From positions 1 through 64,000 of the forward strand of contig NZ_JARGYC010000011.1 in NCBI RefSeq assembly GCF_029168335.1: a stretch of DNA of 64,000 nucleotides. Direction: 5' to 3'. The notes beneath the pieces are model-generated. The model ran no database searches. It saw nothing but the letters and a program-made list of their open reading frames with translations, and had not been told where the DNA came from. Each line of letters opens with the position of its first letter. Position 1 is the stretch's first letter. Positions 1 to 64,000 of the stretch are shown here, piece by piece. Source of the stretch: Psychromarinibacter sediminicola. GTDB lineage: Bacteria > Pseudomonadota > Alphaproteobacteria > Rhodobacterales > Rhodobacteraceae. A program made the position numbers and the translations under genes.

Positions 1-1
1 C

Positions 2-76
2 GGCGAACTCATCGACTGCTTCACGCACCAGGAATGCGAAAACTACTTCGCCGCCTGCGGATACGATGCAGATTGA
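2..76 (+). mobile_element. IS630-family transposase, C-terminal end only
   Basis: The frame entering from the left edge encodes GELIDCFTHQECENYFAACG and ends at TGA. This is the typical C-terminal tail of IS630/Tc1-type transposases (a Phe-Thr-x-x-Glu-Cys-x-x-Tyr-Phe pattern near the end). Only the last 24 codons are in the window, so the DDE catalytic core cannot be seen. The element probably ends around base 90, at a TA dinucleotide, because the ATPase frame on the opposite strand resumes there. IS630 elements insert at TA. Confidence 0.75.
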
Positions 77-90
77 TCGGAAAACGCTCT

Positions 91-401
91 AGGTAGCCAT
101 CTTCGCTGAGTTTTCGAAAGGTCTCAAAGTCAATTGTCGAGAAATCAATCGTTGTGCAATTCTTGTCAGTTCTAATATTTGATAGGTATTGCGCAATCAT
201 AGTTTTTCCGGTTCCCTTTTCTCCTATTATGAAATACTGATCTTGCTCCAGAACCTGCTTGCTGTGGTTGTCGTCAAAGTATACTTTGCTCAAGATTTCA
301 AAGTTGTTCTTCTCTTGAAAAACGGATGCGTCGTGGCATTTCAGGAAAAGCTGACTAAATTTCTTCATTATCCTAGCTTTCGGCATGGTCACATTTTTCA
401 T
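91..401 (-). pseudogene. P-loop ATPase, N-terminal fragment cut by the IS630 insertion
   Basis: About 103 codons of a minus-strand gene remain before the IS630 end. The frame then runs into IS sequence and stops at base 21. The visible part has a clear Walker A motif, IIGEKGTGKT, about 60 residues in, after a stretch rich in Phe, Asp and Glu. The arrangement resembles Sll1717/FunZ-type P-loop ATPases, but Walker B and the C-terminus are missing, so the family is tentative. Translation may really start at base 368 (MKKFSQ), which has a better Shine-Dalgarno (TAGGA). Base composition is clearly more AT-rich than in the neighbouring genes, which suggests horizontal acquisition. The truncated product is probably non-functional. 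Confidence 0.55.
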
Positions 402-562
402 AGACTAGGCTGCAATTCATTTGTACGACATGTCAACAATCACACGAACTTTGTTTTTCGTGCGAAGGCGAGGTGCGTTACGGTTGGTGACTGAGAAGTT
501 GAGCTTCGCATTATTGCAACTCTAAGGGGCGGCCAGTCGGGCCTTGGCGTGCGTTCCGCTCT

Positions 563-602
563 TGGCAGGGAGACCCCGGGTCGAGCCCGGAGTGACGGCA
601 AG
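563..602. repeat. Dispersed palindromic repeat of the alphaproteobacterial type
   Basis: The segment has the inverted arms CCGGG and CCCGG around TCGAG, flanked by AGACC on one side and AGTGACGG on the other. Read on the minus strand it has the form GTCACTCCGGGCTCGACCCG. Short palindromes of this form occur widely between genes in alphaproteobacteria. It lies in the otherwise gene-free stretch between the ATPase fragment and gltX. Confidence 0.45.
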
Positions 603-684
603 GCTGGGGCGGTGCGGGCAGGGCCTCCCTCCACTCGACAACGCCCCCGCCCTGTGACAGATCGACGGCGCAAGGAGAGCGCCC

Positions 685-2007
685 ATGACCACCACCCGTT
701 TCGCCCCGTCGCCCACCGGTTACCTGCATGTCGGCAACCTGCGGACCGCGCTGTTCAATTTCCTGATCGCGCGGAAGGCCGGCGGCACCTTCATCCTGCG
801 GCTGGACGATACCGACCCGGAGCGCTCGAAGGAGGAATATGTCGACGGGATCAAGGAGGATCTCGAATGGCTGGGGCTGACATGGGACCGGGTGGAGCGG
901 CAGTCGGAGCGGCTCGACCGCTATGCCGCCGCGGCGGATGAATTGCGCGAGAAGGGGCGGTTTTACGAGGCGTTCGAGACGCCGGGGGAGCTGGACCTGA
1001 AGCGCAAGAAGCAGCTGAACATGGGGCGGCCGCCGGTCTATGATCGCTCGGCGCTGAACCTGTCGGAGGACGAGAAGGCGAAGCTGCGCGAGGAGCGGTC
1101 GGGGCACTGGCGGTTCCTGTTGAACCATGAGCGGATCGAGTGGGAGGACGGGATCCTCGGGCCGGTCTCGATCGACGCGGCGAGCGTGTCGGACCCGGTG
1201 CTGATCCGGGGCGACGGGCAGGTTCTCTATACGCTGGCCTCGGTGGTGGACGATACCGAGATGGGGATCACCGACGTGGTGCGCGGGTCGGACCACGTGA
1301 CGAACACCGCCACGCAGATCCAGATCATCGAGGCGCTGGGCGGCGCGGTGCCGCGGTTCGCGCATCATTCGTTGCTGACGGGGCCGGCGGGGGAGGCGCT
1401 GTCGAAGCGGCTGGGAACGTTGGCTTTGCGGGATTTGCGGGAGCGGGGGGTGGAGCCGATGGCTTTGCTCTCGCTGATGGCGCGGCTGGGGTCGGCGGAT
1501 CCGGTGGAGCTGCGCGGCTCGGTCGAGGAGCTGGTCGAGGGGTTCGACATCGCGCGGTTCGGGGCGGCGCCGACGAAGTTCGACGTGGACGACCTGTTCC
1601 CGATGACGGCGCGGTATCTGGCGTCGCTGCCGTTCGAGGCGGTGCAGGAGGACGTGCGGGCGCTGGGCGTGCCCGAGGCGATCGCCGAGCGGTTCTGGGA
1701 CGTGGTGCGCGAGAACCTGACCGTGAAGTCGGACATGGCCGGCTGGTGGGAGGTGTTCCGCGACGGCGGCAAGGGGGCGGTGCTGGACGCCGAGGACCGG
1801 GCCTTCGTGGAGGAGGCCTTTGCGCTCTTGCCGCCGCATCCCTACGGGCCGGAGACGTGGTCGGAGTGGACCGCGGCGGTGAAGGAGAAGACCGGGCGCA
1901 AGGGCAAGCAGCTGTTCATGCCGCTGAGGCTGGCGATCACCGGGCGGGCGCGGGGGCCGGAGATGGCCGAGGTGATGCCGCTGCTGCAGGTGCCGCCGTC
2001 GTTGTAG
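685..2007 (+). CDS. gltX: Glutamyl-tRNA synthetase (short paralogue)
   Basis: Class I aminoacyl-tRNA synthetase of 440 residues, charging tRNA-Glu (possibly also tRNA-Gln) in the cytoplasm. The N-terminus has FAPSPTGYLHVGN, where HVGN at residues 15-18 is the HIGH signature. The KMSKS-like loop reads EALSKRLG. No zinc-binding cysteine cluster is present. Many alphaproteobacteria carry two gltX genes, and this one resembles the shorter form with LRDLRERG after the LSKR loop. The start follows AAGGAGAGCGCC. The 3' end is only 25 bp from the stop of the convergent gene. Confidence 0.93.
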   Translation: MTTTRFAPSPTGYLHVGNLRTALFNFLIARKAGGTFILRLDDTDPERSKEEYVDGIKEDLEWLGLTWDRVERQSERLDRYAAAADELREKGRFYEAFETPGELDLKRKKQLNMGRPPVYDRSALNLSEDEKAKLREERSGHWRFLLNHERIEWEDGILGPVSIDAASVSDPVLIRGDGQVLYTLASVVDDTEMGITDVVRGSDHVTNTATQIQIIEALGGAVPRFAHHSLLTGPAGEALSKRLGTLALRDLRERGVEPMALLSLMARLGSADPVELRGSVEELVEGFDIARFGAAPTKFDVDDLFPMTARYLASLPFEAVQEDVRALGVPEAIAERFWDVVRENLTVKSDMAGWWEVFRDGGKGAVLDAEDRAFVEEAFALLPPHPYGPETWSEWTAAVKEKTGRKGKQLFMPLRLAITGRARGPEMAEVMPLLQVPPSL

Positions 2008-2032
2008 GCGCTGTCGGCGCTGTCGGCGCGGC

Positions 2033-2386
2033 TCAGAGGTGGCGGCAGGTCCATACGACGACGCCGCCGCCGCGGGACGGCGTGATGGTGACGTTCGGGC
2101 CGTCGGTCCAGTAGCGGCGATTGTCGCAGGGCTTCTGGCCGGCGACGAAGGCGTGGCCGGGCGCGGTGTTGCCCGGGGCGAACATGCGGCACTGGTAGGT
2201 GAAGGCGGTCGCGGTGGCGACGTCGAACCCCGCGGGGCAGGTCTGCGATGCGGCGGTGAGTTCGATGGCCGGGCCGGGGCGGATCGGCGCGGTCTGGTGC
2301 GGCGAGACCCCGGGGGTGGTCTGGGCCGCCTGGGCGGGCGGCGCCAGGGCGACGAGGGCGAGGGCGAGCAGGGCGCGGCGGGGCAT
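2033..2386 (-). CDS. Small secreted protein, function unknown
   Basis: 117 residues with a standard Sec signal peptide: two Arg, a Leu/Ala-rich core and a likely cleavage after PPAQA at about residue 20. The mature part is about 97 residues and has four Cys (in QTCPAG, YQCRMF, KPCDNR and WTCRHL), enough for two disulfides. No known domain is recognised. It sits between gltX and the glucosidase, each on the other side of a short gap, and its own promoter would lie at about 2390-2460. Confidence 0.6.
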   Translation of the reverse strand: MPRRALLALALVALAPPAQAAQTTPGVSPHQTAPIRPGPAIELTAASQTCPAGFDVATATAFTYQCRMFAPGNTAPGHAFVAGQKPCDNRRYWTDGPNVTITPSRGGGVVVWTCRHL

Positions 2387-2461
2387 GGCGGAACCTCCGG
2401 GAGCGGACCGGCACGCGATGTGCCGGTTACGCCCGTGGGTCGTGCGGGGCCGCCGCGCGGT

Positions 2462-4057
2462 TCACTCTCGTGAGAGGCGCAGGAGGATCAGGCCGTTCGG
2501 GCCGAGCGTGACCGTGGGGCCGGAGAGGCTGGCCGCTTGTGCCAGAAGGACCTCGCCGGAGGTGCCGAGCTCGTGCGTGACGTCGTCGGCGGACAGGTTG
2601 AAGACGCAGGCGATGTCGTCGCCGCGGGTATAGGCGAGCACCGGGTCGGCGCTGTGAAGAAAGACCTGCCGGCCCTCGCGCAGCGATGGCTCGGCCCGGC
2701 GCAGGGCCAGCATCGTCTTGTAGAAGGCCAGGACGCTGTCGTCGCCGGTCTGCCCGTCGACGGCGCGCGCGGCCTGGGGCGGTTTCACCGGAAGCCAGGT
2801 CTTGTTGGCCTGCGAGAACCCGGCATTGGGGGCGGCGGCCTCCCAGACCATCGGGGTGCGGCAGCCGTCGCGGCCCTTGAGCTCGGGCCAGAAGGTCAGC
2901 CCCTCGGGGTCGGTCAGTTCGTGGTAGTCCAGCTCGGTCTCGGTCTGGCCCAGTTCCTCGCCCTGATAGAGGCAGACGGAGCCCTCGAAGGACAGAAGCA
3001 TCGCGGCGGCGAGCTTCGCCAGCGCGTCCTGGTCGGCGCCGTGCTTTTTCCAGCGGGTCGCGTGGCGCGGCACGTCGTGGTTGGAAAAGGCCCAGCAGGG
3101 CCAGCCCTTGGGCGCGTGTTCGAAGAACTCGCCGATCCGCCGGCGGAAGAAGGACGGCGAGAAGTTGGGGCCCAGCATCTCGAAGGAATAGGCCATGTGC
3201 AGGCGTTTGCCGGAGGTGTACTGGCCCATGATCTCGATGGCGTGGTGGCTGTCGCCGACCTCGCCCACCATCGTGCGGGCATCGTATTCGTCGCAGAGCG
3301 CGCGCATCCGTTCCAGGAAGGCCAGGTTCTCGGGCTGGTTCTTGGAATGCAGGTGGTACTGCATGTCGTAGGGCCGGCGCGCGGGCTCTTCGGGGCGGCG
3401 CGGGTCGGCGGCGTCGTCGGGCAGGCGCGCGTCGTGGAAGTAGTAGTTGACCGTGTCCAGGCGGAAGCCGTCGACGCCGCGCTCCAGCCAGAAGCGCATG
3501 TTGTCGAGGTGGTACTGCTGAACCTCGGGGTTGTGGAAGTTGAAGTCCGGCTGTTCCTTGAGGAAGTTGTGGAAATAGTACTGTCGCCGGCCCGAGTCCC
3601 ATTCCCAGGCGATGCCGCCGAAGATCGCCTGCCAGTTGTTGGGCGGCGCGCCGTCGGGCCTGGGGTCGGCCCAGACGAACCAGTCGGCCCGGGGGTTGTC
3701 GCGCGACTGGCGCGATTCCTCGAAATAGGGGTGCTGGTCGGAGCAGTGCGACAGCACCTGGTCGATGATGACCTTGAGCCCGAGGTCGTGCGCCCTTCTG
3801 ACCATTGCGTCGAAGTCCGACAGGTGGCCGAAGACCGGATCCACGCCGCGGTAGTCGGACACGTCGTAGCCCATATCCTTCATCGGCGAGGGGAAGACCG
3901 GCGAGAGCCAGATCGCGTCGACGCCGAGGTCGGCGACGTGGCCGAGCCGGTCGGTGATGCCCTTGAGGTCGCCCACGCCGTCGCCGTCGGCGTCCATGAA
4001 GGAGCGCGGGTAGATCTGGTAGGTGACGGAGCCCCGCCACCAGCTGTCGTCGGTCAT
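2462..4057 (-). CDS. GH13 alpha-glucosidase
   Basis: 531-residue glycoside hydrolase family 13 enzyme that hydrolyses terminal alpha-glucosidic bonds of oligosaccharides. It opens with [15 protein letters not shown], the usual start of oligo-1,6-glucosidase/AglA-type enzymes. The catalytic (beta/alpha)8 motifs are visible: [11 protein letters not shown] carries the nucleophile Asp, MVGEVGD the acid/base Glu and FSNHD the transition-state Asp. No signal peptide is present, so it is cytoplasmic. The start at 4057 has GGGAGAG upstream; the frame stays open further upstream but without a comparable site. No sugar transporter adjoins it, unlike the agl operons of rhizobia. Substrate specificity (alpha-1,4 or alpha-1,6) cannot be decided. 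Confidence 0.88.
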
Positions 4058-4249
4058 GTCGCTCTCCCTGGCGGCGTGGCGAAGCCCTGCGATCCGGGCG
4101 CGGCGCGGGGCAGGTGTCGGCTCAGCAGAAATCAAAGCGCGCCGGGGATCAACCGCGCCTTTGCACCCGCAGCGAAGTTTTCCGCGGCCGGGCCGTCCCG
4201 GGCGGTGGTTGCTGGCGGGCGAGGCATTCCGAGCTGTACAGGGAGAATT

Positions 4250-4325
<76 letters not shown>

Positions 4326-4377
4326 ACTGGCGCGCTATGTGATGGGTTTTACGCACGCTGTCAAGCGGCCGCTCGCC

Positions 4378-4393
4378 GCGCCCTTTCGGGCGC
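4378..4393 (-). terminator. Hairpin downstream of ppsA
   Basis: GCGCCC and GGGCGC flank the loop TTTC, about 30 bp after the ppsA stop and before the tRNA-Ala gene. There is no clear U-tract. The surrounding bases (GCTCGCC before the hairpin, TTCTCG after it) resemble the hairpins at 12657-12715 and 18042-18082. Confidence 0.5.
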
Positions 4394-4423
4394 TTCTCGT
4401 TCGGGGCGCGACGGGCGGCGGTG

Positions 4424-6805
4424 TCAGCTTTCGGCTTCGGCGACGTTGCGTTTCACCTCGAAGAAGCTGTCGGGCGTGACGGACATCGAATCGATTCCGG
4501 CCTCCACCAGCACCTTGGCGAAGTCTGGGTAGTTCGATGGCGCCTGGCCGCAGAGCCCGACCTTGCAGCCCTTGGCATGCGCCCGCTCGATCACCGAGCG
4601 GATCATCCAGACCACCGCCGGCGAGCGTTCGTCGAAGAGCCCGGCGAGCCGGTCGCTGTCGCGGTCGATGCCGAGGGTCAGCTGGGTCAGGTCGTTGGAG
4701 CCGATGGAGAAGCCGTCGAAGCGCTCGGCGAACTGGTCGGCGAGGATCACGTTCGAGGGGATCTCGCACATGACGTAGACCTGCATGCCGTTCTTGCCGC
4801 GCTCCAGCCCGTTCTCCTTCATCACGGCGAGCACCTGGTCGGCTTCCTCGGGCGTGCGGCAGAACGGGATCATGACGATCACGTTGTCGAAGCCCATCGC
4901 CTCGCGGACCCGGCGGATCGCCTGGCATTCCAGCGCGAAGCCGTCCTTGTAGCCCGGGTCGTAGTAGCGCGAGGCGCCGCGCCAGCCGATCATCGGGTTC
5001 TCCTCGTGCGGCTCGAACTGGCGGCCGCCGAGGAGGTCGGCGTATTCGTTCGTCTTGAAGTCGGACATGCGCACGATCACCGGCTTCGGGTGGCAGAACG
5101 AGGCGATCCGGGCGAGGCCCATGGCGAGGTGGTCGATGAAATAGTCGGCCTTGTCGTCGTAGCCCTTGGTCAGCTCGGCGATTTCCTCCTTCGCGGCCTC
5201 GTCCTTCAGCTCGTCGAAATGCAAAAGCGCCAGCGGGTGGACCTTGATCGCGTTGTTAATGACGAATTCCATCCGCGCCAGCCCCACGCCGTCGGTCGGC
5301 AGGCGCCACCAGCGGGCGGCGGTGGCCGGGTTGGCGAGGTTCAGCATGACGTGGGTCTTGGTCTCGGGCAGCTGGGAGAGGTCGAGATCCTCGACCTCGT
5401 AATCCGAGGTGCCGGCATAGACGCGGCCCTCGTCGCCCTCGGCGCAGGAGACCGTCACCTCCTGTTCGTGGTGCAGGACATGGGTGGCGTCGCCGCAGCC
5501 GACGATGGCGGGCACGCCCAGCTCGCGGCTGACGATGGCGGCGTGGCTGGTGCGGCCGCCGTGGTCGGTGACGATGGCGCGGGCGCGCTTCATGATCGGC
5601 ACCCAGTCGGGGTCGGTCTGGCTGGTCACCAGGATCGTGTCGTCGACGAAATCGTCGATGTCCTTGACGTCCTCGATCAGGCTGACATGGCCGGCGGCCA
5701 CCGCCTCGCCCACGGCGATGCCGCTGATCAGCAGCTCGCCATGTTCCCGGATGGTGTAGGATTTCAGCGCGCCGGCGTCGACGCGGCTCTGCACCGTCTC
5801 GGGGCGGGCCTGGACGATGTAGAGCTTGCCGCTGTCGCCGTCGCGGGCCCATTCCATGTCCATCGGCTGGCCGTAATGGCGTTCTATCTCGGCGGCCTGG
5901 CGGGCGAGTTCGACGATCTCGTCGTCGTTCAGCACGTAGGCCGCGCGCTCGGCCTTGGAGGTGGGCACGTTGCGGACGGGGTTGGCCGGGTCGCCGGAAT
6001 AGATCATCTTCTTTTCCTTGGCGCCGAGCTTGCGTTCGAGGATCGGCTTGAGGCCTTTCTTGCCGAGGAACGGCTTGTAGACCTGATACTCGTCGGGCGT
6101 CACGGCGCCCTGCACGACGTTCTCGCCCAGGCCCCAGGCGGCGTTGATCAGCACGACCTTGTCGAAGCCGCTCTCGGTGTCGATGGAGAACATCACGCCC
6201 GAGCCGCCGGTGTCGGCGCGGACCATCTGCTGCACGCCGATCGACAGCGCCACGTCCATGTGGTCGAAGCCCTTGGCGTCGCGGTAGGAGATCGCGCGGT
6301 CGGTGAACAGCGAGGCATAGCACTTGCGGCAGGCTTCCAGAAGCTGCGCCTCGCCGGTGACGTTCAGGTAGGTCTCCTGCTGGCCGGCGAAGGAGGCGTC
6401 GGGCAGGTCCTCGGCGGTGGCCGAGGAGCGGACGGCGACCGACATGTTCTGTTGCCCGGCGCGGCTCGACAGCTCGCGGTAGGCGGCGGCGATGGCCTCG
6501 CGCAGGTGGTCGGGCCATTCGCCGGCGCGGATCGCCTTGCGGATGGTCTCGCCCGTCTCGTGCAGGGTGATCTTGCCGTCGGCCAGCGCCTGGGTTGTCT
6601 CGCGCACGAGGTCGGTCAGGTCGTTATGCGCGATGAAGCCGCGATAGGCGTCCGACGTGGTGGCGAAGCCCGGGGGCACCGCCACGCCAAGCTCGCCGAG
6701 GGTTTGCACCATCTCGCCCAGCGAGGAGTTCTTGCCGCCGACGAGCGCGACGTCGCCCCGCCGCAGGTTTTCGAAGAAGATGACGTCTTTGGTGTCGGTG
6801 CTCAT
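4424..6805 (-). CDS. ppsA: Phosphoenolpyruvate synthase
   Basis: 793 residues, the normal length for PEP synthase, which converts pyruvate, ATP and water to PEP, AMP and phosphate for gluconeogenesis. The N-terminal ATP-grasp region has [11 protein letters not shown] and [20 protein letters not shown]. The swivelling domain has the phosphorylated His in [15 protein letters not shown]. The C-terminal TIM barrel has [15 protein letters not shown] and the catalytic Cys in [13 protein letters not shown]. The start at 6805 has GGAAGG seven bases upstream; the frame runs on upstream across the divergent iorA gene and is not coding there. An FNR-like palindrome lies about 65 bp upstream. In a PHA-producing organism this enzyme links pyruvate to sugar synthesis. 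Confidence 0.95.
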
Positions 6806-6865
6806 GGCGGTTCCTTCCCGTGCCGGTTCGCGGCGAAGATTAACACCGTCATGGAACGGCCTGCG

Positions 6866-6879
6866 TTGATACGGGTCAA
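6866..6879. promoter_or_regulatory. FNR/FnrL-like box between ppsA and iorA
   Basis: TTGAT-ACGG-GTCAA matches the FNR-family consensus TTGAT-N4-ATCAA at nine of ten half-site positions. Its centre is about 67 bp upstream of the ppsA start and about 107 bp upstream of iorA. Similar boxes precede phaC and lie at 62333-62346. Confidence 0.5.
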
Positions 6880-6979
6880 GGTCATGGTTCGAGGTCTGGC
6901 GCGCGGCCGGATTTGTCATGGTGTCGCGGGCGCGGGCTGCTACGCTGCCGGGGCACGATGGAGCCGGAGCGGACGACCC

Positions 6980-7441
6980 ATGCGACTGACCGTGAACGGA
7001 ACCGAGCACGAGCTGGATGTCGAGCCGGACATGCCGCTTTTGTGGGTGCTGCGCGACGAGCTGGGCGTGACGGGCGTGAAATACGGCTGCGGCATCGCGC
7101 AGTGCGGCGCCTGCACGGTGCATCTGGACGGGATGGCGATGCGGGCCTGCCAGGTGCCGGCGGCGGCGGCCGAGGGGGCCGAGGTGCTGACCATCGAAGG
7201 GCTGGGCGGCGGCGACGCGCTGCACGCGGTGCAGCGGGCCTGGATCGACGAGCAGGTCGCGCAGTGCGGCTATTGCCAGGCGGGGCAGATCCTGCAGGCG
7301 GCGTGGCTTCTGGAGACGAGCCCTGCGCCCTCGGACGAAGAGATCGACCGGGTGATGAGCGGCAACCTGTGCCGCTGCGGAACCTATCCGCGGATCCGGG
7401 CGGCGATCCACGCGGCCGCGGCCGCGCTGCGCGAGGGCTGA
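6980..7441 (+). CDS. iorA: Isoquinoline 1-oxidoreductase-like, [2Fe-2S] small subunit
   Basis: 153-residue iron-sulfur subunit of a xanthine-oxidase-family molybdenum hydroxylase. The plant-type ferredoxin cluster is bound by Cys37, 42, 45 and 57 (CGIAQCGAC...C). The second [2Fe-2S] cluster is bound by Cys96, 99, 131 and 133 (CGYC...CRC). It passes electrons from the molybdenum centre of IorB to an external acceptor. The IorB gene follows after 3 bp. The start uses GGAG about 10 bases upstream and matches the family N-terminus (MRLTVNG). There is no FAD subunit nearby, as expected for the IorAB type, which lacks flavin. Confidence 0.88.
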
Positions 7442-7444
7442 GCC

Positions 7445-9682
7445 ATGACACGCGCCGCAACGATCACCCGCCGGACCCTGTTGATCGGGGCCACGGCGAT
7501 TGCGGGCGGCGTGGCCTTCGGCGCCTGGGCCGTGCGCCACCCGCATGACAACCCGCTGGCCGAGGGGCTGGGCGCCGGCGAGGCGAGCTTCAACCCGTGG
7601 GTGAAGGTCACGGGCGCGGGCATCACGCTGATCACGCCGCATGCCGATCTGGGTCAGGGCGCGGTCCACATGCAGGCCGCGCTGATCGCCGAGGAGATGG
7701 ACCTCGAATTCGGGCAGTTCGACACCGCGTTCGGTCCGCCCGACCCGGCCTATTACAACCGCGCGATGGCGGCGGAGGCCGGCGCGGCGATGGCGGCGCT
7801 GACCCCGATCTCGGCGGCGATGGCGGAAGCGGTCGCGGGCGGGGCGATGAAGCTTTTCGGGGTCCAGGGGACCGGCGGGTCGACCTCGGCGCCCGACAGT
7901 TTCGACAAGCTGCGCGAGGCGGGCGCCGTCGCGCGGGAGACGCTGAAACGTGCCGCGGAAGAGCTGACCGGCGTGAGCGCGGCGGAGATGACCACCGAGG
8001 CGGGGCGCGTGATCCTGCCGGACGGGCGGGCCTTGCCCTATACCGACCTCGCCGCGGTGGCGGCGGAGGTGGCGCCGGTGCGCGATGTCGTCCTGCGCCC
8101 GTCGTCGGAGTGGCGGCTGATCGGCCGGCCGATGGCGCGGATCGACATGGCCGACAAGGTGACGGGGCGGCAGGTCTACGGCATCGACCTGGCGCCGGAG
8201 GGCATGCTCCATGCCGCCGTGCGCACCAGCCCGCGGCGCGGCGAGGTGCTGTCATACGACGCCAGCGCCGCGGCGGGGATGCGCGGCGTGCAGGACGTGA
8301 TCGCGGTGACGGGCGGCGTGGCGGTGCTGGCCGACAACACCTGGCGCGCGTTCCGGGCGCTGGACGCGGTGGAGATCGCGTGGGGGCCGGCAGCCTATCC
8401 GGCCGAGCAGGCGGAGCACTGGGAGGCGGTGGGCGCGTCGTTCACCGACGCGCGGATGGACGCGGAATGGCGTGCGGACGGCGACGCGGCGGCGGCGCTG
8501 TCGGCCGGCGCCGATGTCGCGGCGGAGTACCGCGCGCCCTACGTGGCGCACCAGCCGCTGGAGCCGCTGAACGCCGTGGTCCTGGTGACTGAACCGCGGG
8601 TCGAGGTCTGGACGGCGCACCAGCTCCCGCGCTTCCTGCAGCAGCGCGTCGCCGGGGTGACCGGGCACGATGCCGAGCAGGTCGTGCTTCACAACCAGTT
8701 TGCCGGCGGCAGTTTCGGCCACCGGCTGGAATTCGAGCATGTCACGCTGGCCGCCGAGATCGCCAACGCGCGGCGCGGGACGCCGGTGAAGCTGACCTAT
8801 TCGCGCGAGCAGGACTTCGCCACGGACTTCCCGCGCCACATCGCCATGGCGCGCGGGCGCGGGGCGGTGGCGGACGGCCATGTCACGGCCATCGACATCG
8901 ACGTGGCCGGCGCGCCGGTGACGGCGTCGCAGATGGGCCGGATCGGGCTGGGCGGCGCCGGGCCGGACACGCAGCTGCCCGCCGGGGTCTGGAATGCGCC
9001 TTACGGGCCGGAGCATTTCCGGGTGCGGTCCTATGCCGTGCCCGGGCTGGCGCCGGTGTCGTCCTGGCGCTCGGTCGGCGCCTCCTGCGGCGGCTTCTTC
9101 ATCGAGACGCTGATGGACGAATTGTGCCACGCCGCCGGGGCCGACCCGGTCGAGGAGCGGCTGCGGCTGATGACCGACCCCGTCGCGCGCGGCGTGCTGG
9201 AGGCGGCGGCCGAGATGGCCGGCTGGGGTCGCGACCCGGGCGAGGACAGGGGGCTGGGCGTGGCGCTCGTGGAGAGCTTCGGCGTGCCGGTGGCGGAGAT
9301 CGTCGAGGTGACGGCCACCGAGGGCGGCATCCGGATCGACGCGGTCTGGGTGGCCTCGGATTCCGGCACGGTGATCGACCCGGTGAACATAGAAAACCAC
9401 ATCCAGGGCGCCGTCGTCTGGGGGCTCGGGCACGCGATGAATTCCGAGATCACCTATCGCGACGGGATGGCGGAGCAGTCGAACTATCACGCGGCCGAGG
9501 GGATGCGGATGCACCAGTGCCCGCGGATCAGCGTGCGCACGCTGGAGGCCGCGCCGCGCATCCGGGGGATCGGCGAGCCGCCGGTGCCGCCGGCCGCCCC
9601 GGCGCTGGGCAACGCGATCTTCGCCGCCACCGGCCAGCGGCTGCGCGAGATGCCGTTCCGGCGGCATGTGCGGTTCGTGTGA
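7445..9682 (+). CDS. iorB: Isoquinoline 1-oxidoreductase-like, molybdopterin large subunit
   Basis: 745-residue large subunit carrying the molybdenum cofactor. The N-terminus has a twin-arginine signal (TRRTLLIGATAIAGG), so the folded complex with IorA is probably exported to the periplasm, as known for this family. The rest follows the family pattern: LGQGAVHMQAAL, the VTG joining segment, FAGGSFGHRLEFEH and the C-terminal GIGEPPVPPAAPALGNAI, where the Glu is the conserved catalytic base. The true substrate is unknown; relatives oxidise N-heterocycles or aldehydes. It lies in one operon with iorA and the following cytochrome gene. Confidence 0.87.
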   Translation: MTRAATITRRTLLIGATAIAGGVAFGAWAVRHPHDNPLAEGLGAGEASFNPWVKVTGAGITLITPHADLGQGAVHMQAALIAEEMDLEFGQFDTAFGPPDPAYYNRAMAAEAGAAMAALTPISAAMAEAVAGGAMKLFGVQGTGGSTSAPDSFDKLREAGAVARETLKRAAEELTGVSAAEMTTEAGRVILPDGRALPYTDLAAVAAEVAPVRDVVLRPSSEWRLIGRPMARIDMADKVTGRQVYGIDLAPEGMLHAAVRTSPRRGEVLSYDASAAAGMRGVQDVIAVTGGVAVLADNTWRAFRALDAVEIAWGPAAYPAEQAEHWEAVGASFTDARMDAEWRADGDAAAALSAGADVAAEYRAPYVAHQPLEPLNAVVLVTEPRVEVWTAHQLPRFLQQRVAGVTGHDAEQVVLHNQFAGGSFGHRLEFEHVTLAAEIANARRGTPVKLTYSREQDFATDFPRHIAMARGRGAVADGHVTAIDIDVAGAPVTASQMGRIGLGGAGPDTQLPAGVWNAPYGPEHFRVRSYAVPGLAPVSSWRSVGASCGGFFIETLMDELCHAAGADPVEERLRLMTDPVARGVLEAAAEMAGWGRDPGEDRGLGVALVESFGVPVAEIVEVTATEGGIRIDAVWVASDSGTVIDPVNIENHIQGAVVWGLGHAMNSEITYRDGMAEQSNYHAAEGMRMHQCPRISVRTLEAAPRIRGIGEPPVPPAAPALGNAIFAATGQRLREMPFRRHVRFV

Positions 9683-9693
9683 GAGGCTTCGCG

Positions 9694-10314
9694 ATGATCC
9701 GGTTCCTTGTCCTCGTCCTCTTTACCGGTTCGGCTGCCGCGCAGGAGGTGACGGTCGACCCGCCGGAAGACGGCTCGGTCAGCCGCGCGGAGGGGCTGGC
9801 GGCCTGGGAGCGGGTCCATGACGTCGTCTCGCACCCGCGCTGCGCCAATTGCCATGTGGGCGCGGACAACATCCCGATGTGGTCGGGGCCGAGCTATGGC
9901 GAGACCCGGCCGCACGGCATGTTCATCAGCGGCGGCGAGAGCCGGATCGGGGCGGAGTTCCTCCCCTGCAGCGCCTGTCACGTGACGCTGGACGCGGGGC
10001 AAAGCCGGACCGACGGCCCGCACAGGCCGCCGCAGGTGGCGCTGGACTGGCGGCTCGCGCCCGTCGACTTCCAGTGGTTCGGGCGGAGCTCGGCCGAGAT
10101 TTGCGCGCAGATGGCCGACCCCGACCGCACCGGCGGCCGCGACTGGGTCGCGCTGGCCGAGCATCTCAGGGACGATGCCGGGCATGGCGGCTTCGTGAAA
10201 TGGGGCTTCGACCCCGGCGGCGGGCGGGCGCCGGCGCCCTATGGGCTGCAGGCCCATATCGACGATGTGCTGACCTGGGGCGCGGCCGGCACGCCCTGCG
10301 AGACCGGAGGATAG
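9694..10314 (+). CDS. Di-haem c-type cytochrome of the ior operon
   Basis: 206 residues with a short signal peptide (cleavage near TGSAAA-QE). Two CxxCH haem-binding motifs are visible: CANCH at residues 50-54 and CSACH at 92-96. It begins 11 bp after iorB, so it is very likely the electron acceptor that takes electrons from the periplasmic IorAB complex. Similar proteins are often labelled isoquinoline 1-oxidoreductase subunit in Rhodobacteraceae. The axial Met or His ligands cannot be assigned with confidence. Confidence 0.8.
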   Translation: MIRFLVLVLFTGSAAAQEVTVDPPEDGSVSRAEGLAAWERVHDVVSHPRCANCHVGADNIPMWSGPSYGETRPHGMFISGGESRIGAEFLPCSACHVTLDAGQSRTDGPHRPPQVALDWRLAPVDFQWFGRSSAEICAQMADPDRTGGRDWVALAEHLRDDAGHGGFVKWGFDPGGGRAPAPYGLQAHIDDVLTWGAAGTPCETGG

Positions 10315-10317
10315 GCG

Positions 10318-10662
10318 ATGCGGAGGCCGCGTCTTTTACAGGTGGCAGGTGCGCTGCTGGGGGCAGCGGCGGTGCTGCAGCTGGTCGCGCTGGTCCTTGG
10401 CGCGGACGGCGCCGGGTGGATGCTGGGTCTCGGCGCGGCGGTGCTGGCAGCGCTCGCGGCCGCGGGGCTCTGGCGCGGCTGGCGCTGGCTGGCCTGGCCG
10501 GTGTTGCCGGGCGTCATCGTTGCGGCGGGCCTGGCGCTGGGCGGGATCGGAACGCCCGGGGCGCCGGATGCGCTGCGCCTGGCGATGGGGCTGGTCGATG
10601 CGGCCGTCGCTATCTGCCTGTTCGCGGCGCTGTGGCGGCCCCGGCACGCAGTCGTGTCGTGA
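10318..10662 (+). CDS. Small integral membrane protein
   Basis: 114 residues, almost entirely hydrophobic, with three to four predicted transmembrane stretches rich in Leu, Ala and Gly. It starts 3 bp after the cytochrome stop and so belongs to the ior operon. No known family is recognised. It could anchor the redox complex or be unrelated. It is followed by about 150 bp of GC-rich intergenic DNA. Confidence 0.6.
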   Translation: MRRPRLLQVAGALLGAAAVLQLVALVLGADGAGWMLGLGAAVLAALAAAGLWRGWRWLAWPVLPGVIVAAGLALGGIGTPGAPDALRLAMGLVDAAVAICLFAALWRPRHAVVS

Positions 10663-10813
10663 GCCCGTGGCGCGCCGCGGCCGGCGCGGGGCATCCTCGC
10701 TCCGGGCGCGGCTGAGCCTTTCTCGGCGCGTTGCGGACAGTCTTCCCTGCGAGTCTTGTGTTCGCGCGCGCTCTCGGCGCTAAGTTGCGGCAGGCGATGC
10801 GCGGGGTAGACCG

Positions 10814-12112
10814 ATGTTGTCGAAACGGCTCTGGCGGCTGTTGCAGCTGTCGCGGGAAATCTGGGTCCGGACGACCCTGATCGCGCTGCTCGCGGTGCTT
10901 GCGGCGCTGCTCGCCTGGGCGGTGAGCGGCCTGATTCCCGAGGAACTGGCCGACCGGTTCGGGCGGGACGCGGTGCTGCCGGTGCTGAACATCCTCGCCT
11001 CCAGCATGCTGGCGGTCGTCACCTTCTCGCTGTCGGTTATGGTCTCGGCCCACCGCGCGGCGGCGAGCCAGGTGACGCCGCGCGCCCACCGGCTGCTGTT
11101 GGAGGACACCACGACCCAGACCGTGCTGGCGACGTTCCTCGGCGCGTTCATCTTCGCGCTGCTGGCGCTCGTGCTGTTCCGCGCCGGGTTCTATGGCGAG
11201 CGGGCGTCGGTCGTGGTCTTCGGCTTTACGGCCCTGGTGATCGTGCTGGTCGTCGTCGCGATCCTGCGCTGGATCTCGCATCTGACCGGGCTGGGCAGCA
11301 TGGACGAGACCATGCGGCTGCTGGAGTCCCGGGCGCGGGGCAACCTGGAGAACCACCGCAAGTGGCCGGGGCTGGGGGCGGCCTGCTACGACGGCGAGGC
11401 GGACCTGCCGCAGGGCGCGGTGCCGGTGCGGTCCCGCAGCTCGGGGTTTGTCCGGCACGTGGACGTGCGGCTCTTGCAGGCGCGTGCGGAGGCGCGGGAG
11501 TGCCGGGTGTTTCTATGCGCCATCCCCGGCGACTGGGTGGGCGAGGGGGAGCCGCTGGCCTACACCGACCATGCGGGCACGGACACCGCCGACGGCATCC
11601 ACGACGCCTTCACCTTCTCGCCCCTGCGCAGCTTCGACCAGGACCCGCGCTTCGGGGTCTTCGTGATGGCCGAGATCGGGGTGCGGGCGCTGTCGCCCGG
11701 CATCAACGACCCGGGCACGGCGATCGAGGTGATCGGCCGGCTGGAGCGGATGCTGATGGAAAACTCGCCGGACAGCGTGGCGGCGGAGCCGGCGAGTTTC
11801 CCGGACGTGCGGGTGCGGCGGTTGCCGGAGACGGAGCTGATCGAGGAGGCCTTCGCGATGATCGCGCGGGACGGGGCCGGGATGGTGGAGGTCTCGGCGC
11901 GGCTGATGGGCACGCTGCGGCGCATGGCGGGGTCGCGCGACCCGGAACTGTCGGCGGCCGCGCGGGACCTGGCGCGCTATGCGCTGGCGGCCTCGGAGGA
12001 GGCGCTGGCGCGCGAGCACGACCTGAAGCGGCTGCACGCCGCCGTCGCGGGCTGGGGCGGGTTCGAGCCCGAGACCGAGCCGGAGCCGCTGGTGATGCGG
12101 CCCCGGCGCTGA
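10814..12112 (+). CDS. DUF2254 integral membrane protein
   Basis: 432 residues. Four hydrophobic segments fill the first 160 residues (around 18-40, 58-80, 105-125 and 132-155). A soluble domain follows, with FTFSPLRSFDQDPRFGVFVM and the nearly invariant ALSPGINDPGTA. This is the DUF2254 pattern; the function is unknown. It is monocistronic and convergent with trxC, the two stops sharing one palindrome. Confidence 0.85.
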   Translation: MLSKRLWRLLQLSREIWVRTTLIALLAVLAALLAWAVSGLIPEELADRFGRDAVLPVLNILASSMLAVVTFSLSVMVSAHRAAASQVTPRAHRLLLEDTTTQTVLATFLGAFIFALLALVLFRAGFYGERASVVVFGFTALVIVLVVVAILRWISHLTGLGSMDETMRLLESRARGNLENHRKWPGLGAACYDGEADLPQGAVPVRSRSSGFVRHVDVRLLQARAEARECRVFLCAIPGDWVGEGEPLAYTDHAGTDTADGIHDAFTFSPLRSFDQDPRFGVFVMAEIGVRALSPGINDPGTAIEVIGRLERMLMENSPDSVAAEPASFPDVRVRRLPETELIEEAFAMIARDGAGMVEVSARLMGTLRRMAGSRDPELSAAARDLARYALAASEEALAREHDLKRLHAAVAGWGGFEPETEPEPLVMRPRR

Positions 12113-12121
12113 GCGCTCAGC
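12108..12121. terminator. Palindrome covering both convergent stop codons
   Basis: GCTGAGCGCTCAGC is a perfect 14-bp palindrome that contains the TGA of the DUF2254 gene and, on the other strand, the TGA of trxC. It may act as a weak bidirectional terminator, but it has no U-tract. Confidence 0.35.
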
Positions 12122-12557
12122 CGACCAGCTCGCCGCGGGCGAAGCGTTCGATCTGCGCCGCCGGGCGGGCGCCGGTCAGGCGGGCGGCCTCGCGGCCCTC
12201 GCGGAACTGGATCAGGGCGGGGATGCCGCGGATGTTGAAGCGCACGGTGGCGTCGGGGTTGGCCATCGTGTCGAGCTTGGCAAAGCGGACATGCGGCGCC
12301 ATGGTCCGGGCCGCCTTGGCGAACTCGGGCGCCATGGCGCGGCACGGGCCGCACCAGTCGGCCCAGAGGTCGACGATCAGCGGCAGGTCGTCGGCCTTGG
12401 CGGCCTTCTCCAGCGTGGCGAGGTCGATCTCGCGGACCTTGCCGTCGGCGAGCTTCGCGCCGCAGACGCCGCATTTCGGCCCGTCGGCCAGCCGCTCGGT
12501 CGGCACCCGGTTGGCCGACCCGCAGTCGAGGCAGGTGAGTTTCGTATGGGCCGGCAT
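12117..12557 (-). CDS. trxC: Thioredoxin 2 (zinc-binding type)
   Basis: 146-residue TrxC-type thioredoxin, a cytoplasmic protein-disulfide reductase linked to oxidative-stress defence. The N-terminal zinc ribbon has two pairs of Cys (CLDCG and CGVCG). The thioredoxin fold has the active site WADWCGPCRAM and the cis-Pro loop RGIPALIQF. The start at 12557 is chosen because GGGGAGC lies seven bases upstream; the in-frame ATG eight codons earlier has no such site. Confidence 0.92.
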   Translation of the reverse strand: MPAHTKLTCLDCGSANRVPTERLADGPKCGVCGAKLADGKVREIDLATLEKAAKADDLPLIVDLWADWCGPCRAMAPEFAKAARTMAPHVRFAKLDTMANPDATVRFNIRGIPALIQFREGREAARLTGARPAAQIERFARGELVG

Positions 12558-12656
12558 GGCGGCGCTCCCCTTCAAATTCACTATGGCGAATATATCGGGA
12601 GCGGGGCGGCGGAATACAAGAGCGCGCCGCGACCTGCCGAGAGGCTGGGGTGAGGT

Positions 12657-12715
12657 GCGCTCATCGGGCCCTGCGGGCCCTCTTCGCGAGGAGGGCCGCA
12701 GGGGCCGACGAGCGC
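12657..12715 (-). terminator. Long nested hairpin between trxC and the gcvP stop
   Basis: Outer arms of 23 bases, starting GCGCTC and ending GAGCGC, pair at 20 of 23 positions around a loop containing TTCGCG. The element lies just after gcvP on the minus strand. The 18042-18082 element has the same architecture and the same GAGCGC edge. Confidence 0.55.
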
Positions 12716-12719
12716 GGGG

Positions 12720-15566
<2,847 letters not shown>

Positions 15567-15655
15567 GTGTGGACCTTGTTGCTGCTGCTGGTTCGGGCGG
15601 GCAGGGGACCGGCGGCGGTGCCTGCCGTCATCCCCAGGGGCCGCGGCCCGTGGCG

Positions 15656-16015
15656 CTAGCCGATGAAGTCCTTGTACTCGGACTCGTCCATGTATTCGTC
15701 GATGGCCGTGGCGTCCTCGGCCCGGATCTTGAAGAACCAGCCGTCGCCCAGCGGGTCCTCGTTCACCAGCCCGGGGTTCTCGACGATGGCGTCGTTCACC
15801 TCCACGATCTCGCCGTCGAGCGGCGCGAGGATGTCGGAGGCGGCCTTGACCGACTCGATCACCGCGACCTCGTCGTCCTTGGACACTGTCGTGCCGGCGT
15901 CGGGCAGTTCCACGAACACCACGTCGCCCAGCTGCTCGCTGGCATGCTCGGTGATCCCGACGACGATCAGGTCGTCTTCGGGGCGGAGCCATTCGTGCTC
16001 TTCGGTGTATTTCAT
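15656..16015 (-). CDS. gcvH: Glycine cleavage system H protein
   Basis: 119 residues. It carries the lipoyl group that shuttles intermediates between GcvP, GcvT and lipoamide dehydrogenase. The lipoylation Lys is in [10 protein letters not shown], and [14 protein letters not shown] is the usual N-terminus. The start at 16015 (MKYTEEHEW) is preceded by AGGAGAGAG and matches family length; an in-frame ATG eight codons upstream is less likely. Twenty bases separate it from gcvT. Confidence 0.96.
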
Positions 16016-16035
16016 GAACGTCTCTCTCCTGTTGT

Positions 16036-17160
16036 TCATCGCTTGTAGCTCGCGGTGCGGAACGGCATCGGCACGACGGTGGCCGGCAGGCGCTTGCCCC
16101 TGACCTCGCCGTAAAGCGTGGTGCCGTCATCCGCGTGGCCGGTCTCGACATAGGCCATGGACATGGGCGCTTCGATGGAGGGGCCGTAGGCGCCGGAGGT
16201 GACGGCGCCGATGGGAGTGTCGGTCTCGGCGGTGGCGAAGATGTCGGTGCCGGGGCGCATCGGGGCGCGGCCCTCGGGGCGCAGGCCGATGCGGCGGCGG
16301 GGGGCGCCCTCCTGCAATTCGCGCAGGATGCGCCCGGCGCCGGGAAAGCCGCCCGCGCGCGCACCGCCGGGGCGGCGGGGCTTGCCGATGGCCCATTCGA
16401 GGGCGGCCTCCACCGGGCTGGTCGTGGTGTCGAGGTCGGCGCCGTAAAGGCACAGCCCGGCCTCCAGCCTGAGCGAGTCGCGGGCGCCGAGGCCGATGGG
16501 CGCCACCGCGTCGATATCCAGCAGGGCGCAGGCCAGCACCTCTGCCTGCGCCTCGGGCACGGAGATCTCGAAGCCGTCCTCGCCGGTATAGCCGGAGCGC
16601 GAGACCCAGAGTTCGCCGAAGACCGTGTCGAAGACGGCGACATCCATGAACCGCATCTGCGCCACGCCCGGAACAAGCGCCGCCAGCGCGGCTTCCGCCT
16701 CGGGGCCCTGCAGCGCCAGCAGCGCGCGATCGCGGACCGGCGTGATCTCGCAGCTCTCGGCCAGATGCGCGCGCAGATGCGCCAGATCGTCCGCCTTGCA
16801 GGCGGCGTTGACCACCAGGAACAGATGGTCGCCGCGATTGGCCACCATCAGGTCGTCGAGGATGCCGCCCGCGTCGTTGGTGAAGAGCGCATAGCGCTGC
16901 CGTCCCTCCTTCAGCCCGGCGATATCGGCGGGGACCAGCGTTTCCAGCGCCAGCGCCGCGTCCTGCCCCGGCTTGGCGCGCAGCAGGATCTGGCCCATGT
17001 GGCTGACATCGAACAGCCCGGCGGCCGCGCGGCAGTGCAGGTGTTCCTTCAGCACGCCCATCGGGTACTGCACCGGCATCTCGTAGCCGGCAAAGGGCAC
17101 CATCTTCGCCCCCAACTCGCGATGCAGGTCGTTCAGGCTCGTCCGCCGCAGGTCGCTCAT
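16036..17160 (-). CDS. gcvT: Aminomethyltransferase (T protein)
   Basis: 374 residues. It transfers the methylene group from aminomethyl-GcvH to tetrahydrofolate and releases ammonia. Visible landmarks are the N-terminus [27 protein letters not shown], written here only as [14 protein letters not shown], then [21 protein letters not shown] and [18 protein letters not shown]. It is the first gene of gcvTHP, directly behind the glycine riboswitch. The start at 17160 follows GGAAGGGG. Confidence 0.95.
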
Positions 17161-17230
17161 GCCGCCCCTTCCGTCCAAGGCCGGACGCATGCCCGGCACC
17201 GAAACGCGCGGGGTCTGCCCCGCGCACCGA

Positions 17231-17388
17231 TGCCCCCTCTGTCCTTTCGCCTGAGATCGTTATCCCTTCGGCGCCCCGTGCCCGGGGTCTCTCCAGAGTT
17301 CGCGCTCGGCCAGGTCCCTGTCGCCTGAGAGTTTACCGGGGCGGTTGCTCCTTCGGCACCGGCGCCTGCGCCGGATTCTCCCTGAACC
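17231..17388 (-). promoter_or_regulatory. Tandem glycine riboswitch (two aptamers)
   Basis: The minus strand carries two consecutive copies of the glycine aptamer signature. The first (about 17388-17310) starts AGGGAGAA and has GTGCCGAAGGAGCAA and CTCTCAGGCGACAGGGACC. The second (about 17299-17231) starts CTCTGGAGAGACC and has GCGCCGAAGGGATAACG and CTCAGGCGAAAGGACAGAGG. It lies in the 308-bp gene-free stretch between gcvT and the divergent 17469 gene, about 70 bp before the gcvT start. Glycine binding is expected to switch gcvTHP on. Confidence 0.93.
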
Positions 17389-17468
17389 GATGTCGCGGAG
17401 GCTATGCGAAGCGCCGCAGAGCAGCAAGGGGTTGTCTTCCGCGCCGCCCCCGGCCAGATGTTGGGGTC

Positions 17469-18038
17469 ATGTCAGACCCGTTCTTCTTCGGCTACGGATC
17501 GCTCGTGAACCGGGCGACGCATGACTTCACCGATGCGCACAAGGCCCGGCTTCTGGGCTGGCGCCGCGTCTGGCGGCATACCGCGCTGCGCCCCGTGGCG
17601 TTCCTGACGGCCGAGCCCGACCCGCAATCCGAGATCGACGGGCTGATCGCCCATGTGCCGAACGACGACTGGGCGGCGCTGGACGAACGCGAGCACGCCT
17701 ATGACCGCACCCGCGTGACCGGGCAGACCCGGCACGGGGTGACGCGGCCCTTGCACATCCAGGTCTATTCCATCCCGCAGGGCAAGCACGGCGCGCCCGA
17801 CCGGGCGCATCCGGTGCTCCTGAGCTACGTGGACGTGGTGGTGCAGGGCTATCTGCACGAATACGGCGAGGACGGTGTCGCACATTTCTTCGAGACGACG
17901 GCGGGCTGGGACGCGCCGATCCTCGACGACCGGGCGAAGCCGATCTATGCGCGCCACCGGCCCCTGACCCCGCACGAACGCGCGCTGGTCGATCACTGGC
18001 TCCGCAAGGTCGGCGCTCGGGTCACGACGCGGGCCTGA
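17469..18038 (+). CDS. Gamma-glutamylcyclotransferase-like protein
   Basis: 189 residues with the N-terminal FFFGYGSLVNR loop typical of the GGCT/AIG2/ChaC-like fold, where the YGSL segment binds the gamma-glutamyl group. A conserved acidic segment, LDEREHAYDR at residues 75-84, supplies the likely catalytic Glu. The true substrate is unknown; members release 5-oxoproline from gamma-glutamyl compounds. It is monocistronic and transcribed away from the glycine riboswitch. Confidence 0.75.
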   Translation: MSDPFFFGYGSLVNRATHDFTDAHKARLLGWRRVWRHTALRPVAFLTAEPDPQSEIDGLIAHVPNDDWAALDEREHAYDRTRVTGQTRHGVTRPLHIQVYSIPQGKHGAPDRAHPVLLSYVDVVVQGYLHEYGEDGVAHFFETTAGWDAPILDDRAKPIYARHRPLTPHERALVDHWLRKVGARVTTRA

Positions 18039-18041
18039 CCC

Positions 18042-18082
18042 GCGCTCGTCGGCCCCGTGCGGGGCCTTCTCGCGATGAGCGC
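18042..18082. terminator. Nested hairpin after the cyclotransferase gene
   Basis: An inner stem GGCCCC-GTGC-GGGGCC lies inside outer arms GCGCTCGTC and GATGAGCGC. It begins three bases after the 17469 gene and ends shortly before the stop of the convergent 18106 gene, so it may terminate both. It shares sequence with the hairpin at 12657-12715. Confidence 0.55.
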
Positions 18083-18105
18083 CGGCGGGCGCGAAGAGCG
18101 CGGGG

Positions 18106-18495
18106 TCAGCGCGGGGTCAGCTTTTCCAGCGCGGTGCCGTCGGCCCAGGTGCCGTGCAACGCGCCATCCGGCATCACCACGTAGACCACCGGCGTGTCGC
18201 TGCCCCAGTCGACGGCCACGACCCGGCCCTCGATGATGCCCTGGCCGCGATAGGTGTCGCCGCCGACGGACCATTCGACCTCCACTGCCGTGCCCTGCTG
18301 CACGATCCAGACCGTACCGTGATAGGTCGAGCCGTCCGGGTTGCGGCCTGCGGCGGCGTACTGGCCGTCGATTCCGATCACCGGGACCGGTTTCGTGCCG
18401 GGGCCGGTTTCCTTCTTGCCCTGCTGTTGCTGGGCCGGGGCGGCGGTGGCAAGGGCCGAGAGCAGGCCGGCGGCGAGAAGGCGGCGGGTGAGCAT
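18106..18495 (-). CDS. Small secreted protein, function unknown
   Basis: 129 residues with a Sec signal peptide (MLTRRLLAAGLLSALATAAPA, cleavage after Ala at about 21). The mature part is Gly/Thr/Val-rich and probably all beta: NPDGSTYHGTVWIVQQ, SVGGDTYRGQGIIEG, VDWGSDTPVVYVVMPDG. The repeated Gly-Thr-Tyr-x-Gly pattern suggests beta-hairpin repeats. Similar small exported proteins occur in roseobacters, sometimes labelled fibronectin-binding; I see no basis for that function. The start at 18495 follows AGGAGG. It lies 127 bp downstream of carB on the same strand. Confidence 0.65.
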   Translation of the reverse strand: MLTRRLLAAGLLSALATAAPAQQQQGKKETGPGTKPVPVIGIDGQYAAAGRNPDGSTYHGTVWIVQQGTAVEVEWSVGGDTYRGQGIIEGRVVAVDWGSDTPVVYVVMPDGALHGTWADGTALEKLTPR

Positions 18496-18622
18496 GGCGG
18501 ATCCTCCTGATTGCGCAGGAATGATCGGGCGCGGGCGCAGCGTTGGCAAGTCGGGGAATCCGGACGCCATCAGGCGACCGGATCGGCGTCGCTGCCACGC
18601 CCGGGGCGCGCCCACCGGCATT

Positions 18623-21964
<3,342 letters not shown>

Positions 21965-22163
21965 GGATCCCCCGGGGTTAGGTCGGCGGGGTTATAGACG
22001 TGCGCAGCGCCGGTGCAAGGGTATCCGGATATACGCCGGCCGCATCCCGTGCTCGCATGGTGCGCAACGCCCTCTTGGGATCGGCCGCTCGCCTCAAAAT
22101 CGCCCAGTTCCCCGCTTAGCAAAACGGAAAAAACGGGCAGTAAACTGGTATTAAGAGGTACGG

Positions 22164-23159
22164 ATGCGTAATTTTTTCTGCTTTTCAGCGGCCTACCTTG
22201 TCGTTGGAATTCTATTGGTTCAGCTGTTCCGCGGCGATGCTGCGGAATCCGTTCTGATCGCCCTGAAGGCTTCGGCGGCTATCCTGCGGAATTCGGACTG
22301 GCGCATCATGGGTGTCTTCGTGCTGGCGCTGGCCTATGTCTTTTTCTCGTGCGGCCGGTCTGAGTGGCGTGAACTGGCGATACGGCTGGGCTTTGCCGTC
22401 GTCGGAACGATCGTTTTCCTGTCGGCATTCGGGCTGATCAAGACGCTTCTGACCGACATCCAGCCGTTCTTTGCGGACCGGTTGTTCGCCAATCTCGACG
22501 CCGCGCTGCATGGCGGCGTGGACCCGTGGAGGATCACGCATGAGTGGGCCGCGGCGATACCGATGAGCTGGGCGGGGCCTATTTACCTGCATGTCTGGAG
22601 CGCGCTGTCCGCCCTTGTGCCGCTGGCGCTCGCCGTGCTCGATCGGGATGAGGCGCGCGTACGCCGCTACCTTGTCCTTTACGGTGTCGCGTGGATCCTG
22701 CTGGGCAATGCCCTTGCCCTTGCCGGCATGTCGGCCGGGCCGGTCTACTACGACCGGGTGCTCGGAGCCGACCGCTTCGCTGAGTTGAACGCCGCCATAG
22801 ACGGGGGTGCGCTGGGCAACCCGCTGTTTCGTTTGATCCAGGAAGGACTCTGGGAATTGCACGTGGACGGGCCAAAGATTCTCGGCACCGGCATCTCGGC
22901 CTTCCCGAGCGTGCATGTCGCTGTGGCCTGCGTCGTCGCACTTTATACCGCGGAGCGAGTGCGGTGGCTGACCCCGGTTGCTTTCGTCTTCGTAGGGGCG
23001 GTCCTATTCCTGTCGGTTTTCACCGGGTATCACTACGCGATCGACGGCTACGTTTCAGTCCTCGTGGTCGGTGCAAGCTGGGCCTGGTTGCGCCGTGGAG
23101 AGATGCGGCGTGGAGAGATTCGAGAAGTCGCTGCGCCAGTTGCTGTTCCCGCCGAGTAG
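22164..23159 (+). CDS. PAP2-superfamily membrane phosphatase/transferase
   Basis: 331 residues with about seven hydrophobic segments. The C-terminal half carries PAP2 motifs 2 and 3: SAFPSVHVAV with the catalytic His, and SVFTGYHYAIDGY with the His-x-x-x-Asp pair. Motif 1 (K-x6-RP) is not evident, which fits the inositolphosphotransferase/AUR1-like branch (PAP2_3). It probably acts on a lipid phosphate or phosphoinositol headgroup in the inner membrane. The start follows AAGAGGTACGG. The 5' region is more AT-rich than its neighbours. Confidence 0.75.
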   Translation: MRNFFCFSAAYLVVGILLVQLFRGDAAESVLIALKASAAILRNSDWRIMGVFVLALAYVFFSCGRSEWRELAIRLGFAVVGTIVFLSAFGLIKTLLTDIQPFFADRLFANLDAALHGGVDPWRITHEWAAAIPMSWAGPIYLHVWSALSALVPLALAVLDRDEARVRRYLVLYGVAWILLGNALALAGMSAGPVYYDRVLGADRFAELNAAIDGGALGNPLFRLIQEGLWELHVDGPKILGTGISAFPSVHVAVACVVALYTAERVRWLTPVAFVFVGAVLFLSVFTGYHYAIDGYVSVLVVGASWAWLRRGEMRRGEIREVAAPVAVPAE

Positions 23160-23257
23160 CGGCCGAACGCGGTTAGAAGGTTCGTCCGGCGGGGCTTGCC
23201 GCGCCTCGTCATGCCCCCCTATGCATCCGCATCACGATCGGGACGAGAGGATGCGAC

Positions 23258-23986
23258 ATGCTTCAGGGGAAAGCCGCCATCATAACCGGTGCAAGCCGTG
23301 GCATCGGCCGCGCAGCGGCCGTCGCGCTGGCGAAGGCGGGTGCACGAGTTCTGGTTCATGGAACCAATGCGGATCTGCTTGAACCGCTGGCCGAAGAGAT
23401 CGGGGGGCTCTGGCTAGCCGGCGACGTCGCCGATCCGGCGACGGCCGCGGCGGCAGTCGCGCGGGCCGAGGCGCGGTTCGGCGGCGTCGATATCCTGGTC
23501 AACAACGCCGGGATCAACACCCGGTCCGCGACGCTCGACATGACCCTGGACGACTGGCAGCGGGTGATCGACGTAAACCTCACCGGCACGCTGCATTTCT
23601 GCCGGGCCGTCCTGCCGGGGATGATCGCGCAAGGCGCCGGCCGGATCGTCAATGTCAGCTCGGCCGCCTCCAAGACGCCGCACCGCAATGCCGCGCCGGC
23701 CTATGGCGCGTCGAAGGCGGGGGTGAATTACCTGACCCTGCACCTTGCCCAGGAGATGGCGCCGCACGGCATCCACGTGAACGCCGTCTGTCCCGGCCCG
23801 GTGGAAAGCGACATGACGGCGCAGTGGGACGACGACTATCGCGCGAAGGTGCTGCAGCGGGTGCCGCTGGGGCGGCTCGGGACGGCGGAGCAGGTCGCCG
23901 AGGCGGTTCTGTTCCTGGCCGGCCCGGGGGCGGATTTTGTCACCGGAGAGCTGTTGGACGTGAATGGCGGCACGGTGATGGACTGA
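23258..23986 (+). CDS. SDR-family oxidoreductase (FabG-like)
   Basis: 242-residue classical short-chain dehydrogenase. The Rossmann glycine motif is TGASRGIGR at residues 10-18, then NNAGI. The catalytic Ser is in VSSAAS and the Tyr/Lys pair in YGASKAG. The C-terminus LDVNGGTVMD is typical. The substrate is unknown; its position just upstream of the acid-sugar kinase suggests a polyol or sugar acid rather than a fatty-acid intermediate, but that is inference. The start follows GAGAGG. Confidence 0.82.
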   Translation: MLQGKAAIITGASRGIGRAAAVALAKAGARVLVHGTNADLLEPLAEEIGGLWLAGDVADPATAAAAVARAEARFGGVDILVNNAGINTRSATLDMTLDDWQRVIDVNLTGTLHFCRAVLPGMIAQGAGRIVNVSSAASKTPHRNAAPAYGASKAGVNYLTLHLAQEMAPHGIHVNAVCPGPVESDMTAQWDDDYRAKVLQRVPLGRLGTAEQVAEAVLFLAGPGADFVTGELLDVNGGTVMD

Positions 23987-24017
23987 GTTGCCGCTCGCCC
24001 TGTCTGCGGGTGGATAA

Positions 24018-24033
24018 TGTAAACTTGTTTACA
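24018..24033. promoter_or_regulatory. Palindromic operator upstream of the kinase-gntR pair
   Basis: TGTAAACTTGTTTACA: the arms TGTAAAC and GTTTACA are perfectly inverted around TT. It lies about 66 bp before the kinase start and is AT-rich against a GC-rich background. The FadR-type regulator encoded by the second gene is the obvious candidate to bind it. A possible -35 (TTGACT) follows at 24045. Confidence 0.55.
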
Positions 24034-24098
24034 TATGGAACCCGTTGACTTGAAATGGAAACTGCGACACTCTTTGACAACTGTTTGAAGAGGTGGCC

Positions 24099-25121
24099 AT
24101 GGCCGATCTGCGGCTGGCGATCATCGCCGACGACCTGACCGGCGCGCTCGACACGGCGGCGCCGTTCACCGCGAGTCCGGGGGGCGTCGTCGTGGCCACG
24201 CGGCCGGAGGCGCTGCGCGTGGCGCTGGATCGCCGGCCGGCGGTCGTTGCCGTCTCGACGCGCTCGCGGGAAATGCCGGCGCGGGCCGCGCGCGAGGCGG
24301 TCGCGGCCACGCTGGCGATGCTGCCGCCGGGGGCGGCTGTCCTCAAGAAGATCGATTCGCGTCTCAAGGGGAATGTCGCCGCCGAGCTCTCGGCGTTCCA
24401 GGGGCCGCTGACGGTCTTGCCGGCGATTCCCGAATTCGGGCGGGTGGTCTCGGACGGCGCCCTGCGCGGCTTCGGCGTCGAGACGCCGCTGCCGGTGCGC
24501 GACGTTCTCGGCGACGCCGCGGCGCGGGCCACGGTGCCGGATGCCGAGACCGACGCGCAGTTGTCCGAGGCGCTGGCCGCCGCGCCGGAGGACGCGGTGC
24601 TCGTCGGCGCCCGCGGGCTGGCGCAGGCCCTGGCCGCGCGCTGGGGGCTGGGCGCCCCGCCGCCCGCCGAGTTGCCGGCCCCGGTCTGTTTCGCCATCGG
24701 GTCGACCGACCCGATCACCCGGGCGCAGGTCGACGCCCTGCGCGCGGATCGGCCGACGACCGCGTTCGTCGCGGCCCCCGCCGGCCGGGTGCCGCCGCCG
24801 CCAGACGACGTGCCGGACATCGCCGTGGTCGCGACGACCGAGGGCGACGAGACCCGCCCCGCCACGGTCGCGTGCACCTTCGCCCACGGCTTGGTGCCCT
24901 GGATCCGGTCGGCCCATGGCGCGCTCCTCACCGGCGGCGCCACGGCCGAGGCCGTGCTGGACGCGCTCGGCGTGTTCCGCCTGTCGCTGATCGGCGAGGC
25001 GCTGCCGGGCCTTCCGGCGGCGCGGTCGGGCCGCTGGGTCTTCGTGACGAAATCGGGCGGGTTCGGCCAGCCGGACGCATTGCTGCGGCTGGCCCCCGGA
25101 GCGCAGCGGGCCGAGGTCTGA
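24099..25121 (+). CDS. Four-carbon acid sugar kinase family protein (DUF1537)
   Basis: 340 residues. The N-terminal domain has IADDLTGALDTAAPF and KKIDSRLKGN, the signature of OtnK/DtnK kinases that phosphorylate D-threonate, D-erythronate or 3-oxotetronate. The C-terminal nucleotide-binding domain has LLTGGATAEAVLDALGV and VTKSGGFGQPDAL. It is shorter than the usual family length of roughly 400. The start at ATG 24099 is preferred because GAAGAGG lies seven bases upstream; a GTG two codons earlier overlaps that site. The gntR gene follows after 3 bp. A PdxA-like dehydrogenase, the usual partner of DtnK, lies about 3.6 kb away. Confidence 0.85.
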   Translation: MADLRLAIIADDLTGALDTAAPFTASPGGVVVATRPEALRVALDRRPAVVAVSTRSREMPARAAREAVAATLAMLPPGAAVLKKIDSRLKGNVAAELSAFQGPLTVLPAIPEFGRVVSDGALRGFGVETPLPVRDVLGDAAARATVPDAETDAQLSEALAAAPEDAVLVGARGLAQALAARWGLGAPPPAELPAPVCFAIGSTDPITRAQVDALRADRPTTAFVAAPAGRVPPPPDDVPDIAVVATTEGDETRPATVACTFAHGLVPWIRSAHGALLTGGATAEAVLDALGVFRLSLIGEALPGLPAARSGRWVFVTKSGGFGQPDALLRLAPGAQRAEV

Positions 25122-25124
25122 GCG

Positions 25125-25859
25125 ATGACGGACAAGCCCGGCCGCAGCACGGCGGCGCAACGCAAGAGCCTGGCGGACGTGGTCTTCGAGAAGCTCAACC
25201 GCGCCATCAAGTCCGGCGCCTACGCCGCCGACGAGCGCCTGCCGACCGAGCATGACCTTGCCGCCGAGTTCCAGGTCTCGCGCCCGGTGATCCGCGAGGC
25301 GCTGCGCCGGCTACGCGACAACGGGCTGGTCTATTCGCGCCGCGGCGCCGGCAGCTTCGTGCGGCAGGTCGGACTGCGCGAGCCGATCGGCTTCGGCCAT
25401 GTCGCGAGCATCGCCGATCTGGACCGCTGCTACGAGTTCCGCATTACGCTGGAACCCGAGGCCGCCGCCGCCGCCGCCCGTCGGCACGATGCCGTCTCGA
25501 TGGCGCCGATCGACGCCGCCCTGGCCGAGATGCGCGACGCCACCCAGCGCCGCCGCCACCGCGAGGATGCCGATTTCGCCTTTCACCTCGCCATCGCCCG
25601 GGCCTCGGACAACCGCTATTTCGCCACGGCGATGGAGGCGCTGGAGGACCATATCGCGGTGGGAATGCAGTTCCACGGCATGTCGCTGAAGATCACGCCC
25701 GACGGGCTGGTGCATGTCTACGAGGAACACAAGGAGATCGCCGAGGCGATCCGCGAGGGGCGGGCCGACCGCGCCCGCGACCTGATGCGCGCCCACCTGA
25801 TCGGCTCGCGCGACCGGCTGTTCGAGGGGCGCCGCGCCGGTTTGGGCGAAAGCGCCTGA
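25125..25859 (+). CDS. GntR-family regulator, FadR subfamily
   Basis: 244 residues. The N-terminal winged helix has LPTEHDLAAEFQVSRPVIRE and the wing SRRGAGSFV. The C-terminal FCD domain has the metal-binding Asp/His set: DADFAFHLAIA, VYEEHKEIAEAI and MRAHL. It probably senses a sugar acid or its phosphate and represses the kinase operon through the palindrome at 24018-24033. It is cotranscribed with the kinase and convergent with the 25864 gene, with four bases between the stops. Confidence 0.88.
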   Translation: MTDKPGRSTAAQRKSLADVVFEKLNRAIKSGAYAADERLPTEHDLAAEFQVSRPVIREALRRLRDNGLVYSRRGAGSFVRQVGLREPIGFGHVASIADLDRCYEFRITLEPEAAAAAARRHDAVSMAPIDAALAEMRDATQRRRHREDADFAFHLAIARASDNRYFATAMEALEDHIAVGMQFHGMSLKITPDGLVHVYEEHKEIAEAIREGRADRARDLMRAHLIGSRDRLFEGRRAGLGESA

Positions 25860-25863
25860 CCGG

Positions 25864-26427
25864 CTACCAGAGCGCCCAGTGCTGGCCGGCCCAGGCGTGG
25901 CCCACGAAATGCACGAAGGCGTTCAGGTAGACCACGGCGAAGAGCGCGGTCAGAGCCTGCCCGGCCCGCGTCTCCAACCGCCGCCAGATCACCACGAGGC
26001 AGGCGGCAAAGGCCACGCCCTCCAGCACGCCGAACAGCCGCCCGTGATGGTCGGCGTCCCAGAACGACACCGGGCTGACCAGCCGCCAGTCGCTGACCGG
26101 CCAGAAATGCGCATGCGCGTCGCCCGCATGCAGCGGCAGATCGAACGCGATGTGCAACAGCGCCGCGGCTGCCAGGAGCCACAGCCAGCGCTGGCGCAGC
26201 AGCAGACCTGCAGCCACCGCCGCGGCGTAGACGAGGGCCGAATTGAAAATGTCCACCAGCGCGTCGAGCGCGACCAGGTCGCCCGCGCCGCGGCCCCGCA
26301 GGAAATGCTCCGCGAAGAGAAAGGCGTCGGGCAGCAGCGCGCCCGCCAGGATCACGGCCCACTCGGCCCGCGTCGCCCGCCGCCCCAGCACTGCCAGCCC
26401 CAGGGCCATATGCGCCGGCGTGTTCAT
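25864..26427 (-). CDS. Membrane protein related to YdjM/DUF457-type metal-dependent hydrolases
   Basis: 187 residues with four to five hydrophobic segments. It starts MNTPAHMALGLAVLGR and has an acidic LLPDAFLF segment, then conserved His/Asp clusters in HIAFDLPLHAGDAHAHFWP and FWDADHHGRLFG. This resembles membrane-bound metal-dependent hydrolase-like proteins; relatives in Rhodobacteraceae are sometimes mislabelled CobQ. Function is unknown. It interrupts the catabolic cluster and is probably not part of it. Confidence 0.6.
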   Translation of the reverse strand: MNTPAHMALGLAVLGRRATRAEWAVILAGALLPDAFLFAEHFLRGRGAGDLVALDALVDIFNSALVYAAAVAAGLLLRQRWLWLLAAAALLHIAFDLPLHAGDAHAHFWPVSDWRLVSPVSFWDADHHGRLFGVLEGVAFAACLVVIWRRLETRAGQALTALFAVVYLNAFVHFVGHAWAGQHWALW

Positions 26428-26444
26428 CTCTGCCCCGCATGCCG

Positions 26445-26496
26445 TTTCATCTTGGCCAGAAATACTCTGGGGGGTCCGGGGGGCAAGGCCCCCCGG
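26445..26496 (-). repeat. Conserved intergenic motif plus GC hairpin after the alcohol dehydrogenase gene
   Basis: CTTGGCCAGAAATACTC is followed by a run of G and then CCGGGGGGC-AAG-GCCCCCCGG, a perfect 9-bp stem with a 3-base loop (26476-26496). On the minus strand the hairpin comes about 30 bp after the alcohol dehydrogenase stop, so it can terminate that operon. The ATACTC part lies just upstream of the 25864-26427 gene. From memory, this motif recurs between genes in many Rhodobacteraceae. Confidence 0.5.
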
Positions 26497-26528
26497 CGGA
26501 TCGGCGGGCGCGCAGCGCGCGGCGAAAC

Positions 26529-27650
26529 CTAGAATGCCGCGCGGTAGATCGTCTCGATGTCGTCCACGCTCATGTCGCGCGGGTTGTTGTCCATCAGCCG
26601 CCGGATGCCGTGCGCCTCCTCGGCCCAGGGCCGCAGGTCGTTCTGCGTCACGCCATGCGCGCGCAGCGCCATGTCGATGCCGAGATCGCGGCAGAAGCCG
26701 CTCGCCGCGGTCAGCACCTCCTCGGGCTCGGCCGATTGCGGCAGGTGCAGCGCGGCCAGAACCTCCGCGGTCTTGCCCGGCACCTCGGGCGCGTTGAAGG
26801 CCAGCACATGCGGGAAGATCAGCGCGTTCGAGATGCCGTGCGGCATCCCGGCATGGCTGCCCAGCGGGTAGGCCAGCGCGTGGCCGGCGGCGGTGTTGAC
26901 CGGCCCGAGGCACAGCCCGCCGTAGAACGAGGCCAGCAGCATCCCGGCGCGCGCCTCGGCGTCCGCCCCGTCCTCGACCGCGCGCTTCAGGTAGCGGCCG
27001 GCGAGCTTCATGCCCATCCGCGCGTAATCGTCGATCAGCGGATGCGCCTTGACGTTGGTGAAGGCCTCGACGCAATGCGCCAGCGCGTCGACGCCGGTGG
27101 CGGCGGTGACGGCGGGCGGCACGGTCATCGTCAGGTCGGGGTCCAGCACCGCGATGTCGGCCAGCATCAGCGGGCTTTCCACCGCCGTCTTCGCGTTGGT
27201 CTCGGTGTTCGTCACCAGCGCCCGGATGCCGCCCTCCGAGCCGGTGCCGGCGGTCGTGGCGACCTGCGCGAGGTCGGAGCATTTCTTCGCCACCTTGTTC
27301 GGCCCCGCCACGTCGGCGAGCCTCTGGTCGCTGTCCCAGAGAACGGCGACCAGCTTGGCTACGTCCATCACCGAGCCGCCGCCCAGCCCGACCACCAGCG
27401 CCGGCTGCTGCGCGCGGGCGGCCTCCAGCGCCGCGGCGAGGTCGCTGTCCTTGGGCTCCGGCGCCACGTCAGTGAAGACGGCGACGTCGCCGGACAGCCC
27501 CAGCTTCTCCACCATCGGCGCGGTGGCGGGCTGGGCCACGACGAAGACGCTTTGATAGATCGAGGCCCACTCGCTCAGCTTCGCGGCGGCGCCCTGGCCG
27601 ATCTCGATCCGGCGGGGCATGTGCAGGGTGATCGCGCGGGAGATGTCCAT
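26529..27650 (-). CDS. Iron-containing alcohol dehydrogenase
   Basis: 373-residue group III alcohol dehydrogenase. NAD is bound by GLGGGSVMDVAK and TTAGTGSEG. Metal ligands are in GVDALAHCVEAF (Asp, His) and in AAGHALAYPLGSHAGMPHG (His, His). It interconverts an alcohol and an aldehyde or ketone; members include maleylacetate reductases and hydroxyacid-oxoacid transhydrogenases, so the substrate is open. It lies downstream of the DHDPS-family gene on the same strand but is separated from it by the palindrome array. Confidence 0.86.
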   Translation of the reverse strand: MDISRAITLHMPRRIEIGQGAAAKLSEWASIYQSVFVVAQPATAPMVEKLGLSGDVAVFTDVAPEPKDSDLAAALEAARAQQPALVVGLGGGSVMDVAKLVAVLWDSDQRLADVAGPNKVAKKCSDLAQVATTAGTGSEGGIRALVTNTETNAKTAVESPLMLADIAVLDPDLTMTVPPAVTAATGVDALAHCVEAFTNVKAHPLIDDYARMGMKLAGRYLKRAVEDGADAEARAGMLLASFYGGLCLGPVNTAAGHALAYPLGSHAGMPHGISNALIFPHVLAFNAPEVPGKTAEVLAALHLPQSAEPEEVLTAASGFCRDLGIDMALRAHGVTQNDLRPWAEEAHGIRRLMDNNPRDMSVDDIETIYRAAF

Positions 27651-27687
27651 CGGTCTGCCTTTCTCAGGTCGTCAGGGGGCCGGGCGG

Positions 27688-27782
27688 CGAGCCGTTTCGA
27701 AACGGCTTGATGCAAGCGGCTTCGAAGCCGCTTGGAACGCGATTGCGAAATCGCGTTGTCCAAGGCCCTTCGAAGGGCCTTG
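27688..27782. repeat. Array of four 22-nt palindromes centred mostly on TTCGAA
   Basis: Four palindromes lie nose to tail, starting at 27688, 27713, 27736 and 27761. Units 1, 2 and 4 have the form CAAG-N4-TTCGAA-N4-CTTG with different but self-complementary N4 arms (unit 1 has CGAG at its left edge). Unit 3 is AACGCGATT-GCGA-AATCGCGTT. As RNA each can form a stem of 8-9 bp with a 4-base loop. The array lies between the DHDPS-family gene and the alcohol dehydrogenase gene. A related single copy lies at 32004-32027. Confidence 0.85.
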
Positions 27783-27813
27783 CGCGCACGGTCGGGCGAA
27801 GCCGGTCATCGGG

Positions 27814-28716
27814 TCAGCCGCCCAGCTGTTCCATCTCGGCCCAGATTTCGGCGCGCTCGGCCTCGGCCAGTTCCACCAGCGGCGGCTGCGGCATCAGCCA
27901 GCCCGTGTCGCCGCGCGACCGGGCGAGCATCGCCTTCACGGTGGGCAGTTGCACGTACTTGTTCGACAGCGTTCGCCAGGCGTTGATCCGGTCCTGCGCC
28001 GCCGCGACCTCGTCGGATTTCGCGGGATCGTTCCAGCCCTCCCACACCACGCGCAGCGCGTCGGAGCGCAGGTTCGACGTGGCGGTGATGCAGCCCGCGC
28101 CGCCCATCTTCAGCACCGGCAGCATCAGCGGGTCGGCGCCCGCCAGCACCCCCAGGTCGGGGAAGCGGTCGCACATCGCCTTCATGTTGTCGAGGTCGCC
28201 CGAAGAGTCCTTGATCCCCACGACGATGCCGGGGAAGGCCTGCATCAGCCGCTCGATCAGGTCGTGCGAGATCGGGATCTGGGTGACCTGCGGGATGTGG
28301 TAGAAGACCATGCGAAAGTCCTGCCCCACGCCCTCGATCACCCGCGAATAGAAGCGGTAGAGCCCCTCGTCGCTGACACCCTTGTAGTAGTAGGGCGGCA
28401 GCAGCACGACGCCCTTGACGCCGGCCCGCACCGCGTGGCGGGTCAGCTCCACCGTGTCGGCGACGGAAGGGGCGGAGGTGCCCGGGAGCAGCACCTCCGC
28501 CGCGAGCCCGCCCTCGATGGTGCCGTCCAGCAGCGCCATCCTGTCGTGCAGGCCGAAAGAATTCGCCTCGCCGGTGGTGCCCAGCATCGCGATGCCGTGG
28601 CAGCCTTCGTCCATCAGCTTTCGGCAGTGGTCGACATAGAGCGGCAGGTTCGGCTTGCCGTCCGCAGTCACGGGCGTGGCGGCGGCGCAATGCACCCCTT
28701 GGATCGCGTGTTTCAT
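27814..28716 (-). CDS. Dihydrodipicolinate synthase/N-acetylneuraminate lyase family protein
   Basis: 300-residue class I aldolase/lyase with a TIM barrel. Family landmarks: [12 protein letters not shown] near residue 45, the Tyr in VFYHIPQ (usually Y-N-I-P) and the Schiff-base Lys in [10 protein letters not shown]. True dapA is usually elsewhere, and the family also cleaves 2-keto-3-deoxy sugar acids and sialic acid, so a sugar-acid lyase is more likely here. The start overlaps the stop of the PdxA-like gene by ATGA, showing translational coupling. Confidence 0.85.
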
Positions 28717-29657
28717 TGTCCCCTCCCGGCCGCCAGTTTCCGCGCATAGGCGATGGCGTGGTTCATGTTCTCGTGGTTCGCGATGCCTTGCCCTGCGATG
28801 TCGAAGGCGGTGCCGTGGTCGACGGAGGTGCGGGCGATGGGCAGGCCCAGCGTCACGTTCACCCCGGTGTCGAAGGCCACCAGCTTGACCGGGATGTGCC
28901 CCTGGTCGTGGTATTGCGCGACGATCAGGTCGAAGGCGCCGTTATAGGCGCGGTGGAACAGCGTGTCGGCCGAGATCGGCCCGTGCGCGTCGATCCCCTC
29001 GTCGCGGGCCAGCGCGACGGCGGGGGCGACCTGGATGTCGTCTTCCGACCCGAACAGCCCGCCCTCGCCGCAATGCGGGTTGATCCCGGCGACGGCGATG
29101 CGCGGGGCGTCGTAGCCCAGCTCCTTCAGATGGGCGTCGCCGGTGCGGATCGTCGCCAGCACCCGGTCCGGCGTGGCGCGGTCGATCGCGTCCTTCAGCG
29201 CCACGTGGGTCGAGACGTGGATCACCTTCAGCCGGTCGGAGGCGAGCAGCATGAAGGCGCCCTTCTGCCCGGTCAGCGCCGCCAGCATCCCCGTGTGCCC
29301 GTCATAGTGGTGGCCGGCGGCGTTCAGCGTCGCCTTGTTCAGTGGCGCGGTGACGATACAGCCGATCTCGCCGGCCAGCGCCGCCGCCACGGCCGCCTCG
29401 ACATAGCGGAAGGCCGCGTCGCCGCCGCGCGCATCCTCCTTGCCCCAGGGCAGGGGGCCGCCCTCGACCGGCAGGTCGGTGACCTGCACGGTGTCGAGGT
29501 CGATCTCCGCGCCGACGGCCTCTCGCGCGGCCTCCAGCGTCCGGCGGCAGCCGAAGACGCGGGTTTCGGCGCGCTGGTCCGGGGCCATCTCGGCCACCGC
29601 CTTCACGATGATTTCCGGGCCGACCCCGGCGGGGTCTCCCATGGTGATGCCGATCAT
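28713..29657 (-). CDS. PdxA-family 4-phospho-hydroxyacid dehydrogenase (PdxA2-like)
   Basis: 314 residues. It begins [14 protein letters not shown] and has [48 protein letters not shown] and [14 protein letters not shown], all PdxA signatures that bind NAD and a divalent metal. Vitamin B6 PdxA is usually next to ksgA/surA. In this catabolic setting, with a DUF1537 kinase nearby, a PdxA2-type role is more likely: oxidative decarboxylation of a four-carbon acid 4-phosphate to dihydroxyacetone phosphate. The start at 29657 overlaps the hydrolase stop by ATGA. Confidence 0.85.
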
Positions 29658-30808
29658 GTCACGTCCTTGAATCCGGCCCAGTCCGGCGACAGCGCCAGGT
29701 GCTTGATGGCGCGCCGGTGGTAGGTATAGGCGAGGTGCAGCGTCCCGTCGTCGGCCTCGATCAGCGAGGGGTAAGACATTTCCCGGTTGTTTCCGTCCAC
29801 GGAATTGTTCGACAGGCAGGCGCCGGGGCCGTCCTCCACCGTCACGCGGTCGGGAAAGCTGCGGCCCTCGTCGGTGGAAAAGCACAGCGTCATCGGCGCG
29901 CGCGGCACGCCCCAGGTCGGGTTGCAGCCGCCGGTGGCGTTGGGGCGGTCGTCGGCCTCGCCCAGCTCGTCATAGAGCGACTCGCGCCGCGCCTCGGGGT
30001 GTTCGGCCGCGTTCGTCGGGTTGCAGGCCATGGCGATCCGGCCGTCGCGCAGGCGGATCACGCTGATCGAGGAGTTGTTGTTGGGCACGTCGGTCGGCTG
30101 CGGCTCCGACCAGCTTTCGCCGTCGTCCTCGCTGTCGGTGCGGAACACGAAATCGGCCGGCCGCCGGCGGAAGAAGGCGGCCCAGCGGGCGCCGCCCAGC
30201 GGCACCAGCGTCATGTGCACGCAGCCGATCGAACCGGGCACGTCCACCTCGCGCCAGCTGGCGCCGCTGTCCTCGCTGATCGCCAGCGCCGCGGTGTCGT
30301 GGCTGCCGGTCCATTTCTGGCCGGGGCGCGAGACGCAGCGGAACAGCGGCAGCAGCCATGCGCCGTCGGCGCGCACATGCACCGGCCCGCGCACGAAGGA
30401 GCCGTTCGGCAGCGCCAGATCCTCGGGGGTCTTGCCCAGCTCGCGCATCCGGACGACGCAGGCGTCCTGGTTGCCGCCGGGCTGGGCGGTGTGGATCAGC
30501 AGGCGGCGGCCGTCGGGCGCGTCGAACTCCACCGGGTTCTGCTCCGACCGCTCGGGGTCGTCGGTGACGGCCTCGCCGCCCTCCCATGCGTCGTCGGCGA
30601 GCGTGGCGCGGTGGATCGAGATGTCGGATTTTCCCTCCAGCGAGCCGCCGAACCACAGGCAGTGCAGCCCGTCCGCGGCGGGCGACAGGAAGGCGGCGTG
30701 GTTCTGGATGCAGGGGCTGGGCAGCAGCGCCTCGCGCCGGCCGGCGGCGGTCTCGCGCAGGCGGCCATCCATGCCGTCGGCGATCTGGTCGGGCGTCATG
30801 ATGGGCAT
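29654..30808 (-). CDS. BNR-repeat/sialidase-like hydrolase
   Basis: 384 residues with the layout of the six-bladed sialidase/BNR fold: [24 protein letters not shown] and [10 protein letters not shown] are Asp-box-like S/T-x-D-x-G-x-S/T-W/F repeats, and [18 protein letters not shown] lies near the C-terminus. No signal peptide is present, so the protein is cytoplasmic, unusual for a scavenging sialidase. It is the first gene of the operon hydrolase-pdxA-dapA-like and is divergent from the EamA gene. AGGAG lies eight bases before the start. Substrate is unknown; a sialic acid is only one possibility because no other nan genes are nearby. Confidence 0.75.
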
Positions 30809-30978
30809 CGAATCGCGCTCCTGTCGCTGTTGCGAACCGGGTCTCGGCGGCCGGATACTTCCGGTTGCAGGGCAAAGTTGTCAAGTTGAAAAAACGCTGA
30901 TCATGGCAAGTTTCATGACCTGCCGCTCTCTATATATCTGTTTATCATACAGAAAAGCACCTCTGATCCGGAAGCCCC

Positions 30979-31005
30979 TTGTCATTTCAGATTTTGAATT
31001 GACAA
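30979..31005. promoter_or_regulatory. 27-bp inverted repeat in the hydrolase/EamA divergent promoter
   Basis: Outer arms TTGTCA and TGACAA and inner arms TTCA and TGAA lie symmetrically about base 30992, with 11 of 13 positions pairing. It lies in a markedly AT-rich stretch about 77 bp before the EamA start. A half-site TTGTCA recurs at about 30879, near the hydrolase start. This looks like an operator for the divergent operons; the regulator is not known. Confidence 0.5.
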
Positions 31006-31081
31006 TTATGGCCGTCCGGGGAACTCTCCCCGGCGAGGAGACCGGAGGGCCGCGCTGCCGCCGGCGGGGAGATCATGGATC

Positions 31082-31975
31082 GTGACGCAAGGACCGCTTT
31101 CGGACAAGGCCGGGGATCGCGCCGCAATCGTCGGCGTGACGATGATGGTGGGCGTGGCGCTTCTGGCCGCGACGGATGCGGTGCTCGTCCGCTTCCTGGC
31201 GGGCGGGGTGCATCCCTTCGTGATCGGCTTCACCCGGGCGCTGTTCGGGCTTCTGGTATTCCTGCCGTTCATCCTGTCGCGGCCGGGCATCCTGCAGTCG
31301 AACTACCGGTTCCGGCACGTGTTGCGGGCCGCGCTGAAGCTCGCCTCGCTGATCGCCTTCTTCTTCGCCTTCGCCCTGTCGCCGCTGGCCGATGTCACGG
31401 CGATCATGTTCGCGGCGCCGATCTTCGTGACCGTGGGTGCCTGGGTCTTCCTGTCCGAGCAGCCGCGGGCGATCCGGGTGATCGCCGTGATCGTCGGCTT
31501 CGTCGGCGTGCTCCTGGTGCTGAGACCGGGGCAGGGGGCGGCGGTGTCGCCGGGGCTGGCCTTCGCGCTGGTGGGCGCGCTGCTGACGGCCGTTATCCAG
31601 CTTCTGCTGAAGCCGATGTCGGGGCGCGACCCGACCGAGACGCTGGTCGCCTGGAACCTGATCGCCACGGTGCCGATCGCGGCGATCCCCGCGGCCATCG
31701 TCTGGGAGACGCCGACGCCGGCGGAATGGGGGCTTCTGGCCCTGCAGGGGGCGCTGGGGGCGCTGAACATGGGGCTGGTGACGCGGGCCTTCTCGCTGGC
31801 CGAGGCGTCGCTGCTGGTGCCGATCGACTTCCTGCGCCTGCCGCTGGTGGCGGGGATGGCGTATCTGTTCTTCGCCGAGAGCGTGCCGCTGGCCACCTGG
31901 ATCGGCGGGACGGTGATCTTCGCGGCGACGCTTCTGATGGCCCGCAGCGCCCGGGCCCGGCCGGAGCGGCCGTGA
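31082..31975 (+). CDS. EamA/DMT-family transporter
   Basis: 297 residues with ten predicted transmembrane segments in two EamA halves (the second begins near GLAFALVGALLTAV). Members export or import amino acids and other small metabolites; the substrate is unknown. The start is GTG 31082, preceded by GGGGAGATC. An ATG seven bases upstream is in another frame. It is divergent from the hydrolase operon and convergent with the LysR gene. Confidence 0.8.
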   Translation: MTQGPLSDKAGDRAAIVGVTMMVGVALLAATDAVLVRFLAGGVHPFVIGFTRALFGLLVFLPFILSRPGILQSNYRFRHVLRAALKLASLIAFFFAFALSPLADVTAIMFAAPIFVTVGAWVFLSEQPRAIRVIAVIVGFVGVLLVLRPGQGAAVSPGLAFALVGALLTAVIQLLLKPMSGRDPTETLVAWNLIATVPIAAIPAAIVWETPTPAEWGLLALQGALGALNMGLVTRAFSLAEASLLVPIDFLRLPLVAGMAYLFFAESVPLATWIGGTVIFAATLLMARSARARPERP

Positions 31976-32003
31976 TGCGCGCGGCGGGGCCTACCATGCC
32001 GGG

Positions 32004-32027
32004 GCAAGGCGTTTCGGGACGCCTTGC
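32004..32027. terminator. Palindrome between the convergent EamA and lysR genes
   Basis: GCAAGGCGT-TTCGGG-ACGCCTTGC: a 9-bp stem that can extend by one U-G pair. It has the same size and the CAAG/CTTG edges of the units at 27688-27782. Its place between two convergent stops suggests bidirectional termination. Confidence 0.55.
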
Positions 32028-32049
32028 GGCCGGCCGCCCGGCCTGTGGC

Positions 32050-32961
32050 TCAGGCGTTGAACGGCGCCAGCACGTCGACGATCAGCTGCCGCATCTGTTC
32101 CTGCAGCGCCGAGCGGCGGTCGGCGCGGTATACGAGATACAGGTGCGAGCGGAACTGCGGCGGCAGGTCCAGGTCGATGAAGCGCACGTTCGACATGCCC
32201 AGGATCCGGGCCGAGCCCGGCACCAGCGCCACGCCGAGCCCCTCGTTGACCAGCGACAGCACCGTGTGCGTCTGGCTGACCTCCTGCACGATCCGCGGCG
32301 CCACGCCGCTGGCGGCGAAGAGCGCCTGGTGCGTCTCGCGCAGGAATCCGCCGCGGTCGATGGAATAGCCGACGAAGGCCGCGTGGTTCAGGTCGGACAG
32401 CGTGACCTCGGGCGCCGTGGCCAGCGCATGGTCCGCCGGCACCGCCAGGACGAACGCTTCGCTCACCACCCGCTCGCGGGCGATCTCGGACCGCGGCGCC
32501 TCCATCCGCGTCAGCCCCAGGTCCAGCCGTCCGGAGCGCTGCGCCTCGACGATCTCGTAGCTCATCATCTCGGTGGGGTTCACGGTGACGTCGGGGATCC
32601 GCCGCGCCGCCTCGGACAGGATGCGCGGGATGAATTCCAGCGCCGCCGAGGGCACGAAGCCGATCGCCACGCTGCCGGACTGGCCGCGCTGCGCCTGCCG
32701 CGCCAGCAGCACCGCGTGCTCGGTGCGCTGCAAAAGCTGGGTCGCCGAGGCGTAGAAGCTCTCGCCCGCGGGCGTCAGCCGCACCTGCCGGTTCGACCGC
32801 TCCAGAAGCAGCAGGCCGATGCCGTGCTCCAGCAGCTTGATCTGCCGCGACAGCGGCGGCTGGGTCATGTTCAGCCGCTCCGCCGCGCGGCGGAAGTTCA
32901 GCTCTTCCGCGACCGCCACGAAACAGCGGAGTTGAAAGAACTCGAATGTGCCAGTGGCCAT
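32050..32961 (-). CDS. LysR-family transcriptional regulator
   Basis: 303 residues. The N-terminal helix-turn-helix is FVAVAEELNFRRAAERLNMTQPPLSRQIK, recognisable from NFRRAAERLNMTQPPLSRQI. A substrate-binding domain follows (VAIGFVPSAALEFIPRIL). It is divergent from the dpp-like importer operon, so it most likely controls that operon and itself through the palindrome at 33008-33026. Its effector may be the imported hydroxy acid. The start at 32961 follows AGGAGG. Confidence 0.9.
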   Translation of the reverse strand: MATGTFEFFQLRCFVAVAEELNFRRAAERLNMTQPPLSRQIKLLEHGIGLLLLERSNRQVRLTPAGESFYASATQLLQRTEHAVLLARQAQRGQSGSVAIGFVPSAALEFIPRILSEAARRIPDVTVNPTEMMSYEIVEAQRSGRLDLGLTRMEAPRSEIARERVVSEAFVLAVPADHALATAPEVTLSDLNHAAFVGYSIDRGGFLRETHQALFAASGVAPRIVQEVSQTHTVLSLVNEGLGVALVPGSARILGMSNVRFIDLDLPPQFRSHLYLVYRADRRSALQEQMRQLIVDVLAPFNA

Positions 32962-33007
32962 CGGGGGGCCTCCTGCCTTGCGGGACGGCCGCAGAGTGAT
33001 CCAGGAA

Positions 33008-33026
33008 TTGGATCAAATCAATCCAA
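33008..33026. promoter_or_regulatory. Palindrome in the lysR/importer divergent promoter
   Basis: TTGGAT-CAAATCA-ATCCAA: perfectly inverted 6-bp arms around seven bases, in AT-rich DNA 47 bp from the lysR start and about 125 bp before the binding-protein gene. The size and symmetry suit a LysR dimer site. Confidence 0.5.
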
Positions 33027-33150
33027 GTTTGGAATGTTCTTTTTAACGAGTGCCCGTAGACTCGCCCGAGTGTCCGCATTGCGTCGGACCGGTTGCGAGG
33101 CGCGGGAGGAGTCGTGCCTAGCAATCCTGACACCTTAGGGAGGTAACTCA

Positions 33151-34656
33151 ATGATCAGGAAACTCAGCAGCGCCGCAGCGGTGCTTCTGACCTCGTCCGC
33201 GGCCTTCGCGGCGAGCCACGCCGACACGTCCGTGACGGTCGTGTTGTCGGAAGAGCTGGACATCGTCGACCCCTGCGAGGCGTCGCGGTCCAACGTCGGG
33301 CGTGTCGTTCTGCAGAACATCTCCGAGACCATGACCGAGCTGGTGCCCGGCGAGGGGCTGCAGACGCGCCTCGCCACCGGCTGGGAGGATCTCGGCGACG
33401 GGACCTGGCAGTTCACCCTGCGCGAAGGCGTCAACTTCCATGACGGCAGCGCGTTCGACGCCGCCGACGTGGCGCATTCGCTGGCGCGGATCAAGTCCGA
33501 GGACATCACCTGCGAGATCGGCGCCAAGTTCTTCGGCGGCACCGAGCTGACCACCGAGGTGGTCGACGATCACACCATCAACATCACGGCGGACCCGGTA
33601 CAGCCGATCCTGCCGCTGCTGATGTCGACCGTGACCGTCGTGCCGTCCGATACGCCGATGGATTCCCACGTGGAAACGCCCATCGGCACCGGCCCGTACA
33701 TGTTCGACGAGTACAACCGCGGCCAGAACATCAAGCTGTCGCAGAACGAGAACTACTGGGGCGAGAGCCCGGCGGTCACCGACGCGACCTACGTCTTCCG
33801 CTCCGACTCGGCGGTGCGTGCGGCGATGGTCGCGCAGGGCGAGGCCGATATCGCGCCGAACATCGCGCTGCAGGACGCCTCGAACCCGGAGATGGACTTC
33901 TCCTATCCGAACTCGGAAAGCGTCTACATGCGGCTCGACACCACGATGGAACCGCTTGACGACAAGCGGGTGCGCGAGGCGCTGAACTACGCGGTGGACC
34001 GCGAGGCGTTCATCGGCACCATCCTGGCCGACGGCACGCTGCTGGCGACCTCCATCGTGCCGCCGTCGACCCTGGGCTACAACGAGGAGCTGGAGCCCTA
34101 TCCCTACGATCCGGAGCGCGCCAAGGAGCTGCTGGCCGAGGCCGAGGCCGACGGCGTCCCGGTGGACCTGGAGATCACCTTCATCGGTCGCCTCAACAAC
34201 TGGGGCAATGTGACCGAGACGCTGGAAGCGCTGACCGCCATGTGGGAGGAAGTCGGCTTCAACATCGACCTGCAGATGGTCGAGGTGGCCGAGTGGCTCG
34301 AGTACTACTCGCAGCCGTTCCCGGAGGATCGCGGCCCGACCATCGTCGCGGCGATGCATGACAACGCCAACGGCGACCCGGTCTTCTCGATGTACTTCAA
34401 GTACGACTCCGAGGGCCTGCAGTCGGGCGTGCGCGACCCGGCGCTGGACGCGATGATCGCCGATGCGACGACCGCCACCGGCGACGAGCGCGAGCGGCTG
34501 TGGAAGGACATCATGCACTACATCCACACCGAGCAGGTGTATGACGTGCTGCTGTTCCACATGGTCGGCTTCAGCCGGGTGAACCCGCGGCTGGACTTCA
34601 CGCCGACGATCCGCACCAACAGCGAACTGCAGCTGTCGCAGATCACGTTCAACTGA
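33151..34656 (+). CDS. ABC transporter substrate-binding protein, family 5 (Dpp/Opp-like)
   Basis: 501 residues with a signal peptide (cleavage after SSAAFA at about residue 20). Cluster 5 binding-protein landmarks: YEFT-like LREGVNFHDGSAFDAADV at about 90-107, TGPYMFDEYNRGQ, and KRVREALNYAVDREAFI. It is periplasmic and captures a peptide, oligosaccharide or other small solute for the following permeases. The nearby dehydrogenases point to a non-peptide ligand. The start follows GGGAGG. Confidence 0.9.
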   Translation: MIRKLSSAAAVLLTSSAAFAASHADTSVTVVLSEELDIVDPCEASRSNVGRVVLQNISETMTELVPGEGLQTRLATGWEDLGDGTWQFTLREGVNFHDGSAFDAADVAHSLARIKSEDITCEIGAKFFGGTELTTEVVDDHTINITADPVQPILPLLMSTVTVVPSDTPMDSHVETPIGTGPYMFDEYNRGQNIKLSQNENYWGESPAVTDATYVFRSDSAVRAAMVAQGEADIAPNIALQDASNPEMDFSYPNSESVYMRLDTTMEPLDDKRVREALNYAVDREAFIGTILADGTLLATSIVPPSTLGYNEELEPYPYDPERAKELLAEAEADGVPVDLEITFIGRLNNWGNVTETLEALTAMWEEVGFNIDLQMVEVAEWLEYYSQPFPEDRGPTIVAAMHDNANGDPVFSMYFKYDSEGLQSGVRDPALDAMIADATTATGDERERLWKDIMHYIHTEQVYDVLLFHMVGFSRVNPRLDFTPTIRTNSELQLSQITFN

Positions 34657-34662
34657 TCGAAA

Positions 34663-34695
34663 CCGGCCGGGGGCGGCGATGCCGCCCCCGGCCGG
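34663..34695 (+). terminator. Perfect 15-bp hairpin between binding-protein and permease genes
   Basis: CCGGCCGGGGGCGGC and its exact complement are separated by GAT. It starts seven bases after the binding-protein stop and has no U-tract. Such hairpins often stabilise the upstream mRNA or attenuate transcription, so that binding protein outnumbers permease. Confidence 0.7.
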
Positions 34696-34744
34696 CCCGC
34701 CGGCCGCCCGCGCGCGGCCGCCTCTACGACAGCAGGGCAGCGCC

Positions 34745-35659
34745 ATGAAAAGCTTCCTCGGAAAACGGGCCATCGCCAGCGCCATCTCGCTCGTCGGGCT
34801 CGTGATCCTTGTTTTCTTCCTTAGCCGGCTGACCGGCGACCCGACCGACCTGTACCTGCCGGTCGACGCCAGCCAGGAGGCGCGCGACAACTTCCGCCGC
34901 ATCCACGGGCTCGACCAGCCGCTGATGGTGCAGTTCTTCCAGTACGTGGGCGATCTGCTCCGCTTCGACTTCGGCGAATCCATCCGCCGCTCGGAACCCG
35001 CGATCGACGCCGTCCTGCGCGGCTTTACCTGGACGCTGCAGCTGGCCGCCATCACCATGGCGCTGGTGACCGCCATGGCGATCCTGATCGGCTCGCTGGC
35101 CGCGTTCCACGTCGGCGGCTTCTTCGACCGGCTGGCCACCTTCTTCTCGCTGGTGGGCGCCAGCGCGCCCGATTTCTGGATCGCCATCGTCGCGATCGTG
35201 ATCTTCTCGGTGAACCTGGGCTGGGTGCCCACCTCCGGCACCGGGGGCTGGGAATTCTGGATCCTGCCCGTCGCGGTGCTGTTCATCCGCCCCTTCGGGC
35301 TGATCCTGCAGGTGGTGCGCGGCTCGATGATCTCGACGCTGTCCTCGGCCTACGTCAAGACCGCGCGCGCCAAGGGCCTGCGCAACCGTCCGATCATCTT
35401 CGTGCACGCCCTGCGCAACGCGATGCTGCCGGTCATCACCGTGATCGGCGACCAGGCGGCGGCGCTTCTGAACGGGGCGGTGGTGGTGGAATCGATCTTC
35501 GGCTTCCCGGGCGTCGGCAAGCTGATGATCGACTCGATCCTGCAGCGCGACTTTTCCGTCATCCTCGCCGCGATCATGGTCACCGCCTTCGCGATCTTCC
35601 TCATGAACCTCCTGATCGACATCCTCTACGCGGTGCTCGATCCCCGAATCCGGTACTGA
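34745..35659 (+). CDS. ABC transporter permease (DppB-like)
   Basis: 304 residues with six transmembrane segments. The N-terminus AIASAISLVGLVILVFFLSR and the pattern RIHGLDQPLMVQFFQY match DppB/OppB. The EAA loop that docks to the ATPase is seen around YVKTARAKGLRN. It forms the channel with the next gene. The start is at 34745, after ACAGCAGGGCAGCGCC. Confidence 0.9.
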   Translation: MKSFLGKRAIASAISLVGLVILVFFLSRLTGDPTDLYLPVDASQEARDNFRRIHGLDQPLMVQFFQYVGDLLRFDFGESIRRSEPAIDAVLRGFTWTLQLAAITMALVTAMAILIGSLAAFHVGGFFDRLATFFSLVGASAPDFWIAIVAIVIFSVNLGWVPTSGTGGWEFWILPVAVLFIRPFGLILQVVRGSMISTLSSAYVKTARAKGLRNRPIIFVHALRNAMLPVITVIGDQAAALLNGAVVVESIFGFPGVGKLMIDSILQRDFSVILAAIMVTAFAIFLMNLLIDILYAVLDPRIRY

Positions 35660-35662
35660 GCC

Positions 35663-36598
35663 ATGGCCGTTAGCGAAACGCCCCCCGCCAGCGAGGCGCA
35701 GTCGATCCCCAAGCCGCCGCCGGCCTGGCTGTCGATCCTGCGGATGCTGTACCGCGACAAGTTCGCGCTCTGCGCCGCGATCTTCCTGATCGTCGTCGTG
35801 TTCTGCGCGGTCTTCGGCCCGATGCTGCTGGGCGAGGCCGCGACCGATCAGAATCTGCGCGGCCGCAATACGCCGCCCTTCGACTTCTCGCAGCACTGGA
35901 CGATGTGGCTCGGCGGCGACGCGCTGGGCCGGCCGCTGCTGGCGCGGATCATCGTGGCGGCGCAGAACACCATGATGATCGCCGCGGGCGCGGTGCTCGC
36001 CTCGCTGATCATCGGCACCACGCTGGGCCTCGTCGCGGGCTATACCGGCAAGGCGGCGAGCCAGGTGATTATGCGGCTGGCCGACGTGATCATGTCCTTC
36101 CCGTCGCTCCTGCTGGCCGTGATCGTCCTTTACATGCTGGAGCCCGCGGTGGGGAACCTGATCATCGTGCTGGCGATCACCCGGATCCCGATCTACCTCA
36201 GGACCAGCCGCGCCGAGGTGCTGGAGGTGCGCGAGCGCATGTTCGTACAGGCGGCGCAGGTGATGGGGGCCTCGACCTTCCGCATCGTGTTCCGCCACAT
36301 CCTGCCCGTGGTCGCGCCGACGCTGATCACCATCGCGACGCTGGACTTCGCCTTCGTGATGCTGGCGGAAAGCTCGCTGTCCTTCCTGGGCATCGGCATC
36401 CAGCCGCCCGAGATCACCTGGGGTCTGATGGTGTCGCAGGGCCGCTCCTACCTGACCTCGGCCTGGTGGCTGTCGTTCTGGCCGGGCCTGGCGATCATCC
36501 TGACCACGCTGTCGCTGAACCTTCTGTCCAACTGGATGCGTACCGCGCTCGACCCGGTACAGCGCTGGCGGCTTGAGATTTCGAGGAAGAAGAAATGA
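35663..36598 (+). CDS. ABC transporter permease (DppC-like)
   Basis: 311 residues. A cytoplasmic tail of about 40 residues precedes the first membrane segment, as usual in DppC. LGGDALGRPLLARI is the standard GTDxxGRD-like motif. The EAA loop is seen near FVQAAQVMGASTFRIVFRHI, quoted here as QAAQVMGASTFRIVFRHILP. It begins 3 bp after the first permease and overlaps the ATPase gene by ATGA. Confidence 0.9.
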   Translation: MAVSETPPASEAQSIPKPPPAWLSILRMLYRDKFALCAAIFLIVVVFCAVFGPMLLGEAATDQNLRGRNTPPFDFSQHWTMWLGGDALGRPLLARIIVAAQNTMMIAAGAVLASLIIGTTLGLVAGYTGKAASQVIMRLADVIMSFPSLLLAVIVLYMLEPAVGNLIIVLAITRIPIYLRTSRAEVLEVRERMFVQAAQVMGASTFRIVFRHILPVVAPTLITIATLDFAFVMLAESSLSFLGIGIQPPEITWGLMVSQGRSYLTSAWWLSFWPGLAIILTTLSLNLLSNWMRTALDPVQRWRLEISRKKK

Positions 36599-38217
36599 GC
36601 CATCTGCTGGAAGTCCGGAACCTGACGGTCGATTTCCACACGGCGCAGGGGACCGTCCACGCCGTGCGCGACGTGTCGTGGCATCTGGACCGCGGCGAGT
36701 GCCTGGCGATCCTGGGCGAGTCCGGCTCGGGCAAGTCGGTCTCGGCCTCGGCGGTGATGAACCTGATCGACTGCCCGCCGGGCGAGATCGTGTCGGGCGA
36801 GATCCTGTTCGAGGGCGAGGACCTCTTGAAGATGCCGTCCGAAAGGCGGCGCGACCTGAACGGCCGCCGCGTGGCGATGATCTTCCAGGATCCGCTGAGC
36901 CATCTGAACCCGGTCTACACCGTCGGCTTCCAGATCTCCGAGATGATGACCACGCACGGCGAGCCCAAGGACAAGGCCCGCGCCCGGACGCTGGAGCTGA
37001 TGAAGCGGGTCGGCATACCGGACCACGAGAACAAGTTCGACCAGTACCCGCACCAGTTTTCCGGCGGCCAGCGGCAGCGCCTGATGATCGCGATGGCGCT
37101 GGCGATGAAGCCGGACATCCTGGTCGCGGACGAACCGACCACGGCGCTGGACGTGACGGTGCAGGCGCAGATCCTGCGGCTGCTGGAGGAATTGCAGGCG
37201 GAATACGGCATGGGCCTGCTGCTCATCACCCACGACCTGGGCGTGGTGGCCGAGGTCGCCGACCGCGTGGTCGTGATGAACGCCGGCGAGATCGTCGAGA
37301 GCGGCACCGCGCAACAGGTCTACAAGGCGCCCGTCCATCCCTACACCAAGAAGCTGATCGCCGCCGTCCCCGGCGAAGGCGAGATGGCCGAGCCGGTGGG
37401 CCAGGACGAGCCGGTGCTGAAGATCGACAATCTGCGCAAGGTCTATGGCGGCTTCACCGCGCTGGACGATGCGACGCTGACGGTGCTGCCCTGCGAGACC
37501 GTGGCGATCGTGGGCGAGAGCGGCTCGGGCAAGTCGACGCTGGCCAAGACGGTCCTGCGCCTGGAGGACGCCACCAGCGGGGCGGCGTATTACGACGGGC
37601 GCGATCTGGTCTCCCTGCCCGCGAAAGAGCTGTTCGAGCTGCGCCGGCACATCCAGATGGTGTTCCAGGATCCGACGCAGTCGCTGAACCCGCGCATGTC
37701 GGTCTACGACATCGTATCCGAAGCCTTCGCGATCCACCCGGACATCCTGCCGAAGGCGAAATGGAAGGCGCGGGTGCAGGAGCTTCTGGAACAGGTCGGG
37801 CTGGAGGCGGCGCATATGAGCCGCTACCCGCACCAGTTCTCGGGCGGCCAGCGGCAGCGCATCGCGATCGCCCGCGCGCTGGCCCTGGAGCCGCAGCTGA
37901 TCATCTGCGACGAGGCGGTGTCGGCGCTCGACGTGTCGATCCAGGCGCAGGTGATCCAGCTTCTGAAGCGCTTGCAGAAGGAGCTGGGGCTCAGCTACCT
38001 GTTCATCGCGCACGACCTGCCGCTGGTCCGCGACTTCGCGCATCGCGTCGTCGTCATGCAGGGCGGCAAGATCGTGGAACAAGGACCGGTGCGGGAGATC
38101 TTCGAGTCCCCGCGCGAGAAATACACAAAGGACCTGCTCACCGCCTCGCCGCATCCCGATCCCGAGGTGCAGGCAGAGCGGCGCAAGGCCCGGATGGAAC
38201 TGGAGAAGACTGCATGA
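36595..38217 (+). CDS. Fused ABC transporter ATPase (DppD-DppF type)
   Basis: 540 residues with two complete nucleotide-binding domains in one chain. Walker A is GESGSGKS at 41-48 and again at 307-314. The signature SGGQRQR occurs twice. Walker B is VADEPTTALD in the first half and ICDEAVSALD in the second. It energises import through the two permeases. The stop overlaps the next start by ATGA, tying the transporter to the dehydrogenases that follow. Confidence 0.93.
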   Translation: MSHLLEVRNLTVDFHTAQGTVHAVRDVSWHLDRGECLAILGESGSGKSVSASAVMNLIDCPPGEIVSGEILFEGEDLLKMPSERRRDLNGRRVAMIFQDPLSHLNPVYTVGFQISEMMTTHGEPKDKARARTLELMKRVGIPDHENKFDQYPHQFSGGQRQRLMIAMALAMKPDILVADEPTTALDVTVQAQILRLLEELQAEYGMGLLLITHDLGVVAEVADRVVVMNAGEIVESGTAQQVYKAPVHPYTKKLIAAVPGEGEMAEPVGQDEPVLKIDNLRKVYGGFTALDDATLTVLPCETVAIVGESGSGKSTLAKTVLRLEDATSGAAYYDGRDLVSLPAKELFELRRHIQMVFQDPTQSLNPRMSVYDIVSEAFAIHPDILPKAKWKARVQELLEQVGLEAAHMSRYPHQFSGGQRQRIAIARALALEPQLIICDEAVSALDVSIQAQVIQLLKRLQKELGLSYLFIAHDLPLVRDFAHRVVVMQGGKIVEQGPVREIFESPREKYTKDLLTASPHPDPEVQAERRKARMELEKTA

Positions 38218-39176
38218 CGAAGCGCGACGTGCTGGTGATGGTCCCCCCGCTGCCGCCCCAGATGGCGCAGCTGGAAGAGACCTATGCCGTCCACCGCTAC
38301 GACCTGGCCGAGGACAAGGCGGCCTTCCTCGCCGAACACGGCCCGCACTGCGAGGCGGTGGCGACGAATGGCCACGAGGCGCTGACCCGCGAGCAGCTGG
38401 AGCATCTGCCGAACGTGAAGATCGTGGCCTGCTCCTCGGCGGGCTACGAATACATCGACGTGGACGCGCTGACCGAGAAGGGCATTCCCTTCACCAACAC
38501 CTCCGACGCGCTCAGCGACGACGTGGCCGACTGCGCCGTGATGCTGACGCTGGCGACGCGCCGGCATCTGGTGCAGGGGCACGCCTATGTGCAGACGGGC
38601 GAGTGGGGCCGCCAGGGCATGTATCCGCTGACCTCGGCCATCAAGGGCAAGAAGGCCGGGATCGCGGGCTTCGGCACCATCGGCAAGGCCATCGCCCGCC
38701 GGTTCGAGCCGATGGGGCTGGAGATCGGATATCTCGCGCGGTCGAAAAAGGACGTGCCCTATCGCTTCTTCGACGACGTCGTGGCGCTGGCCGACTGGGC
38801 GGACATCCTCGTCGCCATCGTTCCCGGCGGCCCCGAGACGGAGGGCATGATCGACGCCCGCGTCTGCGAGGCGCTGGGGCCGGAGGGCACGTTCATCAAC
38901 GTCGCGCGCGGTTCGGTCGTGAACGAGCAGGATCTGATCGCGGCGCTGTCCTCGGGCAAGCTGGGCAGCGCCGGCCTGGACGTCTACCTGAACGAGCCGA
39001 ACCCCGACCCGGCGCTGACCTCGCTGCCGAACGTCACGCTCTACCCGCACCACGCCTCGGGCACGGTTGAGACACGCGACGCCATGGCGCAGCTGGTGGT
39101 CGACAACATCGCCGCCTGCTTCGCGGGCAAGCCCCTGTTGACCCCGGTGAACGACGTGGCGCCGGCCCGCGCCTGA
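38214..39176 (+). CDS. D-isomer-specific 2-hydroxyacid dehydrogenase 1
   Basis: 320 residues. NAD(P) binding is by AGFGTIGKAIARRF near residue 148. The catalytic triad is visible: Arg in NVARGSVVNEQD, Glu in VYLNEPNP and His in YPHHASGT. It resembles glyoxylate/hydroxypyruvate reductases. Translationally coupled to the importer, it probably oxidises or reduces the imported acid or a product of it. Confidence 0.87.
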   Translation: MTKRDVLVMVPPLPPQMAQLEETYAVHRYDLAEDKAAFLAEHGPHCEAVATNGHEALTREQLEHLPNVKIVACSSAGYEYIDVDALTEKGIPFTNTSDALSDDVADCAVMLTLATRRHLVQGHAYVQTGEWGRQGMYPLTSAIKGKKAGIAGFGTIGKAIARRFEPMGLEIGYLARSKKDVPYRFFDDVVALADWADILVAIVPGGPETEGMIDARVCEALGPEGTFINVARGSVVNEQDLIAALSSGKLGSAGLDVYLNEPNPDPALTSLPNVTLYPHHASGTVETRDAMAQLVVDNIAACFAGKPLLTPVNDVAPARA

Positions 39177-39178
39177 CC

Positions 39179-40135
39179 ATGGCGACGATCCTCACGACCT
39201 CGCCCGCATTCGCCAAGGTCGGGGATCTGCCCGACCGGATCGCCGCCGCCGGCTTCGACCTCGTCCGCGTGCCGGAGGACGGCCCGGACTTCCGCAAGGC
39301 GCTGGCCGGGGCCGCCTATCTCGTGGCCGGCCTGCCGGCGGTGGATGCCGGGGTGATGGATGCCGGACCCAAGCTGAAAGGCATCCTGAAGCACGGCGTC
39401 GGTGTCGACAGCATCGACGTTGCGGCGGCCACCGCGCGGGGCCTGCCGGTCTGCTCGACCCCCGGCGCCAATGCACAGGCGGTGGCCGAGATGGCGCTGG
39501 GCGCGATCTTCGCCCTGGCGCGGAACATGGTGGCGGGGCACCTGACCGTCGCCTCCGGCGGCTGGGACCGGCGCCGGGGGTGGGAGGTGGCCGGCCGCAC
39601 GCTGGGCATTCTCGGCTTCGGCCAGGTCGGCCGTCGGCTGGCGCGGATGGCGCGCGGCGTCGGCATGCAGGTGATCGCGCATGACCCGTACCCGGCCGTC
39701 GGCGTGGCCGAGGATCTGGGCGTGCGGCTCGGCACGATGGAAGAGGTGCTGGCCGCCGCCGACGTGCTGTCGCTGCACCTGGCCGGCGGGCCGGACACCG
39801 ATGGGCTGATCGGCGAGAGCGCGCTGGCCCAGATGAAGCCCGGCGCGGTTCTTCTGAACTATGCCCGCGGCTCGATCCTGGACCTCGATGCCGTGGCCGC
39901 GGCGCTGGACGACGGCCGCCTCTCCGGCGCCGCCATCGACGCGTTCGAGGCGGAACCGCCCGACACGGCTCACCCGATCTTCACCGCGCCCAACGTGCTG
40001 TTCTCGCCCCACTCGGGCGCGGATACCGAGGACTCGCTGATCCGCGTCGGCGAGATGGTGCTGGAGGATATCGAGACGCTGGCGGCGGGCGGCATGCCCG
40101 CGCGGGCGCTGAACGCAAAGGAGCTGACCGCATGA
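39179..40135 (+). CDS. D-isomer-specific 2-hydroxyacid dehydrogenase 2
   Basis: 318 residues. The fold is like phosphoglycerate dehydrogenase: HGVGVDSIDVAAATARG, LGILGFGQVGRRLARMA, Arg in LNYARGSILDLD, Glu in AFEAEPPDTAHPIF and His in FSPHSGADTEDS. It is not a close copy of the first dehydrogenase, so the two probably act on different acids or stereoisomers. It lies between that gene (2 bp gap) and the LDH2 gene (ATGA overlap). Confidence 0.86.
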   Translation: MATILTTSPAFAKVGDLPDRIAAAGFDLVRVPEDGPDFRKALAGAAYLVAGLPAVDAGVMDAGPKLKGILKHGVGVDSIDVAAATARGLPVCSTPGANAQAVAEMALGAIFALARNMVAGHLTVASGGWDRRRGWEVAGRTLGILGFGQVGRRLARMARGVGMQVIAHDPYPAVGVAEDLGVRLGTMEEVLAAADVLSLHLAGGPDTDGLIGESALAQMKPGAVLLNYARGSILDLDAVAAALDDGRLSGAAIDAFEAEPPDTAHPIFTAPNVLFSPHSGADTEDSLIRVGEMVLEDIETLAAGGMPARALNAKELTA

Positions 40136-41184
40136 CCGCCCCACGCTACGACATCGCGGCACTGGAGCGGTTCGCGCGGGATCTCTTCGCGGCGGCCGGG
40201 CTGGAGACCCGGCTGGCACAGGCCGTGGCCACCCATCTGGTGATGGCCGACGCGATGGGACACGACACCCACGGCCTGGGCCTGGCGCCCTGGTATCTCG
40301 ACCATATCGCCGACGGAACCGTCACGCGCGAGGGCGAGCCGGCGGTCGTCTCGGACCGCGCGGCGGCGGTGGCCTGGGACGGGCGGCGCCTGCCGGGAGC
40401 CTATCTGACCGAAAAGGCGGTGACGCTGGCCGTCGACCGCGCGCGGGAGGCCGGGACCTGCACCGTGGCGGTGGGCAATTCGCACCATATCGGCGCGCAC
40501 GCGGCCTATCTGGAACTGGCGACAGATGCCGGGATGATGGTGATGATCGCCTCGTCGGTGCCCTCGGCGGCGACGGTCGCGCCCTTCGGCGGCCGCGCGC
40601 CGGTCTATACGCCGAACCCGATCGCCTGGGGCATTCCAACCGGCGGCGTGCCGATCCTGATCGACATCTCGGCGTCGATCACCACGAACAACATGGCCAA
40701 GCGTCTGGTGAACGAGGGCCGGATGTACGACCACGACTGGCTGATGGATGCCGAGGGCAATCCGACCAACGACCCGAACGCCGTGTTCAACGGCGGCACG
40801 GTGCTGCCGACCGGCGGGCTGGATCACGGTCAGAAGGGCTATGGCCTGGCGCTCGTGGCCGAGTCGGTGACGCAGGGGCTCTCCGGCATGGGCCGGGCGG
40901 ACGCGCGGCCGGGGATGAACTGTTCGTTCACCGTGCAGGTGATGGACCCCGAGGCCTTCGGCGGGCGCGAGGCGTTCCTGCGCCAGACCGGGTGGCTCGC
41001 CGATGCCTGCCGGGCGGCCGAGCCGCGGCCTGGCGTCGAGCGGGTGCGCCTGCCGGGCGAGGCCGCGGTGCGGCGGCGGTCCGAGGCGCGGGCCAACGGC
41101 GTCGGGCTCTATCCGGGCATCCTGGAGGCGCTGGAGGAGAAGGCTGCGGCGCTGGGCGTGGCCCTGCCGAAGCCGGTCGGCTGA
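40132..41184 (+). CDS. LDH2-family malate/lactate/ureidoglycolate-type dehydrogenase
   Basis: 350 residues of the non-Rossmann LDH2/MDH2 family. It has MADAMGHDTHGLG, VGNSHHIGAHAAY, YTPNPIAWGIPTGG, NMAKRLVNEGR and GGLDHGQKGYGLAL. Members oxidise L-type 2-hydroxy acids such as malate, lactate, (R)-sulfolactate or 2,3-diketogulonate, using NAD(P). As the last gene of the importer operon it may complement the two D-specific enzymes. It is convergent with the dienelactone hydrolase. Confidence 0.87.
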   Translation: MTAPRYDIAALERFARDLFAAAGLETRLAQAVATHLVMADAMGHDTHGLGLAPWYLDHIADGTVTREGEPAVVSDRAAAVAWDGRRLPGAYLTEKAVTLAVDRAREAGTCTVAVGNSHHIGAHAAYLELATDAGMMVMIASSVPSAATVAPFGGRAPVYTPNPIAWGIPTGGVPILIDISASITTNNMAKRLVNEGRMYDHDWLMDAEGNPTNDPNAVFNGGTVLPTGGLDHGQKGYGLALVAESVTQGLSGMGRADARPGMNCSFTVQVMDPEAFGGREAFLRQTGWLADACRAAEPRPGVERVRLPGEAAVRRRSEARANGVGLYPGILEALEEKAAALGVALPKPVG

Positions 41185-41224
41185 CGGCCCGCACCGGGCC
41201 GAGCGTCAAGCCTCCTGCCGACGC

Positions 41225-41881
41225 TCACCCGACATGCGCGCGCAGGAATTCCAGCGCGCGGGAATGCGCCGTCTCGGCCGCCTCCGGCACGTAGGAATCC
41301 CGCGCATCGTTGGCAAAGGCATGCCCCGCCTCGTACCAGCAGATCTCGATCTCGGGCAGGTGGTCCTGCACCTCCTCCATCAGCGCCTTCGGCGTGTGGT
41401 CGTCCTCGGTCCCGCAATGGCACTGCACCGGCGCGCGCAGCGGCAGGTCGAGATATTCCTTCAGCCGCGTGCCGTAGAACGACACGGCGCCCGCGATCTC
41501 CAGCTTCTGCGCCGCGCGCACGGCCAGCCCGCCGCCCCAGCAGAACCCCATGACGCCCACCGGCTGGCCGGTCTCGGCGAGTTTTTCCACCGCCGCCTGA
41601 ACGTCCAGCATCGCCTCGTCCGGCAGGGTCGCCATCATCAGGTCGCGCCCGCGCGAGGCCTCGTCGAACGGGATCACCGCGCCGCGCTCCTGCCGGTCGA
41701 ACAGCGCCGGGATCGCCACGTCGTAGCCCTCGCGCGCGTAGCGGCGGGCGACGCCGATCAGCTGCTCGGTCACCCCGAAAATCTCCTGGATGATCACCAG
41801 CCCGCCATGCGCCTTGCCCTCGGCCGGCGTCATGTAGCACTGGAACGTGTGCCCGTCGGAGGCAGTGAGATCGGTCATCAT
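41225..41881 (-). CDS. Dienelactone hydrolase family protein
   Basis: 218-residue alpha/beta hydrolase. The nucleophile is Cys, in GFCWGGGLAVRA, as usual for dienelactone hydrolases; the Asp lies in TEDDHTPK and the His in EAGHAFAND. EIFGVTEQLIGVARRYA carries the substrate-binding Glu. The natural substrate is unknown. The start at 41881 has AGGAGA eight bases upstream; a second ATG follows directly. Confidence 0.85.
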   Translation of the reverse strand: MMTDLTASDGHTFQCYMTPAEGKAHGGLVIIQEIFGVTEQLIGVARRYAREGYDVAIPALFDRQERGAVIPFDEASRGRDLMMATLPDEAMLDVQAAVEKLAETGQPVGVMGFCWGGGLAVRAAQKLEIAGAVSFYGTRLKEYLDLPLRAPVQCHCGTEDDHTPKALMEEVQDHLPEIEICWYEAGHAFANDARDSYVPEAAETAHSRALEFLRAHVG

Positions 41882-41940
41882 GTTGCGTGTCTCCTCGCGG
41901 AACAGGGGGCGCGGACCTGGGGGCAGGACAGGGGGCAGGG

Positions 41941-41969
41941 CCGCCGGGCGCCAGATCAACGCCCGGCGG
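41941..41969 (-). terminator. Hairpin after the TAXI binding-protein gene
   Basis: CCGCCGGGCG and CGCCCGGCGG form a 10-bp stem around nine bases, seven bases after the stop at 41976. There is no U-tract. Confidence 0.5.
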
Positions 41970-41975
41970 ATGTGG

Positions 41976-42941
41976 TCAGTTCCCGACGGAAATGCCGGCG
42001 TCTTCGTAGTAGCGCAGGGCGCCCGGGTGGTACGGCATCTCGTTCGACGGCGCCATCGTCTCCACGTCCATCCGGTTGAACGCCCCGAAGGACGCGGCCA
42101 GCGCCTCCTTGTTCTCGGCCAGCGCCTTGAGCATGTCGTAGACCAGCTGTTCGTCCACGTTGGCGTTGGCCATCATCATCCACGGAATCGACATGATGTT
42201 GGCGCCGTAGTTCTCCAGCCCGTTGATGTTCTCGTTCTGGTCGAGCGAGATGATGTCGCCCGCCGGCAGGAAGTCCTTGAACGCGGCCTCGCCTTCTTCG
42301 CTGTCGTCGAGCGAGATGTAGCACAGCCCGCCGCGGTCCTGCAGCTTGACGGCCGACTGCTGCCCCGCGCCGGAGTTCAGCGACACCAGCGCCACGTCGA
42401 CCAGCCCGTCGCCCAGCGCGTTGATCCCCGCCACGAAGGACGCGACCGGCACTTTCTGGAAGTCGTCATAGGTCAGGCCCGCATTCGCCAGCCCGCCCAT
42501 GATGTAGAACGGAATGATCGTGGACGAGGTGTATTCCGACGCGATCCGCAGGTCGCCGGCCTGCTCGGCCAGGTCGTCCACCGTCTCCAGCCCCAGATCG
42601 CAGGGCGCCATCAGCCCGGTCTGCAGCGGGAACATGGTGCCCACCAGCCGGATATCGGGATGCGCGCGGTCGTAGTTGCCGGTGCCGGTATAGGCGTATT
42701 CGGTCTCGACCCCGTTGGCGAAGCCGAAGTCGACCTCGCCCGCATGGATCAGCGGCAGGTAGCCGACCAGTGGCTGGGTTCGCGCGGTGATGCCGTTCTC
42801 GTTGGCGACCTTCGCCACGGCCTGCCCGGTATTGTAGGCCAGCGAGCCCTGTGCGCCGCTCGCCACGGTCACGACCTGCGCCGAGACGGCCGTGGCCGAG
42901 ACGGCCAGCGCCGCGCCGAGTGCGTATCCGAAGTGTTTCAT
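41976..42941 (-). CDS. TAXI-family TRAP transporter substrate-binding protein
   Basis: 321 residues with a signal peptide (cleavage after VSA at about 21). The mature start VVTVASGAQGSLAYNTGQAVAK and the NGVETEYAYTGTG segment match TAXI (TRAP-associated extracytoplasmic immunogenic) proteins. It is periplasmic and probably binds an organic or amino acid. Its start overlaps the permease stop by ATGA, so both come from one message. Confidence 0.88.
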   Translation of the reverse strand: MKHFGYALGAALAVSATAVSAQVVTVASGAQGSLAYNTGQAVAKVANENGITARTQPLVGYLPLIHAGEVDFGFANGVETEYAYTGTGNYDRAHPDIRLVGTMFPLQTGLMAPCDLGLETVDDLAEQAGDLRIASEYTSSTIIPFYIMGGLANAGLTYDDFQKVPVASFVAGINALGDGLVDVALVSLNSGAGQQSAVKLQDRGGLCYISLDDSEEGEAAFKDFLPAGDIISLDQNENINGLENYGANIMSIPWMMMANANVDEQLVYDMLKALAENKEALAASFGAFNRMDVETMAPSNEMPYHPGALRYYEDAGISVGN

Positions 42942-44890
42942 TGTCTTGCCTCCCCTTTGGTGGATTGCCCGGGCGTCACGCCCCTGGAATGGATGAAGTA
43001 GAGCACGGCCAGCCCCAGAACGGCCAGCCCCGCCGCCGCCCAGCGCAGGCCTGCATCGAGCGGGATGTAGGAGATCGGCAGCGCCGCGGCGCCCAGGACC
43101 AGGAACGCCAGCCGCACCGGAAGGCTCAGCCGCGTGCCCCAGTAGCCGATGATCGCCACGGTGATCGCCGTGACGCCGGCCGCCGACAGTGCCGAGGCGC
43201 GCGCGATCTCTCCCCACGTCCCCTCCATCACCAGCGCCGGCGTGGCGACGAAGGCGAAGGGCAGGATGAACGCGACCCAGCCGGTGCGCATCGAGGCGAG
43301 CCCGGTGCCCAGCGCGTCGGCCTTCGAGATCGTGGCCGCGGCAAAGGCCGCCAGCGCCACCGGCGGTGTGATCATCGACATCATGCCGAAATAGAGGATG
43401 AAGAGATGCGCGGCGACCGGCTCGATCCCCGCCTCGACCAGCGAGGGCGCGACCAGCGCGGCCAGCAGCACGTAGACGCCCGAGGTCGGCATCCCCATGC
43501 CCAGCAGGATACAGATCACCGCCGAGACCAGCAGCAGAAGCAGCACATTCTGCCCCACCGCGTCCACCAGCACCAGCGTCAGCGCAAAGCCCAGCCCGGT
43601 GACGTTCAGCACCCCGATCACGAAGCCCGCCGCCGCGACGATCAGGATCAGGTCGACCATCGAGGTGCCGGTATCGACGAAGACCTGCCCCAGCCGCTTC
43701 AGCGTCAGCCGGTCGCCGCGATAGGGCCGCAGGAACCCGACCGCCACGATCGCCACCGCCGCCATCAGCGCCGAATCCTCGGGGTCGTAGCGGAACCAGA
43801 ACAGCGCCGCCAGCAGCACCGCGAACGGAATGGCGAAATGCCAGCCCTCGGCCAGCACCTGCCGCGCGGTCAGCGCATCCTCCTCGTGCGGGGCGATCCC
43901 GTCGCGCCCGGCGATCAGGTCGACCTGCAGGAAGACGCCCAGGTAGTAGAACACCGCCGGCACCAGCGCCGCGCCGGCGACGGTGACGTAGGGGATTTCC
44001 AGGAATTCGGCCATCAGGAAGGCGGCCGCGCCCATGATCGGCGGCGTCAGCTGTCCGCCGGTGGAGGCCACCGCCTCGACCGCGCCCGCGTCGCGGGCCG
44101 AGTAGCCGCCGCGCCGCATCAGCGGGATCGTGACGACCCCGGTCGTCACCACGTTCGACACGGCCGAGCCCGAGATCGAGCCGAACAGCGCCGAGCCGAT
44201 CACAGAGATCTTCGCCGCGCCGCCGCGCGTGCGGCCCGCCACGGCCATCGCGAGGTCGGTAAAGAACGCCCCGCCCCCGGCCGCGAACAGAAGCTGGCCG
44301 AAGAACACGAAGAGCAGCACGATCATCGTGCCCACCGCCAGCGGCGAGGAGAACACGGCCGACGGATCGAAGCCCACATATTGCACCAGCCGCACGGGCG
44401 ACAGCTCCTTGCCCACCAGCCGCCCCGGCACCATGTCCGCGAAGAGCGCATAGACCAGGAACACCGCGACGATCGTGAACAGCATCCAGCCCGCGCGCCG
44501 GCGGATGCCCTCCATCACCGACAGCGTGACGACGGTGCCGATCACGGTGATCTGCCAGGGCCGGTAGAACTGCTCCTGCAGGAGCCAGCTGAAGTCCCAG
44601 GCCGCATACATCAGCGTGCCGAAACAGACCGCCGCGATGGCCGCGTCGACCCAGCCGACCCGCGCCTTCGGCTCCTTGCCGCGCCAGCCGTAGCGCAGGA
44701 AGGCGATGGTCAGCGCAAGGCCGAGCTGCAGCGCCATGTATTGCTGGGACAGAATCGCGACGCCCATGCGCGTCGGCGCCTCGACGTTCCACAGGACACA
44801 GGCGACCACCATGGCCACGGCCAGCACCGCGATCAGGATCGCGGCCGTGCCGGTCGGTCCCGCGGCTTCCGGCTGTTTCGTCGCGTCCAT
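42938..44890 (-). CDS. TRAP transporter fused permease (4TM-12TM)
   Basis: 650 residues, very hydrophobic, with about 16-18 membrane segments. The DctQ-like part is fused to a DctM-like part, as usual for TAXI systems. Typical motifs are GSISGSAVSNVVTTGVVTIP, ASTGGQLTPPIMGAAAFLMA and GMGMPTSGVY. It imports the ligand of the TAXI protein with a sodium or proton gradient. The start at 44890 is the first good ATG; the frame extends upstream without family similarity. Confidence 0.9.
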   Translation of the reverse strand: MDATKQPEAAGPTGTAAILIAVLAVAMVVACVLWNVEAPTRMGVAILSQQYMALQLGLALTIAFLRYGWRGKEPKARVGWVDAAIAAVCFGTLMYAAWDFSWLLQEQFYRPWQITVIGTVVTLSVMEGIRRRAGWMLFTIVAVFLVYALFADMVPGRLVGKELSPVRLVQYVGFDPSAVFSSPLAVGTMIVLLFVFFGQLLFAAGGGAFFTDLAMAVAGRTRGGAAKISVIGSALFGSISGSAVSNVVTTGVVTIPLMRRGGYSARDAGAVEAVASTGGQLTPPIMGAAAFLMAEFLEIPYVTVAGAALVPAVFYYLGVFLQVDLIAGRDGIAPHEEDALTARQVLAEGWHFAIPFAVLLAALFWFRYDPEDSALMAAVAIVAVGFLRPYRGDRLTLKRLGQVFVDTGTSMVDLILIVAAAGFVIGVLNVTGLGFALTLVLVDAVGQNVLLLLLVSAVICILLGMGMPTSGVYVLLAALVAPSLVEAGIEPVAAHLFILYFGMMSMITPPVALAAFAAATISKADALGTGLASMRTGWVAFILPFAFVATPALVMEGTWGEIARASALSAAGVTAITVAIIGYWGTRLSLPVRLAFLVLGAAALPISYIPLDAGLRWAAAGLAVLGLAVLYFIHSRGVTPGQSTKGEARQ

Positions 44891-45083
44891 GTTCCGGCCC
44901 CACCCCCGCGTCGCTCGCGAGGCGAGGGTAGGTGCCCGCGCGCCGCTTTGCAAATGCCGCGGCGTGCGGCCGCGCCCGTCGCGGCGCGGGTCTGTGCGCC
45001 GCGTGACACCCGGCTGTGCGTTGGGTTTCCCGGCGCGATGCTCTAGATACGCTCCCGACGCATTCATGCAGGAGACACGTCCG

Positions 45084-45950
45084 ATGAGCACAGACGAATA
45101 CGACCCACCCCGGGTCTGGACCTGGGACAGCGAGAACGGCGGCCAGTTCTCCAAGACCAACCGCCCCGTCGCCGGCCCCACCCACGACGCCGAGTTGCCG
45201 GTGGGCAGGCATCCCTACCAGCTCTATTCGCTGGCCACGCCGAACGGGCAGAAGGTGACGATCCTGTTCGAGGAGCTGCTGGAGGCCGGCCACGACGCCG
45301 AATACGACGCCTGGCCGATCCGTATCGGCGAGGGCGAGCAGTTCGGCTCGGGCTTCGTCGCGGCGAACCCGAACTCGAAGATCCCCGCGCTGATGGATCA
45401 CACGACCAACCCGCCCACGCGGGTGTTCGAGAGCGCCGCGATCCTGATGCACCTGTCCGAGCGCTTCGGCGCCTTCCAGGTCAGCGACCCGGCCCACCGG
45501 CCCGAGATGCTGTCCTGGCTGTTCTGGCAGATGGGTAGCGCGCCCTATGTCGGCGGCGGCTTCGGCCATTTCTACGCCTATGCGCCGAAGAAATGGCAGT
45601 ATCCCATCGACCGCTTCGCGATGGAGACCAAGCGCCAGCTCGACGTGCTGAACCGCCACCTCGCCGACCGCGACTGGATGGCCGGCGGCGAATACACCAT
45701 CGCCGACATCGCGATCTGGCCGTGGTACGCGGGGCTGGTGCTGTTCGACCAGTACAAGGCGGCCGAATTCCTGGACGTGAAGAGCTATACCAACGTGGTG
45801 GACTGGGCCGAGCGCATCTGGGACCGCCCGGCGGTGAAGCGCGGGCGGATGGTGAACCGGCTGAACGGCGACCCGTCGCAACAGCTGCACGAGCGGCACT
45901 CCGCGTCGGATTTCGAACACCGGACGCAGGACAAGATCGCGGCCGAGTGA
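45084..45950 (+). CDS. yghU: Glutathione S-transferase family protein, YghU type
   Basis: 288 residues, the length of E. coli YghU, a disulfide-bond oxidoreductase of the nu-class GST. The N-terminal thioredoxin-like domain starts at HPYQLYSLATPNGQKVTILF with a TPNG glutathione-contact loop. FESAAILMHLSERFG binds the gamma-glutamyl group. The helical C-domain has YTIADIAIWPWYA. The start follows CAGGAGACACG. The stop overlaps the next start as TGATG. Confidence 0.87.
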   Translation: MSTDEYDPPRVWTWDSENGGQFSKTNRPVAGPTHDAELPVGRHPYQLYSLATPNGQKVTILFEELLEAGHDAEYDAWPIRIGEGEQFGSGFVAANPNSKIPALMDHTTNPPTRVFESAAILMHLSERFGAFQVSDPAHRPEMLSWLFWQMGSAPYVGGGFGHFYAYAPKKWQYPIDRFAMETKRQLDVLNRHLADRDWMAGGEYTIADIAIWPWYAGLVLFDQYKAAEFLDVKSYTNVVDWAERIWDRPAVKRGRMVNRLNGDPSQQLHERHSASDFEHRTQDKIAAE

Positions 45951-46426
45951 TGGCGCCGCGCGGCGGCGACGCGGGCGTCGGCGGGCTGGACACGCCGGTC
46001 GGCCCGGTCCGGGTCGCCGTGGCGGACGGCGCCGTGACAGGCGTCGGCTGGGGCGAGGCGGCAGGGCAGGGCAGCGACCCGGTGCTCGACCTGGCCCTGG
46101 CGGAGCTTCGCGCCTACTTCGACGGCACGTTGACGGCGTTCACCGTGCCGTTGCGGCCGCCGGTCTCCGGGCTGACCGCGCGGGTGCTGGCCGAGATGCA
46201 GGCGATCCCCTATGGGGAGACGCGCACCTACGGCGACCTCGCCCGTGCGCTGGACGTGCCGGCGCAGGCGTTGGGCCAGGCCTGCGGCGCCAATCCGATC
46301 CCGATCCTGATCCCCTTTCACCGCGTGCTGGGGGCGACCGGGCTCGGCGGCTATTCCGGGGCCGGCGGCATCGAGACGAAAGTGGCGCTGTTGCGGCTGG
46401 AGGGCGCGGGCGGGCTGCTGATCTGA
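45950..46426 (+). CDS. Alkylguanine-DNA alkyltransferase homologue with Cys to Phe change at the active site
   Basis: 158 residues with the N-terminal Methyltransf_1N-like part (about 1-70) and the C-terminal DNA-binding alkyltransferase domain: ALTARVL-like LTARVLAEMQAIPYGETRTYGDLARAL, quoted as IPYGETRTYGDLARAL. The catalytic motif PCHR is PFHR here: Phe123 is encoded by TTT at 46316-46318. The arginine finger of true enzymes (R-A-V-G) reads Q-A-L-G at 106-109. The product therefore should not transfer alkyl groups. Known alkyltransferase-like proteins carry Trp or Ala at this site and flag lesions for excision repair; a Phe form could act alike, or the gene could be decaying. Confidence 0.85.
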   Translation: MAPRGGDAGVGGLDTPVGPVRVAVADGAVTGVGWGEAAGQGSDPVLDLALAELRAYFDGTLTAFTVPLRPPVSGLTARVLAEMQAIPYGETRTYGDLARALDVPAQALGQACGANPIPILIPFHRVLGATGLGGYSGAGGIETKVALLRLEGAGGLLI

Positions 46427-46431
46427 CCCGT

Positions 46432-47151
46432 TCAGGCGCGGGCCCGCCGCGCCGGGAGCAGCTGCTGCGCGATCCCGGCGAAGACAAGGTAGAGCGAGGT
46501 CAGCACCAGCCCCCAATGCGCCCAACTCGACGGGTCGAAATCGACCCACGCGGACCAGCCGGCGAAGAAGACCCAGGCGAAGGCCACCGGCAGCGACACC
46601 GGCCGCCAGCGGGCCGTGCGCACCGGATGGATGAATTTCAGCGGCAGGAACATCGCCACGGTCAGCACCACGACGATGAACAGGATCGCCCAGAAGTTCG
46701 GCTGCAGCCCGAACAGCACGATGACCACCATGTTCCAGCAACCGGGAAAGCCGGCGAATGAATTGTCCTTCGACTTCATCCCCGTGTTCGCGAAATACAC
46801 CACGCTGGCAAAGGTGATCAGGATGATCGCGATCCATCCCGTCCAGCCCGGCAGCAGGCCCGACTTGAACAGCGCGTAGGCCGGGATGAAGACATAGGTC
46901 AGGTAGTCGATGATCAGATCCATCAGCACGCCGTCGAACTGCGGGGCGTTGACCTTGATATCCGTCTTCCGCGCCAGCGGCCCGTCGACCCCGTCCACCG
47001 CGAAGGCGACGACCAGCCACAGATACATCAGCCCCCATTTCTCGTCGACGGCGGCGAGCATCGCGAGCATGGCAAAGACCGCGCCGGTGGCGGTCAGCAT
47101 GTGGACGGCAGTGGCCTTGATGCGCGGTGTCATCCGGTGGTCATGAAGCAT
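46432..47151 (-). CDS. pcs: Phosphatidylcholine synthase
   Basis: 239 residues with about eight membrane segments. The CDP-alcohol phosphotransferase motif is VDGVDGPLARKTDI with the downstream Asp pair in FDGVLMDLIIDYLTYVF, as in Pcs enzymes. It condenses CDP-diacylglycerol with choline in the inner membrane. Phosphatidylcholine is typical of host-associated and marine alphaproteobacteria. The start is uncertain: an ATG at 47133 (MTPRIK) is also possible, and neither has a strong ribosome site. Confidence 0.9.
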   Translation of the reverse strand: MLHDHRMTPRIKATAVHMLTATGAVFAMLAMLAAVDEKWGLMYLWLVVAFAVDGVDGPLARKTDIKVNAPQFDGVLMDLIIDYLTYVFIPAYALFKSGLLPGWTGWIAIILITFASVVYFANTGMKSKDNSFAGFPGCWNMVVIVLFGLQPNFWAILFIVVVLTVAMFLPLKFIHPVRTARWRPVSLPVAFAWVFFAGWSAWVDFDPSSWAHWGLVLTSLYLVFAGIAQQLLPARRARA

Positions 47152-47180
47152 TCGGGCCGCGAGGGCAACATATTGGCGCG

Positions 47181-47250
47181 GTCAGCCCCCGCCGTCAGTC
47201 CCCGCCGTCAGTCCCCGCCGTCAGCCCCCGCCGTCAGTCCCTGCCGTCAG
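47181..47250. repeat. 13-bp tandem repeat overlapping the SulP 3' end
   Basis: Unit GTCAGYCCCCGCC begins at 47181, 47194, 47207, 47220 and 47233 (the last with CCCTGCC), followed by a partial unit at 47246. The two rightmost units include the SulP stop codon and its last codons (TDGRD). It is phase-neutral for SulP because the other copies lie after the stop. Confidence 0.9.
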
Positions 47251-48535
47251 TATCCTTCGGCGCCTCGGCCGGCCAGGGCGCGGGCGTCTCCCAGGTCGCG
47301 GGGGGCACGTTCCGTCGCGACAGCTGGATCGCCAGGCCCAGCGCCACGCCCACCCCGATGGCCACCGTCAGGTCGGTCACCACCGTCAGGACCAGCGTGA
47401 TCACCAGAAGCGCCCGGTCCGCCCGCGGCAGCGCCATGTGGTGGCGCCACTTGCCCGGCTCGCTCATGTTCCAGGCGGTGATCAGCAACAGCCCCGCCAG
47501 CGCCGGCATCGCCATCTGCCCGGCCAGCGGCGCGGCCAGCATCATCACCGCCAGAACCGTCGCGGCGTGGATCATCCCCGCCACCGGCGTCCGCCCGCCC
47601 GCGCGCACGTTGGTCGCCGTCCGTGCGATCGCCCCCGTCGCCGGCAGCCCGCCGAAAAAGGCCGAGCCGATATTCGCCAGCCCCTGCGCGTAGACCTCGG
47701 CGTTCGGGCGGTGCTCGTCCTCGATCATCCGGTCGGCGACCATGGCCGACAGGAGCGACTCGACGCCGGCCAGGAAGGCGATCACGAAGGCCGAGGGCAG
47801 AAGCTCCAGGAACCGCTCGCCCGGCAGCGCGGGCAGCGAGGGCAGCGGCAGCGTCCCCGGCAGCGCGCCGAACCGCGACTGGATCGTGTCCACCGGCAGC
47901 GCCAGCCAGACCACCGCGCCCGAGGTCAGCGCGACCACCACGATCAGCCCCGGCACCAGCGGCGGCAGCCGCCGTGCCAGAAGGATACCCGCCATCGTCG
48001 CCAGCCCCACCGCCGTCGCCGGCCACGACCAGCTCTCGCGCGCGGCCCAGAGCGCCGGCAGCTTCTCCAGGAAATCCGCCGGCACCTCTGCCATCTGCAG
48101 CCCGAACAGGTCCTTCAGCTGGCTCGCCGCTATGATCACCGCGATCCCGATGGTGAAGCCCGAGACCACGGCCTCGGGCACATGTGCGATCAGGTTGCCG
48201 ACCCGCAGGTAGCCCGCCACCACCAGGATCACCCCGGCCATCAGCGTCGCCAGCACCAGCCCGTCGTAGCCATGCGTCGCGATCACGTCGTAGACCACCA
48301 CGATGAAGGCGCCGGTCGGCCCGCCGATCTGCACCCGGCTGCCGCCCAGAAACGAAATCAGGAAGCCCGCGACAACCGCGGTCACCAGCCCGGCCGCCGG
48401 CTCCGCCCCCGAGGCGATGGCGATCGCCAGGCTCAGCGGCAGCGCGACCATCGCCACGGTGACGCCGGCGAAGAGGTCGCCCAGGAACAGCCGGGGCGAA
48501 TAGCTGCGAAGCGTGCTGAACAGCTTGGGTTGCAT
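47234..48535 (-). CDS. SulP-family anion transporter lacking the STAS domain
   Basis: 433 residues with 12-14 predicted membrane segments. It has the N-terminal GDLFAGVTVAMVALPLSLA and GGSRVQIGGPTGAFIVVV of SulP carriers (sulfate, bicarbonate or other anions). It ends about 25 residues after the last membrane segment, with no C-terminal STAS domain; SulP proteins are usually 550-600 residues. The end falls inside the 13-bp tandem repeat. It may be a natural short form or a C-terminal loss. Confidence 0.85.
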   Translation of the reverse strand: MQPKLFSTLRSYSPRLFLGDLFAGVTVAMVALPLSLAIAIASGAEPAAGLVTAVVAGFLISFLGGSRVQIGGPTGAFIVVVYDVIATHGYDGLVLATLMAGVILVVAGYLRVGNLIAHVPEAVVSGFTIGIAVIIAASQLKDLFGLQMAEVPADFLEKLPALWAARESWSWPATAVGLATMAGILLARRLPPLVPGLIVVVALTSGAVVWLALPVDTIQSRFGALPGTLPLPSLPALPGERFLELLPSAFVIAFLAGVESLLSAMVADRMIEDEHRPNAEVYAQGLANIGSAFFGGLPATGAIARTATNVRAGGRTPVAGMIHAATVLAVMMLAAPLAGQMAMPALAGLLLITAWNMSEPGKWRHHMALPRADRALLVITLVLTVVTDLTVAIGVGVALGLAIQLSRRNVPPATWETPAPWPAEAPKDTDGRD

Positions 48536-48655
48536 GGGCAGGGTCGTTGGTTGTGATGTTACCCGCTTACGCCGGCCGCGCCCGATTGGAAAGCCCGCCG
48601 CCGCCCCCGCGCCGGAATGTCGCCCGGCGTCGCCACGACCCGGGAGGAAACGACG

Positions 48656-49594
48656 TCACGCCTTCGGATGCGCCTTCTCGTAGACCTCCATCAGCCGCGC
48701 CTGGTCGACCGCCGTATAGGCCTGCGTCGTCGACAGCGAGGCATGGCCCAGCAACTCCTGGATCGCCCGCAGGTCGCCGCCGGCGGCCAGCAGATGCGTC
48801 GCGAAGCTGTGGCGCAGCGCGTGCGGCGTGGCGGTGGCCGGCAGGCCCAGCTGCATCCGCGCCGACTGCATCGCCTTGCGGATGAGGCGCGGATTCACCG
48901 GCCCGCCGCGCACGCCGCGGAACAGGGGCCGCTCCGGCTCCACCGGCCAGGGGCAGGCGCGGACATAGGCCGCCACGGCCTCGCGCGCGGCCGGCAGCAC
49001 CGGCACCACGCGCTCCTTGCCGCCCTTGCCCCTTATGCGCAGCGTGTCCGGCAGCGGATGGTCGGCCCCGGTCAGCCCCAGCCCCTCGGAGATCCGCAGC
49101 CCGCAGCCGTAAAGCAGCGTGACGATCGCCACGTCGCGCGCCGCGACCCAGTCGTTCGGCGTCTGCGTCTCCACCGTGTCGATCATCTCGCGCGCCGCCT
49201 CGGGCGTCAGCGGGCGGGGCAGCTTGCGGCGGTATTTCGGGCTGCGCGCCGACAGCACCGCCGTCGGGTCGAACCCCTCGCGCTCCGCCGCCCAGGCGGC
49301 GAAGCCCTTCACCGCCGACAGCGCCCGCGCCAGCGACCGCGCGCCCAGGCCCCGGCCCCGCTCGAAGGCCATCCAGGCGCGCATGTCCGATACCGTCACC
49401 TGACCCAGCGCCGCCACGCCGAGGCTTTCGCCCTTGTGGACCGTCAGGAACGCCAGGAACCCCGCCACGTCGCGGCGATAGGCGGTCAGCGTCTGCTCCG
49501 CCGCGCCGTCCAGCGCCTTCAGATGCGACAGCCATTGCGCCAGCGCGTCCCTGAGACCCGCCGACAGAGCCGCCGGATCGGCGGCGGCTGTCAC
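48656..49594 (-). CDS. xerC: Tyrosine recombinase XerC
   Basis: 312 residues. It resolves chromosome dimers at dif with XerD. The catalytic residues are all visible: Arg in LLYGCGLRISEG, Lys in RGKGGKERVV, HxxR in PHALRHSFATHLLA, His in LLGHASLSTTQ and the Tyr nucleophile in STTQAYTAVD. The start overlaps the DUF484 stop by ATGA. The pairing of xerC with DUF484 is widespread and supports the chromosomal role rather than a mobile integrase. Confidence 0.93.
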   Translation of the reverse strand: MTAAADPAALSAGLRDALAQWLSHLKALDGAAEQTLTAYRRDVAGFLAFLTVHKGESLGVAALGQVTVSDMRAWMAFERGRGLGARSLARALSAVKGFAAWAAEREGFDPTAVLSARSPKYRRKLPRPLTPEAAREMIDTVETQTPNDWVAARDVAIVTLLYGCGLRISEGLGLTGADHPLPDTLRIRGKGGKERVVPVLPAAREAVAAYVRACPWPVEPERPLFRGVRGGPVNPRLIRKAMQSARMQLGLPATATPHALRHSFATHLLAAGGDLRAIQELLGHASLSTTQAYTAVDQARLMEVYEKAHPKA

Positions 49595-50301
49595 GACAGC
49601 CAGCGGCGCATCGCCCGTTCGAACACGCCCGCGAAGAAGGTCAGAAGGTCGGTGCCCTGGCTCGGCTTGAACTGGTGCGGATCCTCGGCGCCGAAGACCA
49701 GCATCCCCGGCAGGCGCCCGGGGCCGAGATCCAGCTTCAGGCAGGCCTCGGACCGGACCCAGTCCGCCCGGTCGCCATAGATCAGGTCGCTGTCGGGCTG
49801 CACCTGGCGCAGCGTCACCTGGCGGACCGGGACATTCCGCCCCTGCGTCAGGTACTCGCCGATGAAGCCCGGCTCCACCACCAGCAGCACGTCGCCCAGA
49901 TCGCGCGCGGCCGGATCGTCGTTCGCCACCGCCGATTCCAGCACCAGGCGCAGCGCGTCGACGCGCAGGATCTCGGCGATCTCGTTGTTGAGGTTCGCCA
50001 GGAATTCCTCGAACTCCGCCGGGTCCAGCATCTTCAGCACCGCGCGGTGGATCATGTTGGTGCCGGCAAGGTTCTCGTAGGCCGCGGCGATCACGTGGCG
50101 ATGCGTCTCCTCCAGCCGCTCCAGCCGCGATTCCAGCCGCTCCATCGCGATCCCGCGCAAATCGACGATGTTGCCGCCCATGACCTTCTCGTTCGCGGCG
50201 ATCAGCGCGCGCATCAGGTCGCGGTCCTCGAGAATCAATTCGGGTTCGGAAATGATCTTGGTCCGCAGATCACCGGTGATCGCGGCGTTTTCGCTCGTCA
50301 T
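49591..50301 (-). CDS. DUF484 family protein
   Basis: 236 residues. The N-terminal helical part (LRTKIISEPELILEDRDLMRAL, here IISEPELILEDRDLMRAL) is followed by ERLESRLERLEETHRHVI, a likely coiled coil, and a GAF-like C-terminal domain. This is the usual DUF484 layout. The function is unknown; the gene commonly precedes xerC. The start at 50301 has GAGGCAGGC upstream. Confidence 0.87.
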   Translation of the reverse strand: MTSENAAITGDLRTKIISEPELILEDRDLMRALIAANEKVMGGNIVDLRGIAMERLESRLERLEETHRHVIAAAYENLAGTNMIHRAVLKMLDPAEFEEFLANLNNEIAEILRVDALRLVLESAVANDDPAARDLGDVLLVVEPGFIGEYLTQGRNVPVRQVTLRQVQPDSDLIYGDRADWVRSEACLKLDLGPGRLPGMLVFGAEDPHQFKPSQGTDLLTFFAGVFERAMRRWLS

Positions 50302-50440
50302 GCCTGCCTCATTTCGGGGCTCTTCCGGCCCCGTCTGTTTGTTGCCCTTCGTTTTTGCCCAATGACTTGGGGACACGTCCAGTGCTTTGTCCGGTATCGG
50401 CCGGGGATCGGCCCGGCGGGTGGCAGGCGGGTCACAGAAC

Positions 50441-50467
50441 GAAAAACGGGCGGCTCCCGGCCGCCCG
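50441..50467 (-). terminator. Rho-independent terminator of fsa
   Basis: On the minus strand CGGGCGGC and GCCGCCCG (an 8-bp stem, 5-base loop) are followed directly by TTTTTC. It lies 42 bp after the fsa stop. This is the clearest intrinsic terminator in the window. Confidence 0.85.
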
Positions 50468-50508
50468 CATACGGGATAGGTGTCAAAGGCGCGCCGTCAG
50501 AGAAACCT

Positions 50509-51162
50509 TCAGAGGATCTTCTGCCCGGTCTTCTCCCAGTCCTTCAGGAAGCCTTCGATCCCCTTGTCGGTCAGCGGGTGCTCGGCCATCTTCTTGATCA
50601 CGGCGGGCGGCGCCGTGGCCACGTCGGCGCCGATCTTGGCGGCCTCGGTCATGTGGTTCGGCGTGCGGATCGAGGCGGCGAGGATCTGCGTCTCGAAGCC
50701 GTAATTGTCATAGATCTCGCGGATATCCGCGATCAGCTGCATCCCGTCGATGTTGATATCGTCCAGCCGGCCGATGAAGGGCGAGATGAAGGTCGCACCC
50801 GCCTTCGCCGCCAGCAGTGCCTGGTTGGCCGAGAAGCACAGCGTGACATTGACCATGTGGCCGTCATCCGACAGCGCCTTGCAGGCCTTCAGCCCGTCCC
50901 AGGTCAGCGGCACCTTGATCGCGATGTTGTCGGCGATCTTCTTCAGCTCGTGGCCCTCGCGGATCATGCCGTCGGCGTCCAGCGCCACCGTCTCGGACGA
51001 CACCGGCCCGTCGACCATGTCGCAGATTTCCTTGGTGACTTCCTTGATGTCCCGGCCGGATTTCATGATTAGGCTGGGGTTCGTGGTCACGCCGTCGACC
51101 ATGCCAAGCTGATGCAGTTCGCGAATGGCGTCGACGTCGGCGGTATCGACGAAGAATTTCAT
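50509..51162 (-). CDS. fsa: Fructose-6-phosphate aldolase/small transaldolase
   Basis: 217 residues, the size of the small TalC/FSA enzymes. It has [33 protein letters not shown], the Schiff-base Lys in NIAIKVPLT and [20 protein letters not shown]. It moves three-carbon units in the pentose-phosphate pathway or cleaves fructose 6-phosphate to dihydroxyacetone and glyceraldehyde 3-phosphate; the sequence alone does not separate the two. The start follows AGGAGG. Confidence 0.92.
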
Positions 51163-51257
51163 GGGAGCCTCCTGTTGGCAGTGCGGTGCTTGCCAGTGAC
51201 ATATCGCGTGTTAGCGCTAATCGGAACCCCTCTCGCGACCCGGGCGGGGGCCGCGCG

Positions 51258-53453
51258 ATGAGCGAGCCGTCCTTCTTCGACGAAGGCACGCTGATCGCCG
51301 TCCTGACGACCCAGCCGCTGGACAGGCTGCTGGACTACCGCGCGCCCGAGGGCGGCTGTTTCCTGGGCGCCTTCGTCGAGGTGCCGCTGGGGCCGCGCAA
51401 GGTGCTGGGCGTGGTCTGGGGGCCGGGGCTCGGCGACTTCGACAGATCGAAGATCCGGCCGGTGATCCGGGTGCTGGATGCCGCGCCGATGCTTGAAGAA
51501 ATGCGACAATTCCTCGGCCGGGCGGCGGATTACACGCTGACGCCGATGCCCGCGATGCTGCGGCTTGCGACGCGCTCGCCGGGGCTGGGCGACCCGCCCT
51601 CGATGCGCAAGGTCTACCGGCTGGGCCATGCCGAGCCGGAGAGGATGACCGACGCGCGCCGGCGCGTGCTCGAGGTGCTGCGCGATTATGGCGGGCTGGC
51701 CTTCACGCTGGGCGAGCTGGCCGAGACGGCGGGGGTGACCGCGTCGGTCGTCAAGGGACTGGTGAAGCAGGGCGCGGTGCTGGAGGAGGAAAGCCCGCGC
51801 GACCAGCCCTACCGGCGGCTCGACCCGGACCTCGCGGGGATGACGCTGACCGACGACCAGGCGGCGGCGGCCGAACATCTGCGCGCCGGTATCCGTTCCG
51901 GCGCCTACGGCACCACCCTGCTGAAGGGCGTCACCGGTTCCGGCAAGACGGAAGTCTATCTCGAAGCCGTCGCCGAAACCCTGCGCCGCGGCCGGCAGGC
52001 GCTGGTCCTGCTGCCCGAGATCGCGCTGACGGCGGAGTTTCTCAAGCGCGTCGAGGAACGCTTCGGCGCGATGCCGGCGGAGTGGCATTCGGGCGTGACC
52101 ATGACCGAGCGCCGCCGGGCCTGGCGCATGGTCGGGGAGGGCGGCGCACAGCTCGTCGTCGGCGCCCGCTCCGCCCTGTTCCTGCCGTTCCGCGACCTCG
52201 GGCTGATCGTGATCGACGAGGAACACGACACCTCCTACAAGCAGGAGGACGGCGTGCTGTACAACGCCCGCGACATGGCGGTGCTGCGCGCCTCGATCTG
52301 CGAGGCGCGGGTGATCCTGGCCTCGGCGACGCCCAGCTTGGAAAGCTGGGCCAATGTCGAAAGCGGGAAATATGAAAGGCTGACGCTGACATCGCGCTTC
52401 GGCGACGCGGAATTGCCGGATATGTCCACGATCGACATGCGGCAGGAGGAGCTGCCGTCGAACCGCTGGATCTCGCCCGCCCTGGTCGGCGAGGTGCGCA
52501 AGCGGCTGGAAGCGGGGGAGCAGTCGCTGCTGTTCCTGAACCGCCGCGGCTATGCGCCGGTGACGATCTGCCGGGCCTGCGGGCACCAGATCGGCTGCGA
52601 TCACTGCGACGCGCGGATGGTGGAGCACCGATTCCTGAAGCGGCTCGTCTGCCACCAGTGCGGCGAGACGAAACCGATGCCCACCGTCTGTCCGTCCTGC
52701 GAGGCCGAGGATCGGCTGGCCCCTGTGGGGCCGGGGGTGGAGCGGTTGCAGGAAGAGGCGGTGAGCCTCTTTCCCGACGCCCGGATCGCGGTGCTGTCGT
52801 CGGATCTTTTTGGCTCGGCGCGGGCGCTGAAGGCGAAGGTGGAGGAGATCGCGCAAGGCGGGGCGGACATCGTGATCGGCACGCAGTTGGTGGCGAAGGG
52901 GCACAACTTTCCGCTGCTGACGCTGGTGGGGGTGATCGACGCGGATCTGGGGCTGCAGGGGTCGGACCTGCGCGCGGCGGAGCGGACGTTCCAGCTGATG
53001 CGGCAGGTGGCGGGCCGCGCGGGGCGTGCGGAGAAGCCCGGCGTGGCGCTGCTGCAGACCTATCAGCCGGAGCATCCGGTGATCCGGGCGATCCTGTCGG
53101 GCGACGAGGAAGGCTTCTGGGCCGCCGAGGCGGCGGAGCGCAAGCAGGCCGGCGTGCCGCCCTATGGCCGCATGGCGGGGATCGTGCTGTCCTCGCCGGA
53201 CGTGCAGGAGGTGTTCGACCTGGGCGGGGTGCTGGCCCGGAACGATGCGCCGCTGCGGCGGATCGGGGCGCAGGTCTTCGGGCCGGCGCCGGCGCCGATC
53301 GCGCGGATCCGGGGGCGGCATCGGGTGCGGCTCTTGGTGAAGGCGGCGAAGACGGCGCCGCTGCAGGGGGCGCTGGCGGACTGGGTGGCGCAGGTGAAGC
53401 TGCCGGCGAACCTGCGGCTGGCGATAGATATTGACCCGCAGAGCTTCTATTGA
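51258..53453 (+). CDS. priA: Primosomal protein N' (PriA helicase)
   Basis: 731 residues. It restarts stalled replication forks by binding branched DNA and loading DnaB. Walker A is GVTGSGKTEVYLE at about 228-240, the DEAH-like box is IDEEHDTSYK, and zinc ligands are in CRACGHQIGCDHCDARM and CHQCGETKPMPTVCPSCEAE. Later helicase motifs include GTQLVAKGHNFP and QVAGRAGRAEKPG. The start at 51258 (MSEPSFF) matches family length; an ATG 24 codons earlier lies in the fsa promoter region. Confidence 0.95.
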   Translation: MSEPSFFDEGTLIAVLTTQPLDRLLDYRAPEGGCFLGAFVEVPLGPRKVLGVVWGPGLGDFDRSKIRPVIRVLDAAPMLEEMRQFLGRAADYTLTPMPAMLRLATRSPGLGDPPSMRKVYRLGHAEPERMTDARRRVLEVLRDYGGLAFTLGELAETAGVTASVVKGLVKQGAVLEEESPRDQPYRRLDPDLAGMTLTDDQAAAAEHLRAGIRSGAYGTTLLKGVTGSGKTEVYLEAVAETLRRGRQALVLLPEIALTAEFLKRVEERFGAMPAEWHSGVTMTERRRAWRMVGEGGAQLVVGARSALFLPFRDLGLIVIDEEHDTSYKQEDGVLYNARDMAVLRASICEARVILASATPSLESWANVESGKYERLTLTSRFGDAELPDMSTIDMRQEELPSNRWISPALVGEVRKRLEAGEQSLLFLNRRGYAPVTICRACGHQIGCDHCDARMVEHRFLKRLVCHQCGETKPMPTVCPSCEAEDRLAPVGPGVERLQEEAVSLFPDARIAVLSSDLFGSARALKAKVEEIAQGGADIVIGTQLVAKGHNFPLLTLVGVIDADLGLQGSDLRAAERTFQLMRQVAGRAGRAEKPGVALLQTYQPEHPVIRAILSGDEEGFWAAEAAERKQAGVPPYGRMAGIVLSSPDVQEVFDLGGVLARNDAPLRRIGAQVFGPAPAPIARIRGRHRVRLLVKAAKTAPLQGALADWVAQVKLPANLRLAIDIDPQSFY

Positions 53454-53505
53454 GGGTCGCGTCCGAGGGTGTCCGAGGTTGGACGGGGTGGTAAGTAACG
53501 GATAT

Positions 53506-53525
53506 TGTTATCGATAGCGGTAACA
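53506..53525. promoter_or_regulatory. Isolated LacI-type palindrome after priA
   Basis: TGTTATCGATAGCGGTAACA reads the same on both strands at 16 of 20 positions, with perfect TGTTA/TAACA edges. It lies between the convergent priA and 53644 genes, so it has no obvious promoter to control. The form resembles operators of LacI-family sugar regulators. The rest of 53454-53643 shows no recognisable gene. Confidence 0.35.
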
Positions 53526-53643
53526 GGGGTTGGGCGTCCACGGGGCGCTGCACCGGATCAGCCGCGGGCGATTTCCACCAGCTTCGCGCGGCGTACCCGG
53601 TTGCACAGGCCCGCGGGGCGATCTCGGGCAGGCGCCCGTCCCG

Positions 53644-54261
53644 CTATGCGAGCCAGGCCGCGACGGCCTGCGCCACCTCTGCCATCGCCTCGGCGTGACC
53701 CTTGCCCGTCTGCCGCTTGCGCGGCTTCAGGTCGTGGTCGCCGTCCGCGACCCAGTCCACGCGGATCGCATCGGAGAGGGGATAGCCCGGCACCTCTTCG
53801 GCCGTGCCGAACGGATCGCGGGTGCCCTGGCAGATGAGGGTCGGGGTGCGCAGCCCTTCCAGATGCTCGGTCCGCAGCTTTTCCGGCTTGCCCGGCGGGT
53901 GGAACGGGTAGCCGAGGCAGAGAAGCCCCGCGATCCGGCCATCGGCCCATAACCGGTCCGCGACCATGCTGGCGACGCGGCCGCCCATCGACTTGCCGCC
54001 GATCACCAGTGGGGCGGCGACGGCCTCCACCGCCGCCAGGTACTCCTCATTCAGTGCCTCGGCCCGCGGCGGCGGCCGCTTCGCCCCGCCGCTGCGGCGC
54101 GCGGCCATGTAGCCGAACTCGAACCGCGCCACGCGCAGGCCCGCGGCGGCCAGCGCCTCGGCCGCGAGCGTCATTGCGGGCGCGTCCATCGCGGCGCCGG
54201 CGCCGTGGGCGAGCAGGATCGTCGCCGGGGTGTCCTCCGGCCCGTTCCACAGGAATTCCAT
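53644..54261 (-). CDS. Alpha/beta hydrolase, small dienelactone hydrolase-like (KANL3/Tex30 type)
   Basis: 205 residues. LLAHGAGAAMDAPAM is the oxyanion-hole strand, the nucleophile Ser is in GGKSMGGRVASM, the Asp in CQGTRDPFGT and the His in the C-terminal GKGHAEAM or GDHDLKPR segment. No signal peptide is present. The substrate is unknown. The start at 54261 matches the family; the frame remains open upstream without a good ribosome site. Confidence 0.78.
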   Translation of the reverse strand: MEFLWNGPEDTPATILLAHGAGAAMDAPAMTLAAEALAAAGLRVARFEFGYMAARRSGGAKRPPPRAEALNEEYLAAVEAVAAPLVIGGKSMGGRVASMVADRLWADGRIAGLLCLGYPFHPPGKPEKLRTEHLEGLRTPTLICQGTRDPFGTAEEVPGYPLSDAIRVDWVADGDHDLKPRKRQTGKGHAEAMAEVAQAVAAWLA

Positions 54262-54342
54262 CGGTTGAACCTCCGTCGCGTCGGGCTTCCGCTTGGCCGT
54301 GCCGGGCGCTAGCATCCCGGAAAATCCGAGGGGAGGACAGGC

Positions 54343-56652
54343 ATGAAATTCGGCATCGGGCAGAGCGTCGCCCGCAAGGAGGATGCGCGGTTCCTGACCG
54401 GCCGCGCGCGATATGTCGCGGATATCGAGCGGCCGCGGATGCTGCACGCCGTCGTGCTGCGCGCGCCGGTGGCGCATGGCCGGCTGAACGGAATCGAGAC
54501 GGAGGCGGCCAAGGCGGCGCCGGGCGTCGCGGCGGTGCTGACCGGCGCGGACTGTGCCGCCGACGGGATCGGGGGGCTATCCTGCCACACGCTGTTCCCG
54601 GGGATGCACCAGGTGAAATCGGCGCCGCCGATGCCGGCGCTCGCCACCGACCGGCTGACCCATGTGGGCGCGCCGGTGGCGCTGATCCTGGCCGACAGCC
54701 TGGCGGCGGCGCGGGACGCGGCCGAGCTGGTGGAACTGGACTACGAGGAGCTGGACCCGGTACTGACGCCGGCGGCCGCCATGGCCGAGGGGGCGCCGGT
54801 GCTGCATGCGGGCGCCGAGGACAACCTGGCCTTCACCGTGGCGCTGGGCGATGCGGGCGCCACCGAGGCCGCGTTGGCCGCCGCGGCCCATGTCACGCGG
54901 CTGGAGCTTCACAACAACCGCCTGTCGGCCAACGCGATCGAGATGCGCGCGACGCTGGCCGAATGGGACAGGCGCGACGGGCGGTTGACGGTCCACACCT
55001 CGACCCAGAACCCGCATTCGGTGAAGAGCGACGTGGCCGGCGCGCTGGGTCTGCCGGAGACGCAGGTGCGGGTGCTGGCGCCCGATGTGGGCGGCGGATT
55101 CGGGATGAAGGGGGCCGTGTATCCCGAGGACGTGCTGGTGGCCTGGGCGGCCAAGCGGCTGGAGCGGCCGGTGCTGTGGCAGGCGGACCGGGCGGAGTCG
55201 CTCCTGTCGGACTATCACGGGCGCGACCAGACCGTCACGGCCGAGCTGGGCTTCGACGGGGACGGCCGGATCGCCGCGCTGCGGGTGACGATGGACTATA
55301 ACCAGGGGGCGCATCTCGCCTCCGGCGGCGGCGTCGCGGCGATGTTCGCCAGCACGCTGGCCACCGGCTGCTACGACATTCCGGTCGCCCATACCTACGC
55401 GCGCGGGGTCTACACCAACACCGCGCCGACCCAGCCCTATCGCGGTGCCGGGCGACCCGAGGCGAGCTATCTGATCGAGCGGCTGATGGACAAGGCTGCG
55501 GCCGAGCTGGGCGAGGACCGGGTGGCGCTGCGGCGAAAGAACCTGATTTCGGCCGGGGCGATGCCCTACAAGACGCCGCTGCTCTACACGATCGACGGGG
55601 GCGACTATGCGGCGGTTCTGGACCGGGCGCTGGCGGCGGCCGACTGGGACGGCGCGGCGGCGCGCAAGGCCGCGGCGGAGACAAAGGGCCGGCGCCGGGG
55701 CATCGGCCTGGCGGTCCACATGGAGAATGCCGGGCTCGCCAACGAGGGCGCCGAGATCCGGTTCGACCCCTCGGGCGGCGTGACCGTTCTGGCGGGCACC
55801 TTCAGCCACGGGCAGGGGCACGAGACGGTCTATGCGCAGATGGTGTCGGACTGGCTGGGCGTGCCGTTCGAGACGGTCCGCGTCGTGCAGGGGGACACCG
55901 ACGCGGTGTCGTTCGGGCGCGGCACCGTGGCGTCGCGGTCGATGATCAACGGCGGCGGCGCGATCCGGGGCGCGGCCGACGAAGTGATCGAGAAAGGCAA
56001 GGCGATGGCCGCGCATCTGATGGAAGTGTCGCCGGCGGATGTGGAGTTCGCCGAGGGCACCTTCTCGGTCGCCGGCACCGACAAGGCGATGCCGATCCGG
56101 CAGATCGCGGCGTTGTCCTTCAAGCCGATCTTCCCGCCGGAGCTGGGGATGGGCCTGCACGGGCAGCACGATTTCCTGCTGCAGGGCTTCGCCTTCCCGA
56201 ACGGCTGCCAGATCTGCGAGGTCGAGGTCGACCCGGAGACCGGGGTGGTGGAACTGGTGCAGCTGACTTCGGTCGACGATGTGGGCACGGTGGTGAACCC
56301 GATGCTGCTGGAGGGCCAGATCGTCGGCGGCATCGCGCAGGGGATGGGCCAGGCGCTGATGGAGGACGTGGCCTATGACGGCGAGACCGGGCAGCTGTTG
56401 TCCGGCAGCTTCATGGACTATGCGATGCCGCGGGCGGGCGACGTACCGCCGGTGCGGTTCGAGGTGCTGTCGACGGACACGCAGAGCAACCCGCTGGGCG
56501 CGAAGGGCGCCGGCGAGGCCGGGACCGTGGGGGCGACGCCGGTGGTGATGTCGGCCGTGCTGGACGCGCTGGCGCCGCTGGGGGTGCGCGAGCTGGCGCT
56601 GCCGGCCAGCCCGCAGCGGGTCTGGGCCGCGATCCGCGCGGCGGAGGGATAG
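54343..56652 (+). CDS. CoxL-like molybdenum hydroxylase large subunit, form II type, without partner genes
   Basis: 769 residues of the xanthine dehydrogenase/CO dehydrogenase large-subunit family. It starts GIGQSVARKEDARFLTGRARY and has DVGGGFGMKG, GTFSHGQGHETVYAQM and the catalytic-Glu motif GAKGAGEAGTVG. The active-site loop is TQPYRGAGRPE, not the AYXCSFR of true CO dehydrogenases, so CO is unlikely to be the substrate. No small [2Fe-2S] or FAD subunit gene lies beside it. No signal peptide is seen. GAGGGGAGGAC precedes the start. Confidence 0.87.
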   Translation: MKFGIGQSVARKEDARFLTGRARYVADIERPRMLHAVVLRAPVAHGRLNGIETEAAKAAPGVAAVLTGADCAADGIGGLSCHTLFPGMHQVKSAPPMPALATDRLTHVGAPVALILADSLAAARDAAELVELDYEELDPVLTPAAAMAEGAPVLHAGAEDNLAFTVALGDAGATEAALAAAAHVTRLELHNNRLSANAIEMRATLAEWDRRDGRLTVHTSTQNPHSVKSDVAGALGLPETQVRVLAPDVGGGFGMKGAVYPEDVLVAWAAKRLERPVLWQADRAESLLSDYHGRDQTVTAELGFDGDGRIAALRVTMDYNQGAHLASGGGVAAMFASTLATGCYDIPVAHTYARGVYTNTAPTQPYRGAGRPEASYLIERLMDKAAAELGEDRVALRRKNLISAGAMPYKTPLLYTIDGGDYAAVLDRALAAADWDGAAARKAAAETKGRRRGIGLAVHMENAGLANEGAEIRFDPSGGVTVLAGTFSHGQGHETVYAQMVSDWLGVPFETVRVVQGDTDAVSFGRGTVASRSMINGGGAIRGAADEVIEKGKAMAAHLMEVSPADVEFAEGTFSVAGTDKAMPIRQIAALSFKPIFPPELGMGLHGQHDFLLQGFAFPNGCQICEVEVDPETGVVELVQLTSVDDVGTVVNPMLLEGQIVGGIAQGMGQALMEDVAYDGETGQLLSGSFMDYAMPRAGDVPPVRFEVLSTDTQSNPLGAKGAGEAGTVGATPVVMSAVLDALAPLGVRELALPASPQRVWAAIRAAEG

Positions 56653-56728
56653 GCTGCCTCCGGGGCGATCGTGGCATCTTCGGTCGGGCGGCGCGCTGCG
56701 GGAATTCTATCGGCGCGCGGCGGCCGGT

Positions 56729-56745
56729 GCAGAAATTCCTTCTGC
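56729..56745. promoter_or_regulatory. Lrp-like palindrome upstream of the aldehyde dehydrogenase gene
   Basis: GCAGAA-ATTCC-TTCTGC has perfect 6-bp arms and lies about 90 bp before the dehydrogenase start. A further half-site GCAGAA follows at 56755-56760. The Lrp-type regulator at 59759-60235 is the natural candidate to bind here. Confidence 0.45.
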
Positions 56746-56830
56746 TATCCGCCGGCAGAACAGTCGGAAACCCTTCGGAAAACCACCTAGATCAGCCGCA
56801 TACGCACATTCCAACCGAAAGGAGGTCGCC

Positions 56831-58306
56831 ATGCGGCACGACCGGCCGCGCACCGGGCTGGCGCCCGAGGATCCGAAGCTCTTGCGCAGCTTTTCCTATA
56901 TCGACGGCAAGTGGCGCGCCGCCGCCGACGGCAGCGTGCTGACCATCTCCGACCCCGCCGACGGCTCGGTCGTGGGCGAGGTCGCGAGCCTGTCCGCCGA
57001 GGAAAGCGCGGCGGCGGTGGACGCGGCGCAGGCGGCGTTTCCGGGCTGGTCCGGCTGGCTGCCGCAGGCGCGGTCCACGGTGCTGCGGCGCTGGTTCGAC
57101 CTGATGATCGAGCACAAGGAGGACCTGGCCCGGATCATGGTGGCCGAGCAGGGCAAGCCGATCTCGGAGGCGCGCGGCGAGATCGACTATGCCGCGAGCT
57201 TCGTGGAATACTACGCAGAGGAGGCCAAGCGCCCGAACGTGGAGGGCGTGACCAGCCACCTGCCGGATGCCGAGGTCGAACTGTGGCTTGAGCCGATGGG
57301 CGTGGTGGCGCTGATCACGCCGTGGAACTTCCCCTCGGCGATGCTGACGCGCAAGGCGGCCGCGGCGCTGGCGGCGGGCTGCACCGTGGTGGCGCATCCG
57401 TCGTCGGAGACGCCCTATTCGGCCACCGCTCTGGCGGAGCTGGCCGAGCGGGCCGGCCTGCCCGCGGGCGTGTTCAACGTGGTCACCGGCCGCGCCTCGA
57501 CCGTGGTGCCGCCCTGGACCTCGGATGCGCGGGTGCGGGCGCTGTCCTTCACCGGCTCGACCGAGGTGGGGCGGCTGCTCTACCGCGACAGCGCGGAGAC
57601 CATCAAGAAGCTGGTGATGGAGCTGGGCGGCCACGCGCCGGTCATCGTGTTCAAGGGCTGCGACCTGGACGAGGCGGTGGCGGAATCGATCAAGGCCAAG
57701 TTCGCCACGTCGGGCCAGGACTGCCTGGGCGCCAACCGCATCTACGTGGAGCGGCCGGTCTACGAGGCGTTCTGCGAGAAGTTCGTGGCGGCGACGCAGG
57801 CGATGACCGTGGGCCGCGGCATGGACGATCCCGACATCGGCCCGCTGATGAACGAGAAGGCCGTGGCCAAGCAGGAGGAGCACGTCGCCGACGCGCTGGA
57901 CAAGGGCGCCAAGCTGGCCTGCGGCGGCAAGCGCCACGCGCTGGGGACGCTGTTCTACGAGCCGACGGTGCTGACCGACGTGCCGGCCGACGCCGCGATC
58001 CTGCACGAGGAGACCTTCGGCCCGGTGGCGCCCATCGTCCCCTTCGACACCGAAGAAGAGGTCGTGGCGCGCGCCAACGACACCGAGTACGGCCTGGTCG
58101 CCTACCTGCACAGCCTCGACCCCCGGCGCATCTACCGCGTCAGCCGGGCGCTGCAATACGGCATGGTGGCGGTGAACCGCACCAAGGTCACCGGCGCCCC
58201 GATCCCGTTCGGCGGCACCAAGCAGTCCGGCCTGGGCCGCGAGGGCGCGCGGCTGGGGATGCAGGAATTCATGGAACTGAAATACGTCTGCCGCGACTGG
58301 GCATGA
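56831..58306 (+). CDS. gabD: NAD(P)-dependent aldehyde dehydrogenase, succinate-semialdehyde type
   Basis: 491 residues. Landmarks: ITPWNFPSAMLTRKAAAALA, the cofactor loop FTGSTEVGR, the general-base Glu in MELGGHAP, the nucleophile Cys in TSGQDCLGANR and the C-terminal PFGGTKQSGLGREG. It matches GabD-type enzymes (4-aminobutyrate breakdown), but relatives oxidise other semialdehydes. The partner aminotransferase follows after 22 bp. The start follows AAAGGAGG. Confidence 0.85.
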   Translation: MRHDRPRTGLAPEDPKLLRSFSYIDGKWRAAADGSVLTISDPADGSVVGEVASLSAEESAAAVDAAQAAFPGWSGWLPQARSTVLRRWFDLMIEHKEDLARIMVAEQGKPISEARGEIDYAASFVEYYAEEAKRPNVEGVTSHLPDAEVELWLEPMGVVALITPWNFPSAMLTRKAAAALAAGCTVVAHPSSETPYSATALAELAERAGLPAGVFNVVTGRASTVVPPWTSDARVRALSFTGSTEVGRLLYRDSAETIKKLVMELGGHAPVIVFKGCDLDEAVAESIKAKFATSGQDCLGANRIYVERPVYEAFCEKFVAATQAMTVGRGMDDPDIGPLMNEKAVAKQEEHVADALDKGAKLACGGKRHALGTLFYEPTVLTDVPADAAILHEETFGPVAPIVPFDTEEEVVARANDTEYGLVAYLHSLDPRRIYRVSRALQYGMVAVNRTKVTGAPIPFGGTKQSGLGREGARLGMQEFMELKYVCRDWA

Positions 58307-58328
58307 GCGCTACGAAAGGAACAACAAC

Positions 58329-59699
58329 ATGCTGAAGAACGACATGCTGGACCAGTGGGACAGGGATTACTTCTTCCATCCCTCCACCCACCTGGCGCAA
58401 TTCGCCCGCGGCGAGGCCCCGAACCGGATCGTCACCGGCGGCAAGGGCTGTCACATCGAGGACCGCGACGGCAACCGGCTGCTGGATGCCTTCGCCGGGC
58501 TCTACTGCGTGAACGTGGGCTACGGCCGCCCCGAGATCGCCGAGGCCATCGCCGAGCAGGCGCGCGAGCTGTCCTACTACCACGCCTATGTCGGCCATGG
58601 CACCGAAGCCTCCATCACGCTTGCCAAGATGATCCTGGAGCGGGCGCCGGACGGCATGTCCAAGGTCTATTTCGGCCTGGGCGGCTCGGACGCGAACGAG
58701 ACCAACGTGAAGCTGGTCTGGTACTACAACAACATCCTGGGCCGGCCCGAGAAGAAGAAGATCATCTCGCGCTGGCGCGGCTATCACGGCTCGGGCCTGA
58801 TGACCGGCTCGCTCACCGGGCTGGAGCTGTTCCACAGGAAGTTCGATCTGCCGCTGAGCCAGGTCATCCATACCGAGGCGCCGTACTACTATCGCCGCCC
58901 CGACCTGAACATGTCCGAGGAGGCGTTCACCGCCTGGTGCGCCGCCGAGCTGGAGCAGCTGATCGAGCGCGAGGGCCCCGACACCATCGCCGCCTTCATC
59001 GGCGAGCCGGTGCTGGGCACGGGCGGTATCGTGCCGCCGCCGGCCGGCTACTGGGAGGCGATCCAGCCGATCCTGAAAAAGCACGACATCCTGCTGATCG
59101 CGGACGAGGTCGTCACGGGCTTCGGCCGGCTGGGCAGCATGACGGGCTCGGACCATTACGGCCTGACGCCCGACATCATGACCATCGCCAAGGGGCTCAC
59201 CTCGGCCTATGCGCCGCTGTCGGGCTCCATCGTCGGCGACCGCGTGTGGCAGGTGCTGGAGCAGGGGACCGACGAGTTGGGCCCCATCGGCCATGGCTGG
59301 ACCTATTCGGCCCACCCGATCGGCGCCGCCGCGGGCATCGCCAACCTGCAGCTGATCGACGAGCTGGGACTGGTGGAGAATGCCGGCACGACCGGCGCGC
59401 ATTTCCGCAAGGCCATGGCGGAGGCCATCGGTGCCCACGCGCATGTCGGCGACATCCGCGGCGAGGGGATGATGTGCGCGGTGGAGTTCGTGAAAGACCG
59501 CGACACGCGCCGCTTCTTCGACGCCTCCGAAAAGGTCGGCGCCCGCGTCACCGAGGCGCTTCTGGCCGAGGGGGTGATCGGCCGGTCGATGCCGCAGGGC
59601 GACATCCTGGGCTTCGCGCCGCCGCTCTGCCTGACGCCGGCGGAGGCCGAGGAGATCGCCGGCAAGACGGCGAAGGCCGTGGCGAAGGTCCTGGGCTGA
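58329..59699 (+). CDS. Class III aminotransferase (omega-amino acid/diamine: pyruvate type)
   Basis: 456 residues. The PLP Lys is in TIAKGLTSAYAPLSG. The family pattern continues with GLYCVNVGYGRPEIAEAI, YHAYVGHGTEAS, YFGLGGSDANETNVKLVWYY and IADEVVTGFGRLGSM. It fits SpuC-like putrescine or GABA:pyruvate and beta-alanine:pyruvate transaminases. Together with the upstream dehydrogenase it would turn an amine or omega-amino acid into a carboxylic acid. The start follows AAAGGAACAAC. Confidence 0.88.
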   Translation: MLKNDMLDQWDRDYFFHPSTHLAQFARGEAPNRIVTGGKGCHIEDRDGNRLLDAFAGLYCVNVGYGRPEIAEAIAEQARELSYYHAYVGHGTEASITLAKMILERAPDGMSKVYFGLGGSDANETNVKLVWYYNNILGRPEKKKIISRWRGYHGSGLMTGSLTGLELFHRKFDLPLSQVIHTEAPYYYRRPDLNMSEEAFTAWCAAELEQLIEREGPDTIAAFIGEPVLGTGGIVPPPAGYWEAIQPILKKHDILLIADEVVTGFGRLGSMTGSDHYGLTPDIMTIAKGLTSAYAPLSGSIVGDRVWQVLEQGTDELGPIGHGWTYSAHPIGAAAGIANLQLIDELGLVENAGTTGAHFRKAMAEAIGAHAHVGDIRGEGMMCAVEFVKDRDTRRFFDASEKVGARVTEALLAEGVIGRSMPQGDILGFAPPLCLTPAEAEEIAGKTAKAVAKVLG

Positions 59700-59737
59700 G
59701 ACGACCCCGCGGCGCGTTCCGGGCGACCGGGGCGCGC

Positions 59738-59753
59738 CGGCCCCCCGGGGCCG
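59738..59753. terminator. GC hairpin between aminotransferase and lrp genes
   Basis: CGGCCCC-CC-GGGGCCG lies in the 59-bp gap between the two convergent stops. There is no U-tract. Confidence 0.4.
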
Positions 59754-59758
59754 CCGCG

Positions 59759-60235
59759 CTACCCCTCGGGCAGCGGGTCCGGCCCGTCCTTCACCGGCTT
59801 GGTCACGATGTAGCCGTAATAGCGCTCGATCCCCAGCCCCGCGTCCAGGAGGCGGTCCATCAGCCGCTGATAGGCGTCGACATCCGCCACCACCAGCCGC
59901 AGCATATAGTCCACGCCGCCGCCCAGCGCCCAGCAGGTCCGCACCTCGCGCGCTGCTGTCATCGCCTCCTCGAATCGGCGGAAATCCTCGGCCCGGTGGC
60001 CCGACAACACGATCTCCACCAGCACCTCGGTCGCCGGGGCGATCCGGCGCACGTCGACCATCGCGCGGTAGCCGGTGATGTAGCCCGCCGCCTCCAGCTT
60101 CTTCAGCCGTTCCCAGCAGGGGCTTGGCGACAGGTTCACGGCCTCGGCCAGCGCGACCTTGGTCATGCGGCCGTTCACCTGCAACTCGCGCAGGATCGCC
60201 ATGTCGTAGCCGTCAAGCTTCGGTTGCCGCGCCAT
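59759..60235 (-). CDS. Lrp/AsnC-family transcriptional regulator
   Basis: 158 residues. The helix-turn-helix lies in LDGYDMAILRELQVNGRMTK to LSPSPCWERLKKLEAAGYI. The C-terminal RAM domain has VLVEIVLSGHRAEDF and GGGVDYMLRLVVADVDAYQR, which binds amino acids. Its location next to the aminotransferase pair suggests it controls that operon, with an amino acid or amine as signal. The start at 60235 has GGAAAAACGGGCGGC upstream, not a strong site. Confidence 0.9.
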   Translation of the reverse strand: MARQPKLDGYDMAILRELQVNGRMTKVALAEAVNLSPSPCWERLKKLEAAGYITGYRAMVDVRRIAPATEVLVEIVLSGHRAEDFRRFEEAMTAAREVRTCWALGGGVDYMLRLVVADVDAYQRLMDRLLDAGLGIERYYGYIVTKPVKDGPDPLPEG

Positions 60236-60358
60236 GCCGCCCGTTTTTCCTTGTTCCGCATCCGGTTATAGGGGGCGCGCGGCGGAATGGCCATGCGGGC
60301 CGGTCCGGCCCGCGACAGCGCGGTTTCGCCGCATGCCGGGCGGCTTTTCCCGGCGCGA

Positions 60359-60372
60359 TTGACGTGCATCAA
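60359..60372. promoter_or_regulatory. FNR/FnrL-like box upstream of phaC
   Basis: TTGAC-GTGC-ATCAA fits the FNR-family consensus TTGAT-N4-ATCAA at nine of ten half-site positions. It is centred about 103 bp before the phaC start and 130 bp before the divergent lrp gene. Confidence 0.55.
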
Positions 60373-60468
60373 CACAGATGTCGCGCAAGTCTGAAACGAC
60401 TGGCCGCGAAACGAACAGGATGTCGGCATCGGCGCGGGCCGGTGCGCGCAGAGCCGGAGGAAGACCCC

Positions 60469-62211
60469 ATGTCGCAGACCTCACAGGAGCCAGCGCCGGG
60501 CGCGGCCGAGCCGGTCCCGGGCCGGGCGCTCGACCGGGCGCTGAGCGCGATGCAGGCGCAGACGACGATGGGCATGTCGCCCCGATCGGCCGCGGCCGCC
60601 TGGGCGGACTGGCTGAGTGCCGCCGCGCGGGCGCCGGGGCTTCAGCGCGAATGGGCCGAGCGGGCCTGGCGCAACCAGTGGCGCGCGCTGCAGGGGCTGG
60701 CCGACCCGGCGCTGGGGTTCCAGCCCGAGCCCGGCGACCGCCGCTTCGACCACGAGGCCTGGGACCAGTGGCCGTTCCGCGCCTGGAAGCAGTCGTTTCT
60801 GGCGGCGCAGGACTGGTGGGGCTTTGCCACGCAGGGCCAGCGCGGCATGCGCAAGCGCAGCGCCGAGCGGGTGAACTTCATGGTGCGGCAGATGCTGGAC
60901 ATGGCGTCGCCGTCGAACAACCCGGCGCTGAACCCCAAGGTTCTGCAGGCCACGGCAGAAAGCGGCGGGCTGAACCTGATGCGCGGCGCCGGGCACCTGG
61001 CAGAGGATGCGGTGGCCGAACTGGCGGGCGTGCCGAAACAGTCCGAGACGTTCGAGGTCGGCCGCACGGTGGCGACGACGCCCGGGCAGGTCGTCTATCG
61101 CAACGACATCTTCGAGCTGATCCAGTACGCGCCGCAGACCGAGACGGTGCAGCCCGAGCCGGTGCTGATCGTGCCGGCCTGGATCATGAAATACTACATT
61201 CTCGACCTCAGCCCGAAGAACTCGCTGATCTCGTACCTGGTGGAGCAGGGCTTCACCGTCTTCTGCATCTCCTGGTGCAACCCGACGGAGGCGCAGCGCA
61301 ACCTGTCGCTCGACGACTACCGCGCGCGGGGGGTCATGGCGGCGCTGGACGCGATCGGCCGGATATGCCCGGACACCCGGGTTCACGCCTGTGGCTACTG
61401 CCTGGGCGGCACGATCCTGAGCATCGCGGCGGCGGTCATGGCGCGGAGCAACGACACGCGGCTGGCCTCGATCACCCTGCTGGCGGCGCAGACCGATTTC
61501 TCGGAAGCCGGCGAGCTGATGCTGTTCGTCGACGAGGCGCAGGTCGCCTATCTGGAAGACCTGATGTGGGCGCAGGGCTATCTGGATCAGAAACAGATGG
61601 CCGGCGCCTTCCGGGTGCTTCGGGCGAACGACCTGATCTGGTCGCGGCTGATCCGGCGGTACATGCTGGGCGAGGAGGAGCGCGAGTTCGACATCGGCGC
61701 CTGGAGCGACGACACCACGCGGATGCCCTACCGGATGCATTCGGAGTATCTGCGCGGGCTGTTCCTGGAGAACCGGCTGACCTCGGGGCGGTTCGCGGTG
61801 GACGGCCGGGTCGTGGCGCTGAGCGATATCGCGGCGCCGATGTTCGTGTTGGGCACGGAGGAGGACCATATCGCGCCGTGGCGCTCGGTCTACAAGGTCT
61901 CGCTGTTCACCGATGCCGACCTGACCTTCGTGCTGACGAGCGGCGGCCATAACGGCGGCATCCTGAGCGAGCCGGGGCACCCGCATCGCAGCCACCGCAT
62001 CGGCCACCGGGCGCCGGACGATCACTATGCCGACCCGGACACCTGGTTCCAGCAGCACCAGCCGCAGGAGGGGTCGTGGTGGCCCGTCTGGGCGGACTGG
62101 CTGACCGCGCGGCAGGCGGGCGCGCCGGTGGTGCCGCCGCCGATGGGTGCGCCGGAGGCGGGGCTGCCGCCGCTGGATCCGGCGCCGGGGCGGTACGTCC
62201 TGCAGCGGTGA
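60469..62211 (+). CDS. phaC: Class I poly(R)-hydroxyalkanoate synthase
   Basis: 580 residues. It polymerises (R)-3-hydroxyacyl-CoA into storage polyester. The lipase-like box with the catalytic Cys is ACGYCLGGTIL; the catalytic His is in TSGGHNGGILSEPG and the Asp in LGTEEDHIAPW. The PhaC N-terminal region (DWWGFATQGQRGMRKR, RQMLDMASPSNNPALNPKVL) is intact. The start at 60469 follows GGAGGAAG. No phaP, phaR, phaZ or phaE gene is adjacent, so this is a class I enzyme outside the usual pha cluster. Confidence 0.94.
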   Translation: MSQTSQEPAPGAAEPVPGRALDRALSAMQAQTTMGMSPRSAAAAWADWLSAAARAPGLQREWAERAWRNQWRALQGLADPALGFQPEPGDRRFDHEAWDQWPFRAWKQSFLAAQDWWGFATQGQRGMRKRSAERVNFMVRQMLDMASPSNNPALNPKVLQATAESGGLNLMRGAGHLAEDAVAELAGVPKQSETFEVGRTVATTPGQVVYRNDIFELIQYAPQTETVQPEPVLIVPAWIMKYYILDLSPKNSLISYLVEQGFTVFCISWCNPTEAQRNLSLDDYRARGVMAALDAIGRICPDTRVHACGYCLGGTILSIAAAVMARSNDTRLASITLLAAQTDFSEAGELMLFVDEAQVAYLEDLMWAQGYLDQKQMAGAFRVLRANDLIWSRLIRRYMLGEEEREFDIGAWSDDTTRMPYRMHSEYLRGLFLENRLTSGRFAVDGRVVALSDIAAPMFVLGTEEDHIAPWRSVYKVSLFTDADLTFVLTSGGHNGGILSEPGHPHRSHRIGHRAPDDHYADPDTWFQQHQPQEGSWWPVWADWLTARQAGAPVVPPPMGAPEAGLPPLDPAPGRYVLQR

Positions 62212-62282
62212 GGCGCCGGGGCGCGCTGCGCGACCTTCACCCGCTCTTCGAAATAGGGCGTGCGGTCTTCGGGCCGGAGCAT
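62025..62282 (-). other. Possible short ORF or gene remnant with strong ribosome site
   Basis: An ATG at 62282 on the minus strand has GGGGGAGGACGACC upstream and begins MLRPEDRTPYFEERVKVAQR. After about 20 residues it runs antisense into the 3' end of phaC and becomes low-complexity (Gly, Ser, Pro, Cys). The first part looks protein-like and the rest does not, which suggests the 5' end of a gene cut off by a deletion. The FNR-like box at 62333 is about 50 bp upstream. No homologue is recognised. Confidence 0.3.
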
Positions 62283-62332
62283 CGGTCGTCCTCCCCCCGG
62301 TGCGTCACCGACTCGCGGCGGGGCGGGACGCA

Positions 62333-62346
62333 TTGACGGCGGTCAA
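62333..62346. promoter_or_regulatory. FNR-like palindrome after the APH/AAA gene
   Basis: TTGAC-GGCG-GTCAA is a perfect inverted repeat with FNR-family spacing. It overlaps the stop codon of the 62343 gene and lies about 50 bp before the short ORF at 62282. Confidence 0.4.
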
Positions 62347-63857
62347 CGGGTGCGGGCGCGCGTGTCCCGGATCGCGGCGGCCGTGTCGTCGGGGTCCGTC
62401 TCGGCCGACAGGACGATCCAGTCCATCGCGCCGGGGTCGCGCCGGAGCTGCGCGTCCAGCACCTGCGTCGTCGCGTCGGAATCGCTGCCCTGCCGGGCCT
62501 CCAGCCGCCGGCGCAGCACCTCCGGCGCGGCCTGCAGCCAGACCCCCTGAAACGGCACGCCGGCGCTCTCGGCGACCGACCGGATCGCCGCGCGGCGGTC
62601 GGGCCGGTCATAGACCGCGTCCGCCACGACGGCGGCGCCGGACGCCAGCAGGGCGCCGGCCCGCGTCGCCATCTCGCCATAGACCTTGTCGGATGTCTCC
62701 GGCGTGTAGGCCGAGTCGGGCAGGCGGGTGGTCGAGGGCACGCCGAACATCGCCTTGCGCAGCCTGTCGCTTTCGAGAAGCCGCGCGCCGGGCGGGGCGC
62801 CCAGATGCGGCGCCAGCGCCTCGGCCACGGTGGTCTTGCCGCTGCCGCTGAGCCCGCCGACGGCCACCAGCCGCGGCGGCGCCGGGCGCAAGTGCGCCAG
62901 CGCGAGGTCGTAATAGGCCCGCGCCGCGCGGGCCTTGTCGTCGTCGCCCTCCTCGGCCTGCGTCGCGGTGACATGCGCCCGCACCGCCGCGCGCAGCGCG
63001 GTGAAATAGGGCAGGAGCGCAAAGCCGTCCTCGCCCCCCGCCGCGTCGAGGTAGCGGTTCACCACCAGGTTGGCATAGGCCGTCATCTCCCGGTGCCAGA
63101 GATCCATGGCCAGGAAGGCCAGGTCATACAGCACGTCGACCGTCGCCAGCCGGTCGCTGAAGTCGATGCAGTCGAACAGCCGCGGGCGGCCGCGGAACAG
63201 GCAGATGTTGCGCAGGTGCAGGTCGCCGTGACAGCGCCGGAGCGCGCCGTCCCGCGCCCGCCGGTCCAGCAGATCCCGGTGCCGCTCCAGCCCGTCCCGG
63301 AAAGCGCTGTCGATCTCCGCGACCTCGGCGTCCGAGAAGACATGGCTTTCGCCGAACCCGGCATGGTTGATGTCGAGCACGCCCGCGATGTTCTCCGCGC
63401 CGCTCTCGTCCTCGACCACCGGGGCCTGTTCGTGCGCCGCCGCGACGACGTCGGCCACCTCGCGCATCAGCGGCGCCGACAGCCGGCCGTCCGTCGCCAT
63501 GCGGTCGAGCAGGAGGGTCTGGTCGAACCGCTCCATCTCCAGCACGGCATCGACCAGGTCGCCGTCGCCGTCGAAGGCGAGCCCGGCATCGGTGCGGGTG
63601 ATCCGGCGCACGCGGCGGTAGAGGTCCGGCGTGATCGCGCTGTTCAGCGCCAGTTCCTTGCGGCAGCCGTCCAGCCGGATCTGCGGCGTCGAGAAATCCG
63701 CATAGGGCAGATGCACGGCGCGCTTCAGCTTGTAGGCCCGGTCGCCGGTCAGGAAGATATGCGAGATATGGGTCTCGACCGTCTCGACGGCCCGGCCGCC
63801 ATGGGTCGCGGGATCGGACAGAAAGGCGATCGCCGCGCTCTGGTCCTGCACCTGCAT
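62343..63857 (-). CDS. Fused aminoglycoside-phosphotransferase-like and AAA (AAA_33) kinase protein
   Basis: 504 residues. The N-terminal half has the kinase signatures CHGDLHLRNICL (catalytic loop) and DCIDFSDRLATVD (metal-binding). The C-terminal half begins with Walker A in VGGLSGSGKTTVAEAL at about residue 345 and has a gluconokinase/shikimate-kinase-like P-loop fold. This two-domain arrangement is common in proteobacteria; the substrate is unknown and antibiotic resistance should not be assumed. AAGGGGAAT lies before the start at 63857. Confidence 0.85.
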   Translation of the reverse strand: MQVQDQSAAIAFLSDPATHGGRAVETVETHISHIFLTGDRAYKLKRAVHLPYADFSTPQIRLDGCRKELALNSAITPDLYRRVRRITRTDAGLAFDGDGDLVDAVLEMERFDQTLLLDRMATDGRLSAPLMREVADVVAAAHEQAPVVEDESGAENIAGVLDINHAGFGESHVFSDAEVAEIDSAFRDGLERHRDLLDRRARDGALRRCHGDLHLRNICLFRGRPRLFDCIDFSDRLATVDVLYDLAFLAMDLWHREMTAYANLVVNRYLDAAGGEDGFALLPYFTALRAAVRAHVTATQAEEGDDDKARAARAYYDLALAHLRPAPPRLVAVGGLSGSGKTTVAEALAPHLGAPPGARLLESDRLRKAMFGVPSTTRLPDSAYTPETSDKVYGEMATRAGALLASGAAVVADAVYDRPDRRAAIRSVAESAGVPFQGVWLQAAPEVLRRRLEARQGSDSDATTQVLDAQLRRDPGAMDWIVLSAETDPDDTAAAIRDTRARTR

Positions 63858-63961
63858 TCCGATTCCCCTTGCGGCCGCCGGACAGCGTCGACCGCGAGCA
63901 GCCGGTCGCGGCGGCCGGTTTGACCGGTGTCGAGCGCCCCCTGGCGCGGCCCGGGCGCGGG

Positions 63962-64000
63962 TCAGTCGTCGCGTTCCCCGGCGCCTCCGGCGAGTGTCTC
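63962..64000 (-). CDS. C-terminal end of a gene entering from the right edge
   Basis: The minus-strand frame from the window edge reads ETLAGGAGERDD and then TGA. It is compatible with the end of a gene upstream of the APH/AAA gene, about 100 bp away, but 12 codons are too few to identify it. Confidence 0.3.
   Translation of the reverse strand, partial: ETLAGGAGERDD

Follow-up and report, generated by a model that had tools for sequence, protein, structure and literature searches.

Phenylalanine at the catalytic cysteine position in one member of a glutamine-finger clade of Ogt-type alkyltransferase homologues in Rhodobacteraceae

Introduction

Ogt-type O6-alkylguanine-DNA alkyltransferases (AGTs), such as the M. 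tuberculosis OGT (4bhb) and Sulfolobus OGT (4zye), are two-domain proteins. Alkyltransferase-like proteins (ATLs), such as S. pombe Atl1 (3gva/3gx4) and the V. parahaemolyticus ATL (2kif), lack the catalytic Cys. In those parts of a 2023 review on which we draw, ATLs are described as mostly having Trp in place of the Cys, as being without the N-terminal domain and the Asn hinge, and as keeping the arginine finger, a residue that the same review calls highly conserved in AGTs (PMC10779285).

Both of the positions that concern us here have been mutated in other AGTs. In the sections of the study cited here, Cys-to-Phe substitutions were engineered to mimic benzylated AGT, and in E. coli the human form, C145F, proved extremely unstable (PMC4605297). 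Purification succeeded for SsOGT C119F, from Sulfolobus solfataricus, which still bound dsDNA, if slightly less tightly; its Tm fell from 80 °C to about 45 °C, and at 50 °C it aggregated (PMC4605297). Mutation of the finger residue of SsOGT, Arg102, reduced DNA binding and left trans-alkylation normal (PMC4605297).

Here we describe an AGT homologue encoded in a 64,000-nucleotide stretch of DNA from Psychromarinibacter sediminicola; the whole of this stretch is called the window below. The window protein is a two-domain AGT homologue that belongs to a Gln-finger AGT clade of Rhodobacteraceae (a name coined here) and in which the catalytic Cys is gone.

Results

An AGT homologue with Phe123 and Gln106

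Translation of positions 45950-46426 gave a 158-aa protein containing ...VPAQALGQACGANPIPILIPFHRVLG..., and translation and codons together bore out what the sequence-only reading had said of it, namely that the PCHR motif reads PFHR. Phe123, within IPFHRV, stands where AGTs have the catalytic Cys, and Gln106, within PAQALG, where they have the arginine finger (Table 1). The protein matched PF01035 at 4.6e-24 (84.5 bits, cut-off 27) and scored above the cut-off of the NCBIfam superfamily model ogt. Among AGT active-site residues, His124 and Glu151 (Cys activation), the flipping Tyr94 and the hinge Asn115 were all kept, and the alignment showed that Arg125 was kept as well.

Table 1. Features at the locus, with positions in the window.
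Feature	Position	Strand	Remarks
Glutathione-transferase-family gene (YghU-like, as named in the sequence-only reading)	45084..45950	+	Stop overlaps AGT ATG by one base
Ogt-type alkyltransferase homologue, Cys to Phe at catalytic site	45950..46426	+	158 aa, two domains; translation, PF01035, predicted structure
Gln106 codon CAG, arginine-finger place, clade-wide trait	46265..46267	+	Clade alignment
Phe123 codon TTT, catalytic Cys place (PCHR motif)	46316..46318	+	Clade alignment, genus codons
CDP-alcohol phosphatidyltransferase-like gene, convergent	46432..47151	-	PF01066 20.1 bits, just under cut-off 22

An AlphaFold2 model, for which 96 window and locus sequences were aligned, had a mean pLDDT of 93.6, with the N-terminal domain formed by strands at residues 9-34 and a helix at 44-57. 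Using Foldseek, the model aligned over nearly its full length with two-domain AGTs in the PDB (M. tuberculosis, Sulfolobus, human), and the engineered Sulfolobus C119F variant (5llq) took ranks 8 and 11 among its PDB matches. Model and full-length matches agree that the N-terminal domain is kept, as had been claimed earlier. The window protein therefore has in common with Ogt-type AGTs the two-domain fold and PF01035, together with the active-site Tyr, Asn hinge, His, Arg and Glu; unlike them, it is without the catalytic Cys and has Gln for the Arg finger. SsOGT C119F is also a two-domain AGT and carries the same substitution, but it is engineered and has its Arg finger, R102 (PMC4605297), whereas the window Phe form is natural and has a Gln finger.

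ATL structures matched only about half of the model in Foldseek (83-85 columns, E 1e-3 to 0.05). Like Atl1 and the V. parahaemolyticus ATL, the window protein has no catalytic Cys (Phe123) and has the C-terminal domain fold. However, those ATLs have neither the N-terminal domain nor the Asn hinge and do have the Arg finger, whereas in the window protein the N-terminal domain is present (predicted structure and PDB matches), Asn115-Pro116 is kept where ATLs have a capping loop instead (Asn115 was found in 200 of 200 sampled clade members), and the finger residue is Gln106. Membership of the ATLs was rejected on these three features.

Residues at position 123 in relatives

The clade sample comprised 222 loci, drawn from a contig search (best 80 of 466 relatives) and from whole-genome searches, and gave 207 distinct genes once identical cores had been merged and a second copy of the window gene (L002) excluded. 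The 200 genes with E < 1e-30 were treated as the close clade, with which the window protein agrees in Gln106, sequence and tree position. Among these 200 sampled members (including the best 80 of 466), 198 have Cys at position 123; the two without it are the window protein, with Phe, and a protein of Yoonia ponticola, the single case of Arg. The alignment of homologues proposed in the sequence-only reading was thus carried out, and Phe stands out in it.

A class sample drawn from 58 alphaproteobacterial genomes (57 families) had 93 PF01035 matches. Two of them were fragments, one was the window gene and one a protein that the clade sample contained, and without these four the sample came to 89; this genome's Ada-like protein was counted among the 89. 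Here 86 proteins have Cys and three have Trp. All 64 loci of a third set, which included 30 loci from each of two longer sets of matches, have Cys, although only 41 were new proteins and 23 rows were repeats. When the three sets were merged, the 336 distinct proteins comprised 331 with Cys, three with Trp, one with Arg and one, the window protein, with Phe. Among the proteins sampled, the Phe form is found in one genome only.

Three of the four genus relatives have the gene with Cys, encoded by TGC. The fourth genus genome (G004) gave no match to the gene beyond its second AGT, so the gene looks dispensable within the genus; in the family, no match reached E <= 1e-20 in 116 of 248 genomes. The genus codon bears on whether Phe123 might be a sequencing or assembly error that hides a true Cys. 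Outside this codon the gene is like that of an active AGT, and the window genome (5.03 Mb, 99.99% complete) is a draft in 278 contigs, as an error would allow. Yet two adjacent wrong bases would be needed to reach TTT from the genus TGC, or one only if the true codon were TGT, and an error in the length of a C- or T-run would shift the frame, which is intact. We consider an error distinctly unlikely. The distance of two bases between TTT and TGC also counts against a recent loss of the Cys, as it requires two events or an ancestral TGT. In favor of such a loss, though weakly, TTT is a minority Phe codon, used for 4 of 36 Phe in the AGT gene and its two neighbors, this codon included.

Gln at the arginine-finger position

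At position 106, 198 of the 200 sampled clade members (again including the best 80 of 466) have Gln and two have Arg. The class sample gave 84 Arg, 3 Gln, 1 His and 1 Tyr among its 89 proteins, and the 64 loci of the third set, which leans towards the clade because it consists mostly of best matches to the window protein, gave 42 Arg, 21 Gln and 1 His. At least eight changes between Gln and Arg were needed on a 158-row protein tree built without column 106, in which 80 of 155 inner branches are open (support under 80). Two further residues were seen at the site with the Cys kept: His in L296/L327 (one gene, AHPVG) and Tyr in L257 (PYAVA).

The sequence-only reading had presented Gln106 as an oddity. 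The residue itself was confirmed, but it is the norm of the clade. As a widespread natural variant of Cys-bearing AGTs, Gln106 is uninformative on the loss of the Cys. Gln106 and Phe123 as a pair of inactivating changes were ruled out, given that Gln occurs across the clade alongside Cys. An active Gln-finger AGT is plausible, by analogy with the SsOGT Arg102 mutant that still trans-alkylated normally (PMC4605297). The proposal that the window protein is an unusual ATL variant found no support: it departs from ATLs in three features, its Gln is not tied to the loss of Cys, and the Phe occurs in a single genome.

Selective constraint on the gene

Sequence conservation was compared across the close clade. 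At 32 columns conservation reaches 95% or more, and the window protein keeps 31 of them, departing at C123 only; of the 199 other proteins, 153 keep all 32, 35 depart once, 8 twice, 2 three times and 1 eight times. Residues seen in at most two of the 200 number two in the window protein (V108L and C123F), which is the median. V108L is thus the only rare residue besides C123F among the 200 sampled that might be a compensating substitution. Nor was accelerated protein evolution seen, as the window protein had a mean identity of 0.551, and the three genus relatives had 0.542, 0.546 and 0.522 (computed against the 207-row alignment minus the four genus rows).

A GY94 branch model was fitted with our own script to 32 sequences (the 30 nearest, including the window gene, and a Yoonia pair) over 149 codons; its likelihood was -11100.85, against -11100.87 from IQ-TREE. 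In the codon tree used for this model the window gene lies beside the three genus relatives; in the protein tree the window protein lies beside L086, with support of 86. Omega on the window branch was 0.118, against 0.119 elsewhere, and omega = 1 was rejected (p = 2.8e-4), so that the check for purifying selection that accompanied the earlier reading returned constraint at background level. In a two-part model of the branch, one part constrained and the other neutral, with other parameters fixed and on a coarse grid, the neutral part could reach about 11% (2 delta lnL about 2.7) to 16% (3.84).

These results bear on the idea that the gene is an old pseudogene. The loss of the catalytic residue is what such a gene would show, but the frame is intact, 31 of 32 conserved positions are kept, omega is at background and a neutral phase covering at least 20% of the branch is disfavored (2 delta lnL 4.65). 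On these grounds an old pseudogene was disfavored, and we regard it as extremely improbable. The sequence-only reading had held that the case would be one of recent loss if close homologues all had Cys and the gene showed other decay. The first part holds for the close homologues found; as to the second, no other decay was seen in the gene. With Cys in its close homologues but no other decay, the gene is better explained as a recent loss than as an old pseudogene. Normal constraint in a gene that has lost its Cys means either that the substitution is recent or that the scaffold is still selected, and the branch-wide measure fits both.

Stop codons inside the AGT match were seen in G210:C44 (L214), G460:C15, G617:C14 and G257:C104, which may be broken copies or over-extended matches.

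The Yoonia protein gives a parallel to the window protein. In Yoonia ponticola (L071) position 123 is Arg (CGT), while a near relative (L070) has Cys; over 149 compared codons the two genes are separated by 22 synonymous and 2 nonsynonymous differences, and Cys to Arg is one of the latter. The Y. ponticola genome has two other AGTs, both Cys-bearing. Loss of the Cys in 2 of 200 is no commoner than change at other near-invariant columns (0 to 9 departures among 199 others).

Selection on the scaffold would be expected if the Phe form had been retained to bind alkylated DNA without catalysis. It would then have reached an ATL-like function independently, with the flipped base bound without transfer and blocked or flagged for excision repair. 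The normal constraint on a scaffold that keeps Tyr94, Asn115, His124, Arg125 and Glu151 speaks for such a binder, as do the retained dsDNA binding of SsOGT C119F (PMC4605297), the absence of any Trp-type ATL from the window genome's two PF01035 matches, and the Yoonia case as a second loss of Cys in a constrained gene. Against it, the form is known from a single genome, and all of the constraint signal can predate the substitution. Moreover, the missing Cys is the only one of the four ATL features tested that the protein has, and Phe was destabilizing in the two AGTs reported on in the cited sections (PMC4605297), with no compensating change here except perhaps V108L. We think a binder unlikely. 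Its more specific form, which we judge very unlikely, is a binder newly arisen from a full-length Gln-finger AGT by an independent, two-domain route, in which Phe would stack on or fill the alkyl pocket, Gln would hold the flipped site open, and the Cys-to-Arg change of Y. ponticola would be a second event.

A second AGT and the gene neighborhood

The other PF01035 protein of the window genome is Ada-like (an AraC-type HTH with an AGT domain) and has both the Cys and the Arg finger. A second AGT occurs in all four genus genomes as well, sharing this motif with its Cys and Arg.

The AGT gene had been said to overlap the stop of the upstream gene, and this proved correct. Conservation of the flanking genes was assessed in 83 loci, two of which are second copies from the same genomes. 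The CDP-alcohol phosphatidyltransferase-like gene is a conserved neighbor, being near the AGT gene in 61 of the 83, and a glutathione-transferase gene is near it in 10. In two Nioella loci (L061 and L019) the AGT start overlaps the glutathione-transferase stop by four bases, so the Phe form is not alone in being closely coupled to this gene. In a genus relative (L003) another reading frame (3466-3955), which may encode a glyoxalase/VOC-type protein, lies between the two genes, and in L004 and L086 the two genes are about as far apart. The window is without this intervening frame, and its two genes overlap.

Discussion

Our preferred explanation, which we hold to be likely, is that the window gene encodes an ordinary Rhodobacteraceae Ogt-type AGT with a Gln finger, whose catalytic cysteine was recently lost in one lineage with a paralogue as backup. 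Judged from its sequence, the Phe123 protein would have lost alkyl transfer, since in the AGT family it is the Cys that accepts the alkyl group. By analogy with the engineered AGTs, Phe may mimic a permanently alkylated (benzylated) Cys and destabilize the fold, and DNA binding may remain. Given the instability of C145F and C119F (PMC4605297), instability is what one would expect of a mesophilic AGT carrying Phe. With a second, Cys-bearing AGT still in the genome, the Ada-like protein, the loss would be tolerated. No relaxed constraint was seen, so a loss must be recent, and the gene may be at the start of its decay, too recently for other damage to have appeared.

If this recent loss is correct, the gene would be a case of a suicide repair enzyme dying first at its catalytic residue when a paralogue backs it up. 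Retention of the Phe form, on the other hand, would mean that we are seeing an ATL-like protein as it first arises.

A search of the open-licence literature (titles and abstract openings) found neither a Gln finger nor a natural Phe form in AGTs, which is weak evidence of absence. Of the two, the Gln-finger AGTs, a large Rhodobacteraceae clade with scattered alphaproteobacterial relatives, are the sounder novelty. This Cys-bearing clade matters more than the Phe form, and base flipping with a Gln finger in AGTs is directly testable.
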